Origin: Rubrobacter calidifluminis
GTDB taxonomy: Bacteria > Actinomycetota > Rubrobacteria > Rubrobacterales > Rubrobacteraceae
Direction of reading: 5' to 3'
Length of the DNA: 64,000 bases
NCBI RefSeq assembly: GCF_028617075.1
Contig: NZ_JAQKGV010000004.1
Span: 1-64,000 of the forward strand
The notes beneath the pieces were generated by a model, which searched no databases, was not told the DNA's origin, and saw nothing but the letters and a program-made list of their open reading frames with translations. The position numbers and the translations under genes are program-made. Shown in pieces: positions 1 through 64,000 of the stretch (the stretch's first letter is position 1; each line of letters opens with the position of its first letter).

Positions 1-155
1 GGCGGGTTGGGTCGGTGGACGGGAGCGAGATGTACGAGGGAGAGGCGTCTGGCGCTGGGGCGCGGGAGGTCGGGGAGCGACTGGCCGGGGAGCTTCTGGC
101 GCGGGGGGCCGGAAGGGTCCTCGAAGAGGTACGCCGGGCGAGGAGCGGGGTGTGA
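1..155 (+). CDS. hemC: Hydroxymethylbilane synthase, C-terminal end (partial)
   Basis: Reading from base 3, an open frame gives about 50 residues ending [16 protein letters not shown] and stops at 153-155. The 5' part lies before the window. The tail (ASGAGAREVGERLAGELLARG) looks like the last helix of hydroxymethylbilane synthase, which joins four porphobilinogen units in the cytoplasm. The call rests partly on position, because the next gene makes uroporphyrinogen III from this enzyme's product and hemB and hemL follow. The stop codon overlaps the next start as GTGA, which implies translational coupling. A C-terminal fragment alone is weakly diagnostic. Confidence 0.7.
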   Translation, partial: RVGSVDGSEMYEGEASGAGAREVGERLAGELLARGAGRVLEEVRRARSGV

Positions 156-1693
156 TCTACCTGGTCGGGAGCGGGCCCGGGGATCCGGGGCTCTTCACGC
201 TGAAGGGGTTGAGGTGTCTCGAGGCGGCCGATGTCGTGGTCTACGACCGGCTGGCCCCCGAGGAACTACTGAGATATGCCCCTGCCGGGGCCGAGCGCAT
301 CTACGTTGGGAAGCTGCCCGGGCGTCCTACGATGCGGCAGGAGGAGATAAACGAGCTCCTCGTGCGCAAGGGGCGTGAGGGGAAGACCGTCGTCAGGCTC
401 AAGGGGGGCGACCCCTACGTCTTCGGGCGTGGCGGGGAGGAGGCGCTCGCGCTCGCCGAGGCCGGGCTCCCCTTCGAGGTCGTGCCCGGGGTGACGAGCG
501 GAATCGCCGCGCCGGCCTACGCGGGCATCCCGGTCACCCACCGCGGGATCGCCGCGAGCGTGGCCTTCGTCACCGGCCACGAAGACCCCGAGAAGGGCAG
601 GGTCGACGTGGACTGGGAGAGGGTGGCGCGGGGTGCGGACACCCTCGTCCTCTACATGGGGGTGGGCAGGATCCGCCAGATCGCGCAGAGCCTTATAGAG
701 GCGGGCAGGCGTCCCGAGACACCGGTCGCCTGCGTCCGGTGGGGGACGGTGCCCGAGCAGCGGACGGTTACTGGTACGCTCGAGGACATCGCCGGGCGGG
801 TGGAAGAGGCCGGACTCGGGCCCCCGGCCGTGATCGTCGTCGGAGAGGTCGTCCGGCTCAGGGAAAAGGGTCTGGGATGGTACGAGAGTAAGCCCCTCTT
901 CGGGAGGAGGATAGTCGTAACCCGGGCGAGGAAGCAGGCCGGGGAGCTCTCCCGCAGGCTGGAGGAGCTCGGCGCCAAGGCCATCGAGTTCCCCACCATA
1001 GAGGTCCGTCCCCCCCGGGACTTCGGTCCGCTGGATAAGGCGATAGACCGGCTCGACTCCTACGATTGGCTCGTCTTCACCAGCGTCAACGGGGTGGAGA
1101 GCTTTCTGGGGCGTCTGCGGGATCGCGGCCTCGACGTACGCTTCGTGCCGAGGGGGGCGAAGATCGCGGCGATAGGCCCGGCGACCGCCCGGCGGGTAGA
1201 GGAGGCCGGGCTCAGGGTCGATGCGATGCCATCCGAGTACCGGGCGGAGGCTCTGATCCCGGAGGTTTCAGGGGATGGTTCGCTGGCGGGGAAGAGGGTT
1301 CTCATCCCGCGGGCGAAGGTTGCCCGGGAGGTGCTCCCCGAGAGGTTGAGGGAGGCCGGAGCCGAAGTGGACGTGCCTCCGGCCTACGAGTCGGTCCCGG
1401 ATGCCAGCGGGGCGGAAGCCCTCGCGCGGAGGATCGAGGACGGCGAGGTGGACTGCGTCACGTTCACGGCGAGCTCGACCGTCGAGAACTTCGTCCGGGC
1501 CTTCGGGGAGGAGCGCTCCGTCCGGCTGCTGCGGAAGACGAAGGTCGCCTGCATCGGCCCGCTGACCGCCCAAACCGCGCGCGGGCACGGCTTATGCGTC
1601 GATGCCGTCGCGCGGGAGTACACTATCCCCGGACTGGTGGAAGCCGTCACGGAGATCATGAGATCCGCAGCGTCTGAAGGAGAGGTCGGATAA
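152..1693 (+). CDS. cobA-hemD: Uroporphyrinogen-III C-methyltransferase / uroporphyrinogen-III synthase fusion
   Basis: A 513-residue two-domain protein. Residues 1-240 are a CobA/SUMT SAM-dependent methyltransferase, with the N-terminal glycine motif [10 protein letters not shown] and the [16 protein letters not shown] motif near residue 90. It methylates uroporphyrinogen III to precorrin-2, the branch to siroheme and cobalamin. Residues 255-505 are a HemD uroporphyrinogen-III synthase ([38 protein letters not shown]), which closes the tetrapyrrole ring. The GTG start overlaps the hemC stop. The same fusion is known in several actinobacteria and clostridia, where it couples ring closure with the branch point. 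Cytoplasmic. Both domains look complete. Confidence 0.95.
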
Positions 1694-1694
1694 C

Positions 1695-2678
1695 ATGCCG
1701 TTTCCACAGCAGAGACTGCGCAGGATGCGCCGCACCGGGAGGCTGAGGTCGCTGGTGCGGGAGACACGCCTCTCGCCCGAGGACCTCATCTACCCCATGT
1801 TCGTCACCGTCGGGGAGGACGTCCGGAACCCGGTCCCTTCGATGCCGGGCGTCTTCCAGCTCTCCATAGACAACGCCGTCGAGGAAGCCCGGCGCGTCAG
1901 CTCGCTCGGGGTACCGGGGGTGATGCTCTTCGGCATCCCGGAGCACAAAGACGAGGCCGCCTCAGGAGCCTACGACCCCGAGGGTATCATCCAGCTCGCC
2001 GTGCGGGCCATGAAGGACGCCCTGCCGGAGCTTCTGGTCATCACCGACGTATGCCTCTGCGAGTACACGAGCCACGGCCACTGCGGCGTGGTCGAGAAAG
2101 AGACCGGCGAGATCCTCAACGACGTCAGCCTCGAGCTTCTGGCGCGCACCGCGGCCTCCCAGGCCGAGGCGGGGGCGGACATCGTCGCCCCCTCGGACAT
2201 GATGGACGGCCGGGTCGCCGCCATCCGCTCCGAGCTCGACCGCGAGGGGTTCGAGAACACCCCGATCATGGCCTACTCCGCCAAGTACGCGACCACCTTC
2301 TACGGCCCCTTCCGCGATGCCGCCGAGAGCGCCCCCGCCTTCGGCGACCGGCGCAGCTACCAGATGGACCCGGCCAACGCGCGCGAGGCGCTGCGCGAGG
2401 TCGCCCTCGACGTCGAGGAGGGGGCGGACATCGTGATGGTCAAGCCTGCCCTGCCCTACCTCGACGTCATCCACAGGGTGAGAGAGGCCACCGACCTCCC
2501 GGTCGCGGCGTACAACGTGAGCGGGGAGTACGCGATGATAAAGGCCGCCGCGCAGAACGGGTGGCTGGACGAGCGCGCGGCCGTCCTGGAGGTGCTCACG
2601 AGCATAAAGCGCGCTGGCGCGGGGATGATAATAAGCTACCACGCACCGGACGCAGCCCGCTGGCTGTCGGGCGAGTAA
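1695..2678 (+). CDS. hemB: Delta-aminolevulinic acid dehydratase (porphobilinogen synthase)
   Basis: A 327-residue HemB of normal length that condenses two 5-aminolevulinate molecules into porphobilinogen. The metal-site stretch [14 protein letters not shown] (about residues 117-130) carries the three cysteines of the zinc-dependent class rather than the aspartates of the magnesium class. The two Schiff-base lysines are visible in YSAKYAT (near 196) and [10 protein letters not shown] (near 250). The ATG starts one base after the cobA-hemD stop, so it is in the same operon. The octameric enzyme is cytoplasmic. Confidence 0.97.
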
Positions 2679-2742
2679 GCGGCATTACGGCAGATTTTGC
2701 GTTTGTCGTGTACAAAGACCAGGCTTTCGAGAGACGGAGGTT

Positions 2743-4077
2743 ATGAGCCGGTTGCGAGGTAGCGGAGAGAGCGGCGGGAGCGTTCCGGCGGTGGAGCGCT
2801 CGGCCCGGCTCATACGCCGGGCCGCTTCGAGGATGCCCGGCGGCGTCAACAGCCCCGTCAGAGCCTTCCGTTCGGTGGGCGGTGATCCCCTGTTCATCCG
2901 CAGAGGGGAGGGGGCTCGTATCTTCGACGTGGACGGCAACTCTTACATCGACTACGTGATGAGTTACGGGCCGCTCATCCTCGGGCACGCCCATCCCCGC
3001 GTCGTGGAGGCCCTCGAGCGGGTGGTGAGAGACGGGACCAGCTTCGGCGCCCCGACCGAGCTCGAGGTGGAGCTGGCGGAACTCGTCTGCGAGGCCGTGC
3101 CCTCCGTGGAGATGGTCAGGATGACCAACTCCGGGACCGAGGCCACGATGAGCGCCGTACGCCTCGCCCGCGGCTACACCGGGCGCGAGAAGATCGTCAA
3201 GTTCGAGGGCAACTACCACGGGCACGGGGATCCGCTGCTCGCTTCGGCCGGGAGCGGGGTCGCCACCTTCGGGCTCCCGGACAGCCCCGGTGTGACGCGC
3301 GGTGCGGCGGCCGACACCGTCGTGCTGCCGTACAACGACCTGGATGCCGTGAGGGCCCTCTTCGAGCGGGAGGGCGAGAACGTGGCCGCCGTGATCGTGG
3401 AGCCGGTGGCCGGGAACATGGGGTGCGTGCCTCCCGTGGAAGGGTTTCTCGAGGGCCTCAGGGAGATGACGCGGGCTCACGGGGCTTTGCTCATCTTCGA
3501 CGAGGTGATGACCGGTTTCAGGTTGGCCTACGGCGGGGCGCAGGAGCGCTTCGGGATGGTGCCGGACCTCACCACCCTCGGCAAGGTCATCGGCGGGGGG
3601 CTCCCGGTCGGCGCGTTCGGGGGGAGGCGTGAGATCATGCAGCTCGTCGCCCCCTCCGGGCCCGTCTACCAGGCGGGGACACTCTCGGGCAACCCGCTGG
3701 CGATGGCCGCAGGGCTTGCGACGCTGCGGACCGTGAAGGAGGAGAACGTCTACGAGCGGCTCGAAGAACTGGGGCGGCTCTGGAAGGAAGGCATGCAGCG
3801 GGCCGCCTCGGAGGGAGGGGTGAGCGTCACGGTACACCAGGTGGGCTCGATGGTGAGCGTCTTCTTCACCGAAGGGCCGGTCAGGGACTTCGCCTCCGCC
3901 GCCCGTTCCGACCTCGGGTCCTTCAAGGACTTCTTCTGGCACATGCTCCGGAGGGGTGTCTACCTCGCCCCCAGCCAGTACGAGACCGGCTTCCTCTCGG
4001 CGGCGCACACGGCGGAGGACGTCGAGCGCACCGTCGAGGCGGCGTCGGAGTGGTTCTCCCGGGTTGGAGGGAGCTGA
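2743..4077 (+). CDS. hemL: Glutamate-1-semialdehyde 2,1-aminomutase
   Basis: A 444-residue PLP enzyme of the class III aminotransferase fold that isomerises glutamate-1-semialdehyde to 5-aminolevulinate in the C5 heme pathway. Typical stretches are [12 protein letters not shown] near the N terminus, [39 protein letters not shown], and the PLP-binding lysine in [12 protein letters not shown]. The ATG is preceded by a GGAGG site. A 64-bp gap separates it from hemB, so a minor internal promoter is possible. HemL marks the glutamyl-tRNA route; the matching hemA is expected upstream of hemC, outside the window. Confidence 0.97.
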
Positions 4078-4500
4078 GTGGTGCGGGCCGCCCGCAAGAG
4101 GACGCCTCAAGTATCCCTCAAAGGGGTGTTTCTGCACGCGGTCAGGGCCGTCGGCGGGGACGACCGTCGCGGCGGGGTGGTGGCGGAGGCGCTGGATTTT
4201 CTGCAGCGGGGTTTCGACGCCCACTACGCGCGCGGGCACGCCGCAGACGGGGAGATACTCGCCGGGGACGACGCCTACGCCGGAGCCGTCGAGATCATCT
4301 CGTGCCTCAACGAGCCGCACTTCGTGGCGGTGGCGAGCAGGATGATCCGCGACGGCGCCGGGCACATCTCCTCCGGCGGTGAGGTCTCGCTCGAGACCTG
4401 GGTGCCCCACCTGGCCGATCTTTTGCGCGTCATCTCCGGGGAGAGCGTCGAGCGCTCGCGAGATCGGGTGCGCCGGGCGGCGCGCGAGGCCGCGGGTTGA
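4078..4500 (+). CDS. Uncharacterised protein of the heme/menaquinone operon
   Basis: A 140-residue protein that I do not recognise. GTG codons lie at 4078 and 4081, directly after the hemL stop, and its own stop overlaps the next start. It is predicted soluble with no signal peptide or membrane segment. The N terminus is basic (VRAARKRTPQ), the middle has a helical AVEIISCLNEPHFVAVASRM segment, and the C terminus is an Arg-rich helix (SRDRVRRAAREAAG). No Cys/His pattern marks it as a metal or heme protein. Zero spacing on both sides indicates cotranscription with hemL and menG, but gives no specific function. Confidence 0.75.
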   Translation: MVRAARKRTPQVSLKGVFLHAVRAVGGDDRRGGVVAEALDFLQRGFDAHYARGHAADGEILAGDDAYAGAVEIISCLNEPHFVAVASRMIRDGAGHISSGGEVSLETWVPHLADLLRVISGESVERSRDRVRRAAREAAG

Positions 4501-5231
4501 AGATGGGAGCGGGACCTTCGGGCCCCGGCGGGGTCTCTGCGGAGCGGGCCCGGTACGTGCGCGAGATGTTCGACAGGATCTCCCGGCGCTACGAGCTGCT
4601 CAACCTCATCATGACTGCCGGGATGCACCGCAGATGGAACTCCCGGGTCATTGAGGTGGCTGGTCTGGAGGGTGGAGAGAGGGTGCTCGACCTCGCGTGC
4701 GGCACGGGGAGCCTCAGTCGGGATCTCGCCCGTGCCGTGGGACCCTACGGGTATGTGCTGGGGGTGGACTTCTCCGCCGGGATGCTCCGGCTCGCCAGGC
4801 GCAGGATGTATGCGAACCTGGAGTACCGCCTCGGGGATGCGACCGATCTGAAGGAGGTAGAGAGCAGGAGCTTCGACGTGGCGACGATCGCTTATGGGGC
4901 GCGCAACATACCGGACCTCGCCGCTCTCTTCTCCGAGATGAGGAGGTGCCTCAAGCCCGGGGGGCGAGCCGTCTGCCTCGAGATTGCCCGTCCTGAGGGC
5001 GTCCCGGCGCGCGCCTTCTACGGGGTCTGGTTCGACAGGATCGTTCCCCTCCTCGGGGGGATGATCTCCGGGGACAGGGAGGCATACGCCTACCTCCCGC
5101 GGTCGGTAAAGGAGTTCGTGGCGCCCGCAGAGCTGGCTGGCATAATGGAGAGAAGTGGACTACGAAACGTTACATGGGAAAGACTCGCCGGTGGAATTAT
5201 CACGCTCCACAGTGGAACCAAGCCTCGCTAG
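4497..5231 (+). CDS. menG: Demethylmenaquinone methyltransferase (UbiE/MenG family)
   Basis: A SAM-dependent class I methyltransferase of about 243 residues. It has the UbiE signatures MFDRISRRYELLN near residue 24, the SAM motif VLDLACGTGSLS near 65, and the family block YGARNIPDLAALFSEMRRCLKPGG near 140. It methylates demethylmenaquinone to menaquinone, and in an actinobacterium menaquinone is the expected quinone. TTG at 4497 overlaps the preceding stop (TTGA) and ATG at 4503 is the alternative start. The next gene, a polyprenyl diphosphate synthase, supplies the side chain, so the pair belongs to quinone assembly. Confidence 0.92.
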   Translation: MKMGAGPSGPGGVSAERARYVREMFDRISRRYELLNLIMTAGMHRRWNSRVIEVAGLEGGERVLDLACGTGSLSRDLARAVGPYGYVLGVDFSAGMLRLARRRMYANLEYRLGDATDLKEVESRSFDVATIAYGARNIPDLAALFSEMRRCLKPGGRAVCLEIARPEGVPARAFYGVWFDRIVPLLGGMISGDREAYAYLPRSVKEFVAPAELAGIMERSGLRNVTWERLAGGIITLHSGTKPR

Positions 5232-6192
5232 CCTGAGGGCGTTGCTCCCAGCAGAGACCGCCGGGCAGCTGGGGGCGGTGGAGAAGACGCTCGTCGGTGT
5301 GGCTGACGGTGCCCCGGAACCGCTCGCCGCGCCGGTCCACGAGGCGCTCACCTCCGGCGGCAAGAGGTTGCGCCCGCTGCTCATGATCCTGAGCGCGAAC
5401 ATGGGTGAGCCGGACCGGGAGGCGCTCGTCTCCGCGGCGGCGGCGGTGGAGGTCCTCCACACGGCCACGCTCATCCACGACGACGTGGTGGACCGTGCGG
5501 AGAGCCGCCGGGGACGCCCGACCACCGTCGCGGCCTACGGGCGGGAGGTGGCCGTGGCGACAGGGGACTACCTCTTCGCGGAATCTTTCGCGCGGCTGGC
5601 CGATATCGGCGACCCGCGTATAGTGCGGGTCTTCGCCGAGGCGGCCCGCGATCTCGCCTCCGGGGAGCTCGAACAGTTCCGGGCCTCCGGGGACGAGGTC
5701 GGCATCGAGGAGTACCTGCGGCACATCAGGATGAAGACCGCCGGCCTCTTCAAGGCGGCGTGCGTCGCAGGGGGGACCCTCGGTGGGCTCTCCATCCAGA
5801 GGATAGACGCCCTCGCGACCTACGGTCAGTCGCTCGGGGTCGCCTTCCAGATGTCCGACGACGTGATGGACTTCGTCGGGGAGCCCGGCGTCATGGGCAA
5901 AGGGGCGGGTTCTGATCTCGCGGAGGGTACGATCACGCTGCCGATCATCCTCGCCATGCAGGAGGGCAACGCAGGCTTGATCCGAAAGGTGCTCAGGACG
6001 CCGCGGCCGGAGAAGGCCCTCCTCGAAGCCGGGATCGAGGCCGTGCTCGAGACCCGGGCGATCGCGAGGACGGAAGAGCGGGCGAGAAAGGAGATAGAGG
6101 CCGCCCTGTTGGAGCTCGAGCTCCTGCCTGCGGGGCCCGAGCGCGGCGTACTGCATATGATCGCCAGCGAGGTGGTAGGAAGAGATGCCTGA
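5155..6192 (+). CDS. Trans-polyprenyl diphosphate synthase (menaquinone side chain)
   Basis: An E-type isoprenyl diphosphate synthase of about 320-345 residues. Both aspartate-rich motifs are present: LIHDDVVDRAESRRG (first DDxxD) and QMSDDVMDFVGE (second DDxxD). GGKRLRPLL and the MKTAGLFKAAC block match long-chain synthases (hexa- to octaprenyl), which condense isopentenyl diphosphate onto an allylic primer. The frame opens with GTG at 5155 inside menG; a start that far upstream would overlap by 77 bp, so the real start may be a later codon. Chain length cannot be read from sequence by eye. Its substrate could come from the mevalonate operon at 44895-49218. Confidence 0.92.
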   Translation: MDYETLHGKDSPVELSRSTVEPSLASLRALLPAETAGQLGAVEKTLVGVADGAPEPLAAPVHEALTSGGKRLRPLLMILSANMGEPDREALVSAAAAVEVLHTATLIHDDVVDRAESRRGRPTTVAAYGREVAVATGDYLFAESFARLADIGDPRIVRVFAEAARDLASGELEQFRASGDEVGIEEYLRHIRMKTAGLFKAACVAGGTLGGLSIQRIDALATYGQSLGVAFQMSDDVMDFVGEPGVMGKGAGSDLAEGTITLPIILAMQEGNAGLIRKVLRTPRPEKALLEAGIEAVLETRAIARTEERARKEIEAALLELELLPAGPERGVLHMIASEVVGRDA

Positions 6193-7414
6193 GATCTTCG
6201 CCGCGGGGGTCTTGCTGCCGGTGGAGGGTGAGATCCTCCGCGAAGGGGGCGTGCTGGTGGAGGAGGGACGGATAGGCTCCGTGGGGCCGCTGGGGGAGAT
6301 TTCGCGGGAGCATCCCGGCGTGGAGGTGCGCTACTTCCCCCGGTGCGCTCTCGTACCCGGTGCGGTCAACGCGCACGCCCACCTGGGTTTCGCCCGGGGA
6401 GAGGGACCGGAAGGGGGGAGTTTCTCCCGCTGGCTCAAGGGCCTGATCGAACGCCTCCCGGAGAAGGATACTGCCCGGGCCGCCGAGGCGTGTGCCCGGG
6501 AAGCGGTCGAGGCCGGGACCACCTACATGGCGGAATCCTCGCCTTACGGCGAGTGTCTGCCGCAGCTCGCCTCAAGCGGGATGGCGGGGAGGGTCTACGC
6601 CGAGTTCTTCCCGCACGAGATCGGTGACGGAACGCCCGGCGAGGCGGTCGAGTACATAATCCGCAGGGTGCGTGAGCTCAGAGAAGGGCTTCCTCCCAGG
6701 GTCGAGGTCCACGTGAGCGTACACTCGCCCTACACCGTGGATCCCGAGTCCTCGCGGCTCGCGGCGCGGCGTACGAGAGAGCTCGGGGACCTGCTCGCCA
6801 TACACCTCTCCGAGAGCCCGGAGGAGGTGGAGTTCGTGCGCGACGGGAAGGGGCCCCTGCGGGACATCTTCGGGGAGAACGACTGGGGGGGGACCGGGCT
6901 CTCCCCGGTGGCCTACGCCGGGAGCGTCGAGCTCCTCGCCCCGCAGACGATAGCCGCCCATCTGGCCACCGGGGTCTCGACCGCGGACATCGAGATACTC
7001 GCCCGTACGGGTGCCGCCGTGGCGCACTGCCCGCGCTCAAATGAGTTCCTCGGATGTGGTGTATCACCGGTACCGGACATGCTGGCGCGGGGAGTGCGCG
7101 TGGGGATGGGCACCGACGGCCTCTGGAGCAGCCCGAGCCTCAACCTCTTCGAGGAGACGCTCCACGCCGTGAGGCTGCACGGCTTCAGCGGCGCGGAGGG
7201 CCTGCGCCTCTCCACGCTCGGAGGGGCCGAGGCGCTGAGCATCGCCCGGGAGACCGGGAGCATCGTGCCCGGCAAGTGGGCGGATTTCGCCATCGTGGAG
7301 TGCTCCCCGGGCGGGCACGAGCCGGAGATGGAGGTGCTTGAAGCGGCGGCGGGCGGGGGGGTGATGGCGACTGTCGCCGGGGGCGAGCTGATATACAATC
7401 GGGTCGAGAGCTGA
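6185..7414 (+). CDS. Amidohydrolase/deaminase, possible aminodeoxyfutalosine deaminase
   Basis: A 409-residue metal-dependent hydrolase of the COG0402 (cytosine deaminase / SAH deaminase) type. It shows the N-terminal HxH in NAHAHLGFA, a conserved His in SVHSPYTVDP, His and Glu in LLAIHLSESPEEVE, and the catalytic Asp in GMGTDGLWSSPSLN. This family deaminates aminated purines and related heterocycles, and one branch deaminates 6-aminodeoxyfutalosine in the alternative menaquinone pathway. Its start lies inside the end of the polyprenyl diphosphate synthase gene, next to menG, which favours the menaquinone role. That role is inferred from context; adenosine or MTA/SAH deamination is the alternative. 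Confidence 0.8.
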   Translation: MPEIFAAGVLLPVEGEILREGGVLVEEGRIGSVGPLGEISREHPGVEVRYFPRCALVPGAVNAHAHLGFARGEGPEGGSFSRWLKGLIERLPEKDTARAAEACAREAVEAGTTYMAESSPYGECLPQLASSGMAGRVYAEFFPHEIGDGTPGEAVEYIIRRVRELREGLPPRVEVHVSVHSPYTVDPESSRLAARRTRELGDLLAIHLSESPEEVEFVRDGKGPLRDIFGENDWGGTGLSPVAYAGSVELLAPQTIAAHLATGVSTADIEILARTGAAVAHCPRSNEFLGCGVSPVPDMLARGVRVGMGTDGLWSSPSLNLFEETLHAVRLHGFSGAEGLRLSTLGGAEALSIARETGSIVPGKWADFAIVECSPGGHEPEMEVLEAAAGGGVMATVAGGELIYNRVES

Positions 7415-7445
7415 CCGCTACCTTGCCGAGAGGGGTCTTCCCGCG

Positions 7446-8087
7446 ATGATGATGGACCGCCGGAGGATAAGCTTCTGGACCAGGGTAGGTGCCTTCGTGC
7501 TCATCGTGCTGTTTCTGGCTACCTTCCTCTTCGCGGGACTCGGAACCGGCCTCAACATCGACTTCCTCCAGGCCTTTTTCAAGAACCGGAATCAACCGGC
7601 CGGTCAGCAACACCCGCAGACGGTGAGCGCGAGAGAGCAGATCAGGTACGCCGAGAGCTACGTGAAGGATCACCCGAAGGACCCCGCCGCCGTCTTCCGG
7701 CTGGGCTACCTCTACGCCCAGGACGGCAAGATGCAGGATGCCGAACGAGTCCTTGAGAACGGTCGGAAGAAGTTCGCAAAGAACCCCCAGATCGCGATGC
7801 TGCTCGGAGACGTGTACGCCCAGCAGGCGCAGTCATCTTCCGGAAAGGAGCAGAAGGAGCTTTACGGGAAGGCGGCCGATGCATTTGTCGGGGCCTCGAA
7901 AGTCGCTTCGAGCGGTGACGTCGCGCGTCTGTACCTGGCCGCCGGAGAGGCTTACCAGCGGGCCGGACAGCCGGGGCTCGCGGTCAAATACTGGAACAAG
8001 TACCTCGACAAACATCCCAAGGGCAAACAGGCGGATCAGGTACGCAAGCAGATCTCCGACGCCCTGCACGGTGGCGGCACCGGATGA
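7446..8087 (+). CDS. Membrane-anchored TPR-repeat protein
   Basis: A 213-residue protein with one N-terminal membrane segment (residues about 14-33, VGAFVLIVLFLATFLFAGL), a Gln/Pro-rich linker, and two to three tetratricopeptide-like repeats (DPAAVFRLGYLYAQDGKMQDA; NPQIAMLLGDVYAQQAQ; DVARLYLAAGEAYQRAG). The TPR face should be outside the membrane. TPR domains mediate protein-protein contacts and no catalytic motif is visible. It precedes tatA by 72 bp and may be cotranscribed with the Tat genes, but no specific partner can be named. Confidence 0.8.
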   Translation: MMMDRRRISFWTRVGAFVLIVLFLATFLFAGLGTGLNIDFLQAFFKNRNQPAGQQHPQTVSAREQIRYAESYVKDHPKDPAAVFRLGYLYAQDGKMQDAERVLENGRKKFAKNPQIAMLLGDVYAQQAQSSSGKEQKELYGKAADAFVGASKVASSGDVARLYLAAGEAYQRAGQPGLAVKYWNKYLDKHPKGKQADQVRKQISDALHGGGTG

Positions 8088-8159
8088 CGTTCGTGAGAGA
8101 TAGTAGAATGAATCCAGCGCTCTTTCGCGAACAGGACTTCAGAACGAGGAGGAGAGGCC

Positions 8160-8354
8160 TTGCCGGGTTACCTGGGTGGATCCGAGCTACTGATAGTACT
8201 GGTCGTCGTGCTCTTGCTCTTCGGGGCCCGGCGCATCCCCGAGCTGGCCAGAGGTCTCGGCAGCGGGGTGCGCGAGTTCCGCAGGGGAATCTCCGGCGAG
8301 GAGCACGACGAGGAAAGGCGGCGGTCCCGTTCGGTGGAGGGGAGCCGCGACTGA
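8160..8354 (+). CDS. tatA: Sec-independent translocase protein TatA
   Basis: A 64-residue TatA/E-type subunit: a short N-terminal membrane helix (SELLIVLVVVLLLFG), the FGARRIPELARGLG hinge and amphipathic helix, and a charged tail. TatA oligomers form the pore through which folded proteins with twin-arginine signals cross the membrane. The TTG start at 8160 has GAGGAGAGG upstream. Adjacent to tatC, which is the minimal TatAC arrangement. Possible Tat substrates in this window are the lipoproteins at 31745-33103 (SRKEFLK) and 54513-55538 (TRRDLLL). Confidence 0.95.
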   Translation: MPGYLGGSELLIVLVVVLLLFGARRIPELARGLGSGVREFRRGISGEEHDEERRRSRSVEGSRD

Positions 8355-8389
8355 GGTGTCGGAGTAATCCCGGGAGGCGAGGCTGAGCT

Positions 8390-9208
8390 TTGGCCGGTAA
8401 CCGCCTGAGGGCGCTCGCGCGTCCCCGCGACGAGAAGAGGATGACCCTGATCGAACACCTCGAGGAGCTGCGCTCGAGGATAATCAAGGTCGGGGTGGCC
8501 TTCGTCGTGGCGACGGTGGTCGCCTGGTTCTTCCGGGTACAGATCTACGACTGGCTCCTGGCCCCCTCCGGGCTCAAGAAACTTCACTTCACCGGGGTTA
8601 CCGCGCCGGTCTTCACCGACCTCAAGCTGGCCCTCTACACGGCGTTCGTGGTGACGCTTCCGATTTTGATCTACCAGGCGTGGGCATTCGTGGCTCCGGC
8701 GGTCGGTGAGGCCGGGCGCATCTTCACCTACGTCCTGATCGGCTTCTCCTCGCTACTCTTCATCGCCGGGATCGGTTTCGCGTACTACGCGGCGCTGCCG
8801 GTGGCGCTGCACTTCCTGCTCCACTACGCGCCGAACCGCTACACCGAGATCATCACCGCCGACACCTACCTATCCTTCGTCACGCGCTTTCTGCTCGCCT
8901 TCGGGATAGTATTCGAGTTCCCGGCCGCCACCTTCGTCGGGGCGAAGCTCGGGCTCGTCGACGGTGACTTCCTGAAGAAGTACCGCCGGCACGCGGTCGT
9001 CATCATCGCGGTGGTGGCCGCCGCCCTCACCCCGACCCCGGACCCGTTCACGATGCTCCTCATGATGGCGCCGATGCTCGTGATGTACGAGGCGAGCATC
9101 CTTATCGCACGCTACGTGAACCCCGCGACCGCTCCGCCGGAACCGGACAGCGGGAGCGAGAACGAAGAAGAACTCGAGCGCAGCGTCTACGGCGACGATG
9201 ACCGCTGA
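8390..9208 (+). CDS. tatC: Sec-independent translocase protein TatC
   Basis: A 272-residue polytopic membrane protein that recognises twin-arginine signal peptides. The family N-terminal motif MTLIEHLEELRSRI begins at 8441, and FRPGL-type and central TatC blocks (TDLKLALYTAFVVTLP, YQAWAFVAPAVGEAGR) are visible, with six membrane segments. The frame begins at TTG 8390; ATG 8441 is the alternative, giving the shorter N terminus common in the family. The C terminus is acidic (SGSENEEELERS). It ends 22 bp inside the oppositely oriented SRPBCC gene. Confidence 0.95.
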   Translation: MAGNRLRALARPRDEKRMTLIEHLEELRSRIIKVGVAFVVATVVAWFFRVQIYDWLLAPSGLKKLHFTGVTAPVFTDLKLALYTAFVVTLPILIYQAWAFVAPAVGEAGRIFTYVLIGFSSLLFIAGIGFAYYAALPVALHFLLHYAPNRYTEIITADTYLSFVTRFLLAFGIVFEFPAATFVGAKLGLVDGDFLKKYRRHAVVIIAVVAAALTPTPDPFTMLLMMAPMLVMYEASILIARYVNPATAPPEPDSGSENEEELERSVYGDDDR

Positions 9209-9675
9209 GGAAGGTCGCCACGGAGATAGAGACCGAACCTCCTGAGCGAACGGCGCAGCAGGTCGTTGGCGGCCCGCCTGAAGAACGGACGTCCTGCGAT
9301 CCGGTCCAGCCACCGCGGTTCCACGACGTAGTTCGTCGTGAAGGTCACGCGCACGGCCTCCTTCCCCTCGCCTTCTACCGTCAGCCCTCCGGTACCAGCG
9401 GCCCCTTTCGTGTAACGCCACTGCAGAGTTCGGGGAGGGTCCACGACGGTGATGGTGCTCTCCACCTCGTGGTGGATGCCGGCGGCGTTCAGGGCGAAGC
9501 TCAGCGCGGTGTCCGGGCGCACCTCACGACTGCCTCCGAGTACGCTGACCCGCTCCAGCCCGCAAGCCCACTCCGGGAAGCGCCAGACCTCGAGCAGGGC
9601 CGCGAAGACCTCCTCCTGGGAGAGCCCGCTTATCGGGTAGCTGGCGCTCACGCGGTGTCCACCCGCTATCGCCAT
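9187..9675 (-). CDS. SRPBCC-family (polyketide cyclase/START-like) protein
   Basis: A 162-residue protein with the features of the SRPBCC ligand-binding fold: an N-terminal strand SASYPISGLSQEEVFAALLEV, a central hydrophobic-cavity region and VTFTTNYVVEPRW before the long C-terminal helix (FFRRAANDLLRRSLRRF). Such proteins bind hydrophobic ligands such as lipids or polyketides. The ATG overlaps the stop of the upstream MenA-type gene (ATGA), so the two are translationally coupled and the ligand may be a quinone or prenyl lipid, by analogy with CoQ10-binding SRPBCC proteins. That role is inference. Confidence 0.8.
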   Translation of the reverse strand: MAIAGGHRVSASYPISGLSQEEVFAALLEVWRFPEWACGLERVSVLGGSREVRPDTALSFALNAAGIHHEVESTITVVDPPRTLQWRYTKGAAGTGGLTVEGEGKEAVRVTFTTNYVVEPRWLDRIAGRPFFRRAANDLLRRSLRRFGLYLRGDLPQRSSSP

Positions 9676-10574
9676 CAGAGGATCGCACCCAGCAGGATTC
9701 CGGCCGCGTATAGCAGCCCGAAAAGGGCGTGCAGCCCGGCCGTGCGCTTGACCACGGGGTCGAGGCGTTCCGGGGAGGTGCTGGCGAGGATGGCGCGCCA
9801 GAGCCGGAGCGCGAGCGGGAGGCTGAGGAAGACGAGAAGGATGCTCCAGGGGAGGATCCCGGCGATCGGGAGCATCGCCGCCCAGAGGTAGGCGCCTGCC
9901 AGGAGGGCGCGGTAGACGGCCGCGCCGCCCCGGCGGCCGAGGACTATCGGGAGCGTCTTCCTGTTGCCGCGCCGGTCGGACTCCAGATCCCGGATGTTGT
10001 TCGCGAGCAGTATGGCGGAGACGAGGAAGCCCACCGGGACCGCGGCGAGCGGGACCAAGGCCGGGTAGTCGTGAGCCTGCGCTCCGTAGGTGATCACGAC
10101 TATGATCAGGCCCATGAACACGAAGACCGTCGCCTCGCTCGCCGGGGTGTAGGCGATGGGGCGCGGGCCCGCGGAGTAGACGTAGCCGCCGAGCGCCGAG
10201 AGGCATCCGAGAACGAGGATCGGCCAGCCCCCGACCGCTACCAGGTAGAGGCTGAAGAAGAGCGCGAGCGTGTAGCAGAGGAGCGCCCCCAGAAGGACCG
10301 CCCGCGCCGAGAGCCTCCCCTTCACGATGGAGCCGGCTATACCGACCGAGCGCTCGGTGTCCAGCCCGCGTTTCTCGTCGTAGAACTCGTTGAACATGTT
10401 CGTCGCCGCCTGGATGAGCACACTGGCCAGGAGCATCGCCAGCGCGGGACCCGCCCGGAACCCGCCGTCCAGCGCCGCGAGGGAGGAGCCGACCAGCACG
10501 GGAACGACCGCCGCCGTCAGCGAGAAGGGCCGCGCGAGCCAGAACCACTCCGAGAGCGAGCGCCGGCCGATCAA
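9675..10574 (-). CDS. menA: Dihydroxynaphthoate polyprenyltransferase (MenA/UbiA family)
   Basis: A 299-residue integral membrane prenyltransferase with about nine segments. The two Asp-rich Mg-diphosphate motifs are NMFNEFYDEKRGLD (near residue 60) and NNIRDLESDRRGNRKT (near 190), close to those of MenA. It attaches the polyprenyl chain to 1,4-dihydroxy-2-naphthoate. If this organism uses the futalosine route, the acceptor would be 1,4-dihydroxy-6-naphthoate (MqnP). The TTG start has GGAAGGGG upstream and an AT-rich TATATA stretch lies about 50 bp further out. Operon with the SRPBCC gene. Confidence 0.88.
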   Translation of the reverse strand: MIGRRSLSEWFWLARPFSLTAAVVPVLVGSSLAALDGGFRAGPALAMLLASVLIQAATNMFNEFYDEKRGLDTERSVGIAGSIVKGRLSARAVLLGALLCYTLALFFSLYLVAVGGWPILVLGCLSALGGYVYSAGPRPIAYTPASEATVFVFMGLIIVVITYGAQAHDYPALVPLAAVPVGFLVSAILLANNIRDLESDRRGNRKTLPIVLGRRGGAAVYRALLAGAYLWAAMLPIAGILPWSILLVFLSLPLALRLWRAILASTSPERLDPVVKRTAGLHALFGLLYAAGILLGAIL

Positions 10575-10750
10575 CCGTTTCCCCTTCCGGTCCTTTCCGA
10601 GATCTCCTTCAATGTCCCCACATATATAGCCGATCGCCGGTCACCCTGCCGGGTATTTTGCCAGCATCCCGGGGATTGTGCCCGCCTTCCCGAAGACTTT
10701 GGCCGGCGTTTGTGGTAGAACCGGCTTTCGTGAAGACCGTCGGCCTCAGC

Positions 10751-11614
10751 ATGAAAAACCCCTACCTGCGGCTGGCGCGACCCAAACAATGGACGAAGAA
10801 CGGGTTCGTGCTGGCGGGGCTCCTCTTCGCGCGGCAGGCCTACCATCCCCCGGCGGTCATCTCCGCCCTCGTCGCTTTCGTGGCCTTCTGCGCCCTCTCC
10901 TCCGCGACCTACGCTGCGAACGATACCCTGGACGTCGAGGAGGACCGGGAGCACCCGACCAAGAGGTTTCGTCCCGTGGCGAGCGGTGAGATAAAACCAC
11001 GGGCCGCGCTGACCTTCGCGATCGTCCTGGCCACCATCGGGCTCGGGCTGTGCTTCGCGATCGGGCCGGTCGTGGGACTCTCCGCGATCGCCTACCTGCT
11101 CCTGCAGGCGGCCTACACGCTCGTCCTCAAGCATCTGGTGATACTGGACGTGATGGCCATCTCGGCCGGGTTCGTCGTCCGGGCGCTCGCGGGCGTCGCT
11201 GCCGTGCACAGCCCGGTCTCTCCCTGGCTGATAGTCTGCACCGGGCTCCTGACGCTCTTCCTGGGCTTCTCCAAGCGCCGCCACGAGCTCGCGGTGCTCG
11301 GCGAGGATGCCGGAGGGCACAGGCGGAACCTGGAGGACTACTCGGTCGAGATGCTCGACCAGATGATGAACATCATGCTCGCGGCGACCATAATCGCCTA
11401 CTCGATGTACACGTTCTTCGTGTACAAGAGCGAAGCCGAGAACTACATGATGGCGACGATACCTTTCGTCATCTACGGCGTGTTCCGCTACATGCTGCTG
11501 GTTCACCGGGCGGGAGGAGGCAATCCGGACACGCTGCTCCTGCGGGACCGGCCGCTGCAGATCACGCTGCTCCTGTGGATTGCCGTGGTGTTCCTCGTCC
11601 TCTACGTGCAGTAG
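10751..11614 (+). CDS. UbiA-family prenyltransferase, decaprenyl-phosphate phosphoribosyltransferase-like
   Basis: About 287 residues, with eight or nine membrane segments. The N-terminal LRLARPKQWTKNGFV and the motif YAANDTLDVEEDREHPTKRF (first Asp-rich motif) are typical of DPPR synthases, the mycobacterial Rv3806c group. A later FSKRRHELAVLGEDAG block also fits this group. The enzyme transfers phosphoribose to polyprenyl phosphate, the first step to decaprenyl-phosphoarabinose and a possible source of cell-wall arabinan or other pentose-linked lipid. GTG 10733 is an alternative start; neither has a clear ribosome-binding site. Divergent from menA. Confidence 0.8.
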   Translation: MKNPYLRLARPKQWTKNGFVLAGLLFARQAYHPPAVISALVAFVAFCALSSATYAANDTLDVEEDREHPTKRFRPVASGEIKPRAALTFAIVLATIGLGLCFAIGPVVGLSAIAYLLLQAAYTLVLKHLVILDVMAISAGFVVRALAGVAAVHSPVSPWLIVCTGLLTLFLGFSKRRHELAVLGEDAGGHRRNLEDYSVEMLDQMMNIMLAATIIAYSMYTFFVYKSEAENYMMATIPFVIYGVFRYMLLVHRAGGGNPDTLLLRDRPLQITLLLWIAVVFLVLYVQ

Positions 11615-11624
11615 GGGTGGGTGG

Positions 11625-12590
11625 GTGAACCGCATCAAGCGCAACCTCGCGCTCGCGCTGAGCTTCGCGGTCGCGGTCTACCTGGTGCTCGCGGTCTACT
11701 CGGGGTTGGGCGACTTCGAGTCGGCGCTCGGGCGGTTCCGGTGGCCACTCCTGCCGGCGATCCTGGGGCTCGTGCTCCTCTCTTACGTGGGGCGTTTCGT
11801 CCGCTGGAGGTACTATCTGGGCGTCATCGGGGTGGAGGTGCCGCTGGCGGCGAACGTGGCCATCTTCGCCTCCGGGCTCTCCATGGCTATCTCTCCGGGC
11901 AAGCTCGGTGAGGTGCTCAAGAGCGCCTTCATCCGGCAGGTGAACGGCACCCCGATAGCCCGCACCGCCCCGGCGGTCGTGGCCGAGCGGGCGACGGACG
12001 GGACCGGGATGGTGCTGTGGGGGCTGCTCGGCGCGCTCTCGTTCAGCTTCGGCCCGGAGGTTCTGCTCCTGTTTCTGGCGGCGGCCATCGTGGGGATCGC
12101 GGTGCTGAGATCCGAGAGGCTCTCGCTGGTCGCCGAGCGTATCCTGAGCCGGCTCCCGCTGCTCGACCGGCTCGCGCCGCACGTGAGGGTGTTTCACGGA
12201 GCTTCGAGCGAGCTTCTGGGTCTGCGGCCCCTGGTGGCTGGGACCGGGATCTCCTTCGTATCCTGGGGATTCGAGTGTTCCGCGGTCTATCTCTGTTCGG
12301 TGGCGCTCGGTGTGCACCGGCCTTTTCTGATGGTGGTCTTCATCTTCGCGGTGAGCTCGCTCGTCGGGGTGGGGAGCATGCTGCCGGGGGGCATCGGGGC
12401 CGCTGAGGCCGGTCTCACGGGGATGTTCGACGGGCTGGCCGGGCTCCCGGCCGGGCTCGCGGTCGCGCTCACCTTCCTCATCCGGCTCGCCACGCTCTGG
12501 TTCGCAACCCTGATCGGGATCGTCGGTCTTTTCGTCGTGCGGGCTTTCGTCGGGGGGGAGGCAGGGTTGAGCGCGGCCCGCAGGCGCTGA
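11625..12590 (+). CDS. Lysylphosphatidylglycerol synthase TM-region / UPF0104 family membrane protein
   Basis: About 321 residues with seven or eight hydrophobic segments. It has the family features: YVGRFVRWRYYLGVIG after the first helices, SGLSMAISPGKLGEVLKSAF, and SMLPGGIGAAEAGLTGMF in the C-terminal half. This family (YbhN/AglD/MprF N-terminal domain) includes lipid flippases and proteins of unknown role. The GTG start at 11625 is 11 bp after the prenyltransferase stop, so the two are probably one operon, suggesting movement of a polyprenyl- or phosphatidyl-linked lipid. There is no soluble lysyl-transferase domain, so it is not a complete MprF. Confidence 0.82.
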   Translation: MNRIKRNLALALSFAVAVYLVLAVYSGLGDFESALGRFRWPLLPAILGLVLLSYVGRFVRWRYYLGVIGVEVPLAANVAIFASGLSMAISPGKLGEVLKSAFIRQVNGTPIARTAPAVVAERATDGTGMVLWGLLGALSFSFGPEVLLLFLAAAIVGIAVLRSERLSLVAERILSRLPLLDRLAPHVRVFHGASSELLGLRPLVAGTGISFVSWGFECSAVYLCSVALGVHRPFLMVVFIFAVSSLVGVGSMLPGGIGAAEAGLTGMFDGLAGLPAGLAVALTFLIRLATLWFATLIGIVGLFVVRAFVGGEAGLSAARRR

Positions 12591-12674
12591 TAGACTGCCC
12601 CGGGCGTGGGGGTGTGAACGCGCGTTCTTCGCCCCGGCGCATCGTATTCGTGTTGTGTTATAAACAGGATCAAG

Positions 12675-14753
12675 ATGCGATTAATAATCTCTGAGAAGGC
12701 GAATGCGGCCAGGAAGATAGCTTCGTTTCTGGCCGAGGGCAGGGTAAAGGACGGCAAGCACCGCAGCGTGCCCTACCACTCCTTTGAGTGGAAGGGCGAG
12801 GAGTGCGTCTCGGTCGGGCTCAAAGGGCACGTGCTCAACCCGGAGTATCCCGAGGAGTACTCGAACTGGCAGAAGGTCGAGCCGCGCGAGCTGATAGACG
12901 CCAGGATCCTCAAGTCCGTCTCCGAGAAGGGCGTGGCCGAGGCGATAAAGTCGCTGGCGAAGAAGGCCGACAGGATCGTCATCGCCACTGACTTCGACCG
13001 GGAGGGCGAGCTCATCGGGGTGGAGGCGCTTACGCTCGCGCTCGACGCCAACCCGAAGCTGGTCGACAACGTGGAGCGGGCGCGCTTCTCGGCGCTCACC
13101 AGGGGGGAGGTTACGCGTGCCTTCGAGGATCTTGTGGAGGTCTCGCACGAACTCGCCGCCGCGGGCGAGGCCCGCCAGGACATAGATCTCATCTGGGGTG
13201 CGACCCTCACCCGCTGGGTCTCCAGGGCGGTGAAGCGCTACGGGAGCGCCTTCCTCTCGGTGGGGAGGGTTCAGTCCCCGACGTTGGTCTTGATCGCCGA
13301 GCGGGAGCTGGAGCGCCGGGCGTTCGTCCCCGAGCCCTACTGGGAGATAGAGGCGCTGCTCGAGAACGACGAGCGGTTCACCGCCCGCCACGCCGCCGGG
13401 CGCTTCAAGGAGGAGGATGCGGCCCGGGCCGCGCACGCGAACCTCACCGACGAGGCGGTCGTCACGAACGTCGAGCAGCGCTCCGCCAGCCGCCCGGCTC
13501 CGGCTCCGTTCAACACGACGGCCTTCCTCTCGGCGGCGGCGAACCTGGGGATCGGACCCTCGCGCGCGGCGCGCATCGCGGAGGATCTCTACACCGAGGG
13601 GTACATCTCCTACCCGCGCACGGACAACACCGTCTATCCGGAGTCGCTCGATCTGCGCGAGGTCGTGGATTTCCTGCGCGGGGTGGAGGGTGTGGCGCCT
13701 TACGCCGAGAAGCTCTTCGGACAGAAGAGCTTCACCCCGACCCGCGGCAGGCGGCAGACCACCGACCACCCCCCGATCTACCCGACGGGACCCGCCCGCA
13801 AGGGTGAGCTGCGGGACGATCAGTGGAAGATCTACCAGCTCGTGGTGCGGCGGTTCCTGGCGACCCTCTCCGGACCGGCGCAGACGCTTCGGACCACGCT
13901 GCGCTTCGAGTCCGGCGGGGAGCCCCTCATCGCCCGCGGTACGGTCCTCACCGATGAGGGGTGGCTCGGTGTCTACCCCTACGGGCGCAGGCCGGACGAG
14001 GAGCTTCCGGCGCTCGAAGAGGGGCAGCGGGTGCGGCTCGTCGAGGCCGAGGTGCTCTCGAAGCAGACCCAGCCGCCGGGACGCTACGGGCAGGGGCGTC
14101 TCGTAAGGGTGATGGAGGATCTCGGGCTCGGCACGAAGGCCACCCGCCCGGCGATAATCCAGAACCTCTACGACAGGGGCTACATCCACGGTGACCCGAT
14201 AGTCCCGACGGAGACCGGGATGGCGGTGGCGCGGGCGCTCAAGCAGTTCGCTTCGGAGATAGCCTCGCACGAGATGACCGCCGAGCTGGAGCGGAGCATG
14301 GACGCGATCTCCGAGGGCCGGGTCGAGAAGGAGTCCGTGGTGGACGCCTCGCGCGAGGTGCTGCGCCGGGTCTACGACAATCTCACGAATCAGGAGGAGA
14401 AGTTCGCGGACATCGTCTGGGAGGGCATCCGCGGGGACGAGACGCTCGGACCCTGTCCGGTCTGCGGCCGCAACCTGAAGATAAGGCGCAACCGCAAGAG
14501 CGGCAAGCGCTTCGCTGGCTGCGAGGGGTACCCGGAGTGCCGCACGACCTTCCCGCTCCCCCAGAAGGGGGACATCATCCCGCTCGGGACGCTCTGCGAC
14601 GCCTGCGGCGCCCCGGAGATAAAGGTCATTGGCAAGCGTCGGCCCTGGACCACCTGCATAAACATGGACTGCCCGAAGAAACGGGAGAGAGAACGAGGGG
14701 AGGAGCAATCGGGAGAGTCGGCCGAGGAAAGGCTGGAGAAGTCCACCACATAG
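12675..14753 (+). CDS. topA: DNA topoisomerase I, archaeal-type (type IA)
   Basis: A 692-residue type IA topoisomerase that relaxes negative supercoils. Its N terminus, MRLIISEKANAARKIASFL, and the long GHVLNPEYPEEYSNW block resemble archaeal topoisomerase I rather than the bacterial VIVESPAKAKTI type. The acidic TOPRIM residues are in ATDFDREGELIG (105-114), and the catalytic tyrosine is Y313 in EGYISYPRTDN. The C terminus has two Cys4-type zinc ribbons (CPVCG..CEGYPEC from about 594; LCDACG..CINMDCP). TATAAA at 12659-12664 sits about 10 bp before the ATG, so the mRNA may be nearly leaderless. The locus topA-tmk-holB is the usual actinobacterial topA position. Confidence 0.93.
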   Translation: MRLIISEKANAARKIASFLAEGRVKDGKHRSVPYHSFEWKGEECVSVGLKGHVLNPEYPEEYSNWQKVEPRELIDARILKSVSEKGVAEAIKSLAKKADRIVIATDFDREGELIGVEALTLALDANPKLVDNVERARFSALTRGEVTRAFEDLVEVSHELAAAGEARQDIDLIWGATLTRWVSRAVKRYGSAFLSVGRVQSPTLVLIAERELERRAFVPEPYWEIEALLENDERFTARHAAGRFKEEDAARAAHANLTDEAVVTNVEQRSASRPAPAPFNTTAFLSAAANLGIGPSRAARIAEDLYTEGYISYPRTDNTVYPESLDLREVVDFLRGVEGVAPYAEKLFGQKSFTPTRGRRQTTDHPPIYPTGPARKGELRDDQWKIYQLVVRRFLATLSGPAQTLRTTLRFESGGEPLIARGTVLTDEGWLGVYPYGRRPDEELPALEEGQRVRLVEAEVLSKQTQPPGRYGQGRLVRVMEDLGLGTKATRPAIIQNLYDRGYIHGDPIVPTETGMAVARALKQFASEIASHEMTAELERSMDAISEGRVEKESVVDASREVLRRVYDNLTNQEEKFADIVWEGIRGDETLGPCPVCGRNLKIRRNRKSGKRFAGCEGYPECRTTFPLPQKGDIIPLGTLCDACGAPEIKVIGKRRPWTTCINMDCPKKRERERGEEQSGESAEERLEKSTT

Positions 14754-14770
14754 GGCGCAGGGTAGACATC

Positions 14771-14881
14771 GTGGAGCCGGTGCTACGCTGCGGAGACACC
14801 CCCTGCGGGTACCTTTGTGGGGTGGGTTACGCCCTGCTGGTAGTGCTCTGCGTACTGATCTGTTACGCTGCAACGCTGTGA
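14771..14881 (+). CDS. Possible small Cys-rich membrane peptide
   Basis: A 36-codon frame from GTG 14771 to TGA 14881 between topA and the amidotransferase gene. It encodes a short Cys-containing head (VEPVLRCGDTPCGYLCG) followed by one hydrophobic segment (YALLVVLCVLICYAATL), with five cysteines in all. No strong ribosome-binding site is visible. The segment may be untranslated, because the same bases also continue a longer open frame that shadows topA. I do not recognise it. It is listed because the 168-bp gap holds nothing else. Confidence 0.25.
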   Translation: MEPVLRCGDTPCGYLCGVGYALLVVLCVLICYAATL

Positions 14882-14921
14882 TTCGCGAAGGTGATAAGGA
14901 CTTGCTCGGGGGCAGGGTGAG

Positions 14922-15680
14922 TTGCCTCCTGTAATCGGCGTGAGCGCGACGCTCAAGGACGATACCGAGACCGTGGCCGAGCGTCCCCTGGGGCGTTTCG
15001 TGCGAGCCGACCTGGATTACGTCCAGAGCGTGGTGGAGGCGGGTGGGGTGCCGGTGGTGCTGCCTCCCGTGGTGGAGCCGGAATACGTCGACCCGCTCCT
15101 CGGCGGGCTGGATGGACTCCTGCTGTCGGGTGGCAGTGATCTCGATCCGTCTCACTATGGCGAGGAACCTCTGCCGGAGATGGGCCCCACGCTCCCCGAG
15201 CGTGACGCCTTCGAGCTCGCGCTCGCCGGGCGTGCGCTGGAGGTGGGGCTGCCCGTGCTAGGCATCTGCCGGGGGCTGCAGGTGCTGAACGTATTGCTCG
15301 GTGGGAGCCTCTATCAGGATCTGAAGACACAGCTCGGAGAGGGGGTGCTCGAGCACAGGCAGAAGACCCCGAAATGCCAGCCGGTTCACGAGGTCGAGCT
15401 CGCCGGAGAGTCCCTCCTGGGAGGGATAGCAGGTAAAGACCGGTTCGCGGTCAACTCCTACCACCACCAGGCCGTGAAGGAGGTCGCCGGGGATCTGCGG
15501 GTGAGCGCGCGCTCTCCCGACGGTGTGGTGGAAGCCCTCGAGTGGCGCGACGGGTCGCGCTGGGTCTTGGGTATCCAGTGGCACGCCGAGGCCATGCGGG
15601 AGGCGGGACCCGAGCAACGCCGGCTGTTCTCCGCCTTCGTCGAGGCGGCCGGGCGCGGATCCGGCAGGCGGGCGGCCTAG
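14922..15680 (+). CDS. Class I glutamine amidotransferase-like hydrolase (peptidase C26)
   Basis: A 252-residue protein of the gamma-glutamyl-gamma-aminobutyrate hydrolase (PuuD) family. The nucleophile elbow is GICRGLQVLNV (Cys near residue 109), and the catalytic His-Glu pair is in GIQWHAEAM. The oxyanion region is LLLSGGSDLDP. Family members hydrolyse gamma-glutamyl amides such as gamma-glutamyl-GABA. The substrate here is not known, and no putrescine genes are nearby. The TTG start at 14922 follows GGGGGCAGG. It lies between topA and tmk, and its stop is only 15 bp before the probable tmk start. Confidence 0.88.
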   Translation: MPPVIGVSATLKDDTETVAERPLGRFVRADLDYVQSVVEAGGVPVVLPPVVEPEYVDPLLGGLDGLLLSGGSDLDPSHYGEEPLPEMGPTLPERDAFELALAGRALEVGLPVLGICRGLQVLNVLLGGSLYQDLKTQLGEGVLEHRQKTPKCQPVHEVELAGESLLGGIAGKDRFAVNSYHHQAVKEVAGDLRVSARSPDGVVEALEWRDGSRWVLGIQWHAEAMREAGPEQRRLFSAFVEAAGRGSGRRAA

Positions 15681-15694
15681 AAGAGAGGGCAGGG

Positions 15695-16297
15695 CTGTTC
15701 GTCACCGTAGAAGGCGCAGACTTCTCGGGCAAGTCCACGCTGGCGGGGATTCTCAGAGACCACTTTCCCCAGGCCCATTTTACCCGGGAGCCCGGGGGGA
15801 CCCCAACGGCCGAGCGTATCCGGGAGGTGTTGCTCGACCCCCACCTCGAGATGGACCCCTGGACCGAAGCTTACCTCTACGCGGCGGCGCGCGCGGACCA
15901 CACCCGGCGGGAGATACTCCCCAGGCTCGCCCGGAGGCAGCTCGTCATCTGCGAGCGGTATCTCGACTCCAGCATCGCCTACCAGGGGTACGGACGGGGG
16001 CTCGGTGCCGATGCCGTACGACAGATAAATGCCCGCGCGGTCGACGGCCTCGTCCCGGACGTGACCTTCTACCTTCGCATCGAAGAGGATGAGAGGATGG
16101 AACGTGCCCGGCGCGCCGGACTTACCCCCGACAGGATTGAACGTCTGGGAGAAGGGTTTATGAGACGGGTCACCGAGGGATTCGAGGAGATCGCACGCCG
16201 CGAGCCGGGGCGCGTGGTGGTGCTCGACGGCCGCAGGGAGCCGGCGCACCTCGTCACCGTCGTGAGGGAGGAGATCTTGCGGCGCTATACTCCGTAG
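15695..16297 (+). CDS. tmk: Thymidylate kinase, probable CTG start
   Basis: A dTMP kinase of about 200 residues supplying dTDP for DNA synthesis. The P-loop is FVTVEGADFSGKST, the DR(Y/H) motif is CERYLDSSIAYQGYGRG, and the LID arginines are near RARRAGLTPDRIE. Family proteins begin MFxTxEG, which aligns exactly with CTG-TTC-GTC-ACC at 15695. No ATG, GTG or TTG lies in frame between 15581 and 15695. The next upstream starts (GTG 15578 and 15542) would add 39-51 residues inside the previous gene. AGAGAGG lies 7 bp before the CTG. Next gene: holB. Confidence 0.93.
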   Translation: MFVTVEGADFSGKSTLAGILRDHFPQAHFTREPGGTPTAERIREVLLDPHLEMDPWTEAYLYAAARADHTRREILPRLARRQLVICERYLDSSIAYQGYGRGLGADAVRQINARAVDGLVPDVTFYLRIEEDERMERARRAGLTPDRIERLGEGFMRRVTEGFEEIARREPGRVVVLDGRREPAHLVTVVREEILRRYTP

Positions 16298-16301
16298 GAG
16301 T

Positions 16302-17378
16302 ATGGATCCTATCTTTGATGGCGTGATCGGAAACCCGGGCGTCCGGCGGCTGCTCAGCGGCGCGCTGAAGAGCGGGGACGTCTCTCATGCCTACCTTTTC
16401 TACGGGCCGGAGGGGGTCGGGAAGCGCACCGTGGCCCTCCGGTTCGCCGCCGCTCTGGTGGGCGAGGGTGATCGCGCTGTCAGAGGCCGCATCATGCACG
16501 GGCTTCACCCAGATGTGGTCGAGGTCCTGCCGGACGGGGCCTTCACCACGATAGGGCAGGTGCGTGAGGTGATCCGTGGTGCCTCGAGCCGCCCCTTCGA
16601 GGGAGCGAGGCGAGTCTTCATACTCCGCGCCGACACGCTCAACCTGCAGTCGGCCAACGCCCTGCTCAAGACCCTCGAAGAGCCCGAGGGAGAGACGGTC
16701 TTCATACTGCTCTCGACCTCCCGGGAGGAGGTGCTCCCGACGGTAGCCTCCAGAGCCCGGGGGGTACGTTTCGATCCCGTCCCCTTGCCCGAGGTGGAAG
16801 GGTTCCTCGCACAGCGCGGAGCCGAAAACCCTGCGCTCGCCGCCTCTCTGGGACGGGGCAGCGTGGGGCGCGCGCTGCGCTACGCGACGGAGGAGGAGAT
16901 GCTGTCCCTCAGGGATACCGTACTCAGCGCCGCCTTCGACCTATCCAGCGGGATGAGCGGTGTGCTCCGGCATGCAGGGGAAATCGCATCCCGCGCCGAG
17001 GAGGTCGGGGAGCGGAAAGAGAGGGAAATCCTCGAGGCTGCGGGGGATCCCGACCGGCGGGCCAGGGAAGAGGCGCGCCGTGCCGGTCGGGCGGCGCGGG
17101 AGGAGGCGGCGGCTGAGGCGCTTGATCTCCTGAAGCTCGCGTATCGCGACGCCGCGGTCACGGCCGCGGGGGCGCCGGAGCTGGTCGCCAACCTGGATCG
17201 CAGGGCGGAGATAGGGGGTGTCGCCGCGAATTTCGACGGGGCCGATTGGACCGGCGCTGCCAGGGAGGCGGACGAAGGACGCGAATCCCTGGCGTATAAT
17301 GCCTCTCCAGAGGCGGTACTGGAGGTGGTGCTATCGAGAGCACGGCGGAAGATACTCGGAACCTCCCGCGACTGGTAG
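16302..17378 (+). CDS. holB: DNA polymerase III subunit delta'
   Basis: A 358-residue clamp-loader subunit that, with the tau/gamma and delta subunits, loads the sliding clamp. It has the AAA+ features FYGPEGVGKRTVALRFA (Walker A), HPDVVEVLPDG, and the delta' block ADTLNLQSANALLKTLEEPEG with sensor 1 LLSTSREEVLPTVASRA. The SRC motif is changed to SRA. Residues 225-275 form an Ala/Arg/Glu-rich helical stretch (RRAREEARRAGRAAREEAAA) longer than in most HolB proteins. ATG is 4 bp after tmk. Its 3' end overlaps the start of the RicT homologue. Confidence 0.92.
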   Translation: MDPIFDGVIGNPGVRRLLSGALKSGDVSHAYLFYGPEGVGKRTVALRFAAALVGEGDRAVRGRIMHGLHPDVVEVLPDGAFTTIGQVREVIRGASSRPFEGARRVFILRADTLNLQSANALLKTLEEPEGETVFILLSTSREEVLPTVASRARGVRFDPVPLPEVEGFLAQRGAENPALAASLGRGSVGRALRYATEEEMLSLRDTVLSAAFDLSSGMSGVLRHAGEIASRAEEVGERKEREILEAAGDPDRRAREEARRAGRAAREEAAAEALDLLKLAYRDAAVTAAGAPELVANLDRRAEIGGVAANFDGADWTGAAREADEGRESLAYNASPEAVLEVVLSRARRKILGTSRDW

Positions 17379-18229
17379 ACGTCCGGCTGCCCGGCTGGAG
17401 CGTCACACGACTCTGCTATGCACATGATTTCGACCTCAGGGTCGGCTACAGGGTGGTCGTCGACACCGAGGTGGGCCAGCTCCTAGGACGGGTCGCGCTC
17501 ACCCCGCGTCGCCGGGAGCCGTACACCACGCCCTACGAAATAATCCGGATCGCCACCGAGGAGGACGAGCGGATCGAGGACCAGCACCGGGAGCTCGGCC
17601 GGGAGGTGCGGGTCGAGGCCGAGAAGCTCGCCCGGGACCACCGTATCTCCGAGGTTCGCTTCATTGGGTGTGATGTCTCGCTCGATGAGTCCTACATCGA
17701 GGTGAAGTACCAGTCCGACGGCAGACCGAACCTGCGGCCGGTACGGGAGGGGCTGGAGAGCAGGTATGGATCCCGCGTCGCGCTCAAGCGCTACACGTTC
17801 ATCGAGCGGTCCGGACGGGCCGGAGGGTGTGACACCTGCGGGCTGCCGCTCTGCTGCTCCACGTGGAGCGGAGCGAGGAGCATGGGGCCCGTGAACCCCC
17901 GCCTCGCCCGTCAGCAGGGTGTTACACCGAACGATAAGATCATCGGCTGCTGTGGCGAGGTGAAGTGCTGCATGCGCTATGAGCACGAGGTCTACAAGGA
18001 GTTCAAGCAGCGTGCCCCCTTCAAGAACACCACCGTCAGGCTCGGCAGGCGCGAGGGTAAGGTGGTGGACTACTCGATGGTGAGAGACGCCGTCTTCGTC
18101 CGTTTCGAACAGCAGGCCAGACCGGAGCTCATCCCGCTCGGTCGTCTCGCCCGGGAAAACCCCGGGGTACGACCCGCGGATCCCGGGGAGTGGGGGCTAC
18201 AGACCGGCGATGGTGGAGGACGTGGCTGA
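17333..18229 (+). CDS. ricT: PSP1-domain protein, RicT/YaaT homologue, non-standard start
   Basis: About 298 residues. The PSP1 domain carries the family cysteine pattern GGCDTCGLPLCCSTWSG and GCCGEVKCCMRYEHEVY. In Bacillus, YaaT/RicT works with YlbF and YmcA in RNA maturation through RNase Y; in actinobacteria the gene sits beside tmk-holB. The conserved N terminus (LVDVRLPGWSV.. DFDLRVGYRVVVDTE) is encoded before the first GTG (17453). The frame opens after TAA 17297 and contains no ATG, GTG or TTG before 17453. The best candidates are ATC 17333, six bases after GGAGGT, or CTG 17372. Coordinates here use 17333. It overlaps holB by 46 bp. Confidence 0.85.
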   Translation: MESTAEDTRNLPRLVDVRLPGWSVTRLCYAHDFDLRVGYRVVVDTEVGQLLGRVALTPRRREPYTTPYEIIRIATEEDERIEDQHRELGREVRVEAEKLARDHRISEVRFIGCDVSLDESYIEVKYQSDGRPNLRPVREGLESRYGSRVALKRYTFIERSGRAGGCDTCGLPLCCSTWSGARSMGPVNPRLARQQGVTPNDKIIGCCGEVKCCMRYEHEVYKEFKQRAPFKNTTVRLGRREGKVVDYSMVRDAVFVRFEQQARPELIPLGRLARENPGVRPADPGEWGLQTGDGGGRG

Positions 18230-19190
18230 CGACCTCTGCGACGTGCCCGGCGTGAGGGTGGGGCACGCGACGGATGCGGAGGGCGTGACCGGCTGCACGG
18301 CGATTCTCTTCGACCGTCCGGCCACGGTGGGGGTGGACGTGCGCGGGGCCTCACCAGGCACCCGTGAGACGGATTCTCTGAGCCCGACCGGACGGGTCGG
18401 GGAGGTGCACGGGTTGCTTCTGACCGGCGGGAGCGCCCTGGGCCTCACGGCCGCCGACGGGGTAGTCGGGTTTCTCCTGGAGCGGGGGGTCGGGCTGGAC
18501 GTGGGGGTGGCGCGGGTTCCGATCGTGCCGGCGGCGGTGATCTTCGACCTCACGATCGGGGCTCACGATGCCTACCCAGACCGCGCGATGGGTTACGAGG
18601 CGGCTCGTTCTGCCACCCGCGAGGGTTTCGAGCAGGGGAGCGTCGGGGCGGGAACCGGGGCGAGCGTCGGCAAGGTCCTGGGGCCGGACCGGGCGATGAA
18701 GGGCGGGTTGGGCAGCGCCGCGATCTCCCTTGAGGACGGCCTCGTCGTCGGGGCGCTGGCCGTCGTGAACGCCCTGGGGGATGTGCGTGATCCACATGAT
18801 GGACTGCGCATCGTCGCCGGACCCCGGCTGGAGGACGGCACGCTCGGGGACAGCGTGAAGCTTTTGCCCGGTGCGGCCTCGCGCCTGCGCTGGGGGGAGA
18901 ACACGACGCTCGGCGTCGTTGCGACCACCGCTCGCCTGACGAAGCCCCAGGCGACCCGCGTGGCCCGGATGGCCCACGACGGGCTGGCCCGTACGGTCTA
19001 CCCCGTGCATACTTCGGTGGACGGGGACACCGTCTTCGCAGCTTCCGTGGGGGAGGTAGAGGCCTCGTCGGACGTCGTCGGGGCGGCAGGAGCGCTGGCT
19101 CTGGCCCTGGCGATCGTGCGGGCCGTGAGGGAGGCCAGGAGCCTGGCCGGGCTTCCTGCCGCCCGCGACCTTGCCGGTCCGGCTCAGTAG
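18210..19190 (+). CDS. P1-family (S58, DmpA-like) peptidase
   Basis: A 326-residue Ntn-hydrolase-fold aminopeptidase relative. The family N terminus CDVPGVRVGHAT, the block GLLLTGGSALGLTAADGV, and the self-cleavage site in GGLGSAAISL (predicted Gly/Ser cleavage near residue 170) are present. Related enzymes release N-terminal D- or L-residues or cut beta-peptides. No signal peptide is seen, so it is cytoplasmic. The natural substrate is unknown. Its start overlaps the ricT end. Its stop overlaps the convergent RlpA gene by 7 bp. Confidence 0.87.
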   Translation: MVEDVADDLCDVPGVRVGHATDAEGVTGCTAILFDRPATVGVDVRGASPGTRETDSLSPTGRVGEVHGLLLTGGSALGLTAADGVVGFLLERGVGLDVGVARVPIVPAAVIFDLTIGAHDAYPDRAMGYEAARSATREGFEQGSVGAGTGASVGKVLGPDRAMKGGLGSAAISLEDGLVVGALAVVNALGDVRDPHDGLRIVAGPRLEDGTLGDSVKLLPGAASRLRWGENTTLGVVATTARLTKPQATRVARMAHDGLARTVYPVHTSVDGDTVFAASVGEVEASSDVVGAAGALALALAIVRAVREARSLAGLPAARDLAGPAQ

Positions 19191-19732
19191 TAGAGTACCT
19201 GCCCGACCCTTATGTAGTCCGGGTTCGCGAGGCCGTTGTACCGGGCTAGGTAGCCGACAGAGACGCCGAGGTAGGCAGCGATGGAGGTGAGCGTGTCCCC
19301 CGGTCTCACCGTATAAGTCCGGCCGGCCGCCGGCTCCTGAGGGTACGCCGTCTGGGACTGCGGATAGCTTACTACCGAGTAGTCCACGTAGGCGACGCCG
19401 GGACGGATCAGACCCAGAGACTGCGCCGCGGCCTGCGAGAGATCGAGCGCCCTCGCCCCCACGTACGGCCCCCGGTCGTTTATCGTCACCTCCACCGAAC
19501 GCCCACCCCTGCTCACCACGAGCCTCGTCCCGAGCGGCAGCGTCCTGCTAGCCGCGGTGTACGCGTAGGCGTCGTAGGGCTCCCCACTCGCCGTCGGTTT
19601 CCCGTAGAAGCCGGGACCGTACCAGGAGGCGAGCACACCCGCCGCATGCGCCGATGCCGGACGGGCCACCACCAAACCGCAGGCGAACAATGCCAGCACG
19701 ACCATCTTCACGAAGATGAACCTGAAGTGCAA
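19184..19732 (-). CDS. RlpA-like double-psi beta-barrel protein with LysM domain
   Basis: About 182 residues, secreted. A signal peptide (FIFVKMVVLALFACGLVVARPASAHA) is followed by a DPBB/RlpA domain (ASWYGPGFYGKPTASGEPYD; LPLGTRLVVSRGGRSVEVTINDRGP; LDLSQAAAQSLG) and a C-terminal LysM (TYTVRPGDTLTSIAAYLGVS). RlpA domains act on or bind peptidoglycan, and LysM anchors to glycan. The conserved Asp of the RlpA active region is in NDRGPYV. TTG 19732 is chosen because GGAGGGGG lies 5-6 bp upstream; GTG 19747 and ATG 19705 are alternatives. Confidence 0.87.
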   Translation of the reverse strand: MHFRFIFVKMVVLALFACGLVVARPASAHAAGVLASWYGPGFYGKPTASGEPYDAYAYTAASRTLPLGTRLVVSRGGRSVEVTINDRGPYVGARALDLSQAAAQSLGLIRPGVAYVDYSVVSYPQSQTAYPQEPAAGRTYTVRPGDTLTSIAAYLGVSVGYLARYNGLANPDYIRVGQVLYY

Positions 19733-20044
19733 CCTGTCCCCCTCCACGTCGAATTCAGAGCCGCCATCGGCGAACCTGAACCATCACTTCAACGAGTACG
19801 GAGTATCGGGGGCGCGCCACACGTTTTCAATACCTTTCGAAAGTTTTCCATCAGATGAGAAATCTCGACCTTGCGCCAGCTATTGGATCTCCGGGTGATA
19901 ATCACATCAAGATATTGGAAACGTGGATGTTAAGGCTCATTTAGAGGGTTAATCTTGCGTGATGATACGTCAGGCATCACGTGCTAGAGTTTCTTACGTC
20001 CGGAAAGGTGGTTGAAAATATCTCTATGATAAGCGGGAGGGGGC
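19733..20044. other. Divergent intergenic region between the RlpA gene and the MerR-like gene
   Basis: About 310 bp without a convincing gene, clearly richer in A and T than the flanking genes from 19830 on. It should hold promoters for both neighbours. Visible elements are a perfect CTTTCGAAAG palindrome near 19838-19849, an inverted repeat at 19958-19981, and TATGAT at 20025-20030 close to the MerR-like start. A 5' leader of a secreted cell-wall hydrolase could hold a c-di-AMP (ydaO) riboswitch, but I could not find its conserved sequence blocks. Confidence 0.5.
19958..19981. promoter_or_regulatory. Inverted repeat, possible operator
   Basis: Perfect 7-bp arms CGTGATG and CATCACG separated by 10 bp, about 65-85 bp before the MerR-like gene at 20045. 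The size fits a dimeric regulator site, either for self-regulation or for control of the divergent RlpA gene. No terminator-like T run follows. Function is inferred only from symmetry and position. Confidence 0.35.
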
Positions 20045-20686
20045 TTGTCTTACTCTGTCGAAGAGGTTGCGGGGCTGTTGGGGATCCCGCGTCCGACGCT
20101 GTACCGGTATCTGAGGGAGTATTCGATCCCTCACGTGCGCCGTGCGGGGAGGATTGAGGTATCGGAGGAGGGGCTCGAGAGGGTTCGGGAGGTCAGGGAG
20201 CTCCACCTGGAGGGGATGAGGACGGAGGCGGTGAAGAGGATGTTGAGGCATCCGCTTCCGGACCCGGAGGAGTTTCGGGAGGAGAACGGGCGGCTGCTCG
20301 AAGCCATGCGGGAGATGCGGGAGAGCCTGGAACGAGTGAACGAGGCGTTCTCCCGGGAGACCACGGGCACTCTGCTTGCGCGACAGAGCCTGCTCGTCTC
20401 GGCCCTCTACGACCTCAACGAGGCCCTCGGCGTGAGAGAGGGGGCGGGCGGCCGGCGCGGTGTTCTGGATGCTCTGGAGGCTGAGGTGGTGGGGCAGCGG
20501 GAGACGCTGGAGAAGGTGGAGCGGCGCCTGGAGGAGGTCGTCCGGGGCCTGGAGGCCAATACCGCTGCCGTGGCGGAGTTCGGGCGTGCGATGGAGGCGA
20601 TCTGTGAGATGACCCGGTACGTGACGAGCGTGGCCTCGCTGTTGAAGAACGACATCCTGCTGAACGGGGTCGGGGAGCGCTCATGA
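20045..20686 (+). CDS. MerR-like helix-turn-helix protein with coiled coil
   Basis: A 213-residue protein. Residues 1-70 form a winged helix-turn-helix of the MerR/excisionase type (YSVEEVAGLLGIPRPTLYRYLREYSIPH). Residues 78-185 are predicted mostly coiled coil (EFREENGRLLEAMREMRESLERV; EVVGQRETLEKVERRLEEVVRG), which would pair two subunits. No ligand-binding domain or metal-binding cysteines are seen. The single C-terminal cysteine (AICEMTRYV) is isolated. TTG start after GGGAGGGGG. It could regulate itself and the divergent RlpA gene through the repeat at 19958-19981. Confidence 0.8.
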   Translation: MSYSVEEVAGLLGIPRPTLYRYLREYSIPHVRRAGRIEVSEEGLERVREVRELHLEGMRTEAVKRMLRHPLPDPEEFREENGRLLEAMREMRESLERVNEAFSRETTGTLLARQSLLVSALYDLNEALGVREGAGGRRGVLDALEAEVVGQRETLEKVERRLEEVVRGLEANTAAVAEFGRAMEAICEMTRYVTSVASLLKNDILLNGVGERS

Positions 20687-20690
20687 GAAA

Positions 20691-20716
20691 GGAGCACGTC
20701 CATAAAGACGTGCTCC
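20691..20716. terminator. Strong hairpin between convergent genes
   Basis: A perfect 10-bp stem (GGAGCACGTC / GACGTGCTCC) with a 6-nt loop lies between the MerR-like gene and the convergent alcohol dehydrogenase gene. On the minus strand it is followed by TTTCTCATGA, so it best serves as terminator for the dehydrogenase operon. On the plus strand no T run follows. Confidence 0.65.
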
Positions 20717-20740
20717 GCGCTTCACCGGTACCGGGGAACA

Positions 20741-21787
20741 TCAGGGGATCAAGATGCCCCTCCCCGGCAGGCGTCCCTCGTTGAGGTCGGCTATGGCGGA
20801 GTTCACCTCTTCCAGGGGGTAGGTTTTGGTGTGCAGCTTCACCTTGCCCTGGGCGGTGAGCTCCATCAGCTCGGCCAGGTCGTTGTAGGTGCCGACGAGG
20901 TTGCCCACGATGCTGCGCTCGGTGGAGATGATGTCTATGGTTGGCACCTCGACCACCCCGCCGTAGCCGACGACGAAATGGGACCCTCCCTGACGGGTCA
21001 TCTTCCAGGCGTCCTTCTCGGCGCCCCTCTCCCCGACGAAGTCGATGACTACCTCCGCGCCACCGCCGGTCATCTCGAGCACCTTCTCCACGTAACCGTC
21101 TTCTACCCTTACCGTCTCATCCGCGCCTATCTCTTTTGCAAGAGATAGCGCCTTCTCGGAGGGATCGACCACGATCACCCCGGCGGGGGTGAGCGCCTTG
21201 AGGGTCTGGATGCCGATGTGCCCGAGACCTCCTGAGCCTATCACGACCACGTGGGTGCCGGGGTAGAGCAGGGGGGCGGCCTTCTTCACCGCGTGGTAGG
21301 CGGTGAGGCCCGCGTCGGCGAGCGCCGCTATGTCCCTGGGGTGCAGGCTCGGGTCCAGCTTGACGACCGAGCGGGCGCTGGTCTTCAGGTACTCGGCGAA
21401 GCCCCCGTCGGTGGAGAGCCCGGGGAAGGCGGCGTTCTCGCAGTGCATGTCGTCGCCGGCCCGGCACGCCCGGCACAACCCACAGGTTATCAGGGGGTGG
21501 ACGATGACCGTGTCTCCGGGCTGGACGTTGGTGACCGCGGAGCCCACCTCCTCGACCCAGCCGGCGTTCTCGTGGCCCGGGATGTAAGGCAGGAGGGTGC
21601 CGTCGGGGTCCTGGATGGGTTTCCACTGGCCCTCTATTACGTGCAGGTCGGTGCGGCAGAGCCCTGCGGCCCCGATGCGTACGATCACGTCGAAGGGGCC
21701 CTCTACCCTGGGATCCTCGACCTCCTCCACCTTCAGGGGCTTCGTCCCTATCTTTTCATCGTACTCGTGCAGCCGGGCTGCCTTCAT
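20741..21787 (-). CDS. Zinc-dependent NAD(P) alcohol dehydrogenase (MDR family)
   Basis: A 348-residue medium-chain dehydrogenase. The catalytic zinc site has Cys in GLCRTDLHVIEG and GHENAGWVEEVG, and the structural zinc site has four cysteines in CGLCRACRAGDDMHC. The Rossmann motif is VVVIGSGGLGHIGIQ, followed by an acidic residue in IVVDPSEK that favours NAD. Such enzymes oxidise short primary or secondary alcohols. It is the last gene of a three-gene minus operon (amidohydrolase, DUF59, ADH) with 4-bp overlaps. In propane-monooxygenase clusters an ADH in this position oxidises 2-propanol or similar, so that is the likely role, by analogy. Confidence 0.9.
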   Translation of the reverse strand: MKAARLHEYDEKIGTKPLKVEEVEDPRVEGPFDVIVRIGAAGLCRTDLHVIEGQWKPIQDPDGTLLPYIPGHENAGWVEEVGSAVTNVQPGDTVIVHPLITCGLCRACRAGDDMHCENAAFPGLSTDGGFAEYLKTSARSVVKLDPSLHPRDIAALADAGLTAYHAVKKAAPLLYPGTHVVVIGSGGLGHIGIQTLKALTPAGVIVVDPSEKALSLAKEIGADETVRVEDGYVEKVLEMTGGGAEVVIDFVGERGAEKDAWKMTRQGGSHFVVGYGGVVEVPTIDIISTERSIVGNLVGTYNDLAELMELTAQGKVKLHTKTYPLEEVNSAIADLNEGRLPGRGILIP

Positions 21788-22488
21788 GCGCTGCTCTTCT
21801 CCTTTCTCCCGTACCTGGCCTGGAGCAGATCACTGCACAGCGCGCCGTTGCTCTCCAGGCTTATCCTGGTCAGGCGTGCCTTCCTCAGGTGCTCGACCAC
21901 GGCCTCCTCGGGTATGGGATCCCCGCCCGCGCTCAGGAGCAGCGGGGAGGAGGGGGAGAGGTCGAACCCGAGCTCCCTCCTGCGCTCCAGGTATACCTCG
22001 AGTTCCGGGCAGGGTGGGACGTCGCCGAGGCGCATATGCGCAAGCTCCCGCGGGCTTGTGCCCCGGGAGAGCAGGGTGCGGCAGAGGATCTCCTGGCGGC
22101 GGACGAAGGCTTTCTTGCGGAAGGTCTCGCGCACGGCGTCCAGGTCCTCCCCGGTCGTCTCGTCGGAGAAGGAGGCCATCGCCCGGTCGAAGCCCTCGTC
22201 CCTCTCCACCCCACGGTTTATCTCCCGGGCGACGTGGAACTCCTCGAGGACGACCTCGACCCGCTCTACCCGCGGCAGTGAGATGAGCGCCCTCTTGGCG
22301 TCCTCGGCCATGATGTAGGCGAAGTTGGGCGAGCAGAAGTAGGTGGGGAGCCTGAGCCTCAGGCGGACCGTTCCTTCATCCCGCTCTACGTGCGAGACGA
22401 ACCCGAGGGTGGTGATCGGCTCGTCCAGTTCGGGGTCCCGGACGCCCGAGAGGGCGTCCAGGACCTCCGATTCCCGAATCTCGCTCAC
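21784..22488 (-). CDS. DUF59/MIP18-family protein with extra C-terminal domain
   Basis: A 234-residue protein. Residues 1-95 form a DUF59 (MIP18/PaaD-like) domain (SGVRDPELDEPITTLGFVSHV; RLRLPTYFCSPNFAYIMAEDA), a fold linked to maturation of Fe-S or other metal sites. The C-terminal half (LSRGTSPRELAHMRLGDV; LSAGGDPIPEEAVVEHLRKARL) is not recognised. The GTG start overlaps the amidohydrolase stop (GTGA), and its own stop overlaps the ADH start. A DUF59 gene between an amidohydrolase and an ADH is also found in actinobacterial propane-monooxygenase operons, so it may help metal loading of a partner enzyme. Confidence 0.8.
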   Translation of the reverse strand: MSEIRESEVLDALSGVRDPELDEPITTLGFVSHVERDEGTVRLRLRLPTYFCSPNFAYIMAEDAKRALISLPRVERVEVVLEEFHVAREINRGVERDEGFDRAMASFSDETTGEDLDAVRETFRKKAFVRRQEILCRTLLSRGTSPRELAHMRLGDVPPCPELEVYLERRRELGFDLSPSSPLLLSAGGDPIPEEAVVEHLRKARLTRISLESNGALCSDLLQARYGRKEKSSA

Positions 22489-23525
22489 GGCGCGACGGGC
22501 TCGGCGTCGCTCCCGACCGGACCGGTGCCCGAGTGGGCGCCCTTTAGCTTCAGCTCCTCCGGTACCTCTATGTCGTAGAGCCCGGCCAGGTTGAGCCCCA
22601 GGATCTTCTTCTTTATCTCCGGGGTGAGCGTGCCGTACTCGCCCTGCATGTCCTCCGGTATCTGGAAGTCCACGAACTCCTCTATGAGCCACTTAGGCTG
22701 CCAGATGGCGTAGTCGCTGCCGAAGGTGATCCTGTCCTCCCCCAGCCAGTACAGCAGCTCCCCGATGATCTGGGCGAAGTAGCGCGGCCGGGTGTGGATG
22801 AACGGGATGGCCACCGCGAGCCCGCCGTAGACGTTGGGCTCCTGCGTCCCGATCCAGCAGAAGTCCTCCAGCCTCGGCAGCCCCACGTGCTCGACGATGA
22901 AGTTGAGGTCGGTGAACTCCGAGGCCACGTCGTCCACGTCGGCTACGTCGAAGGCGTCGCGGTTGAGAGGCCGGATCGTCGGGCCCTTGTGGACGTGGAT
23001 GTTCTTTATCCCCAGCTCTACGCATTTCTCCAGATAACGTTTGGCCCAGTCGTCCTTGAGGCTCCAGCCCTTCGAGCGTCCCTTCCACTCCGCCGTGTAG
23101 AGCTTGACGCCCTTGAGGTTGTACCTCTCCGCGAGCCGCTCCAGCTCCCTGAGCCCCTCCTCGCCGTCTCTGGGGTCGAAAGCGCCGTTGACGATGAACC
23201 TGTCAGGGTACTTCTCCGCCAGCACCCCGTCCTGCTCGGTGGTGTTGAACCCGTTCTTGTAGAAGTCCGTGAGGTAGGTCGGCTGGAAGATCGCCTTGTC
23301 GTCGTAGCCCACCTCGAAGAGATCGTGCAGGATCCTCTCCTCGGAGTACTTGTAGAACTCCTCTATGGGCCACTTGTACTCTTCGGGGCTCAGCGCCGTC
23401 TGGTAGTCGTGGAAGCACTCGATGAACTGCTGACCGTGGACGTTGCGCCAGTTCTGCGGACTGCCGTCCCAGAAGTGGACGTGCCCGTCAACCACGAAGT
23501 ACTTCTCGCCGTCTTTCTCGTACAC
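22485..23525 (-). CDS. Amidohydrolase_2-family metal hydrolase
   Basis: About 346 residues. The barrel begins with the HxH motif DGHVHFWDGSPQNW, and later conserved residues are in KNIHVHKGP, IVEHVGLPRLEDF and TFGSDYAIWQP. This family hydrolyses or decarboxylates small substrates with a divalent metal. The frame can start at TTG 23582, but GGAGG lies just before two GTG codons (23528 and 23525), so a start at 23525, giving YEKDGEKYFVVDG, is preferred. It heads the ADH operon. Close relatives sit in propane-monooxygenase clusters and their exact chemistry is not settled. Divergent from an IclR gene. Confidence 0.85.
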   Translation of the reverse strand: MYEKDGEKYFVVDGHVHFWDGSPQNWRNVHGQQFIECFHDYQTALSPEEYKWPIEEFYKYSEERILHDLFEVGYDDKAIFQPTYLTDFYKNGFNTTEQDGVLAEKYPDRFIVNGAFDPRDGEEGLRELERLAERYNLKGVKLYTAEWKGRSKGWSLKDDWAKRYLEKCVELGIKNIHVHKGPTIRPLNRDAFDVADVDDVASEFTDLNFIVEHVGLPRLEDFCWIGTQEPNVYGGLAVAIPFIHTRPRYFAQIIGELLYWLGEDRITFGSDYAIWQPKWLIEEFVDFQIPEDMQGEYGTLTPEIKKKILGLNLAGLYDIEVPEELKLKGAHSGTGPVGSDAEPVAP

Positions 23526-23658
23526 CACTCCTCCTTCCTCGTCGTTCAGGGTCGAATATATATTCCGGAGGATGTCAATCAAGTTGCAAGCGCGCCGTTT
23601 TCTAACATCGTGCGAAAATCACTGGTGTGGGTCCCGTAAGGGGTCGAGGAGAGGTAGA

Positions 23659-24543
23659 TTGGGCCAGGAAAGGGGTGATTCGGTCTTGGGCTCCGAGGGT
23701 GAGATAAGGAGAAGGTTGAGAGGCGGGGAAGGTCCGGGGAGTTTCCGCAGCGCCCGGAGGATGTTCGAGATCCTCGACTTCGTGAGCCGCAGGGAGAGGG
23801 CTACGGCGAAGGTGATCGCCCGCGAGCTCGACGTCAGCCTCTCGACCTGCTACCGGTTGCTCGGGATCCTGGTTGAAGAAGGATACCTTGAGAAGCTGCC
23901 GCGTTGCGGCGGCTACAGGCTCGGGCCGGCCATATCCCTGCTCTACGGGCGTGCGACGGGCCGGGTGCTCGAAACCTCCGTCGAGCCGGTCATAGAGGAG
24001 CTGGCCATGAGGAGCGGGCGCCACGCGTACCTGGGAGTTCTCGACGGTGGACAGGTGACCGTGGCGCAGGTCAAGTCTCCGCCGGAGAGCCCACCCGTTG
24101 GCGTGGTTCGTGGGTTTCACGGCGCCTCGCATGCTCTGGCCCTCGGGAAGGTGCTCATAGCCGGTGCGGGCCCGGGCGGTATAGAAGAGTACGTCGAGTG
24201 CTACGGGCTCGAGAAGTTCACCCCCAGGACCATAACCGAGAAGCGCCATCTGGAGGACCACCTTCGGGGCGTGATGGTCCGGGGGCTCGCCATCGACGTG
24301 GAGGAGTTCGCAGAGAACCTCTGCTGCATAGCCGTACCGATACTGGACCGGGACGGCCGTACCCGGGGAGCGATCGGCATCTCCACCTCCGCCCGACGCT
24401 TCGACAGCGAGCTCAGGGCCCTGGCTCCCATGGTGAGGAGGGCCGCCCGTGAAGCCTCTGAGCTGCTCGACGATCGGGATGGATCGGTGGGCCGGGGCTT
24501 CCGGCGTCCAGATAATATGCGCTCGCTTGGAGCAAAACCTTAA
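23659..24543 (+). CDS. IclR-family transcriptional regulator
   Basis: About 294 residues. It has an N-terminal winged helix (FRSARRMFEILDFVSRRERATAK; ELDVSLSTCYRLLGILVEEGYLEK) and a C-terminal effector domain (HGASHALALGKVLIAG; RGLAIDVEEFAENLCCIAVPILDRDG; GAIGISTSARRF). IclR proteins bind small aromatic or short-chain metabolites. TTG 23659 is chosen for the AGGAGAGG four bases before it; the open frame extends far upstream but encodes no conserved residues there. It diverges from the amidohydrolase-DUF59-ADH operon and is the probable local regulator. Confidence 0.88.
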   Translation: MGQERGDSVLGSEGEIRRRLRGGEGPGSFRSARRMFEILDFVSRRERATAKVIARELDVSLSTCYRLLGILVEEGYLEKLPRCGGYRLGPAISLLYGRATGRVLETSVEPVIEELAMRSGRHAYLGVLDGGQVTVAQVKSPPESPPVGVVRGFHGASHALALGKVLIAGAGPGGIEEYVECYGLEKFTPRTITEKRHLEDHLRGVMVRGLAIDVEEFAENLCCIAVPILDRDGRTRGAIGISTSARRFDSELRALAPMVRRAAREASELLDDRDGSVGRGFRRPDNMRSLGAKP

Positions 24544-24599
24544 GAACATTCATCTTCGACACACCGGCCGAGGTGCGATATACTTGCATCCCGCAAGGT

Positions 24600-24672
24600 G
24601 CCGACGTAGCTCAGCTGGTAGAGCAGCTCACTCGTAATGAGCAGGTCAGCGGTTCGAGTCCGCTCGTCGGCT
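24600..24672 (+). tRNA. tRNA-Thr (anticodon CGT)
   Basis: A 73-nt cloverleaf with a perfect 7-bp acceptor stem (GCCGACG / CGTCGGC), a D arm GCTC..GAGC, an anticodon stem GCTCA / TGAGC with loop CTCGTAA (anticodon CGT at 24633-24635) and a T arm AGCGG-TTCGAGT-CCGCT. It reads ACG (Thr). CCA is not encoded. A T-rich stretch (CTCTTTATTTTCC) follows and may end transcription. Confidence 0.97.
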
Positions 24673-25016
24673 CTTTATTTTCCTGATTTGCAGGTGCATC
24701 ATGAGATGAGATGCGACCGGCGGTGGCGTCGGGTCCCCTGGTCCCCTCGAAACCGGATGTCGGCGGGGAGGGCGAGCATCATCAAGGTGTGAGACCGATA
24801 CTTTGGATCGTCGGCTTTGCCCGGAGATGGACTTCGCATTTGCATGGAGGTTTGAGGGGATGAGGGCGGGATGTGCTGCAGGTCGTGGGTCCGGGTATCC
24901 GGCGCTCCCGTACGTCTCAGGGATGATTCGAGGTGAGGTCCGGGTAAGGGGTATATTCGACCAGGCGCCGTGCCGGCGTAAACTTTGAGTACAGCGATGG
25001 CCTGGAGGAGCAGGTG
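24673..25016. other. Intergenic region after tRNA-Thr
   Basis: About 345 bp. After the T-rich tail of the tRNA no gene is supported: a 61-codon frame at 24803-24988 has no ribosome-binding site and no recognisable protein features. A TATATT at 24952-24957 could be part of a promoter for the esterase gene, but no matching -35 is seen. No integrase, long direct repeat or insertion sequence is present. Confidence 0.6.
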
Positions 25017-26213
25017 ATGGTTCGGGAAGCGCGTGATGACCTCGACCAGGTGTTGCGAGGTGTCGTGGAGCGCGAGGGTGGTGTGCCGGGCGTCGTCGCG
25101 GCGGTGACGGACCGGCGTGGTGATCTGTACGTGGGAGCGGAGGGGGAGTGCGAGCTCGGTTCGGGACGGGGCATGACCGAAGATACCGTTTTCTGCCTCT
25201 TCTCCTGCACCAAGGCGATAACGGGTGTCGCGGTGATGCAGCTCGTCGAGGAAGGGAGGCTCGACCTCGACGATCCGGTGAAGGAATACCTGCCGGAGAT
25301 CTCCCGGATCGAAGTCCTCGAAGGCTTCGACGGGGAGGGGGAACCGATCACCCGCCCGGCCCGCTCGGAGATCACGGTGCGCCATCTCATGCTGCACACG
25401 GCCGGGTTCGGCTACGAGTTCTTCAACCACGACCTGCTCGAATATTACAGGAAGAGAGAGGTTCCGAGCGTGGTCTCCGGGAGGGAGGACGCGCTCTACA
25501 GCGTGCTCCTTTTCGACCCGGGGGAGCGCTGGGAGTACGGGATAAACATGGACTGGGCCGGGAAGGTGGTGGAGGCCGTCCGGGGACGCAGGCTCGGGGA
25601 GGTGTTCGAGGAGCGTATCTTCGAGCCTCTCGGGATGGAGGACACCGCCATAACCATGTCCCGGGGGATGCGGGAGCGCCGGGCGACGGTTCACCAGCGA
25701 CAGGAGGACGGCAGGTTGCGCCCCATGCCCGGGTTCGAGCTGCCGCAGGATCCCGAGCAGCACATGGGCGGGCACGCCCTCTACGGGACGGTCGGTGACT
25801 ACACGAGGTTCATCCGGATGATGCTGAACGACGGCGGGGGCGAAGATGGGCGGGTGCTCGCCCCGGAGACCGTCCGGTACATGTCCCGGAACGGGCTCGG
25901 GAGGATGAAGATCCACGCTCTCCCCGGAGCCGTCCCGAGCCTATCGAACGACGCGGAGTTCTTCCCGGGGATGCCCAAGTCCTGGGGCTACACCTTCATG
26001 ATAAACGACGAGGACGCCCCGACCGGACGTCCGGCGGGCTCGCTCGGCTGGGCCGGTCTCGCGAACCTCTACTACTGGATCGACCGCAAGAACGGCATCG
26101 GCGGTTTCTGGGCCACGCAGCTGTTCCCGTTCGCGGATCCCGCCTCCTTCGGGGCGTACCTGGAGTTCGAGAAGAAGACCTACGAGCACCTCGGTGACTT
26201 TCTGGGAGGCTGA
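25017..26213 (+). CDS. Serine hydrolase of the beta-lactamase/EstB family
   Basis: About 398 residues with the penicillin-binding-protein/class C fold. The nucleophile motif SxxK is in LFSCTKAITGVAVMQ (Ser near residue 67), the YxN motif is YGINMDWAG, and a final GWAG/GGFWATQ segment stands for the KTG box. Relatives are cytoplasmic esterases (EstB, 1,4-butanediol diacrylate esterase) rather than antibiotic lactamases. No signal peptide. ATG 25017 follows GGAGGAG by 6 bp; GTG 25014 is one codon upstream. Monocistronic or cotranscribed with the patatin gene 66 bp on. Confidence 0.88.
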   Translation: MVREARDDLDQVLRGVVEREGGVPGVVAAVTDRRGDLYVGAEGECELGSGRGMTEDTVFCLFSCTKAITGVAVMQLVEEGRLDLDDPVKEYLPEISRIEVLEGFDGEGEPITRPARSEITVRHLMLHTAGFGYEFFNHDLLEYYRKREVPSVVSGREDALYSVLLFDPGERWEYGINMDWAGKVVEAVRGRRLGEVFEERIFEPLGMEDTAITMSRGMRERRATVHQRQEDGRLRPMPGFELPQDPEQHMGGHALYGTVGDYTRFIRMMLNDGGGEDGRVLAPETVRYMSRNGLGRMKIHALPGAVPSLSNDAEFFPGMPKSWGYTFMINDEDAPTGRPAGSLGWAGLANLYYWIDRKNGIGGFWATQLFPFADPASFGAYLEFEKKTYEHLGDFLGG

Positions 26214-26279
26214 GCGGACGGTCCCCAGCGGATAAAATCATTCCCGGAGATGGTCTGGCTGCGGGAGAAGATCGGAGTG

Positions 26280-27215
26280 ATGAACGCGTTCGAAGCACTG
26301 CCGTCGAGGATAAGGCGAGGCCTTTCCGGGCTCACCGCCTTACCTTCGGACGATCGCGGGGTCGCCCTGGCCCTCGGAGGGGGCGGGGTGCGCGGGTTCG
26401 CCCACCTCGGCTTTCTCCGGGTGCTCGAAGAGGAGGGGGTGCCCGTCCGGGGCCTGGCCGGGACTTCTGCGGGCGCTCTTGCTTCCTGCGTGTACGCGTT
26501 TGGTCTCCCGCTCAGGCCGGAGCCGGTTCTCGAGGCGCTGGAGAGCCTGGGTCAGCTTCTCTCGCGGGGAGGCATGCTCTCACGCTGGAGGTGGATCCTC
26601 TCGATCTCGCGCCGACCGGCCCTGGTCGACGACGACGATTTCGTGAGCGGCATCGCGGGGCTCCTCGGTGAACGCAGGCTCGAGGAGAGCAGGGTCCCGG
26701 TCGCGGTGGTGACCGCCGATCTGCGCAGCGGAGACGTGGTGGTGCTGAGGGAGGGGCCCGCCGCCAGGGCCGTCGCCGCCTCGTGTGCCATACCGGGCGT
26801 CTTCCCGCCGTTCGAGCAGGATGGGCGTCTTCTGGTCGACGGGGCCGTCGCGGACAAGGTGCCGGTCTCCGCGGCACGCTCGGTCGGGGGAGGAGGGCCC
26901 GTCATCGGGGTCGACGTCTCCAACCCCGTGCCCCCCTCAGTCGCGCCTCGCAACGGCGTGGAGGCGGCGATCATGGCCGGTGACGCCTCCAGGCGGCGCC
27001 TGACCCAGATCTCGCTGCAAGAGGCGGACCTCGCCGTTCGCCTGCCGCTGGAGAGGCAGGTGGAGCGCTTCGAGATGCAGGAGGCTGAGAGGCTCTACCG
27101 GCTCGGGATGGAGGTCGGCGAGGAGCAACTGCCGGAGATAAAGAGGCTCCTCGACCGGAACGGGGTGGACTCGATGGTGAGGAAAACCTACGCCCGACTC
27201 GCCTTTCGAACCTAG
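26280..27215 (+). CDS. Patatin-like phospholipase (NTE/RssA type)
   Basis: About 311 residues with the patatin catalytic dyad. The oxyanion hole is ALGGGGVRGFAHLG, the nucleophile Ser is in GLAGTSAGALASC, and the Asp is in LVDGAVADKVPV. It resembles the bacterial NTE/RssA group of esterases and lysophospholipases, often membrane-associated. ATG 26280 is used; ATG 26250 would add ten residues but has GGAG directly against it. A TAAAAT at 26232-26237 fits a -10 for the later start. It faces the convergent lytic transglycosylase gene with an 8-bp gap. Confidence 0.87.
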   Translation: MNAFEALPSRIRRGLSGLTALPSDDRGVALALGGGGVRGFAHLGFLRVLEEEGVPVRGLAGTSAGALASCVYAFGLPLRPEPVLEALESLGQLLSRGGMLSRWRWILSISRRPALVDDDDFVSGIAGLLGERRLEESRVPVAVVTADLRSGDVVVLREGPAARAVAASCAIPGVFPPFEQDGRLLVDGAVADKVPVSAARSVGGGGPVIGVDVSNPVPPSVAPRNGVEAAIMAGDASRRRLTQISLQEADLAVRLPLERQVERFEMQEAERLYRLGMEVGEEQLPEIKRLLDRNGVDSMVRKTYARLAFRT

Positions 27216-27222
27216 GTGAGGG

Positions 27223-28089
27223 TTACCTCTCGGACAGCTCCCTGTAGTGATGGGCTACAGTGAGCACCTTCTCCACGTACCATCCGGCGTGGTTGTACGC
27301 GTAGATCGCCCGGTACCAGTGGCGCGGTGCGCCGTTCAGCCTGAGGTAGCGGGCTGCCGAGGGGATCGCATCCCGCGGGTCCATGATGTTGGCGACCCCG
27401 TCGTGGTCGCCGTCGATGCCGTACACCCTCCAGGTGGAGGGGAGAAACTGCATCGGCCCCAGCGCGCCGGCGCTCGACGGGCCCATGTTCCTGCCGTGAT
27501 CGGATTCTATCTTGCCGATGGCGGCCAGGATGTACCAGTCGCGGCCGAAGCCGTACTCTCTCGCGGCCTTTTTGTACAGGTGGAGATAGGCCCTGGGCGG
27601 CAGGTTGCGGACTGGGTAGGCGGCTATCTGGTGGTGCGCTATCCGCATCTGCCGGGCGAATCCCCGCGGCGTGCCGCCCGTCGCTGGGGGAACGGTGAAC
27701 CGTCCGGCCCTGGCCTCATCCCTGAGCCGGACGATCACGCGCCGGATGTGCCTCTTTTTTGCTTCGATCTTTTTCTTCGAGGGTTGTCTGGCTGATGCTG
27801 CGTTTATGCCGGCGTTCTCTGTGAGGGAGAGGTGGTTCGTCCGGTGGTTTATCAGGTGGGTGAGGGGGTCTTTCCGATGGGGATGCTCCCGCCGGTGGTG
27901 GGCGGCGGGACCGTTTTCTCCGGTGAGGGATGTCGCGGGGGAGCCGGTATCGCTCGCGTACTGGTCGTGAGCCGCGTTCTCACCCTGTGTCTCGGCGCCA
28001 ACCGGGCTCCAGAAAGCGGCCAGGAGCAGAGACGCCAGGGCGAAAACGGCGAGTGAGATCCTCGTCGCGGACCGGACCCGGTGCTCCAT
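27223..28089 (-). CDS. Secreted lytic transglycosylase (MltB/SLT_2-like)
   Basis: A 288-residue cell-wall hydrolase with a signal peptide (SLAVFALASLLLAAFWSPVGA), a low-complexity His/Arg-rich linker (residues about 64-87, seven His), a basic region (PSKKKIEAKKRHIRRVIVR) and a C-terminal catalytic domain. The latter has the catalytic Glu in AAIGKIESDHGRN, the block SSAGALGPMQFLPSTWRVYG, DAIPSAARYLRLNG and the YAYNHAGWYVEKV ending. It cleaves the MurNAc-GlcNAc bond. ATG follows GGAGGGGGAAG. The linker may bind wall polymers or metal. Confidence 0.9.
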   Translation of the reverse strand: MEHRVRSATRISLAVFALASLLLAAFWSPVGAETQGENAAHDQYASDTGSPATSLTGENGPAAHHRREHPHRKDPLTHLINHRTNHLSLTENAGINAASARQPSKKKIEAKKRHIRRVIVRLRDEARAGRFTVPPATGGTPRGFARQMRIAHHQIAAYPVRNLPPRAYLHLYKKAAREYGFGRDWYILAAIGKIESDHGRNMGPSSAGALGPMQFLPSTWRVYGIDGDHDGVANIMDPRDAIPSAARYLRLNGAPRHWYRAIYAYNHAGWYVEKVLTVAHHYRELSER

Positions 28090-28255
28090 CTTCCCCCTCC
28101 ATCTTCAGGCGTTTCCCGACGAATGCCCATGATGCACCCCGAGGGCGTGTCGTGCAAGGGGGTTTTGGGGCTTGTGCCCGGCTCTACGGGACAGAACGCA
28201 CTTTTGGAGCGGACTTATCCCCTGCCATGCCCCGGTTCACCTCCCCTGAAAGCGC

Positions 28256-28597
28256 TCATGCGCTCCCGCCTCCCGCCCGACGCTCCGCGGCCGCCTTCGC
28301 CCGCTCGTAGTTTGACCTCAGTATCTCCAGGACCGCCGAGGCGTCCTCGCGGGTCTCTATCGGGTGGCTGATGTATCCCGGGGAGCCCGCCCGGTGCGGG
28401 CGTGCCCGTCCCTCGGAGATCAGACGCTCCCGAGCCTCCCGCCCGACCGGCAAATCCGCGATCATGTCGCGGTGGACGTGTCCTATCTCTCGCCTGCCGT
28501 AGCGGAATACTGTAGATCCGAACCTGCCCGGCCCCTCGTTCGTCCCCGGCCACCCCAGAACCTCCCGCTTCACCAGTGCCAGAAGGTCTTCTTTCAT
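28256..28597 (-). CDS. DUF5519-like (luciferase-domain) protein
   Basis: About 113 residues. The segment VFRYGRREIGHVHRDMIADLP and SPGYISHPIETREDASAVLEIL match small actinobacterial proteins named luciferase domain-containing or DUF5519, whose function is unknown. It is soluble, with no signal peptide. ATG 28597 has AGGAGGACAGG directly upstream, so it is preferred to the longer frame starting at 28657. It lies between the lytic transglycosylase and the sugar kinase genes on the same strand, but with gaps of 100-160 bp it may be separately transcribed. Confidence 0.75.
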   Translation of the reverse strand: MKEDLLALVKREVLGWPGTNEGPGRFGSTVFRYGRREIGHVHRDMIADLPVGREARERLISEGRARPHRAGSPGYISHPIETREDASAVLEILRSNYERAKAAAERRAGGGSA

Positions 28598-28698
28598 TTC
28601 CTGTCCTCCTCTCGGAATCCTGGTGCCGGTAGATATGATGGACCGGCGATGAGCCATCTACATCGGACGGAAGTACGGTTTTCGACCTGTACCGCGAT

Positions 28699-29868
28699 CT
28701 AGGAAGAGTCCGCGGGGCCGAGCCAGACTCCTTCGATCCTGCCCGGAGCCCACCCTTCGGGGGCTTCGGTGGAACGTTGCCAGCCGCCCTCCATCCTGCG
28801 CCGGGTCTCCTCCCAGCTTCGCACGCCGCTCGTCGTGTCGTGGGCCTCGACGCAGCAGGCCCCGGCGGCGCAGGCCGCGGTGATCGCTTCTTCGGGGTCC
28901 ATCCCGAGGAGCATCCCGAACAGGAGGCCGGCGTAGGCCGCGTCGCCCGCTCCCACCGCTCCCCGTACCTCGACCTCGAAGGTGGAGCCCCAGAGTTCCC
29001 GATCCGCCCACCGCGAGCCCATCCCGGAGAGCAGCCGCCCGGATCTTGCAAGCCGGGCTTCGGGGGCCGTGCGCAGGTAGAGTCCCCGCCTGCCGCATTT
29101 GATGCCGGCCACGGCGGCGCCCATCGCCAGGATGTCTTTGCCGAGCGCCCGGATCTCCTCGGTAGGGGCCGCGGCGAGGGGGGCGGTGTCCGAGAGGGCG
29201 ATCTTCCTGTATCTCTCGGGGCCGAGCATGACGAGCGCTTCCTCCAGGCTCGGGACGAAGACGTCGACCGCGGGGAGTGCTTCCTCGAGGATGGCTCTCC
29301 AGTCCACCCGGCCGGCCTCCGAGGAGAGGTCGGGGAAGCAGGTGTCGAGCGAGGTCGTGGTCCCGGATCTCCGGGCGCGCTCGAAGAGGCGTCCGAGCTC
29401 GCCGCGGTCCTCGTAGAAGCGGGGCAGAACCTGCGGGTAGCCGAAATGCAGGATGTCCGCCGGCGGGAGTGGATCGGGAAGGTCGTCCGCGGAGAAGTCG
29501 GCGCTCACCCCGGAGTAGTGCAGGAACATCCTGTCCTCGTCCGGGGGGCTCAGGATGAGCGTGTAGGAGGTCTCGCCGGCGGGGGAGACGATGAGCGATT
29601 TGGAGAGTCCCTCCCCCGAGGACTCCAGATGCCGGCGCACCAGCTCGCCCAGAGGATCCCTGCCGATGCGGGCGACGAGCGTCACCTCCGCCCCGAGCCG
29701 GTGCAGCGAGAGGCCGGTGTTCGAGACCGAGCCGCCGGTCGAGATCCTCATCGGTCCCGCGCCCACCATCGTGCCGGGCACGAAGTCGAAGCGGCCGGAC
29801 AGCTCGGGGATGAGGTCCAGGCACAGGTGCCCCGCGACGATGACCCGCCCTCTGCGCCCGGCATCCAT
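28699..29868 (-). CDS. PfkB-family carbohydrate kinase
   Basis: A 389-residue ribokinase/PfkB-fold kinase. The N-terminal VIVAGHLCLDLIPEL, the glycine-rich substrate lid ISTGGSVSNTGLSLHRLG and the catalytic GAVGAGDAAYAGLLFG motif (Asp as base) are present. It phosphorylates a sugar or sugar derivative; the specific sugar is not clear. It is longer than usual, with a C-terminal tail (EETRRRMEGGWQRS) after the core. It is the last gene after the sugar ABC genes, separated by a strong hairpin, so its substrate may come from the imported sugar. Confidence 0.85.
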   Translation of the reverse strand: MDAGRRGRVIVAGHLCLDLIPELSGRFDFVPGTMVGAGPMRISTGGSVSNTGLSLHRLGAEVTLVARIGRDPLGELVRRHLESSGEGLSKSLIVSPAGETSYTLILSPPDEDRMFLHYSGVSADFSADDLPDPLPPADILHFGYPQVLPRFYEDRGELGRLFERARRSGTTTSLDTCFPDLSSEAGRVDWRAILEEALPAVDVFVPSLEEALVMLGPERYRKIALSDTAPLAAAPTEEIRALGKDILAMGAAVAGIKCGRRGLYLRTAPEARLARSGRLLSGMGSRWADRELWGSTFEVEVRGAVGAGDAAYAGLLFGMLLGMDPEEAITAACAAGACCVEAHDTTSGVRSWEETRRRMEGGWQRSTEAPEGWAPGRIEGVWLGPADSS

Positions 29869-29878
29869 ACCCGCTGAT

Positions 29879-29914
29879 GATAGAGGTTGCCGCCTCCGGG
29901 CGGCAACCTCTATC
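29879..29914 (-). terminator. 16-bp hairpin between permease and kinase genes
   Basis: Arms GATAGAGGTTGCCGCC and the exact complement close a 4-nt loop; the right arm touches the permease stop codon. On the minus strand no T run follows, so it is more likely an attenuator or a 3' stabiliser of the ABC-transporter mRNA than a full intrinsic terminator. The kinase start codon lies 11 bp beyond it. Confidence 0.6.
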
Positions 29915-30756
29915 TAACCCTTCACGCCCCCTGCGGTGAGCCCCTGCACCAGGTAGCGCTGCAGCGCCAGAAATCCCGCGACGACCGGGATGCTCACGAC
30001 GATCGCGGCGGCCATCAGCTGGTTCCAGTAGACGTTGGACTGGCTGGCGTAGTCCCTGAGCCCGATGGCGAGGGTGCGGGTGGCGTTGGTCGTGAGCACC
30101 GAGGCGAAGAGAACCTCGCCCCAGGCGGTCATGAACGCGAAGACCGCGACCGCGACGATCCCGGGCAGGCTCACCGGGATGAGGACCCTGAAGAGCGCCC
30201 CGAGCGCCGTCGAGCCGTCTACCATCGCCGCCTCTTCGAGCTCGCGCGGGATCGAGTTGAAGTACCCGACGAGCATCCAGATCGAGAGCGGCAGCGAGAA
30301 GGTTAGGTAGGTGATGATCAGCCCGACGCGCGAGCCGTAGAGGTGCACCCCGAAGGTCTGGTCGATGTTGACGAAGATGATGAAGAGCGGCAACAGGAAC
30401 AGGATGCCGGGGAACATCTGGGTCGAGAGGACCGTGAGCCGGAACGGGTCCCTCCCGAAGAACCGGTAGCGGCTTACCGCGTAGGCGGCCAGGATGGCGA
30501 CGATGACCGAGATCACGGTGGCGCTCACGCACACGATCGCGCTGTTGATGAAGTAGTGCGCGAGCGGGACTGTGCTCCATATCTGGACGTAGGGCTCGAA
30601 GGTTATACGCGAGGGGATCCAGTGGAACGCCGACTGCACGTCGCCGAGCGGTTTGATCGAGGAGATCACCACCGTGTAGAGGGGGAAGGCCGTGATCAGG
30701 GTGAAGAACGCAAGCCCTATCACCCGCAATACCCTGTAGAACCTTTCTTCACGCAT
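29914..30756 (-). CDS. Sugar ABC transporter permease (MalG/CebG-like)
   Basis: A 280-residue permease with six membrane segments and the EAA loop ELEEAAMVDGSTALGALFRVLIPVSLPG, cut here as EEAAMVDGSTALGALF. The C-terminal LVQGLTAGGVKG is typical of MalG-type carbohydrate permeases. It pairs with the permease at 30749-31711 and overlaps it by 8 bp. No ATPase gene is nearby, as in CebEFG and similar actinobacterial systems that share one MsiK-type ATPase, so the ATPase is expected elsewhere. The solute-binding protein and regulator point to beta-glucoside oligosaccharides. Confidence 0.92.
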   Translation of the reverse strand: MREERFYRVLRVIGLAFFTLITAFPLYTVVISSIKPLGDVQSAFHWIPSRITFEPYVQIWSTVPLAHYFINSAIVCVSATVISVIVAILAAYAVSRYRFFGRDPFRLTVLSTQMFPGILFLLPLFIIFVNIDQTFGVHLYGSRVGLIITYLTFSLPLSIWMLVGYFNSIPRELEEAAMVDGSTALGALFRVLIPVSLPGIVAVAVFAFMTAWGEVLFASVLTTNATRTLAIGLRDYASQSNVYWNQLMAAAIVVSIPVVAGFLALQRYLVQGLTAGGVKG

Positions 30757-31711
30757 TCTCTTCGCTCCCTACCCTGAGAAGCCTCACGTAGACGACCGAG
30801 ACGATGAACAGGAAGATCAGCAACAGCGTGGACATGGCCGCACCGAGCCCGAAGTTCAGATCCACGAACGAGTTGACGTAGATGTGCAGCGAGAGGAGGT
30901 CGGCTGCGCTGGGGGGTGACTGCCCGAAGAGGATGTAGGGGGTGTTGAAGTCGTTGAAGGTCCACAGGAACAGCACCAGCACCACGACCGTGCTTACGGG
31001 GCGGATCTGGGGCAGCGTTATCGAGCGGAACTGCCGCCACCTCGACGCGCCGTCCACCGCCGCGGCTTCGTAGAGATCCTGCGGGATGTTCTGCAGCGCC
31101 GCCAGGACAAGCAGAAAAGCGAACGGCCACGACCTCCACAGCGCGGTCATCACCAGACTCCAGAACGCCTTGCCCCCGATGAGCCAGAACGGTGGGTTTT
31201 TCAAGATGTGCAAATCGTCCACCAGAAGCGTGTTGATCGAGCCGGTGTTCTGCTGCAGCATGAACTCCCAGGCGATGACCGCGACGTAGATCGGCAGGGT
31301 GTAGGGGATGAGAAACAGCGTCCTGAACCATCCCCGTCCCCGGAACTCGCTGTTCACCAAAAGCGCCGCCGCGACCCCGAAGCCCCACGACCCCGCCACC
31401 ACGAGCACGGTGTAGGCGAGCGTGATCAGGAACGAGTGCACCAGCGCGCTGCCTATGGCCCCGTGGGTGTTTAAGCCTATCCTGAAGTTCTCGAAACCGA
31501 CGAAGGGTGCCTGGCTCCAGTTTCGGATGTAGAGCGCGGTGAGCTTGAGGAAGCTTATGACCACCCCGAAGACCATCGGGACTATGTGGATCAGAAGCTC
31601 GAAGACGACCGCCGGAACGAGCAGCAGGTACGGGAACATCTGCGGCCGGAGCCAGCGGCGCCTCCTCCCGACCGCCGGCCTGGCCCCCGGCTCGCTCTTG
31701 CGCTCGCTCAT
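30749..31711 (-). CDS. Sugar ABC transporter permease (MalF/CebF-like)
   Basis: A 320-residue permease with six membrane segments after a basic N terminus (RRRRWLRPQM). The EAA loop is DLYEAAAVDGASRWRQFR followed by TLPQIRP. MalF-type signatures such as NDFNTPYILF are visible. It forms a heterodimeric channel with the MalG-like partner and receives sugar from the lipoprotein encoded 33 bp upstream. Membrane location. Regulated together with the binding-protein gene, probably through the LacI regulator. Confidence 0.92.
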   Translation of the reverse strand: MSERKSEPGARPAVGRRRRWLRPQMFPYLLLVPAVVFELLIHIVPMVFGVVISFLKLTALYIRNWSQAPFVGFENFRIGLNTHGAIGSALVHSFLITLAYTVLVVAGSWGFGVAAALLVNSEFRGRGWFRTLFLIPYTLPIYVAVIAWEFMLQQNTGSINTLLVDDLHILKNPPFWLIGGKAFWSLVMTALWRSWPFAFLLVLAALQNIPQDLYEAAAVDGASRWRQFRSITLPQIRPVSTVVVLVLFLWTFNDFNTPYILFGQSPPSAADLLSLHIYVNSFVDLNFGLGAAMSTLLLIFLFIVSVVYVRLLRVGSEENA

Positions 31712-31744
31712 GGTTCTCTCCCTCCTCGGGCTGGCATCTTCCCG

Positions 31745-33103
31745 CTACGCCCCACCTCCTGCGGCCATCTTCTGGCTGGCCGCCGCAAGCTGAGATTTCA
31801 CATCGGAGGTGCCGACCCGTCCGGTCGCCGCCTTCCCGAAGAGCGTCTTTACCGCCCCGCCGACCAGCGTCTCCATCTGCCCCTCATCCGGCACCAGCGG
31901 CATCGGCGCGGAGTGGTTGGCGTAGACGTCCTGGAACACCCTGAGATTCTCGGTGTGGAAGGCCGGATCGCTTGCTGCCTCCTTGTTCACCGGCAGCGAG
32001 CCGAACTGCTGGTTGAGGTAGACCTGCGTCTTCCTGTCCGTCATGAACCTGACGAACTGAAGAGCGCCCTTCCTATTCTGGGTGTTCTTGAAGATGGAGA
32101 TGTTGATCCCGGCGGTGTGCGACATGATCGGCTTCCCTCCGGGGGGCAGCGGCTTGGGGATGGGCATGTAGGAGGTGCCGTACTGGCTCTCTTTCATCCC
32201 GTAGCTCTTGAGGTTGGTCATGATGTTGTTCTGCCAGATGAGCATCGCGGCCTTGCCTTTGGCGAAGTCCGTCGGCGACTGGGTGCCGGTGCCGTACTGG
32301 GCATCCTGCGGAGCTACGATCCTGTCTTTGTCTATGAACCCGACGTACTGCGCGACCCCCCTCACCACCCCTGGAGAGTCGAAGGTGGGCTTGTTGCCCT
32401 TGAAGAGCGAACCTCCCTGCTGCTGGCCGAGGATGAAGGCCCAGTGCGCGTTCTCGGTGATGCTCGCCCCTTCGAGCGCGAACCCCCACTGTTTCGGCGG
32501 CTTGGTGAGCTTCCTGGCGACCGCGACGAACTCGTCCCAGGTCCTCGGCGGGCTCTTTATCCCCGCCTGCTCGAACATGGCCTTGTTGTAGAACAGCCCG
32601 TAGGCGAGACCGTACAGCGGTACCGACGGATACGGCTCGTGCATCCCGGAGGTGTGGTACGCGGTCTCTATGAACTTGTCCTTGCCCCCGATGGCACCGA
32701 GCGCACCCTGGTCGAACGGGAGGAACGCCCCGGTCTGCTGGAAGGTGGGGGACCAGGTGTTCCCGATGTTGAGCACGTCCGGTCCCTGGCCGCTGGAGAT
32801 CGCCGTCGTGATCCTGTTGAACAGATCCGGCCACCCTATGACCTGCAGCTTGACTTTGATCCCGGTCTTCTTCCTGAAGTCGCTTATCGCCTTGCTGAGG
32901 ATCCTGCGGTCGTCCTGCAGGGTGGGTGCCTGGTTGCTCGCCCAGTAGGTGAGGGTCTTGCCGGCCTTGCCGCCCCCACCCCCGCTGCTCCCACCTGAAG
33001 ACTGCCCGCCGCCGCAACCGGCGAGCCCCACCACCGACGCCCCGGCGAGCGCTCCACCTCCCGCCTTCAGAAACTCCTTGCGCGAGATACCTCTCCCGTT
33101 CAT
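31745..33103 (-). CDS. Sugar ABC transporter solute-binding lipoprotein (CebE-like)
   Basis: A 452-residue family 1 extracellular solute-binding protein. The signal has a twin-arginine-like SRKEFLK and a lipobox ending VVGLAGC, with the mature protein starting at Cys near residue 29 followed by a Gly/Ser-rich linker. The ISSGQGPDVLNIGNTW, GLAYGLFYNKAMFEQAG and WDEFVAVARKLT blocks are typical. It captures an oligosaccharide outside the membrane. The operator context suggests cellobiose or cellotriose, though the binding pocket cannot be judged by eye. ATG follows AAAGGAGGAG. C-terminal end is the Ala/Gly tail AAGGGA. Confidence 0.9.
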   Translation of the reverse strand: MNGRGISRKEFLKAGGGALAGASVVGLAGCGGGQSSGGSSGGGGGKAGKTLTYWASNQAPTLQDDRRILSKAISDFRKKTGIKVKLQVIGWPDLFNRITTAISSGQGPDVLNIGNTWSPTFQQTGAFLPFDQGALGAIGGKDKFIETAYHTSGMHEPYPSVPLYGLAYGLFYNKAMFEQAGIKSPPRTWDEFVAVARKLTKPPKQWGFALEGASITENAHWAFILGQQQGGSLFKGNKPTFDSPGVVRGVAQYVGFIDKDRIVAPQDAQYGTGTQSPTDFAKGKAAMLIWQNNIMTNLKSYGMKESQYGTSYMPIPKPLPPGGKPIMSHTAGINISIFKNTQNRKGALQFVRFMTDRKTQVYLNQQFGSLPVNKEAASDPAFHTENLRVFQDVYANHSAPMPLVPDEGQMETLVGGAVKTLFGKAATGRVGTSDVKSQLAAASQKMAAGGGA

Positions 33104-33132
33104 CTCTCCTCCTTTCCCTCTAGGTGAATCAC

Positions 33133-33161
33133 ATAATAACGCAAATTGAATTATTAAATCA
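33133..33161 (-). promoter_or_regulatory. Candidate promoter of the sugar ABC operon
   Basis: On the minus strand, TATTAT (33133-33138) stands 17 bp after TGATTT (33156-33161) in a distinctly AT-rich patch between the LacI gene and the binding-protein gene. The -10 is close to consensus and the -35 is weak. No copy of the GGGAGCGCTCCC operator occurs here, so control by LacI may work through read-through from the lacI promoter. Confidence 0.35.
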
Positions 33162-34220
33162 GGGACTGTCGCGGGAGGATATACCTCCGGGGCTCTTTTC
33201 AGGTTGTTGTGCGCACCCGCAGGATCGGCGGAGGAGGAGGCGGGCGGTGAGCAGGCGGCGGATGCCTCCTCCGTCGCGGGAGCGTTCCGTGATATCCAGG
33301 AGGGTGCGGACGGCCTCGCGGCCGAGGGCGCGGGTATCCTGGAAGACGGTGGAGAGGGGAGGGGTCGTGCTCTCGCCCTCTTCGAGGCCGTCGAAGCCGA
33401 TGACGGCGACGTCTTCGGGGGTTCGGAGGCCGGCCTCGTGCAGGGCGCGCAGGGCGCCGAAGGCCATCGGGTCGTTGGCGCAGAAGACGGCGTCGGGGTG
33501 GTGTGGCAGGAGGGAGCGCATCGCCCGGTAGCCGCCGGAACTGGTGAAGTCCGAGTGGCGGACGAGGTTTTGATCCGGCATGAGGCCCGCGTCGAGCAGG
33601 GCGGAGACGTAGCCGCCGTAACGGTCTATGGCGGGGATGACGTTGGCGGGGCCGCAGATCTTGGCTATCCTGCGCCGCCCGTGCTGGAGCAGGTGCGCGA
33701 CGGCCTGGCGGGCGGCCTCGCGGTTGTTCACGTCGACGAAGCTTATCTCCGGGTGGTGGGGGTGGCGGCCGACGAGGACGAAGGGGAAGTCGTCCTCGCA
33801 GAGCCGGGCGACGACGGGATCGTCGACCACGCTCGAGGCTATGACGATCCCGTCGAGGTGTCTGCCCCGGATCACACGCTGATAGAGCCGCTCAATGTTG
33901 CGCTGGTCTTCGGTGGTGTCCATGAGCAACATCAGGTTGTGGTCGGCCTCGTTGCACGCCCCGACCGCACCTTCGATCAGGCGGGGGAAGAAGGGATCGG
34001 AGAAAACGCTCCCGACCGCCCGCGGGATCAAAAGCCCGAAGATCCTCGTCCGCCTCGAAGCCAGGCTGCGCGCCGCCGCGTTCGGATGGTAGCCGTGCTC
34101 CTGGATCACCGCCTGCACCCGCCGCCTCACCTCGTCGCTCACCCGCGCATCGCCGTTCACCACCCGCGAGACCGTCGACCTCGATACTCCGGCCCTGCGC
34201 GCTATGTCCTCCAGGTTCAT
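33159..34220 (-). CDS. LacI-family regulator of the beta-glucoside locus (CebR-like)
   Basis: A 353-residue repressor. Residues 1-55 form the LacI helix-turn-helix and hinge (LEDIARRAGVSRSTVSRVVNGDARVSDEVRRR, shown only in part; ARSLASRRTRIFG hinge), followed by a periplasmic-binding-like sugar domain (FSDPFFPRLIEGA; VFCANDPMAFGALRAL; AVIGFDGLEEG). The C terminus has an unusual CGC motif (RRSCGCAQQ). ATG follows AGGTGGGGAG. An operator at 34230-34251 lies just before its start, so it likely represses itself as well as the divergent glucosidase operon, with release by an imported sugar. Confidence 0.9.
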   Translation of the reverse strand: MNLEDIARRAGVSRSTVSRVVNGDARVSDEVRRRVQAVIQEHGYHPNAAARSLASRRTRIFGLLIPRAVGSVFSDPFFPRLIEGAVGACNEADHNLMLLMDTTEDQRNIERLYQRVIRGRHLDGIVIASSVVDDPVVARLCEDDFPFVLVGRHPHHPEISFVDVNNREAARQAVAHLLQHGRRRIAKICGPANVIPAIDRYGGYVSALLDAGLMPDQNLVRHSDFTSSGGYRAMRSLLPHHPDAVFCANDPMAFGALRALHEAGLRTPEDVAVIGFDGLEEGESTTPPLSTVFQDTRALGREAVRTLLDITERSRDGGGIRRLLTARLLLRRSCGCAQQPEKSPGGISSRDSP

Positions 34221-34229
34221 CTCCCCACC

Positions 34230-34251
34230 TTTCTGGTAGCGCTCCCAGAAA
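34230..34251. promoter_or_regulatory. LacI/CebR-type operator O1 (near lacI)
   Basis: A 22-bp palindrome with arms TTTCTGGTAGC and GCTCCCAGAAA and one mismatched pair. Its core GGTAGCGCTCCC is one base from the TGGGAGCGCTCCCA box bound by CebR in Streptomyces. It lies 10 bp before the lacI start codon, where a bound repressor would block transcription or ribosome access. Confidence 0.75.
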
Positions 34252-34284
34252 ACAACCCCTTAATACCATCGTGGGAGCCGCTCC

Positions 34285-34306
34285 TTTGTGGGAGCGCTCC
34301 CACAAA
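34285..34306. promoter_or_regulatory. LacI/CebR-type operator O2 (near glucosidase)
   Basis: A perfect 22-bp palindrome with arms TTTGTGGGAGC and GCTCCCACAAA. Its inner 14 bp equal the known CebR box TGGGAGCGCTCCCA. The centre is 55 bp from that of O1, about five helical turns, which allows looping. An imperfect third copy (TGGGAGC, one extra base, GCTCC) sits at 34272-34284. The site is 60-80 bp upstream of the GH1 start, a position expected for repression. Confidence 0.85.
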
Positions 34307-34331
34307 AGTCATCGACAGTGTAAAGTGTTAG

Positions 34332-36124
<1,793 letters not shown>

Positions 36125-36125
36125 G

Positions 36126-37196
36126 ATGGGTGGCTGGTACCCGATAAAGCTCGAACCCCACCTCCGCACATACGCCTTCGGCGGGCGCATGTTCTGCGAG
36201 CGGCTCGGCCGGGAGGGCCTCCCGGAAGAAGACCTCGCCGAGAGCTGGGAGATAAGCGACTACCGCGACACCACCGGGCGGGTGGTTAACGGTGCCCACG
36301 CGGGGCGCACTTTGCACGAGCTTATCGAGGAATTCCCGGATGAGCTCGTCGGGGAGGGCTGGCGCGGGCCGCACTTCCCGCTCCTTCTCAAGTTCCTCGA
36401 CGCCTCCGGAATGCTTCCCGTCCACCTGCACGCGGACGACGAGACCGCGCGCAGGAAGTACGGCGAGCCGAACGGCAAGACCGAGGCGTGGCACATCCTG
36501 TGGTCGGAGCCGGGGGCGAGCGTGCTCGCCGGGGTAAGGGAGGGCTTCTCGCGCGAGGAGCTCGCGGACGCCCTGTGGAGAGGGGACTACGACGCGGTGA
36601 TGCTCCGCCACGGGGTGCGGCCGGGCGACACCGTCTACGTCCCCGGCGGGGTGCTGCACTCCTTCGGGCCCGGCATGCTCGTCTACGAGGTGCAGCAGAC
36701 CTCCGACCTCGGGCAGTTCGCGAGCCCTTACGACCTCTACGGCAACCCGCTGGACGAGAAGACCCGCCGCCGCAACATCGAGGAGGTGCTGGACGAGCTG
36801 CGGACGGACGTCCGTCCGCGTCCGAACCCGGGGCTCACCGTCCGGGAGGGAGGGAACACCCGCACCTTCTGCTGCGCCGGGCCGCACTTCGCGCTGGAGA
36901 GGTGGGAGCTCGCGGAGGAGTGGACCGAGCCCGCACATCCGCAGAGGTTCGTCGCGCTCACGGTCGTCGGGGAAGGGGCGGTGCGCATCGAGTACGAGGG
37001 CGGGACGGAGCTCCTGGGAAGGGCTACCTCCTGCATCCTTCCGGCCGCCCTCGGCGCGGCGCACCTCGTGCCGGAGGGGCGGACGGTCGTGCTCGCCTCG
37101 TACGTGCCGGACCTCGAGCGGGACGTGGCCGGGCCGCTGCGGGAGGCGGGGTGCCCTGAGGGGCAGATCTCGGCCCTCGGGGAGGTGGTGTTCTGA
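36126..37196 (+). CDS. manA: Class I mannose-6-phosphate isomerase
   Basis: A 356-residue cupin-fold zinc enzyme that interconverts mannose-6-phosphate and fructose-6-phosphate. Zinc ligands are visible in LPVHLHADDETARRK and GKTEAWHILW, with the C-terminal His region in VYVPGGVLHSFG. It starts one base after the VOC stop. Alongside a PfkB kinase it could feed sugars from glucosides or mannosides into glycolysis, or supply mannose-6-phosphate for GDP-mannose and mannosylglycerate, a solute known in Rubrobacter. This second use is inferred from the likely organism. Confidence 0.9.
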   Translation: MGGWYPIKLEPHLRTYAFGGRMFCERLGREGLPEEDLAESWEISDYRDTTGRVVNGAHAGRTLHELIEEFPDELVGEGWRGPHFPLLLKFLDASGMLPVHLHADDETARRKYGEPNGKTEAWHILWSEPGASVLAGVREGFSREELADALWRGDYDAVMLRHGVRPGDTVYVPGGVLHSFGPGMLVYEVQQTSDLGQFASPYDLYGNPLDEKTRRRNIEEVLDELRTDVRPRPNPGLTVREGGNTRTFCCAGPHFALERWELAEEWTEPAHPQRFVALTVVGEGAVRIEYEGGTELLGRATSCILPAALGAAHLVPEGRTVVLASYVPDLERDVAGPLREAGCPEGQISALGEVVF

Positions 37197-37209
37197 GGGG
37201 AGGTTCACT

Positions 37210-38187
37210 CTGGGACGCGTAGTCGCGCTGGGCGAGGTGGTCGCGGACGTCTACCGGGGGGAGTCCTCATCACCGGTCGAGCTCCCATTCGTCGCCCGAC
37301 CCGGCGGGGCCCCGGCGAACGTGGCCGTCGCCGCATCCAGGCTCGGTTGCCCGGCCGCTTTCGTGGGCGGCGTCGGGAAGGACCTCTTCGGGGACTTCAT
37401 CCTGCGGGCGCTCGAGGCTGAAGGGGTGGACGTCTCGGGGGTGGTGCGGCAGGAGCCGCCTGTACGGACCTCGCTCGCGTTCGTCGAGATCTTCGAGGAC
37501 GGAGACAGGGAGTTCACCTTCTACCGCACCGCCCCCGCCGCCGACGAGCTGCTGCGGGAGGAGGACGTCCCGCGGGATCTCGTCTCGGGAGCCTCGTTCG
37601 TCAACTTCGGGAGCATCCCCCTGATCGAAGAACCCGTGCGCTCGGCTACCTTCCATGCGGCCCGCCTGGCCGGCGAGGCCGGTGTGCCGGTGGCCTTCGA
37701 CGTGAACTTCCGGGCCCATCTGTGGCGCGACCCGGAGGTTGCGCGCCGGACGGTGTGGGAGATGGCGGGCCTGGCCTCGATCGTGAAGCTGAGCGGGGAC
37801 GAGCTGCGACCGCTGCTCGGCACCTCGGACTGCGAGGAGGCCGCCGCGATCCTCCTCGGGCGCGGGGTCCGGATGGTCCTCGTCAGCCTCGGCGGGGAGG
37901 GAGCATTCTACGCCACCCCGGCTTTCCGGGGGCGGGTCCCCGCGTTCCCGGTCGAGGTGGTGGACGCGACCGGGGCGGGGGACGCCTTCCTCGCGGCCGT
38001 GCTCGTGCACCTCGCGGAGGACGGGGTGAGCCTCTCGGAGGAGGGGTCGGTGCGCGAGGCGGTGCGGCGGGGAGCGGCGGCGGGCGCGCTCGCCTGCACG
38101 GGCTACGGGGCGATGGGGACGCTCCCGACCCGCGAGGAACTGGAGCGGTTTTTGTCCTCGGGGCCCGCTAGCGTCTCACCCGGCTGA
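37210..38187 (+). CDS. PfkB-family sugar kinase (fructokinase-like), probable CTG start
   Basis: About 325 residues. The N-terminal family motif GEVVADVY, the lid GGAPANVAVAASRLG, and the catalytic DATGAGDAFLAAVL are clear. The closest type is fructokinase or 2-keto-3-deoxygluconate kinase. The first usual start in frame is GTG 37237, which would cut off RVVALGE, part of the conserved first strand. CTG 37210, preceded by GGGGAGG with 7 bp spacing, gives LGRVVALGEVV and matches the family. Its 3' end overlaps the convergent NIF3 gene by 20 bp. Operon with manA fits conversion of fructose to fructose-6-phosphate. Confidence 0.87.
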   Translation: MGRVVALGEVVADVYRGESSSPVELPFVARPGGAPANVAVAASRLGCPAAFVGGVGKDLFGDFILRALEAEGVDVSGVVRQEPPVRTSLAFVEIFEDGDREFTFYRTAPAADELLREEDVPRDLVSGASFVNFGSIPLIEEPVRSATFHAARLAGEAGVPVAFDVNFRAHLWRDPEVARRTVWEMAGLASIVKLSGDELRPLLGTSDCEEAAAILLGRGVRMVLVSLGGEGAFYATPAFRGRVPAFPVEVVDATGAGDAFLAAVLVHLAEDGVSLSEEGSVREAVRRGAAAGALACTGYGAMGTLPTREELERFLSSGPASVSPG

Positions 38188-39274
38188 CCCCGACCGGGAC
38201 GTCCACCAGATTGGCGAGCCGGTTCGCCAGCGGTTCGAGTGAGGGTAGCTCTGTCGGGGCGTGTCCGGCGTCTATCGCCGCGAGGCCTGAAGAATCGGCG
38301 AGCAGCGCGTCGTGGTAGTCGAGGTCGCCGGTGACGTAGGCCTGCGCGTCCGAGGCTGCAACCTCGTGGATGAACGTTCCCCCGGAGCCGCCGAGGACCG
38401 CGACGCGTTCGATCTTCTCCCCGGGGTCCACCAAAAGCCGGGCCGAAAATCCCAGAGAGGTCGAGACGTGCTCCGCGAGCTCCGGGGCGGACATCGGGCG
38501 CGGGAGGCGTCCGATCCTGCCGTAACCGCACCCCGGCGGGTGGCCTTCGATCGGGTAGAGGTCGAGCGCGGGTTCCTCGTAGGGGTGGGCGGCTCGCGCC
38601 TCGGAGGCGGCGCGGGCGGCCAGGTGCGCCGGGACTACGGTCTCGAGCCTCACCTCGGAGACCGCCTCGAGCCGTCCGGCCTCGCCCGCGTAGGGGCTGG
38701 TGTCCTCCCCACCCAGGAAGGTCCCGGTGCCGGCGGTGCGGAAGGTGCAGCGGGTGTAGCCGCCGATCACGCCGGCCCCGGCCCGCGCGAGCGCCTCCGC
38801 GACCTCCTCCACGGCCTCCTCCGGGACGAAGACGACCAGCTTGTTCATGCGACCGCGCGGCGAGAGGACCTCGAGCGGCTCTTCGAGCCCCAGTGCCCGT
38901 GCGAGCGCGACGGAGACCCCGTCCGGGGCCGCGTCGTAGTTGGTGTGCGCGGCGTAGACGGCGATCCCGGAGCGGACGGCGCGTGAGATGAGGCTCCCGG
39001 GATAGCGGGAGGTGTCCACCCGGTCCAGGCCGCCGAAGATCAGGGGGTGGTGGAAGAGCAGGAAGTCCGCGCCGCTCTCCTCCGCCTCGTCGAAGACCTC
39101 GGGGAGCGGGGTGAGCGCGACCAGGACCCGCTCGACCTCTTCTTCCGGGCTCCCGACCTGGAGCCCCGGGTTGTCCCACTCCTCGGCGAGCGCCGTGGGG
39201 GCTATCTCCTCCATGGCCCGTGCGATATCTCTTACAAGCGTCACCATCTCCTCCCCTGTAGAATTCGCTCCCAT
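38168..39274 (-). CDS. NIF3-like dinuclear metal-centre protein (YqfO type)
   Basis: A 368-residue NIF3/DUF34 protein with the inserted middle domain found in YqfO. The metal-site motifs are DFLLFHHPLIFGG (His pair), YAAHTNYDAAPDG (His, Asp), and GDLDYHDALLADSSG near the C terminus. The inserted domain spans about residues 130-240. The fold binds two metals and has been linked to GTP cyclohydrolase I-like reactions, but the function is unproven. ATG overlaps the divergent start of the next gene by 2 bp, so the two share a promoter region inside each other's coding sequence. Confidence 0.9.
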   Translation of the reverse strand: MGANSTGEEMVTLVRDIARAMEEIAPTALAEEWDNPGLQVGSPEEEVERVLVALTPLPEVFDEAEESGADFLLFHHPLIFGGLDRVDTSRYPGSLISRAVRSGIAVYAAHTNYDAAPDGVSVALARALGLEEPLEVLSPRGRMNKLVVFVPEEAVEEVAEALARAGAGVIGGYTRCTFRTAGTGTFLGGEDTSPYAGEAGRLEAVSEVRLETVVPAHLAARAASEARAAHPYEEPALDLYPIEGHPPGCGYGRIGRLPRPMSAPELAEHVSTSLGFSARLLVDPGEKIERVAVLGGSGGTFIHEVAASDAQAYVTGDLDYHDALLADSSGLAAIDAGHAPTELPSLEPLANRLANLVDVPVGVSRVRR

Positions 39275-39851
39275 GAGGGCTTCAAGGATAGCGGAGATCC
39301 TCTCCGCCGCGACCCGGCTGCCGCTGCTGGCGGTGCCGCTCTTCTTCGTCGTCGGCTTCTACGCCGCCGGGTGGGAGGGTGTGGCGTGGGCCGTCGTCTG
39401 CGTGCTCCTGACGAGCGGGCTCTCGCTCGCGTACCTGCGGCATCTGGTGCGGACGGGTAAAGTGGAGGACCCGGGCAGGATCCTCAAGGCCGAGCGGGTG
39501 CGGCCTCTGTGGGTGGTGGCGGGTTTCCACGCCGGGGCCTGGGCGCTGGTGAGCGCGCTCGGCGGACCCGCGGAGCTTCGGGCCGTGCTGCTCTCCTACG
39601 CGCTCTCGACGGTGGCCTTCGCCCTGATCACGCCGCTCGCCAAGCTCTCGCTGCACGCGGCGGGTGCGGCCGGGGTCCTGGTGTGCCTGGTGCGGGTCTT
39701 CGGTCCGGTGGGCGGCGTGTTCATCCCGCTTTTCCTGGCTATCTGCTGGTCCCGCGCCGCGCTCGGGCGTCACACCGCCGCCGAGCTCGCGCTCGGGACG
39801 CTGGTCGGCGGGATCGGCACCTGGGTCGCCTTCGCGCACATGGTGGCCTGA
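39273..39851 (+). CDS. PAP2-related membrane protein (degenerate motifs)
   Basis: A 192-residue membrane protein with about six hydrophobic segments. It has parts of the PAP2 phosphatase signature: K..RP as KAERVRP in the cytoplasmic loop and SRxxxxxH as SRAALGRHTAAE near the C terminus. The central PSGH block is only SLHAAG. Family enzymes dephosphorylate lipid phosphates such as undecaprenyl diphosphate. Because the Asp after the last His is Glu and motif 2 is weak, catalytic activity is uncertain. ATG overlaps the oppositely oriented NIF3 start. Confidence 0.7.
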   Translation: MRASRIAEILSAATRLPLLAVPLFFVVGFYAAGWEGVAWAVVCVLLTSGLSLAYLRHLVRTGKVEDPGRILKAERVRPLWVVAGFHAGAWALVSALGGPAELRAVLLSYALSTVAFALITPLAKLSLHAAGAAGVLVCLVRVFGPVGGVFIPLFLAICWSRAALGRHTAAELALGTLVGGIGTWVAFAHMVA

Positions 39852-39917
39852 TCCCTCGAGCTCGCCGGGGTACAATCGATTCCGGTCCTGCATCTTCATC
39901 GGGGGTGTCTCTACGTC

Positions 39918-40670
39918 TTGGTGAACCTCTACGCTTTGGGGGCGGCTTTCATCGGCACCGGTGTCGAGATGGTCGAGGCGCTCACGATCGTGCTCGCCGT
40001 CGGCGCGGTGCGCGGCTGGCGGGGCGCGCTGCTCGGCGCGCTCTCCGCGGCGCTGGTGCTCGCGGCGCTCGTGGCGGGTGTGGGCGCGCCGCTCGCCTCC
40101 GCGATGGGCCTCTTCTGGGTCCAGATCCCCGTCGGGATCTTCCTGCTCCTCTTCGGCGCGCGCTGGCTCAGGAAGGCGATCCTGCGCTACGGCGGACTAA
40201 AGACCCTCCACGACGAGGCGGAGAGCTACGAGGAGGAACGCGGCCGTCTCGAGGGGGCGGGCGAGGGAGGGAACCTGGCGGGCGTGGACCGTCTGGCCTT
40301 CGCTACCGCCTTCGGCGGCACCTTCCTGGAGGGACTCGAGGCCGTATTCATCGTCATCGCCTTCGGTCTCGGCTCGGGGGCGATGTCCTCGAGCGTCCTC
40401 GGCGCGGCGCTCGCGGTGGGGGCGGTGGTGCTGGCCGGGGTGCTTCTGCGCCGGCCGCTCACCAGGGTCCCGGAGAACACGCTCAAGTTCGTCGTCGGGG
40501 TGATGCTCACCAGCTTCGGGACGTTCTGGGTGGGCGAGGGGCTCGGGGTGGCGTGGCCGCAGGGCGACCTGTCGATCGTCTACCTGGCGGCGAGCCTCCT
40601 GGTGTTCTCGTGGGTCGAGGTCCGGCGCATGAGGCGTCTTCCGGTCCTGCGCGGGAAGAGGGTGCGGTGA
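39918..40670 (+). CDS. COG4280-like membrane protein with paired ExxEA repeats
   Basis: A 250-residue polytopic protein with two related halves, each opening with an acidic motif inside a helix: GVEMVEALTIVLAVGAVR near residue 15 and FLEGLEAVFIVIAFGLG near 138. The pattern recalls the REGLEA motif of FTR1-type iron permeases and TerC/UPF0016 cation transporters, so cation transport is the best guess. A charged cytoplasmic loop (ESYEEERGRLEGAGEG) separates the halves. TTG or GTG start near 39918 after a spacer of 66 bp. Coupled to the next small gene by TGATG overlap. Confidence 0.75.
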   Translation: MVNLYALGAAFIGTGVEMVEALTIVLAVGAVRGWRGALLGALSAALVLAALVAGVGAPLASAMGLFWVQIPVGIFLLLFGARWLRKAILRYGGLKTLHDEAESYEEERGRLEGAGEGGNLAGVDRLAFATAFGGTFLEGLEAVFIVIAFGLGSGAMSSSVLGAALAVGAVVLAGVLLRRPLTRVPENTLKFVVGVMLTSFGTFWVGEGLGVAWPQGDLSIVYLAASLLVFSWVEVRRMRRLPVLRGKRVR

Positions 40671-40918
40671 TGGCTTTGCTGCGGGAGCTCGTCGGGCTCG
40701 TGGCCGACGACGGGCGTCTGGTCTGGACGGTGGTCCTCGCGCTCGTGGTGAGCGCGGTGCTCGGCCGGCTCGGGCTGGGAGCTGTGGCGACGGTGGTGCT
40801 CTGGGGCGGCGTCCTCTTCGCGCTCGTGCTCTCGGTCGAGCACCAGATCAGGCTTCGCAAGAAGGACCGCTGGGACTGTCCGGATCCCCACGGTAGATGG
40901 CGCGGTACCAGATCGTAG
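40670..40918 (+). CDS. Small hypothetical membrane protein
   Basis: An 82-residue protein with two hydrophobic segments (VWTVVLALVVSAVLG and GAVATVVLWGGVLFALVLS) and a basic tail (RLRKKDRWDCPDPHGRWRG). Its ATG overlaps the stop of the COG4280-like gene (TGATG), so the two are coupled and the small protein may be a partner subunit. I recognise no family. Its last 71 bp overlap the 3' end of the convergent TetR gene. Confidence 0.65.
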   Translation: MALLRELVGLVADDGRLVWTVVLALVVSAVLGRLGLGAVATVVLWGGVLFALVLSVEHQIRLRKKDRWDCPDPHGRWRGTRS

Positions 40919-41519
40919 AGAGCGTGTCCACGAGCTCTTCTTCCGATGGGGCCACCCGGGAACCGAGCGTGCTCGCGTAGAAGCACCGCTCGTTCATCCA
41001 CACCAGGGCCCGCGCCAGCTCTTCTGCCTCCGGGGGACCTTCCGGAGCGAGACCCCGGCGCCTCATCCGGAGGATCTTGCGCCGCAGCCCCTCGACGAAG
41101 CGCCCGATGCCCTCCTCGTAGAGCGCCCGGGAGTTCGGCTCGGTGGCCCACGTCTGCGCCGCCGCCCGGAGCACGTGCCCCCACTCGCGCCACAGCCGGG
41201 CCGTGGCCTCTATCCGCATCCTGATGTCCTCCAGCGGATCGAGCCCTTCCTCGGGCTCCGCATCCGCCGCCTCGTACATCTCCTCCCTCACCAGCGCCGC
41301 GAGCCGCGCCAGCGCCGCCTCCTTCGACTCGAAGTAGAAGTAGAACGTCGGGCGGGAGATGCCCGCGCCCCGCGCCAGCTCCCCTACCTCGATCCTCTCG
41401 AGCGGCTTTTCCGCCAGAAGCCTCTCCAGCGTGCCGAGCAGCGCCTCCTCCCGCAGGTCTCCCTTGTACGGTCTCCTGCGGCGTACGCCCGCGCTCCTGG
41501 TGCGTGATCGTCCCACCAT
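40848..41519 (-). CDS. TetR-family regulator of the acyl-CoA ligase locus
   Basis: A 223-residue regulator with an N-terminal helix-turn-helix (LLGTLERLLAEKPLERIEV; ARGAGISRPTFYFYFESKEA) and an all-helical effector domain. The N terminus is very basic (VGRSRTRSAGVRRRRPYKG). Divergent from the acyl-CoA ligase gene, which suggests acyl-CoA or fatty acid as effector, by analogy with FadR-type TetR proteins. ATG at 41519 is inside a longer open frame without conserved residues upstream. The C terminus overlaps the small membrane gene. Confidence 0.88.
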   Translation of the reverse strand: MVGRSRTRSAGVRRRRPYKGDLREEALLGTLERLLAEKPLERIEVGELARGAGISRPTFYFYFESKEAALARLAALVREEMYEAADAEPEEGLDPLEDIRMRIEATARLWREWGHVLRAAAQTWATEPNSRALYEEGIGRFVEGLRRKILRMRRRGLAPEGPPEAEELARALVWMNERCFYASTLGSRVAPSEEELVDTLSTIWYRAIYRGDPDSPSGPSCEA

Positions 41520-41580
41520 CCCGCGCGATTCTAGCAGAGTACACGGACGAAGAACGCGTGTCGTCAAAAACAAACATCCG

Positions 41581-41609
41581 TTGATAAACTCTTTTGTGGT
41601 TGCTAACCT
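41581..41609 (+). promoter_or_regulatory. Candidate promoter of the acyl-CoA ligase gene
   Basis: TTGATA at 41581-41586 is spaced 17 bp from TAACCT at 41604-41609, ahead of the ligase ATG at 41646. The -35 is close to consensus and the -10 is weaker. The AT-rich AAAAACAAACA just upstream lies between the TetR start and this promoter and may hold the TetR site. Confidence 0.45.
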
Positions 41610-41645
41610 CTGGTGGGAGAGGCACTTTCGGGGAGAGGAGGCGTT

Positions 41646-43277
41646 ATGGATGACAGGCCCTGGCTCAGGCTGTACCGGGGGCACCTTCCAGAGCGGTTCG
41701 AGGTGCCGGACGTCTCGCTCTGGCAGCTCTTCGAGGATGCCGTGGACGAGCATGGCGGGAGGGTTGCGCTCGTGCTCGGGGAGCGCAGGATCACTTTCCG
41801 CGAGCTCCGTGGGATGGCCGAGAGGCTCGCCGAGGCGCTGTACGGGCTGGGGGTGAGAAAGGGGGATCGCGTCGGGCTGATGCTTCCAAACGTGCCGCAG
41901 TACGTCGCCGGGTTCTTTGCGGCGATGCGGCTCGGGGCGGTGGTCACCCAGCTCAACCCGATGTACGTGGAGCGGGAGCTCGAGCACATACTGAAGGACT
42001 CCGGGGCCAGGGTCGCCATCGTCTACGACGGGGCTTACGAGAGGGTGCGGGCGGTGCGCGGGAAGGTGCCGCTCGAGACCGTGATCGTCGCGTCGCTGCA
42101 GGGTGGGCGTCCCGGTCTTGAGCGGGGGGATGTGTATCTGGACGAGCTGCTGGAGGAGAATGCGGGAGCGGCGCCGGAGGTGGAGATGGACCCGGTGGAG
42201 GACCTCGCCGCGTTGCAGTACACCGGCGGGACCACGGGGCGTTCGAAGGGGGCGATGCTCACCCACCGCAACCTCGTCGCCAACGTCTTGCAGAACCTGA
42301 CCATAGCGACCGTCGAACCCGGGGAGTACGTCGGGGAGAAGGCCGTCGCCGCGCTGCCCTACTTCCACGTCTACGGGCTCACGTGCGTCATGCTCTTCGG
42401 TATCAAGGCCGGGACCGAGCAGCTGCTCGTGCCCCGCTTCGAGGCGCAGGCGGTGGTGGAGCTCGTGCGGCGCGAGCGGCCGGCGCTCTTCCCCGGCGTG
42501 CCGACGATGTTCTCCGCGCTCATCGCGAGCGGTGAGGATCTGCGGGGGAGCGGCTTCGGAGGGATACGCTTCTACAACTCCGGCGGGGCGCCGCTCCCGG
42601 TCGGCCTCAAGCACGCCTTCCAGGAGAGGGTCGGGGTGCCGCTGCTCGAAGGGTACGGGCTCTCCGAGGCCTCCCCGACGACCCACGTCAACCCGCGTTT
42701 TCTCGGTGAGGGGAGGGACGGGTCCATCGGCATCCCGCTACCCGCGACCGACGCCAGGATAGTGGACCTCGAGAGCGGGGAGAGGGAGCTTGCTCCCGGC
42801 GAGGAGGGAGAGCTCGTCGTCAGGGGGCCCCAGGTGATGAAGGGCTACTGGAACATGCCCGAGGAGACCGGGCGGGTGCTGCGCGACGGCTGGCTGTATA
42901 CCGGGGACGTCGCCCGGATGGACGAGGACGGCTACTTCTACATCGTCGACCGCAAGAAAGACCTCATCGTCGCCTCGGGCTACAACGTCTACCCGCGGGA
43001 GGTCGAGGAGGTGCTCTACGAGTGCCCCGGGGTCTCCGAGGCGGTCGTGGTCGGCGTGCCGGACCCCTACCGCGGGGAGACGGTCAAGGCCTTCGTCGTG
43101 AGGGAGGGGGGAAGTGACCTGAGCGAGGAAGAGGTGATCGAATTCTGCCGCGCCCGGCTCGCCGCGTACAAGGTGCCGAAGGGCGTCGAGTTCCGGGAGG
43201 AGCTGCCCAAGAGCACGGTCGGGAAGATCCTGCGGCGGGTTCTGGCCGGAGAGGAACGTGAGGCCGCCTCCCGCTAG
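41646..43277 (+). CDS. Long-chain fatty acid-CoA ligase (AMP-binding)
   Basis: A 543-residue ANL-superfamily enzyme that activates a carboxylic acid to acyl-AMP and then acyl-CoA. The AMP-binding P-loop is LQYTGGTTGRSKGAM, the adenine-site block is YNSGGAPLP and LLEGYGLSEASP, the hinge Asp is in WLYTGDVARMDEDGYFYI, and the catalytic Lys is in LPKSTVGKILRR. The sequence resembles FadD-type medium/long-chain ligases. ATG follows GAGAGGAGG. Next to a TetR regulator and a quinone oxidoreductase, which fits fatty acid use. Confidence 0.93.
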   Translation: MDDRPWLRLYRGHLPERFEVPDVSLWQLFEDAVDEHGGRVALVLGERRITFRELRGMAERLAEALYGLGVRKGDRVGLMLPNVPQYVAGFFAAMRLGAVVTQLNPMYVERELEHILKDSGARVAIVYDGAYERVRAVRGKVPLETVIVASLQGGRPGLERGDVYLDELLEENAGAAPEVEMDPVEDLAALQYTGGTTGRSKGAMLTHRNLVANVLQNLTIATVEPGEYVGEKAVAALPYFHVYGLTCVMLFGIKAGTEQLLVPRFEAQAVVELVRRERPALFPGVPTMFSALIASGEDLRGSGFGGIRFYNSGGAPLPVGLKHAFQERVGVPLLEGYGLSEASPTTHVNPRFLGEGRDGSIGIPLPATDARIVDLESGERELAPGEEGELVVRGPQVMKGYWNMPEETGRVLRDGWLYTGDVARMDEDGYFYIVDRKKDLIVASGYNVYPREVEEVLYECPGVSEAVVVGVPDPYRGETVKAFVVREGGSDLSEEEVIEFCRARLAAYKVPKGVEFREELPKSTVGKILRRVLAGEEREAASR

Positions 43278-43290
43278 GGGAAGGGGGACA

Positions 43291-43782
43291 TTGTCTGGGT
43301 CCAGCAAGCTGCGGCAGGCGGAGATAGAGCACATCCGCCGCATCGTGCGCGGCGAGACCCGGGGAAGGTGCGGCGGAGGCGCCCCCGCAGAAGCCCCTCG
43401 CGGACCCCGCACCGCTCGGGCTCGCCGCATTCTCCCTCATCGGCTTTCTCGTCGCGATCACCAACGCCGGGTGGTTCAATCAGCTGTTGGCCTTCGTGCA
43501 GCTCGCGCTGATCTTCAGTGGGATCATCCAGGTTCTGGTGGCCATGTGGGAGTTCCGCAACAACAACACCTTCGGGGTGGTGGGCTTCGGCTCTAAGGGT
43601 GCTTCTGGTTCGCCTTCGGGCTGCTCTTCCTGCTCGCCCCGCAACCAGGGATCACGCGGGCCAGCGAGGGCGCGTTGCTCGGGTTTACCCTTCTGGGGTG
43701 GACGATCTTCACCGTTTACGTGTGGGTAGTGGAGAGGGCTTCTCTTTCGGTTCCGTGTGAGGAGGCGGCGAAAGAGAGTTAG
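43291..43782 (+). pseudogene. Broken GPR1/FUN34/YaaH acetate transporter gene
   Basis: Three frames together spell a SatP-like protein. TTG 43291 (GGGGAAGGGGG upstream) opens a hydrophilic N terminus (SGSSKLRQAEIEHIRRI). A +1 shift near 43364-43370 gives ADPAPLGLAAFSLIGF, TNAGWFNQL and MWEFRNNNTFGVVGFGS, the family core. After GFGS at about 43597 a second shift, one base missing, leads to FWFAFGLLFLLAPQPG and LGWTIFTVYVW, with TAG at 43780-43782. Family members carry further membrane segments beyond this point, so the 3' end is missing too. Two sequencing errors could mimic the shifts but not the short 3' end. Confidence 0.85.
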
Positions 43783-43817
43783 TATTTGCCGGAAACAAGA
43801 TTGACCGGAGGTTTTCT

Positions 43818-44810
43818 TTGCGCAGGTGGCAGGTGAGAGAGCTGGGCGAACCGACGGAGGCGATGGAGCTCGTCGAGGAGGCTCCGCCCGAACCCGGTGC
43901 GGGGGAAGTCGTGATCGAGGTACGGGCCGCCGCACTCAACTTCTTCGACTTCCTGCTGTGCCGCGGGGAGTACCAGGAGAAGCCGCCTCTGCCCTTCACG
44001 CCCGGCGGAGAGGTCGCCGGGGTCGTCGTGGAGGCGGGCGAGGGGGCCGGCTTCGAGCCCGGAGAGCGGGTGGTGGCGCTGCCGGGCGTGCCGCGCGGCG
44101 GGTTCGCCGAGCGGGTCGTGGTGTCGGCTGAGAAGGTCTTTCCGGTCCCCGGGGAGGTTCTCTTCGAGAAGGCCGCGGCCATCCCCATAACCTACGGGAC
44201 GGCGCACTTCGCCCTGCACCGTCGGGCGGGCGTCCGGGAGGGGGAGACGGTGCTGGTGCACGCCGGGGCCGGCGGGGTCGGGTCTGCGGCGATACAGCTC
44301 GCGAAGGCCGCCGGCGCCCGGGTCGTGGCCACAGCGGGCGGGGAGGAGAAGACCGGCCTCTGCCGCCGGCTGGGGGCGGAGGTGGCGATCGACTACCGCG
44401 AGGAGGATTTCGTCGCGGCGGTGAAGGAGGCCACCGGAGGCCGCGGGGCGGACGTCGTGATCGACCCGGTGGGCGGGGAGGTGTTCGACCGCTCGCGCCG
44501 GTGCGTGGCCTTCGAGGGGAGGATCGTGGTCGTCGGGTTCGCTTCCGGCGGGATACCCGAGATCCCGGCGAACCACCTGCTGCTGAAGAACTACTCGGTC
44601 CTCGGGCTGTACTGGGGGCTCTACGGCCGGGTCATGCCGGGGCTGGTGGCCGAGGTCGGCGCGGAGATCTTCCGCCTGCTTGAGAAGGGTGACGTAGACC
44701 CCCTTCTGTACCGGAACGAGACCGTGCCGTTCGAGGAGATCCCCCGGGCGCTCGAAGATCTCGCCGGCCGGCGCACCTGGGGGAAGCTCGTCGCCGGGCT
44801 CTCCGGTTGA
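43818..44810 (+). CDS. Zinc-free NADPH:quinone oxidoreductase (MDR family)
   Basis: A 330-residue medium-chain oxidoreductase without the zinc cysteines of alcohol dehydrogenases. The NADPH motif is VLVHAGAGGVGSAAIQLAKAAG, and the quinone-reductase blocks LNFFDFLLCRGEYQ, PFTPGGEVAGVVVEAG and GGRGADVVIDPVGGEVF are present. It reduces quinones or enoyl compounds with NADPH. TTG start after GGAGG. The 36-bp gap from the pseudogene suggests an original operon with the acyl-CoA ligase. Confidence 0.88.
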   Translation: MRRWQVRELGEPTEAMELVEEAPPEPGAGEVVIEVRAAALNFFDFLLCRGEYQEKPPLPFTPGGEVAGVVVEAGEGAGFEPGERVVALPGVPRGGFAERVVVSAEKVFPVPGEVLFEKAAAIPITYGTAHFALHRRAGVREGETVLVHAGAGGVGSAAIQLAKAAGARVVATAGGEEKTGLCRRLGAEVAIDYREEDFVAAVKEATGGRGADVVIDPVGGEVFDRSRRCVAFEGRIVVVGFASGGIPEIPANHLLLKNYSVLGLYWGLYGRVMPGLVAEVGAEIFRLLEKGDVDPLLYRNETVPFEEIPRALEDLAGRRTWGKLVAGLSG

Positions 44811-44894
44811 GCGGTATGCGCTTTGGGGGTATAGAAGGTCTTATGGTGGCAGGTCGCGGAATAATCTGCTGGACGATGCGGGGGATGGGCCCTC

Positions 44895-45902
44895 ATGTCC
44901 ACTGAGGGCCCGCTCATCGGGTGCGCCGAGGCACACCCGAACATCGCGCTCGTCAAGTACTGGGGCAAGCGCGACGAGAAGCTCAACCTGCCGGCGGTGG
45001 GTTCGATCTCCGTGACCCTCGACGCGCTCACGACGCGCACGCGGGTCACCTTCGACCCCGCTCTGAGGAGGGACGAGCTGAGGCTCGGGGACGGCGAGGC
45101 CGGCGCCGCGCGCGTGAGCGTTTGTCTCGATCTTCTGCGGGAGAAGGCCGGGGTGGGCTGGTACGCCCGGGTCGAGTCGGAGAACGACTTCCCCACCGGG
45201 GCCGGGCTCGCCTCCTCCGCCTCCGGGTTCGCCGCGCTCGTCCGGGCCGCCGACGCGGCGCTCGGGCTGGGTCTCGACGAGCGCGAGCTCTCGGGGATAG
45301 CCCGACGGGGTTCGGGGTCAGCCGCTCGTTCGATCTTCGGGGGTTATGTGGAGTGGCCCCGGGGGGAGCGACCCGACGGGAGCGACTCGGTCGCCCATCA
45401 GCTCCTTCCTCCCGGCGGGTGGCCGCTTGCGGTGCTCGTCGCGATCACCACCCGCCGGAGCAAGCCGAAAGGTTCCTCGGAGGGCATGAAGCACACCGCG
45501 CGCACCTCACCCTACTGGGAGGCCTGGGTGGAGGGGCAGGAGGAAGACCTCGCCGCGGCGCGCGGGGCGATATTGCGGCGGGACTTCCAGGCCCTCGCGG
45601 AGGTCTCCGAACGCTCCTGCCTGAAGATGCACGCGCTCATGATGGCATCCTCCCCCGGGTTGCTATACTGGAACGGTGCCACCGTCGAAGCCATCCACGC
45701 CATACGCGGCCTGCGTCATGAAGGGATCCCCGTCTTCTTCACCGTCGATGCCGGGCCGCAGGTCAAAGCCATCTGTCTCCCCAGCTTCGCGGATGAGGTC
45801 GAGCGGGCCCTGCGCGGCGTCGGGGGTGTGCTCGAGGTGATCCGGAGCGGGATCGGGGATGGCGCCAGGGTCACGCATGCCATGCCGGTGGTGGGAGATT
45901 GA
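44895..45902 (+). CDS. mvaD: Diphosphomevalonate decarboxylase
   Basis: A 335-residue GHMP-fold enzyme that converts mevalonate 5-diphosphate to isopentenyl diphosphate with ATP. The N-terminal substrate motif is AEAHPNIALVKYWGKRDEKL, followed by PAVGSISVTLD. The phosphate loop is TGAGLASSASGFAALV, with RRGSGSAARSIFGGYVEW next, and the catalytic Asp is in FFTVDAGPQVKAI, matching the DAGPN block of known enzymes. First gene of the mevalonate operon, start ATG 44895 with a weak ribosome-binding site; TTGA overlap with the next gene. Cytoplasmic. No isomerase or HMG-CoA synthase gene is in the window. Confidence 0.95.
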   Translation: MSTEGPLIGCAEAHPNIALVKYWGKRDEKLNLPAVGSISVTLDALTTRTRVTFDPALRRDELRLGDGEAGAARVSVCLDLLREKAGVGWYARVESENDFPTGAGLASSASGFAALVRAADAALGLGLDERELSGIARRGSGSAARSIFGGYVEWPRGERPDGSDSVAHQLLPPGGWPLAVLVAITTRRSKPKGSSEGMKHTARTSPYWEAWVEGQEEDLAAARGAILRRDFQALAEVSERSCLKMHALMMASSPGLLYWNGATVEAIHAIRGLRHEGIPVFFTVDAGPQVKAICLPSFADEVERALRGVGGVLEVIRSGIGDGARVTHAMPVVGD

Positions 45903-46966
45903 GGGTACGCGCCGAGGCGCCCGGCAAACTCTTTCTGCTCGGAGAGTACGCGGTGCTCGAGGGGGCTCCGGCGCTGATGCTCGCGGTCGACGCCCGGGCT
46001 TCGGCGGTCGTCGAGCCCGCCGCGACACCGGGCTGGGAGCTGGTCGCGCCGGATGTCCTGCAGAAGAGCGTGGCTTTTCGCTTCGATGAGGCGGGGCTGC
46101 CGGTCTGGCCCGAGGAAGACCTGGCCCGGCGCCTCTCGCTCGTGGATCAGGTACTCAAGGGTCTGGCGGCCCGGGGTTTGCTCCCCGGGAGCGAGGAGCT
46201 AAGGGTCACCCTCGACACCTCGGACTTCTTCGCGGTGCGCGACGGCAAGAGGCGCAAGCTGGGGCTGGGCTCCAGCGCGGCCCTGACGGTGGCGCTCTCC
46301 TCTGCCCTGACGGCGGCCGCCGGGAGGGAAGACCGGGTTGGAAACCGGCGGGGATGGCTGGAGGAGCTGCTGCACATCCACCGTGCGCTGCAGGACGGTC
46401 GTGGGAGCGGGGCGGATCTCGCGGCCGCCATCTACGGTGGGTGTCTGCGCTACCGCCTGGACGAGGACGGGCCTGGCGTGGAGGACTGCGGCTGGCCGGA
46501 GGGCCTGTACAGGCTCTTCGTTTGGACCGGGACGCCTTCATCCACGGGGGAGTATCTGGCCCGTCTCGACGCCTGGCGGCAGCGGAACCCCGGTGAGTAC
46601 GACAGGAGGCTCGGCGAGCTGCGGGCGCTCGCCGAGGAGGGGATCGATGCCGTCGGCAGGGGTGGGGTGGAAGAGACGCTGGGGGCTTTCGCGGCATACG
46701 CGCGCGCCCTGCACGAGCTTGGCGCGGCCACTAAAATCCCTATCTATTCCACCGAGCACCGCAGGATCTCGGGGCTTGTCGAGGGTGCCGGCGGGGTTTA
46801 CAAGCCCTGTGGAGCCGGAGGGGGGGATTTCGGCGTGGCTCTGTTCGACGAGGTCGGACGTCTGGAGGTTGCGCGGGTGAAGCTAGAGCGGGCCGGCTTC
46901 CTCTGCCCCCCGCTCGCGCCGGATGGTGATGGGCTCAGGCTCGAGATGATCGGGGAGGAAAGATGA
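45899..46966 (+). CDS. Phosphomevalonate kinase
   Basis: A 355-residue GHMP kinase of the bacterial/ERG8 type that phosphorylates mevalonate 5-phosphate to the diphosphate. Motif 1 is EAPGKLFLLGEYAVLEGAP, the phosphate loop is RRKLGLGSSAALTVALSS, the conserved acidic block is GRGSGADLAAAIYGG, and motif 3 is KPCGAGGGDFGVAL. The order of motifs and the DLAAAIYGG block separate it from the decarboxylase and mevalonate kinase. TTG start overlaps mvaD stop, and its stop overlaps the fusion gene start (ATGA), so all three are translationally coupled. Confidence 0.93.
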   Translation: MRVRAEAPGKLFLLGEYAVLEGAPALMLAVDARASAVVEPAATPGWELVAPDVLQKSVAFRFDEAGLPVWPEEDLARRLSLVDQVLKGLAARGLLPGSEELRVTLDTSDFFAVRDGKRRKLGLGSSAALTVALSSALTAAAGREDRVGNRRGWLEELLHIHRALQDGRGSGADLAAAIYGGCLRYRLDEDGPGVEDCGWPEGLYRLFVWTGTPSSTGEYLARLDAWRQRNPGEYDRRLGELRALAEEGIDAVGRGGVEETLGAFAAYARALHELGAATKIPIYSTEHRRISGLVEGAGGVYKPCGAGGGDFGVALFDEVGRLEVARVKLERAGFLCPPLAPDGDGLRLEMIGEER

Positions 46967-49218
46967 GCGAGCGAGCACGTTTTCCCGAGTTCTACAAGCT
47001 CTCCATATCCGACCGGCTGCGGCTCCTGCGGGAGCGCGGTTGGATCGGGGAGGAGGACTACGAGGCTCTTTTGAGCGGGGAGCACACCCTCAAACCGCAC
47101 AAGGCGGACAAGATGATCGAGAACGTCATCGGGGTGATGGGGCTCCCGGTGGGGCTGGGACTGAACTTCCTGATCAACGGCCGCGAGTACGTGGTGCCGC
47201 TGGTCGTCGAAGAGCCCTCGATCGTCGCCGCGCTCTCCTCGGCGGCGAAGATGGCGCGCACCTCCGGTGGTTTCACCGCGGAGTCCACCGAGCCTATTCT
47301 GATCGGTCAGGTGCAGGTGGTGGACATCCCGAACGTCGCCCGGGCGAAGTCCCAGCTGCTCTCGCGCAAGCGTGAGGTTATGGACCTCGCCGACAGCCTG
47401 CACCCGCAGATGGTGGCACGGGGCGGCGGGTGCCGTGACATGGAGGTGCACCAGCACCGGCTGCCGGACGGTCGGGACATGCTGGTCGTGCACCTGCTGG
47501 TGGACACCCGCGACGCAATGGGGGCGAACCTGGTCAACACGATGTGCGAGGGGGTGGCCGGGCTCGTCGAGTCGATAACAGGCGGTAGGGTCTTCCTGCG
47601 CATCCTCTCGAACCTCACCGACCGCTCGATGGTCCGGGCGCGCTGCGAGATACCGGCCGAGCAGCTCACCGGCAGGGGCTTCCGCGGCGAGGACGTGCGC
47701 GACGCGATCATCCTGGCCAACGACTTCGCGAGCGTGGACCCCTACCGGGCGGCGACCCACAACAAGGGCATAATGAACGGGATAGACGCGGTGGCGATCG
47801 CCACCGGCAACGACTGGCGGGCGATAGAGGCCGCGGCCCACGCCTACGCGGCGCGCAGTGGGCGCTACAGCTCGCTCACCCGCTGGTACAAGGGAGAGGG
47901 CGGTGAGCTCGTCGGGGAGATCGAGATCCCGCTGAAGGTGGGCACGGTCGGAGGGCCGCTGCAGTCCAACCCGACCGTCGGGATAAACCACCGGCTGCTC
48001 GGGATCGGCGGCGCGCGGGAGCTGGCCGAGGTGATGGGCGCGGTGGGGCTGGCGCAGAACTTCTCGGCGCTCCGGGCGCTCGGGACCGAGGGCATCCAGC
48101 GGGGTCACATGACGCTGCACGCCAGGAGCGTGGCGATGGCCGCCGGGGCGACGCCCGAGATCTTCGACGAGGTCGTAGAGCGTCTGATCGACTCCGGCGA
48201 GATCAAGGTGTGGAAGGCGGAGGAGATAATCTCGAGCCTGGGCGGCACCCCAGGCGGCGCGAAATCCGAGGAGGAACCCGACCCGCGCCTCTCGGGACAC
48301 GGGAAGGTGATCCTGCTCGGCGAGCAGGCGGTGGTCTACGGCAGCCACGCGATCGCGGCCCCGATCCCGCTCGCCGTCCGGGCCCGCGTGCGCGAGACCT
48401 CCTCCGACGGTGTGGACCTGCTGATCCCGCGCTGGGGCGTCGAGTACCACATGCGTCCGGGCCGGCGGCCGCACGACCGCCAGGAGGACACCTTCGAGCA
48501 CACGCTGGAGGTGGTGCTGGGGCACCTCGGGCTCACCGGACGACCGATGCGCATCGAGGTCTTCCCGACGATCCCGCGGGCGATGGGCCTCGGCGGGTCG
48601 GCGGCGATGGCGGTCGCGATCATCCGGGCACTCGACCACCGGTTCTCGCTCGGCCTCTCAGACGAACGGATAAACGAGCTGGCCTTCGAGTGCGAGAAGG
48701 TGGCCCACGGCACACCCTCCGGAATAGACAACACGCTCGCCACCTACGGAGAGTTCCTCCTCTACCGGCGCGGACGCGAGGGCGAGCCGCCGCTGATGCA
48801 GAAGGTCGAGGTGCCGAGGCCCCTGCCGCTGGTCATAGGCCTCACCGGCAAGGAGAGCCTCACCGCCAGGACCGTCGGTAGGGTGCGCGAGGCCTGGCAG
48901 AGAAACCGTACCCTCTACGAGAGCATCTTCGCCGAGATAGACCGCCTGGCGCTCGACGGCCTGGAGGCCCTCCGAACCTACGACCTGGAGCGCCTCGGTG
49001 AGCTGATGAACGTCTGCCACGGCTATCTCAACGCCCTGCAGGTCTCGAGCTGGGAGATGGAGGAGCTCGTCCAGATCGCCCGCTCCAACGGGGCACTCGG
49101 CGCCAAACTCACCGGCGGAGGTGGCTCGGTCATAGCCCTCTGTCCCGAGGACTCCGACCGGGTGGTGGGTGCCTTCCGGGACGCCGGATACCAGAGCCTC
49201 GAGGTCTCGGTGGGCTAG
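46963..49218 (+). CDS. HMG-CoA reductase - mevalonate kinase fusion protein
   Basis: A 751-residue two-enzyme polypeptide. Residues 1-425 are a class II HMG-CoA reductase: ENVIGVMGLPVGLGLNF, the catalytic Glu in VEEPSIVAA (near 84), DAMGANLVNTMCEG (184-197), Lys268 in HNKGIMNGID, Asp284 in TGNDWRAIE and the C-terminal His in GHMTLHARS (382-389). A Gly/Glu linker (426-442) leads to a mevalonate kinase (445-751): GHGKVILLGEQAVVYG, PRAMGLGGSAAMA, GTPSGIDNT with the catalytic Asp589, and KLTGGGGSVIA. It would reduce HMG-CoA to mevalonate and phosphorylate it at once. Both halves keep all catalytic residues. Last gene of the mvaD operon; terminator follows. Confidence 0.95.
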   Translation: MSERARFPEFYKLSISDRLRLLRERGWIGEEDYEALLSGEHTLKPHKADKMIENVIGVMGLPVGLGLNFLINGREYVVPLVVEEPSIVAALSSAAKMARTSGGFTAESTEPILIGQVQVVDIPNVARAKSQLLSRKREVMDLADSLHPQMVARGGGCRDMEVHQHRLPDGRDMLVVHLLVDTRDAMGANLVNTMCEGVAGLVESITGGRVFLRILSNLTDRSMVRARCEIPAEQLTGRGFRGEDVRDAIILANDFASVDPYRAATHNKGIMNGIDAVAIATGNDWRAIEAAAHAYAARSGRYSSLTRWYKGEGGELVGEIEIPLKVGTVGGPLQSNPTVGINHRLLGIGGARELAEVMGAVGLAQNFSALRALGTEGIQRGHMTLHARSVAMAAGATPEIFDEVVERLIDSGEIKVWKAEEIISSLGGTPGGAKSEEEPDPRLSGHGKVILLGEQAVVYGSHAIAAPIPLAVRARVRETSSDGVDLLIPRWGVEYHMRPGRRPHDRQEDTFEHTLEVVLGHLGLTGRPMRIEVFPTIPRAMGLGGSAAMAVAIIRALDHRFSLGLSDERINELAFECEKVAHGTPSGIDNTLATYGEFLLYRRGREGEPPLMQKVEVPRPLPLVIGLTGKESLTARTVGRVREAWQRNRTLYESIFAEIDRLALDGLEALRTYDLERLGELMNVCHGYLNALQVSSWEMEELVQIARSNGALGAKLTGGGGSVIALCPEDSDRVVGAFRDAGYQSLEVSVG

Positions 49219-49247
49219 CGAACTTCATACCCGTACCGGATTTCTCG

Positions 49248-49275
49248 AGCCCCGGCGCCCCGCCGGGGCTTTCTT
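49248..49275 (+). terminator. Intrinsic terminator of the mevalonate operon
   Basis: A perfect 10-bp GC-rich stem (AGCCCCGGCG / CGCCGGGGCT) with a CCC loop, followed by TTCTT, 30 bp after the fusion gene stop. It separates the mevalonate operon from the iron-uptake operon. Confidence 0.85.
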
Positions 49276-49359
49276 CGTACCTGCAGGACCGAGATCACAT
49301 CCCCCCGCCATCAGCTTGTCTCCAAATTATGTTTCCTGTATCTTGTCTCCCCGTGAAGG

Positions 49360-49380
49360 TATTGGGAATCATTTGCAATA
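49360..49380 (+). promoter_or_regulatory. 21-bp palindromic operator, probable iron-responsive site
   Basis: A 21-bp dyad of the form TATTG-nn-AAT-C-ATT-nn-CAATA centred at 49370, 22 bp before the start of the first siderophore permease gene. Size, AT-rich centre and position fit a Fur- or DtxR/IdeR-type metalloregulator box. With the preceding AT-rich stretch (49310-49350) it marks the promoter of the iron-uptake operon. The regulator gene is not in the window. Confidence 0.65.
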
Positions 49381-49402
49381 AAAGGTCGATGAGGGATCCG
49401 GG

Positions 49403-50410
49403 GTGCGTGTTCTGAGGTCGTGGGCGGCGCTGTTCGGCGGGCTGGTGGTACTGGGCGCGATTCTTCTCGTGTGCCTGCTGGCGAGCGTACGCTTCGGAGC
49501 GGCGGGGATCAGGACGGGCGAGGTAGTCTCCGCCTTAGTCGGCCGGGATGCTGGCTCGCGGGCGGAGATCATCGTGCGCACGCTGCGGGTGCCGCGGGCG
49601 CTCGCCGGAGCGCTCGTGGGGTCTTCGCTGGCGGTGGCCGGCGCGATAATGCAGGGCATCACGCGCAACCCGCTGGCCGATCCGGGCATCCTCGGCATCG
49701 AGGCCGGGGCGGGGCTGGCGGTGGTCGGCGGAGTGTTCGTGTTTGGGATCTCTTCCCTTTACGGGTATGCGCTCCTTGCGTTCGCGGGGGGTGGGCTCGC
49801 TGCGGCCGTCGTCTATGGGCTGGGATCTCTGGGAAGGGGTGGGATGACGCCGGTGAGGCTCACGCTCGCCGGTGCGTCGATCGCCGCGCTCTTCGGCTCG
49901 CTCACCACGGCCATACTCGTCGTGGATCGCAGGACGCTTGACGAGATCCGGTTCTGGCTTGCCGGCTCGATCGCGGGAAGGGATACCGGGTTGCTGCTCT
50001 GGGCGCTGCCTTATGTCTGTACGGGCCTGGTGGTCGCGTTTGGCCTCTCGCGTCAGATCACGGCGCTCTCGCTCGGGGAGGAGGTGGCGGCCGGGCTCGG
50101 GCAGCGTACGGGACGGGTGAGGCTGCTCGCTGCGCTGGCTGCGGTGTTGCTCGCCGGGAGCGCGGTCTCTGTCGCCGGGCCGGTAGGCTTCATCGGGCTC
50201 GTCGTGCCCCACGTGGTGCGCGCTTTCGTCGGGGTGGACTACCGCTGGGTGCTGCCTTATTCGGCGCTCGCGGGGGCTGCGCTGCTCATCTTGGCGGACA
50301 TCGCGGCGCGGCTGGTGTTGCGTCCATTGGAGCTCCCCGTCGGGGTGATGACTGCGCTGGTGGGGGCCCCGTTCTTCGTGTATCTGGCGCGTCGGAGGGT
50401 CAAAGGGTGA
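49403..50410 (+). CDS. Siderophore ABC transporter permease 1 (FecCD)
   Basis: A 335-residue FecCD/BtuC-type permease with about ten membrane segments. Family blocks are [40 protein letters not shown], and [17 protein letters not shown] before the C-terminal [21 protein letters not shown]. It forms half of the channel for Fe(III)-siderophore import with the next gene's product. GTG start; the stop overlaps the next start. First gene of an operon behind the operator at 49360-49380. Confidence 0.93.
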
Positions 50411-51468
50411 GGCAGAGCCGGGTTCTACGAGCGGGTCGCCTCTCGCTGCGGCTGGATGTGCGGACCGTGACGGTCGCGGTGGTTCTCGGGTTGGTCGGCC
50501 TCGCTGGCATCGTGCTGGAGGTAGGGGTGGGAGAGTACCCGATCTCCTCTTCCGGGGTGATCAGAACCCTCCTCGGGCTCCCCGTCGGGGGGAAGGACTA
50601 TTCCTTCATCGTGGAGGTTCTGAGGCTCCCGCGGGCCCTCGTCGCCTTCGCCGTGGGTGTGGGGCTCGGGCTCTCCGGAGCCATCCTGCAGGGCGTCACG
50701 CGCAACCCGCTCGCCGCCCCCGAGATAGTCGGGATCGATGCGGGGGCGGGGCTCGCGGCTGTCACCCTGCTCATCGCGGTCCCCTCCGCTCCGGCCTCCC
50801 TCGTTCCTCCCGCCGCCTTCGTGGGGGCCGTGGTGGTGGCCGGGACGCTCTACGTCCTCGCCCGGAGAGGAGGGAGCTCCCCCGTGCGGATCGTCCTCAT
50901 CGGGGTCGGGGTGAGCGCTGTCGCGAACGCGCTCACCACCATCATGATCACCTACGGGCAGGTGGAGCAGGCGAGCGAGGCTCTCGTCTGGCTGACCGGG
51001 AGTGTCTATGGCCGTTCCTGGGAAGATCTTTGGACGCTTCTGCCCTGGCTCGTCGTCTTCGGTTCGCTGGCGCTCTCCGGCGTGCGGCCGCTGAACGTAC
51101 TCGCGCTCGGGGATGAGGCGGCCGCCGCCCTCGGGGTGAGGGTGGAGCGCGAGCGCGGGCTGCTCCTGCTGTACAGCGTGGCACTCTCGGCCGCCGTCGT
51201 CGCCACCGCCGGGACCGTAGGGTTCGTCGGGCTCATGGCGCCGCACATCGCCCGGCGGCTCGTAGGGCCTTCCCAGGGGGGTGTGCTGCCGGTCGCGGCG
51301 GTCGCGGGCGGGGTGCTCGTCGTGTTCGCCGATTTCGTCGGAAGGGTGGTATTCGCCCCGCTCGAGCTGCCGTGTGGCATCGTCACCGCGGCCGTTGGAG
51401 CGCCGTTTTTCATCTATCTGCTCTATGGGAGCAGGGATATTAAGCCGCAGCAAGGAGGTCCTGCTTGA
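50407..51468 (+). CDS. Siderophore ABC transporter permease 2 (FecCD)
   Basis: A 353-residue FecCD-type permease, paralogous to the previous protein. [42 protein letters not shown] and [19 protein letters not shown] are typical, ending [25 protein letters not shown] 50407 overlaps the upstream stop, and its stop overlaps the ATPase start, so all three are coupled. The N terminus has a short basic leader before the first membrane segment. Confidence 0.93.
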
Positions 51469-52310
51469 GATATCTCGAGAGGCTCGCCGGGAAGGCGGGG
51501 CGGGTAACGAAGCCCGCGAAGCTCGTAGCCGAGCGGCTCACCCTCGGCTACGAAGGTGGGAACGTGGTCGAAGACCTCGACCTCGAGGTTCCGGCCGGTT
51601 TGATCACCTCGATCATCGGGCCCAACGGGTGCGGGAAGTCCACGCTGCTCCGGGCCCTGGCCCGGCTGATGAGGCCTCGCGGCGGCAGCGTCCTCCTGGA
51701 CGGCAGGGAGATTCACACCCTCCCGACCCGCGATGTGGCTCGCCAGCTCGGCGTCCTGCCGCAGGCGCCTCAGGTCCCAGAGGGGTTAACCGTGCGTGAA
51801 CTCGCCGCGCAGGGTCGCTACCCGCACCAGAGCTGGCTCTCCCAGTGGTCGGCCTCCGACGAGCGGGCGGTCGAGGAGGCGTTGCGGAGGACGGGGATGC
51901 TCCATCTCGCCGACAGGCCGCTCGATACCCTCTCCGGGGGCCAGCGCCAGCGCGCCTGGATTTCGATGGCCCTCGCCCAGGAGACCGGGACCCTGCTTCT
52001 GGACGAGCCCACCACCTTCCTGGATATGGCGCACCAGATCGAGGTTCTGCAGCTGCTTCAGGAGCTCAACGCGAGGGAAGGGCACACCATCGTCATGGTG
52101 TTGCACGATCTCAACAGTGCCGTCTGGTACGCCCACCACATGGTCGTGCTCTGGAGGGAAGGGCTCTATGCGGCGGGTCCTCCGAAAGAGGTAATGACTC
52201 CCGGGCTCCTCCGTGACGTCTTCGGCGTGGAGGGAGTGATGCTGACGGAGCCCAGGAGCGGACTGCCACTGTGTGTCCCGTACGGTCTCGCGAAAGGGGC
52301 GGGAGGGTGA
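51465..52310 (+). CDS. Siderophore ABC transporter ATP-binding protein (FecE)
   Basis: A 281-residue ATPase. Walker A is [16 protein letters not shown], the signature is [17 protein letters not shown], Walker B is [17 protein letters not shown], and the switch His is in [10 protein letters not shown]. It powers the two FecCD permeases. TTG start within the end of permease 2. The extra N-terminal 18 residues ([16 protein letters not shown]) precede the domain and could reflect a later true start. Cytoplasmic, membrane-bound. Confidence 0.94.
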
Positions 52311-53152
52311 CCGGCTCACCGCTGACCGAGACCCTCGGGCTCATCGAGCCCTCGCGGTACCGCTTCGGGATGCGCCTGGCAGATGGGACCGCGGGCCTTC
52401 TCCCCGCCCACGAGCTCATCCACGACCGGGAGCTGCTGGCGCGACAGCTCGAGGGTGCGATGGGGCGGTGGAACCTCAACCGTCGCGAGGCTGCAACCTT
52501 CATGGCCGGTTCCTACGCCTGGAGCGTTGGGGGCCCGGCCGCGGCCGCCTACGTACTGGCGCGCAGGGCTCCCGACGTCTCGCCGCAGAACGTCTTGATC
52601 GGGATGGAAGACGGTGGGATCCTGCAGGTAGCCCTGGCACGAGAGCTTTTCGCCGCCCTCGCCTCCGATCCGGCAGCCGGGCATCCCGGTGCCACGCCGC
52701 TGGAGGACGAGCGGGGATTGCTCCGCTGGCTCAGGGAGCGGCTGCTGGAAGGGCTGGGGCCATTGATCGAAAACGCCGCCGGACTCGCCAGGGTCGGGAC
52801 CCGCATGCCCTGGGCCAGGGCGGCGGACCTCGTCGCCCACAGCTTTCTCGTCGCGGGAGAGGATACTGCTGAGCAGCCGCGTTACGCGGGTGATGCCGCG
52901 GACTTCATAAACGCCCCGAGCTTCGCCGCCGGGGGCGGGAGGACCGACTTCCTGTTCGTGGAGCGGGGGGGCGTGCGGCGGGCCTTCCTCGTCCGGGGTG
53001 CCTGCTGCGGCTCGTTCAGGAAGGGCGCGGGCTACTGCGACGGCTGCCCGGCGTTGAGCCGGGAGGAGAGGCTCAAACGGGCCCTGAATAGCCTGGGCTC
53101 CTTGGTCAGCCCGTCCCGCACGGGTGTGCGGAGAGATTTTCGGGGGGGATGA
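52307..53152 (+). CDS. FhuF-like siderophore-iron reductase
   Basis: About 281 residues. The C-terminal cysteine pattern in [19 protein letters not shown] is the CC-x10-C-x2-C cluster motif of the FhuF family, whose [2Fe-2S] proteins reduce Fe(III)-siderophores in the cytoplasm to release iron. The N-terminal two thirds resemble the IucA/IucC-linked or FhuF fold ([37 protein letters not shown]). GTG 52307 overlaps the ATPase stop (GTGA). Its place in the operon supports an iron-release role. Electron donor not evident. Confidence 0.85.
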
Positions 53153-53155
53153 GGA

Positions 53156-54217
53156 ATGTCTTCAGGGAGTATGACGCGAGGCGGGTTCTTGGCAGCGGCG
53201 GGGGCGCTGCTGCTCTTCCCCGCGGGGTGTGGTGCCGGGGCGGAGGATGAAAGGCGTGGCAGCGCGGGAGGAGGTGGCGCACGCCGCGTCAAACACGAGT
53301 ACGGGAGCACGAAGGTCTCTGGCACCCCCCGGAGGGTCGTCAGTCTGGGATACACGGACCAGGATCCTCTCCTCGCGCTCGGGGTGACGCCGGTGGCGGT
53401 GCGGTACTGGTTCGGGGACAGGCACGACGCCATCTTCCCCTGGGCGGAGGAGAGGGTGCGCGGGAAGAGCCCACGAATGCTCAACATGCCCTTCGGGGAG
53501 CTCGACTTCGAGAAGATCGCCGCCCTCGATCCTGACCTTATCCTTGCAGTGAGCGCGGGCCTCACCCACAAGGAGTATGAGACCCTCTCCAGGATCGCCC
53601 CGACCATCCCTCAGCCCGACGGATACGTGGACTTCGGGACTCCCTGGCAGAAAGCCACCCTCATGACGGGCGAGGCGCTCGATAGGGAGGGGCGCGCCCG
53701 GCGGCTGGTCTCCGGACTCGAGCAACGCTTCCGCAGGATCCGCCGCCGGCACCCGGTGTTCGACGGCTCCACCGTGGCGGTCGCGGTCTACGGTACCGGG
53801 GAGAAGATCGGCTTTCTCTCCTCTCAGGACATCAGGGCCCGATTTTTCACCGGCCTGGGTTTTCGGGTGCCCCGGGAGCTGGACAGGCTCGCTCGCGGGA
53901 AGTTCTACGGCTACATCAGCACGGAGAGGATGGACCTGCTGGACGCCGACCTGCTGGTCTGGACGCAAGTCTCCTCCACCAGGGGTGGAAGATCAAGGAT
54001 CGAACGCGACCCTCTGGTGCGCAAACTGAATGCCAGCCGCGAGGGCCGCATGCTCTTTTTGGACGGGGAACTCGATGATGCGCTCCAGTTCGGTACCGTG
54101 CTGAGCCTGCCGCTGCTGTTGAGGGAGCTTCCCCCGGACATCGCCGCGGTGGTGGATGGGGATCCGAAGCCGGAGAGAGAACCTGAGAAGACCACTGGAA
54201 AAGGAGGTGTGAGATGA
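53156..54217 (+). CDS. Siderophore-binding lipoprotein 1
   Basis: A 353-residue class III (BtuF/FecB) solute-binding lipoprotein. The signal peptide ends with FPAGCGAG (Cys near residue 25). The family blocks VSLGYTDQDPLLALGVTPVAVR, IAALDPDLILAVSAGLTHKEY and FFTGLGFRVP are visible. It binds the ferric siderophore outside and passes it to the FecCD pair. ATG 53156 is 3 bp after the FhuF-like stop. A paralogue, sharing many identical positions (for example GYTDxDPxLALG), lies two genes downstream. Confidence 0.9.
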   Translation: MSSGSMTRGGFLAAAGALLLFPAGCGAGAEDERRGSAGGGGARRVKHEYGSTKVSGTPRRVVSLGYTDQDPLLALGVTPVAVRYWFGDRHDAIFPWAEERVRGKSPRMLNMPFGELDFEKIAALDPDLILAVSAGLTHKEYETLSRIAPTIPQPDGYVDFGTPWQKATLMTGEALDREGRARRLVSGLEQRFRRIRRRHPVFDGSTVAVAVYGTGEKIGFLSSQDIRARFFTGLGFRVPRELDRLARGKFYGYISTERMDLLDADLLVWTQVSSTRGGRSRIERDPLVRKLNASREGRMLFLDGELDDALQFGTVLSLPLLLRELPPDIAAVVDGDPKPEREPEKTTGKGGVR

Positions 54218-54510
54218 ATTCTTCCGAGGCACACGTCACCACGGAGGGCGCCGCCCGTTACGCGAACCGCATGTGCAAGCACTTCTCCCACAGGGTGGAG
54301 GCGACCTGGAACGAGCCCGACGGCCAGATAGAGTTCCCCGAGCTCGGCATCTGCCACATGATTGCCCGCCCCGACGAGCTCGTGTTGCGCGTCGAGGCCG
54401 ACGACGAAGCCGGTCTCGAGCGTCTCAAGGAGGTCGTCGGTACCCATCTGGAGCGCTTCGGTGCCCGGGAGGGGCTCAGGGTACGCTGGTCGGACGGCGG
54501 GGAGAGCTGA
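54214..54510 (+). CDS. DUF2218 protein
   Basis: A 98-residue soluble protein of the DUF2218 family: YANRMCKHFSHRVEATW, then GICHMIARPDELVLRVEADDE and VVGTHLERFGAREGLRV. Genes of this family occur with siderophore-uptake and iron-regulated genes, but no reaction is known. It contains conserved His and Cys in CKHFSHR that could hold a metal. The start overlaps the lipoprotein 1 stop. It sits between two siderophore-binding genes. Confidence 0.85.
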   Translation: MNSSEAHVTTEGAARYANRMCKHFSHRVEATWNEPDGQIEFPELGICHMIARPDELVLRVEADDEAGLERLKEVVGTHLERFGAREGLRVRWSDGGES

Positions 54511-54512
54511 GC

Positions 54513-55538
54513 GTGTGCGGTCTACGTGCGGCCGGGCTCGGAGAGGGCGCGGGCGGTATCACCCGAAGGGACCTGCTCCTCGGTGGCGCGGCTGCCGTTC
54601 TCCTGGCCGGCTGCGGAGGAAGTGGAAACGTTCGGAAGGGAGAGACCTCCGGTAGCCGCACCATCGACCACGAGTACGGTAAGACGACCATAGATGGCTC
54701 GCCCGAAAGGATCGTCTCCGTGGGTTATACCGACCACGATCCCATCCTCGCGCTCGGGATGCGGCCGGTCGGGATCCGCAGGTGGTTCGGGAATCCCCCG
54801 CGCGGTGTTTGGCCCTGGGCCAGGGATGTGCTGGGCGACGCGAGGCCCCGGTTGCTCCCCGAGAACTCCATAAACTACGAGCAGGTCGCCGCCCTCAAGC
54901 CCGACCTGATCGTGGGGATCTCCTCTGGGATGAACCGCAAGGACTACGACGTGCTCTCTGAGTTCGCCCCGACCCTGCCTCAGTCGGGGAGGTGGCCCCA
55001 GTACGGCGTGCCCTGGCAGGAGCAGACCCTCGTCATCGGCCGGGCCCTCGGCCGCGAGCAGAAGGCGAGGGAGCTCGTCGCCAACCTGGAGGAGAGGTTC
55101 GAGCAGACCCGGCGCGAACACCCAGAGTTCGAGGGGGCCACGGTCTCGGTCATAGGGACCGGCTCGGGTGCCTTCTACCTGTACTCCACGGTCGACAGGA
55201 GCGTCGCATTTTTCACCGCCCTCGGCTTCAGGCTACCAGCGCCGGCCGCCAGGATAGCCCCGAAAGACCGCTACTACGTCCAGATCAGCGAGGAACGTCT
55301 CGGGGTCGCCGACGCCGACGTGCTCATCTGCTTCTGCTCGAGCCCCGCCGACGAGCGCCGGCTGCGCTCGAGCGCTGTCTTCAGGCGCCTTGGGGCGGTG
55401 AAGGACGGGAGGACCATATACCTATCCGAAGACGACGACCTCACCAGAGCTGCCCTCTCCTTTGACACCGTGCTCAGCCACCCCTACCTGCTCGAGCACC
55501 TCGTCCCGAAGCTCTCCTGGCTGCTCGAGAAGGCGTGA
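54513..55538 (+). CDS. Siderophore-binding lipoprotein 2
   Basis: About 341 residues, paralogue of the protein at 53156-54217. The signal peptide has a twin-arginine stretch (ITRRDLLLGGAAAVLLAGC) with lipobox LAGC. The matching blocks are VSVGYTDHDPILALGMRPVGIR, KPDLIVGISSGMNRKDYDVLSE and FFTALGFRLP. GTG 54513 follows the DUF2218 stop by 2 bp. Two binding proteins with one permease set suggest two related siderophores, or different affinity. A CxC-like CFCSSP near residue 280 is not shared with lipoprotein 1. Confidence 0.9.
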   Translation: MCGLRAAGLGEGAGGITRRDLLLGGAAAVLLAGCGGSGNVRKGETSGSRTIDHEYGKTTIDGSPERIVSVGYTDHDPILALGMRPVGIRRWFGNPPRGVWPWARDVLGDARPRLLPENSINYEQVAALKPDLIVGISSGMNRKDYDVLSEFAPTLPQSGRWPQYGVPWQEQTLVIGRALGREQKARELVANLEERFEQTRREHPEFEGATVSVIGTGSGAFYLYSTVDRSVAFFTALGFRLPAPAARIAPKDRYYVQISEERLGVADADVLICFCSSPADERRLRSSAVFRRLGAVKDGRTIYLSEDDDLTRAALSFDTVLSHPYLLEHLVPKLSWLLEKA

Positions 55539-55572
55539 GGCGTCCGGGAGAGCCGGGAAAGCGCAGCCGGAG

Positions 55573-55606
55573 CATCCGGTAGAATGTGCCCATGGAGCAT
55601 CGGATG
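55573..55606 (+). promoter_or_regulatory. Inverted repeat before the DeoR gene
   Basis: Arms CATCCG (55573-55578) and CGGATG (55601-55606) flank TAGAAT (55580-55585), which could be a -10 element. The words GGAGCATC also recur directly at 55569 and 55594. Position just before the DeoR start (55627) suggests self-regulation. The evidence is weak. Confidence 0.25.
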
Positions 55607-55626
55607 TCTGCGCCTGTGGCGGCAGA

Positions 55627-56433
55627 ATGAGCGTGCGGGGAGACGTCGGCCGGAGAAGGCGCAGGATCATGCCCGCCGAGAGGCGGGAGATGATCTCCGA
55701 GATGGTGCGCAGATCGGGCAGCGTGACGGTCGCCGCGCTCGAGGAGACCTTCGACATCTCCCCGATGACCGCGCGCCGGGACCTCGCCATCCTCGAGGAC
55801 GAGGGGAGGGTGAAGAGGATCCACGGCGGGGCCGTGCTGCCCGGCTTCGCCCGGCGGGAGGACTCCTTCCAGCGGCGGCTGGAGGAGAGTCGGGAGGCCA
55901 AGGAGAGGCTCGCACGGGCGGCGCTCGGGATGCTGGGTTCGGGCGAGACGCTCTTCGTGGACTCCTCCACCACCGCCTACTACGCCGCGCGCCTCATCCT
56001 GCGCGAGGGGCTCGAGGCGACCATCCTGACCAACTCTCTGCCGGTGATGTCCCTCTTCACCACCGACGAAGCTCCGAAGGTCTCCCTGATCGGGGTGGGA
56101 GGCACCCTGCGCAAGCTGACGCTCTCCTTCGTGGGACCACGGGCCACCGAGGATGTCGAGGCCCACTTTGCCGACCGGGCTTTCGTCTCGGTCAAGGGCG
56201 TCACGCCCGACGGTTACCTCACCGACCCGGACCCCCTGGAGGCCGAGGTCAAGCGCGCCATGATCCTGCATTCCGAGGAGCCTATCCTGCTCGTGGACGG
56301 CGGCAAGTTCTCCCAGAGGGGCCTGAACCGCATCGCCCACATCTCGGAGGTCTCGACCGTCCTCGCCGCCGATGCGCCGGAGCAGAGGCTCAAGGAGATC
56401 GCCGCCGGCGGAACCAGGGTGAGGCGGGTCTAG
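55627..56433 (+). CDS. DeoR-family regulator of the rhamnose operon
   Basis: A 268-residue regulator with an N-terminal winged helix (PAERREMISEMVRRSGSVTV; EETFDISPMTARRDLAILEDEG) and a DeoR sugar-phosphate-sensing domain (GSGETLFVDSSTTAYYAARL; VKGVTPDGYLTDPDPLEAEVKRAM). DeoR proteins respond to phosphorylated sugars, here perhaps rhamnulose-1-phosphate. ATG 55627 with ATG 55669 (MPAERREM) as alternative. Its stop is 1 bp from the stop of the rhaEW gene (56435) on the other strand, so it is convergent with the rhamnose operon. Confidence 0.9.
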   Translation: MSVRGDVGRRRRRIMPAERREMISEMVRRSGSVTVAALEETFDISPMTARRDLAILEDEGRVKRIHGGAVLPGFARREDSFQRRLEESREAKERLARAALGMLGSGETLFVDSSTTAYYAARLILREGLEATILTNSLPVMSLFTTDEAPKVSLIGVGGTLRKLTLSFVGPRATEDVEAHFADRAFVSVKGVTPDGYLTDPDPLEAEVKRAMILHSEEPILLVDGGKFSQRGLNRIAHISEVSTVLAADAPEQRLKEIAAGGTRVRRV

Positions 56434-56434
56434 C

Positions 56435-58510
56435 CTACCTGGGGTAGGCCTCCCTCACCCCACCGTCGACGTTGAGGACGTTGCCGGTGCTCTTGGCCGA
56501 ACGCTTCTCCGAGGCGAAGTGCAGGACGGCCTGCGCCACGTCCTCGGGGAGGACGTTGACCTTGAGGGTGGTGCGCTCGCGGTAGTGCTCCTCGAGCTTC
56601 TCCGGCGGGATGCCGTACGAGCGCGCCCGGCCCTCCCGCCACTCCGAGCCCCAGATCTTCGAGCCCCGGAGCACCGCATCCGGGTTGACCGTGTTCACCC
56701 GGATGCCCGCTTCCCCGCCCTCTTCCGCGAGACACCGCGCCAGGTGCAGCTCGGCCGCTTTCGCCGAGGAGTAGGCCGAGGCGTTCTTGCCGGCGGCGAG
56801 GGCGTTCTTGGAGGCGACGAAGACGAGGCTCCCGCCCACGCCCTGCCTTTTCAGCACCCGGAACGCCTCGCGGGCGACCAGGAAGTACCCTTTGGCGAGC
56901 ACCCGGTGGTCACGCTCCCACAACTCGACGCTCGTCTCCTCTATGGGCGCGCTGGAGGCGAGCCCGGCGTTCGAGACGACGATGTCCACCCCGCCGTAGG
57001 TGAGGACTGTCTTCCTGTAGGCCCTCTCCACGGCGTCCTCGTCGGTCACGTCCACCGCGACCGCCTCGCCGGTGCCGTCGAGCTCCGCGACGGCCTCCTC
57101 GGCACCCGCCCCGTCCAGGTCCGCCGCGACGACGCACGCCCCTTTTGCGGCGAGCTCGTCTATCGTGGCACGCCCTATACCGCCCGCCCCACCGGTGACG
57201 AGCGCGACGCGTCCTTCGAGCTCCCCCGGTGGGGGAGCCAGGGTGAGCTTGTACAGTTCGAGCGGCCAGTACTCGACCGCGAAGGATTCCTCTTCGGTGA
57301 GCGAGACGAACTCGTCCACGGCGGAGGCGCCGCGCATCACGGCTATCGCCCGGTGGTAGAGGTCCCTCGAGAGGGAGGCGGCCTTGAGGTTCGCGCCCGA
57401 GGCGACCATCCCGACGCCCGCTATCAGGATGACCCGCGGTGAGGGGTCGAACATCTTCTCCTCTCCGGAAGAGTTCTTCTCGAAGTACTCCCTGTACTCC
57501 TCGCGGTAGCTCCTCACCGCCTCGGGCAGCTTCGCCGCGAGCTCGTCCGCGTCCCCGGTCCGCGGGTCGAAATCTACCCAGAGCGGGCGCATCTTGGTGT
57601 TGACCAGGTGGTCTGGACAGGCGGCACCCACCTGCGAGAGCTCCGCCGAGTCCCTTCCGCATACGAACTCGAGTACCTCGTCCGAGGCGTCGAAACGGAG
57701 GATCTTCGGTCCGTCCTGCGAGAGCGCCCCGCGCAGGACGGGGAGCACCCGGTAGAGCAGCTCCTCGCGCGCCCTCTCCTCCAGCGGGGGGATGGCTTCT
57801 CCGCCGAAGGGCTCCGTACCGGCCGCACGCTCCGCGACGAACCGGGAGGCGCGGTTTACCGCCTCGATCGTGTTCGCGTAGGACTCCTCGCCGGACTGGC
57901 CCCAGGTGACGAGCCCGTGCTTGGCCAGAAGGACGAAGCGGGCGCGTGGGTTCTCCCGCACGGCCTCACCGACCTGCTTCGAGAGGGTGAAGCCGGGGCG
58001 GATGTAATCTATCCAGATCGCCTCCTCCCCGAAGCACTCCGCGGCGAGATCCTTCCCGTTTCTGGCGCAGCAGAGCATGTTTATCGCGTCGGGATGGGTG
58101 TGGTCGACGTGGGGGTGGGGGATGAAGGCGTGCAGCAGGGTCTCTATCGAGGAGCGGGGCATCTCCGGGGCGAGCTGGCAGCGGGAGAGGTAGGAGACCA
58201 TCTCCTCGTCGGCCATCTCCTCCCGCTCGTAGAGGGGCAGGACCTCCTCCAGCTTCAGGCCGGTGAAACGGTCCGCCGTTATGGTGGCCAGGTCCGACCC
58301 GGAGCCCTTGACCCACATGACCTCGATCTCTCGGCCGGTGTGATCGCGCTCCCTCGTCTTCACCGAGGTATTGCCCCCGCCGTAGTTGGCCACGGCGCGG
58401 TCTCTGCCGAGCAGGTTGGAGCGGTAGGCGAGCTCCTCGAGGGGCGAGAGCCCCTCCGCTTCCTCCTTTCTCCAGAGGTTCTCCGTCGTCGCTGCGATTC
58501 TCGTCTCCAT
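56435..58510 (-). CDS. rhaEW: Rhamnulose-1-phosphate aldolase / lactaldehyde dehydrogenase fusion
   Basis: A 691-residue protein of two enzymes. Residues 1-430 are a class II aldolase (RhaE type) with zinc histidines around LLHAFIPHPHVDHTHPDAIN and VLLAKHGLVTWG; it splits L-rhamnulose-1-phosphate to dihydroxyacetone phosphate and L-lactaldehyde. Residues 435-691 are a short-chain dehydrogenase (RhaW type): Rossmann motif VALVTGGAGGIGRAT, NAG in VVSNAGLASS, and catalytic YxxxK in SAYSSAKAAE; it oxidises lactaldehyde. Bifunctional RhaEW proteins are known in Bacillus, Chloroflexus and some actinobacteria. Last gene of the minus-strand operon. Confidence 0.93.
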   Translation of the reverse strand: METRIAATTENLWRKEEAEGLSPLEELAYRSNLLGRDRAVANYGGGNTSVKTRERDHTGREIEVMWVKGSGSDLATITADRFTGLKLEEVLPLYEREEMADEEMVSYLSRCQLAPEMPRSSIETLLHAFIPHPHVDHTHPDAINMLCCARNGKDLAAECFGEEAIWIDYIRPGFTLSKQVGEAVRENPRARFVLLAKHGLVTWGQSGEESYANTIEAVNRASRFVAERAAGTEPFGGEAIPPLEERAREELLYRVLPVLRGALSQDGPKILRFDASDEVLEFVCGRDSAELSQVGAACPDHLVNTKMRPLWVDFDPRTGDADELAAKLPEAVRSYREEYREYFEKNSSGEEKMFDPSPRVILIAGVGMVASGANLKAASLSRDLYHRAIAVMRGASAVDEFVSLTEEESFAVEYWPLELYKLTLAPPPGELEGRVALVTGGAGGIGRATIDELAAKGACVVAADLDGAGAEEAVAELDGTGEAVAVDVTDEDAVERAYRKTVLTYGGVDIVVSNAGLASSAPIEETSVELWERDHRVLAKGYFLVAREAFRVLKRQGVGGSLVFVASKNALAAGKNASAYSSAKAAELHLARCLAEEGGEAGIRVNTVNPDAVLRGSKIWGSEWREGRARSYGIPPEKLEEHYRERTTLKVNVLPEDVAQAVLHFASEKRSAKSTGNVLNVDGGVREAYPR

Positions 58511-58528
58511 GTCTTCCCTCCGCTCCCT

Positions 58529-59758
58529 CTAGTTCCAGCCCGCGGGGGTGCCCCCGCGGCGCTCCTCGGTTGCCTTTTGCATGTACCCGCTCTCCCGGAA
58601 GGCGCCCACGGGGTCCGGCGAGGCCCCGAGATCCTCCCTCACCTTCGCGCACAGCGGCCTCACGTCGGTTGCGCAGGCTTCCTGCAGGATGCGGTACGCG
58701 CCGAGGACGTCCCCCGAGAGCCTGGCCTCGCGCAGCGCCCGGCGGTCCACCAGCAGGGCCTTCGCGTAGGCCTCCTGCAGGTTCACGACCGAGAGGATCA
58801 TCGCCTCTATCTTCGGCTCGACGTTGTGCGACTGGTCTATCATGTAGGAGATACGCCTTCCTTCCTCCTCGGCCTCGAGGAGCTCGACGTAGATCAGGAA
58901 GAGCTCGAACGGGTTGGTGGAGCCCACGATCAGGTCGTCGTCGGCGTACCTGCGGGCGTTGAAGTGGAAGCCCCCGAGCCTGCCCTCAGCGAGGAGCAGC
59001 GAGACGATCTGCTCTATGTTCGTCCCCTGCAGGTGGTGACCGAGGTCCACCAGAACCTGCGCCCTCTCGCCGAGGCGCTGGCATATCGTGAGCGCGGCCC
59101 CCCAGTCCGGGATGTCGGTGTGGTAGAAGGCCGGCTCGAACGGCTTGTACTCGACCAGAAGCCGCATCCCTCGCGGCATCGCGTCGTAGAGCTCCGAGAG
59201 GCAACCGAGCATCCTGGCCCTGCGCTCCGAGAACGAGTCCTGACCCGGATAGTTGGTCCCGTCGGCGAGCCAGAGCGAGATCTCCTCCGAGCCCACCTCT
59301 TTCGCTATCCGGACGCACTCGAGCAGGTGGTCCGTCGCCTTTCTCCTTATCCTCTCGTCCGGGTTGCAGACGCTCCCGAGCCTGTAGTCTTCGTCCTGGA
59401 AGAGGTTCGGGTTCACGGCCCCTATCCGCATCCCGAGAGCCTCCGCGTGCTCCCGGAGAGCCCCGTAGTCCTCCACCGCATCCCACGGGATGTGTATCGC
59501 CACCGAGGGTGAGATGCCGGTGTGGCGGTGCACCTGCGCGGCGTCCGCGATCTTCTCGAAAGGATCCCGGGGAACCCCCGGCTGGGAAAACACCTTGAAG
59601 CGCGTCCCCGAGTTTCCGTAGCCCCACGAGGGGGTCTCCACCCTTTGCGCCCTCAGCCGCCTCTCTATCCCCTCCGGGTCCAGCCCACGCTCCGCGATGG
59701 AGCTTACGAGCCTCTCGTAGGCTTCCCTGGATCTACCCTGCACGAGACCCTCCCTCAT
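58529..59758 (-). CDS. rhaI: L-rhamnose isomerase (RhaI type)
   Basis: About 409 residues of the xylose-isomerase-like TIM-barrel fold that isomerises L-rhamnose to L-rhamnulose. Metal-site residues appear in RLLVEYKPFEPAFYHTD (Glu), VLVDLGHHLQGTNIEQ (Asp, His), GGFHFNARRYADDDLIVG and MIDQSHNVEPKIEA. The sequence is the Pseudomonas stutzeri RhaI type, not the E. coli RhaA type. ATG 59758 overlaps the rhaB stop (ATGA). 18 bp separate it from rhaEW. Cytoplasmic. Alternative substrates such as L-mannose or L-lyxose are possible for this type. Confidence 0.93.
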   Translation of the reverse strand: MREGLVQGRSREAYERLVSSIAERGLDPEGIERRLRAQRVETPSWGYGNSGTRFKVFSQPGVPRDPFEKIADAAQVHRHTGISPSVAIHIPWDAVEDYGALREHAEALGMRIGAVNPNLFQDEDYRLGSVCNPDERIRRKATDHLLECVRIAKEVGSEEISLWLADGTNYPGQDSFSERRARMLGCLSELYDAMPRGMRLLVEYKPFEPAFYHTDIPDWGAALTICQRLGERAQVLVDLGHHLQGTNIEQIVSLLLAEGRLGGFHFNARRYADDDLIVGSTNPFELFLIYVELLEAEEEGRRISYMIDQSHNVEPKIEAMILSVVNLQEAYAKALLVDRRALREARLSGDVLGAYRILQEACATDVRPLCAKVREDLGASPDPVGAFRESGYMQKATEERRGGTPAGWN

Positions 59759-61221
59759 CTCCGATTTGCGATCTTCACGAAGCGTTCCTTCAGAGCATGC
59801 CACCTCTCGGGCTCTTGCGGTTCGTACAGTCTGAGGCCGAACGAGCGGGCGATGACCTCCCTCATCCGTGCGAGGGACTCCACCTCTCCGGCGGCGTACG
59901 CCTGGACGAGCGCGTTACCCGCGGCCGTGGCCTCGACCGGACCTGAGACCACTGGTAGTCCCGAGGCCTCCGCCGTCATCCGGCACAGAAGCTCGTTCTG
60001 CGAGCCGCCGCCCACCACGTGCACCACCTCGAGGTCCCGGCCCGTGATCCCTGCCGCCTCTTCGATCACCAGCGCCTGCTTGAGCGCCAGGCTCTCGAGG
60101 ATGCACCGGCACACCTCGCCGACCCCTTCGGGTGGCTTCTGCCCGCTCTTCGCGCAGAAGCGCTCGATGCGCCCCGTCATGTCTCCCGGCGTGAGAAAGA
60201 GCGGGTCGTCCGGGTCCACGAGCGCTCCACCCGGAGGAACCTCCTCCGCAAGATGGCAGAGCTCCTCATAGGAGTACACCTTTCCTCTGCGCGCCCACTC
60301 CCTGCGGCACTCCTGCAGCAGCCACAGCCCCATCACGTTCTTGAGGAAGCGCACCCTTCCGCCGAAGCCCCCTTCATTGGTGAAGTTGGCCTCCATCGCT
60401 TCCTCGCTCATCACCGGCGACGGTAGCTCCACGCCCACCAGCGACCAGGTGCCGCTGGAGACGTACGCGAAGCTCTCCGTCTCCGCCGGGACGGCCGCCA
60501 CCGCAGAGGCCGTGTCGTGTGAGGCCACGGCGACCACCGGGACCTCCCCGAGTCCCGTCTCCTCCCGGACGTGCGGCAGAAGGCGACCGAGCGTGGTGGC
60601 CGGAGGTACCAGATCCGGGAAGATACGCCCCGGGATCCCGAGCCTCTCCATCAGCCCCCGTGCCCAGCTTCTCTTCGAAGAGTCGTAGAGCTGGGTGGTC
60701 GAGGCGTTGGTCTCCTCGCAGGCCGTCTCCCCGCAGAGCCAGTAGTTCATGAGGTCAGGGATCATGAGCAGGGTCTCCGCGGCTTCCATCAGGGGAGAGC
60801 CCTCCAGCGCGAGCAGCTGACAGAGGGTGTTTATCTGCAGAAACTGGATGCCGGTCGTGCGGTAGATCTCCTCCTTCGGCACCCTGCGGCAGGCCTCCTC
60901 TACCGTGCCGTCCGTGTACGGATCCCTGTAGTGCCGGGGGGAGGAGAGCAGCCGGCCTCCTGCGAGAAGCCCGAAGTCCACCGCCCAGGAGTCGACCCCG
61001 ATGCTCGCCGGGTTCCCGCCCGCCGCGGCGAGCCCCCGCTCCACCTCCTGCAAAAGATGGAGTGCGTCCCAGTAGAGCCCGTCCGGCAGCCGGACCGGGA
61101 CGTTGGGGAAGCGGTGGACCTCCTCCAGAGAAAGACGGCCTCCATTGAGGCGGGCGCGAAAGACGCGCCCGCTCTCGGCCCCGAGATCCACCGCAAGATA
61201 TGTCGTGGTCCCTGATGGCAT
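59755..61221 (-). CDS. rhaB: Rhamnulokinase
   Basis: A 488-residue FGGY-family kinase of normal length that phosphorylates L-rhamnulose at C1. The ATP site YLAVDLGAESGRVF, the substrate block ASIGVDSWAVDFGLL, VAVASHDTASAVAAVP, YVSSGTWSLVGVE and HVVGGGSQNELLCRM fit RhaB. Translational coupling to rhaI by overlap. It follows the transporter gene with a 31-bp gap on the minus strand. The product is cleaved by RhaEW. Confidence 0.95.
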   Translation of the reverse strand: MPSGTTTYLAVDLGAESGRVFRARLNGGRLSLEEVHRFPNVPVRLPDGLYWDALHLLQEVERGLAAAGGNPASIGVDSWAVDFGLLAGGRLLSSPRHYRDPYTDGTVEEACRRVPKEEIYRTTGIQFLQINTLCQLLALEGSPLMEAAETLLMIPDLMNYWLCGETACEETNASTTQLYDSSKRSWARGLMERLGIPGRIFPDLVPPATTLGRLLPHVREETGLGEVPVVAVASHDTASAVAAVPAETESFAYVSSGTWSLVGVELPSPVMSEEAMEANFTNEGGFGGRVRFLKNVMGLWLLQECRREWARRGKVYSYEELCHLAEEVPPGGALVDPDDPLFLTPGDMTGRIERFCAKSGQKPPEGVGEVCRCILESLALKQALVIEEAAGITGRDLEVVHVVGGGSQNELLCRMTAEASGLPVVSGPVEATAAGNALVQAYAAGEVESLARMREVIARSFGLRLYEPQEPERWHALKERFVKIANRR

Positions 61222-61252
61222 CGCTACCCGATTGTAAGGCCGGCGTGTGGCA

Positions 61253-62629
61253 TCAACCCCTCGTCCTGCCCGCAGCAGGATTCACATCCGCAGCCTTCCC
61301 ACCACGTTCCGCTTCTATCTCTTCCAGCGACTTCCCGGCCGTCTTCGGCATGAAGAAGAAGCCAACGACGCCGCTGATGAAGAGGAAGACCGTGAGCAGA
61401 AGAGCGGCGGGCTTGATGCCGGTGGCCGCAATTGTAGGCAGGAAGAAGCTCCATATCCCGAGTACCACCCGGGCAACCCCGAACGTGATCCCCTGCGCCG
61501 TTCCCCTGAGCAGCGTTGGGAAGAGCTCCTGCGACCACGTCTTGTAGAAGGCTTCCCCAGCTATCGTGCCCCCGAGACCGAAGAGGACGATATTGGCTAT
61601 GACGGTGGGTGTGTTGAGCGGGAAGATGACCCAGGCCAGAAATGCAGCCACCGACATGATGGCTCCAGTGCCAAATATTACGCGCCGTGCTCTGTCGCTG
61701 CGATCATTGAACGGCATGAAAATGAATGCGACGGATATCGCCGTGAGCACGAAGCCGACCGCCTGCAGCCCGACGCTCGCCGCCTGGCTCTGCGCCCCGA
61801 GGGTCCTGACTATGTAGGGGAAGAAGATACCGTTGGTTCCGGCGGCCAGGTTCCAGAACGTATAGAAGATACCCGTGTAGGCGAGGGCTCCCAGGTTCGT
61901 CCTGCTGAGCAGGCCGCGCAGATGGCTCCGGACGTGCTGTGGTATGGGCGCCAGCTCCGGCTGTTCGGAGGCTGCCGAGGTGCGGCGCGTCTCGCCCGCG
62001 CCGGAGGCGGCGGTCCAGCGGGCCGACTCGACGAGCCCCCGCCGCAGATACCAGGTGACGAGCGCTATTACGAAGAGTTGTCCGAAGACTATCCTGGTTC
62101 CCGTAAGCCCGAAGGGTGCGAATATGAACGCCAGTACCAGAACGACGATCGGCCCCACGCTCCACGCCACCTGTGTGAGCCCCATCAGCCTGCCCCGGGC
62201 TTTGCTCGGGGCGAACTCTCCGACCAGCGCGAGCGAGGTCGGCACGTCGGCCCCGACCGCGACTCCTATGAGCACGGTCCCGATGAACAGCAGCGGCGCG
62301 TTGGCGGAGATGATGATCAGCAGAATGCCCAGCGCATAGACCAGGAGATCATACTGATATATACGCTTACGCCCGAAGAGATCCCCGAGCCGGCCGCCGA
62401 TGAACGAGCCGATCGCCGCTCCTATGGCGTTGGGACCTATCGCCGCGAGTGCTCCGACCGCTGAACTGCTCAGGTGCAGGTGCTGCTGCCACAGCGCCAG
62501 TCCAGAACCCAGCGCCACGATGGATCCTGCATCGAGATACGAGGCCATACCGGCGAGGATTGTCCATCTCCAGTGCTGGCGGGTTACCCGCTCGTCTACC
62601 TTTCCGTTCCCTTCTTCAGGGCCAGACAT
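61253..62629 (-). CDS. MFS sugar transporter (probable rhamnose/rhamnoside importer)
   Basis: About 458 residues with 12 membrane segments. The MFS loop motif GGRLGDLFGRKRIYQ and the second-half counterpart FMPFNDRSDRARRV are visible. The sequence resembles the sugar porter (SP) group, including the PETKGKS-like end (MPKTAGKSLEEIEAE). ATG 62629 follows AAAGGAAGGAG and is preferred to an open frame 12 codons longer. Placed between the rhamnosidase gene and rhaB, so L-rhamnose is the likely cargo. Rhamnosides are less likely because they are larger. Confidence 0.9.
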   Translation of the reverse strand: MSGPEEGNGKVDERVTRQHWRWTILAGMASYLDAGSIVALGSGLALWQQHLHLSSSAVGALAAIGPNAIGAAIGSFIGGRLGDLFGRKRIYQYDLLVYALGILLIIISANAPLLFIGTVLIGVAVGADVPTSLALVGEFAPSKARGRLMGLTQVAWSVGPIVVLVLAFIFAPFGLTGTRIVFGQLFVIALVTWYLRRGLVESARWTAASGAGETRRTSAASEQPELAPIPQHVRSHLRGLLSRTNLGALAYTGIFYTFWNLAAGTNGIFFPYIVRTLGAQSQAASVGLQAVGFVLTAISVAFIFMPFNDRSDRARRVIFGTGAIMSVAAFLAWVIFPLNTPTVIANIVLFGLGGTIAGEAFYKTWSQELFPTLLRGTAQGITFGVARVVLGIWSFFLPTIAATGIKPAALLLTVFLFISGVVGFFFMPKTAGKSLEEIEAERGGKAADVNPAAGRTRG

Positions 62630-62716
62630 AATCGACTCCTTCCTTTCCCCGGTCTCTTTCAACATGGAGGCCCGTCAAACCTTCTTGTACAGTGTTTTTG
62701 TTGTCTCCTCCTTCCC

Positions 62717-62736
62717 CGAGGGCACGTGTGCCCTCG
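62717..62736. repeat. Near-palindromic stem-loop between rhamnosidase and transporter genes
   Basis: CGAGGGCAC and GTGCCCTCG, a perfect 9-bp inverted repeat separated by 2 bp, lie directly after the rhamnosidase stop (62737-62739). The loop is too short for a typical terminator and no T run follows on the minus strand. It may be an mRNA processing or stabilising element, or a small operator. Below it, 62666-62716 holds no gene. Confidence 0.4.
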
Positions 62737-64000
62737 TCATTGGTTCGACGATGCGGTGAACTCGTACTCGCCGGATCCGACCTTCAGGGTGGTGTGGCCC
62801 TTTCCTTTCTTCACCACCTCGATACCCTCGGCTTCCTGCAGGGGGATGCCGCCCTCCTCTATCCGGTCCGGTGCGGCGGGGAGATGTACGGTCGCGGTGG
62901 TGTTGGGAGGAATGGATGCCCGCAGGCGGAACGTGCCGTCGGAGAGCTCCCAGGCGCTCGTGATCGGACCACGTACCGACTCGTAGGACGCGCGGGCCCA
63001 TCTCAGCTTCCCCCCGGGATGCGGACGGATCACGACATGCCCGTAGCCGGGCTCCGCGGCGTCGATGCCCGCCACGTACCTGTAGAGCCACTCGCCCACC
63101 GACCCCAGCGAGTAGTGGTTGAACGAGTTCATGTTGGGCGACTGGAAGCCTTTTCCCTCGGTCCAGCCGTCCCACCTCTCCCAGATGGTCGTCGCCCCGT
63201 GCTTTATGGTGTAGAGCCAGGATGGAAAGCTCTCCTGGTGCAGGAGCCGGTACGCGACGTCGGCGTGTCCCGTCTCCGTGAGAACGGGCAGGAGGTATCC
63301 TACGCCGGCGAACCCCGTGGAGAGGTGCCAGTCCTCCCGCTCGATCGCCGTAACCAGGTGTGAGGCCGCGCCCTCTCGTTTTTCGTCGGGCAGGAGATCC
63401 ATGTGCAGCGCCAGCGCGTAGGCCGTCTGTGTGTCGCCCCTTATCTTCCCTTCGGGGGTGACGTAAGCCTCGTTGAAGGCCCTCTTTATCTTCTCGAAGA
63501 GCTTTTCATACTTCGCGGCGTCCTCTTCTCTGCCGATAGCTTCTGCCATCTCGGCCATGAGCTTCGCGTCGTAGGCCCAGTAGGCGGTGGCGAGGAGCTC
63601 CCTCGGCGTGTCGTCGCCGAAGGGGGCGAGCCAGTCGCCGTAGTTGTTGTTGAGGCGGTTCTTGCGCAGGTAGTCCGGGTTGGCCTCGCGGATGTAGTCC
63701 ATCCAGCGTTCCATCGCTCCGTAGTGTGCTGAGATCATGCGGACGTCCCCATAGACCCGGTAGATGGTCCAGGGGACTATGATCCCGGCATCACCCCACG
63801 CCGGGGCTCCGTTGCGCAGGGTGACGACCCGGGGTGCGACGTCGGGGAAGCCACCCTCCGCTGACTGCCCATCGACGACGTCCCGCATCCACTTGGTGAA
63901 GAATGCCTGCACGTCGGCGTTGAAGGAGGCAGTACGGATGAAGACCTGGGCGTCACCCAGCCACCCGAGGCGTTCATCCCGCTGCGGGCAATCGGTCGGG
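62737..64000 (-). CDS. Alpha-L-rhamnosidase (GH78), 5' end outside window
   Basis: The frame is open to base 64000 and gives at least 420 residues of the catalytic (alpha/alpha)6 barrel and C-terminal beta domain. Signatures include CPQRDERLGWLGDAQVF with the catalytic region near the window edge, WGDAGIIVPWTIY, LNNNYGDWLAPFGD, STGFAGVGYLLPVL and SFNHYSLGSVGEWLYR. GH78 enzymes cut terminal alpha-L-rhamnose from plant glycosides or polysaccharides by inversion. Its N-terminal part, signal peptide and start are not visible. First visible gene of the rhamnose operon. Confidence 0.93.
   Translation of the reverse strand, partial: PTDCPQRDERLGWLGDAQVFIRTASFNADVQAFFTKWMRDVVDGQSAEGGFPDVAPRVVTLRNGAPAWGDAGIIVPWTIYRVYGDVRMISAHYGAMERWMDYIREANPDYLRKNRLNNNYGDWLAPFGDDTPRELLATAYWAYDAKLMAEMAEAIGREEDAAKYEKLFEKIKRAFNEAYVTPEGKIRGDTQTAYALALHMDLLPDEKREGAASHLVTAIEREDWHLSTGFAGVGYLLPVLTETGHADVAYRLLHQESFPSWLYTIKHGATTIWERWDGWTEGKGFQSPNMNSFNHYSLGSVGEWLYRYVAGIDAAEPGYGHVVIRPHPGGKLRWARASYESVRGPITSAWELSDGTFRLRASIPPNTTATVHLPAAPDRIEEGGIPLQEAEGIEVVKKGKGHTTLKVGSGEYEFTASSNQ

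Follow-up and report, generated by a model that had tools for sequence, protein, structure and literature searches.

Genes and paired palindromes of the locus

The window, by which we mean the whole 64-kb (64,000-nt) stretch of DNA that was analyzed, carries a predicted sugar uptake and hydrolysis locus in which a LacI-family repressor gene (lacI; ATG at 34220, − strand) and the genome's sole GH1 gene (TTG at 34365, + strand) point away from each other (Table 1). Orthologues of the repressor (97%) were found in only two other genomes of the genus among the matches listed (60 genomes, 36 of them from the same family), and in the other 33 family genomes no match among those listed exceeded 39%.

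Table 1. Features of the locus, with positions in the window.
Feature	Position	Strand	Remarks
PfkB-family sugar kinase	28699..29868	−	End of leftward unit; putatively co-transcribed
ABC permease (G)	29914..30756	−	
ABC permease (F)	30749..31711	−	
ABC sugar-binding protein (SBP)	31745..33103	−	
LacI-family repressor	33159..34220	−	353 aa; recognition residues R14-S15-R19
O1	34230..34251	.	22-bp palindrome TTTCTGGTAGCGCTCCCAGAAA, 1 mismatched pair; putative second operator
Box inside O1	34234-34247		TGGTAGCGCTCCCA
Claimed third copy	34272..34284	.	TGGGAGCCGCTCC; unsupported
O2	34285..34306	.	Perfect 22-bp palindrome TTTGTGGGAGCGCTCCCACAAA; putative main operator
Box inside O2	34289-34302		Exact 14-bp TGGGAGCGCTCCCA
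Leftward promoter-like pair	34317..34344	−	TTGACT-16-TACACT, 9/12; predicted start near 34310
GH1 beta-glucosidase	34365..35705	+	TIGR03356, 613.6 bits vs cut-off 478.5
Glyoxalase/VOC-family protein	35690..36124	+	Predicted start
ManA-like isomerase (manA)	36126..37196	+	Neighbor of frcK throughout family
PfkB-family fructokinase-like protein (frcK)	37237..38187	+	

The spacer between lacI and the GH1 gene holds two palindromes, O1 and O2, whose centers are 55 bp apart. Specifically, O1 ends 9 bases from the lacI ATG, while 62 bases separate the end of the O2 box from the GH1 start. The preliminary description had reported such a pair, with an exact 14-bp box inside a perfect O2 and a single differing pair in O1, and the coordinates bear it out: all 22 bp of O2 are paired and O1 departs by one pair. 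Such a pair goes far beyond chance: of 20,000 spacers of 144 bp simulated with a first-order Markov model, 3 contained a perfect 22-bp palindrome and 0 contained two near-perfect ones (each with ≤1 mismatched pair). The leftward promoter-like pair scores at a level of which 0.0 are expected in shuffles; the best rightward candidate, ahead of GH1, is TCGACA-18-GAAAGT (8/12) and is less clear than the leftward one.

Downstream of GH1, manA and frcK have a wider history. We found manA matches in 17 of the 23 family genomes searched (20/37 overall) and manA beside frcK in 14 of the 15 family loci read, with GH1 alongside in this genus alone. As read from these neighborhoods, the sugar locus appears to have been placed next to an older manA-frcK block. 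Because the two genes are neighbors family-wide, mostly without GH1, they say little about the sugar, and mannose as a clue drawn from them was rejected as weak. NIF3 accompanies manA-frcK (window 36126-39274) in at least 10 of the 15 loci. In two other family genomes, 52% relatives of the PfkB kinase at 28699-29868 lie ~3.5 kb from manA, behind long genes (L231:11798-12946 and L233:12336-13484).

Conservation, recognition residues and distribution of the box

Every base of O2 (22/22) and of the O1 core (14/14) is identical across the three genomes of the genus, which also share the 55-bp spacing. Two of the 22 bases of O1 vary, in its flank and in one genome. O2 sits within a 73-base block (34279-34351) that is invariant throughout, and the conservation of O2, not being peculiar to an operator, is therefore supportive rather than proof. 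It could be that O2 alone is functional and O1 a weak site or a relic, given the mismatched pair in the O1 core and the varying flank, but the O1 core is unchanged in all three genomes, and we consider this rather unlikely. Between O1 and O2, 8 of 33 bases vary, and four of these (34271, 34272, 34274 and 34278) fall at the left side of the stretch that had been put forward as a third imperfect copy. This stretch has an odd, unpaired center; its right half, GCTCC, is kept in the three genomes. A third operator at this position is not borne out, and we rejected it for want of conservation.

We examined whether box and recognition residues go together among 151 LacI relatives collected from the loci of several relative searches. 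These included a search with named contigs (592 stretches, of which the best 80 of 455 relatives were kept, such that nearer relatives may exist) and phylum searches of an even sample of 396 genomes out of a larger set. Upstream counts cover the 150 relatives with enough upstream sequence; the 151st, in L136, is R-S-R and box-bearing, and its upstream sequence is too short. A box with 0-1 mismatch lies ≤400 bp upstream of 13/16 genes for R-S-R proteins (3 of the 16 belong to the host genus), 20/54 for R-G-R, 1/38 for R-A-R and 0/42 for others. Of the three R-S-R proteins with no upstream box (L027, L074 and L197), L197 has a downstream one, and in many R-G-R cases the gene is distal within a transporter-GH1 operon, which puts the box further off. 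When boxes ≤400 bp up- or downstream are counted, the values are 41/71 for R-S-R and R-G-R combined, 1/38 for R-A-R and 3/41 for others (first group vs the rest, Fisher p 5.7e-13, one R-Q-R row ungrouped); with kinship considered, 2 to 3 phylogenetically independent contrasts carry the association, and significance is lost.

Since R-S-R residues and the box co-occur among LacI relatives, and the cores are conserved, the adjacent LacI very probably uses O1 and O2 as its operators. The palindromes lie between regulator and target and fit the recognition helix, as in a local LacI repressor with twin operators, and the earlier suggestion that the sites are placed to affect both divergent units is supported by the joint occurrence of residues and box and by cores kept in 3/3 genomes.

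A palindrome with the half-site TGAGAGC (TGAGAGCGCTCTCA) showed a different distribution, occurring ≤400 bp away in 10/38 R-A-R cases (for example, L076, L084, L088 and L128) vs 4/71 R-S-R and R-G-R cases (p 0.005). The pattern reads as if the third half-site base depended on the middle recognition residue. PMC3377646 reports TGAGAGCGCTCTCA in front of a LacI gene as well as two GH16 genes, perhaps endo-1,3-beta-glucanases, and the occurrences given there are in line with the R-A-R pattern.

A genome search for the box, proposed in the preliminary description, returned one exact TGGGAGCGCTCCCA in the 3.09-Mb genome, namely O2. With ≤1 mismatch there are three sites: O2, O1 and C3:150353, the last inside a predicted gene. 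Boxes with ≤2 mismatches show no excess (23 genome sites vs 42 for a reversed-pattern control), nor are boxes with ≤3 mismatches enriched in the window (8 found vs 8.46 expected). Apart from O1 and O2, 17 of the 21 sites with ≤2 mismatches lie in predicted genes (11/13 and 6/8); the remaining four (L005, L015, L238 and L239) are outside the genes called by a simple caller, some being overlapped by open frames, and around them no tRNA was found and, judged by eye, nothing with the look of a sugar gene. We therefore rejected a genome-wide regulon, the sites being rarer than in the reversed control and mostly within predicted genes, and the switch looks confined to its own locus. The genome's only GH16 gene and only GH5 match have no box in the stretches read (nearest matches with 4 and 5 mismatches, respectively).

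The frame with the GH5 match (L236, G000:C1 about 353421) adjoins a gene that resembles one for a sugar ABC permease. Elsewhere, a predicted 411-aa gene carries the palindrome TGCGAGCGCTCGCA (L013:1497-1518; G000:C6:49043) 15 bases inside its start; this is possibly a site of another LacI protein.

Regulator lineage, transporter and inducing sugar

The best solved-structure match of LacI is 5ysz (2.8e-63), which we take to be T. fusca CelR. In a tree of 77 proteins, LacI falls on a long branch (1.08) within a group of 15 rows that includes proteins of Chloroflexota and others (97/92). A distinct CebR/CelR clade of 53 rows (100/99) contains 5ysz; joining the LacI of the genus to these 53 rows is 5.3 log units worse and, with an AU p of 0.125, is not rejected. 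Identity to box-bearing actinobacterial relatives is ~40-46%. The locus shares an adjoining LacI-family gene, an intergenic 14-bp TGGGAGCGCTCCCA and a GH1 gene beside the box with CebR/CelR regulons, and TGGGAGCGCTCCCA is a documented CebR/CelR site (PMC4898821, PMC5332605 and PMC3377646). We filed the locus as a predicted twin-operator system in which a LacI repressor, itself a putative CebR at most, employs the CebR box.

The enzymes around the ten R-S-R relatives that share LacI's tree group outside the genus, as seen in a scan of selected neighbor genes, are varied. GH149, a 1,3-beta-glucan phosphorylase family, occurs near four: L092, L093 and L095 score above the NCBIfam cut-off, and L140, clipped by the locus end, scores below it. 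GH94 occurs near three (L135, L137 and L138, with GH130 also at L137), and GH16 (L094) and GH116 (L136) near one each; no enzyme was found on the short contig of L139. PMC5827456 describes GH149 clusters of Proteobacteria in which an ABC transporter is accompanied by a gene for LacI or AraC.

We then compared the transporter with known ones. In L111, a ceb-like actinobacterial operon, the box stands upstream of the SBP gene and again 13 bases before GH1, the same placement that PMC5332605 lists for cebE-bglC. Its permeases are 25-28% identical to those of the window, and its SBP gives no match. Likewise, 8bfy, a chain named as cellobiose-binding, is absent among the 60 matches listed of the window SBP's 133 PDB hits, whereas the SBP of the GH149 locus L095 matches both 5ixp and 8bfy. 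On these comparisons, the predicted window transporter is not CebEFG. The best PDB match of the window SBP is 5ysb, Lin1841 (5.4e-33), whose ligand is presumably beta-1,2-glucan; the match is too distant to decide for or against sophorose as a ligand. Relatives of the window transporter at 67-84% (L127 in G012) lie ahead of a GH2 gene with mannosidase domains. A divergent ROK protein also stands alongside the transporter and the GH2 protein in L127.

A short beta-glucoside is the probable inducer, be it cellobiose, laminaribiose or another; the operator sequence by itself does not tell which sugar induces. The cellobiose-type inducer of the preliminary description is weakly supported. GH94 near 3/10 of the nearest R-S-R relatives speaks for it, the family including cellobiose phosphorylases and so keeping cellobiose among the candidates. 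If LacI were a true CebR/CelR responding to cellobiose or cellotriose, the identical box, the 5ysz match, the GH1 gene within the locus and an AU p that tolerates the joined tree would all be explained; the branching outside the CebR/CelR clade (97/92 vs 100/99), the R-S-R rather than R-G-R residues and a transporter unlike CebEFG count against it, and we regard this as possible but doubtful. To a similar degree, a beta-1,3-gluco-oligosaccharide such as laminaribiose is a tentative candidate, to which the GH149 and GH16 genes near the tree-group relatives point, but GH149 is lacking beside the window LacI, the transporters differ and the genome's one GH16 gene is boxless. A beta-mannoside would fit the L127 arrangement and the position of manA downstream of GH1, but manA and frcK are neighbors with or without GH1 and the GH1 model is that of a beta-glucosidase, which leaves this sugar improbable.

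Taken together, one might suppose that the CebR box does not mark cellobiose but serves as a common operator for a broader range of R-S-R and R-G-R LacI proteins in Actinomycetota and Chloroflexota, with ligands having moved among beta-1,4-, beta-1,3- and other beta-glucans. This locus would then represent a non-CebR lineage that, with an unrelated transporter, may sense laminaribiose or another non-cellulosic beta-glucoside. We put the chances of this broader view at somewhat short of even. That ligand specificity in the LacI family arose independently in different branches is stated in PMC4052901, and the box has been used for predicting actinobacterial cellobiose/cellulose regulons (for example, PMC4898821). 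If regulators that lie near genes for beta-1,3-glucan or other beta-glucosides do use the identical box, such predictions would need the regulator's clade in addition to the site.

Proposed switch and comparison with known systems

From the observed sites, their conservation and the residue fit, we infer binding, promoters, repression and an inducer as follows. O1 and O2 would be two operators of the adjacent LacI, forming a switch that acts locally on a single locus for the uptake and hydrolysis of a beta-glucoside (probability roughly 0.75). When no sugar is present, LacI dimers would occupy both sites. With the leftward start near 34310, O2 would span about +5 to +26 and so cover the predicted start of the lacI-SBP-permease-permease-pfkB transcript, while also lying upstream of GH1. 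O1, just ahead of the lacI start, would act as a second block and an autorepression site. A short beta-glucoside imported by the transporter would release LacI, both divergent units would be expressed and GH1 would then cleave the imported sugar. The result would be a compact two-operator switch of an ordinary local kind that is easily testable.

Two independent LacI dimers would suffice for this, with looping unnecessary. The preliminary description had held that the spacing allows repression by looping, and two sites ~5 turns apart, together with box pairs ≤200 bp apart in 26 of 103 loci (counting the window and both of its genus copies), could suggest a DNA loop between O1 and O2 through a LacI tetramer. 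However, 55 bp corresponds to 5.24 turns at 10.5 bp/turn, and the box-pair spacings in relatives range from 26 to 188 bp in many phases. Looping LacI proteins of the E. coli lac type tetramerize through C-terminal heptads; unlike in these, no such heptads were seen by eye at the C-terminus of the window LacI. We judged looping very unlikely.

A literature search that was not keyed to the organism found no publication on this locus, which is not a claim of its absence from print. Among the loci compared, the closest in transporter and enzyme are actinobacterial SBP-permease-permease-GH1 operons from a single genus, probably Streptomyces (L128, L129, L131 and L132; SBP 47-49%, permeases 53-67%, GH1 50-54%). 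Unlike the window, L128 adjoins a ROK protein as well as a LacI with R-A-R residues, L129 and L131 adjoin a protein of 646/654 aa with no Pfam match and L132 adjoins a 440-aa gene, and no box at 0-1 mismatch was found within the 19-kb stretches of these four. The regulators near GH149, GH94, GH116 and GH16 (L135-L140 and L092-L095) resemble the window LacI in tree group, in R-S-R residues and in a box ≤400 bp upstream of lacI, but differ in their enzymes and transporter, at 42-50% identity. Compared with CebR of Streptomyces and CelR of Thermobifida fusca, the window LacI has R-S-R residues, groups outside their clade (which is not decisive), adjoins a transporter other than CebEFG and appears to govern one locus only. 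It shares with them the same 14-bp palindrome, membership of the LacI family, R-x-R residues and the predicted control of an ABC sugar transporter together with a GH1 gene.
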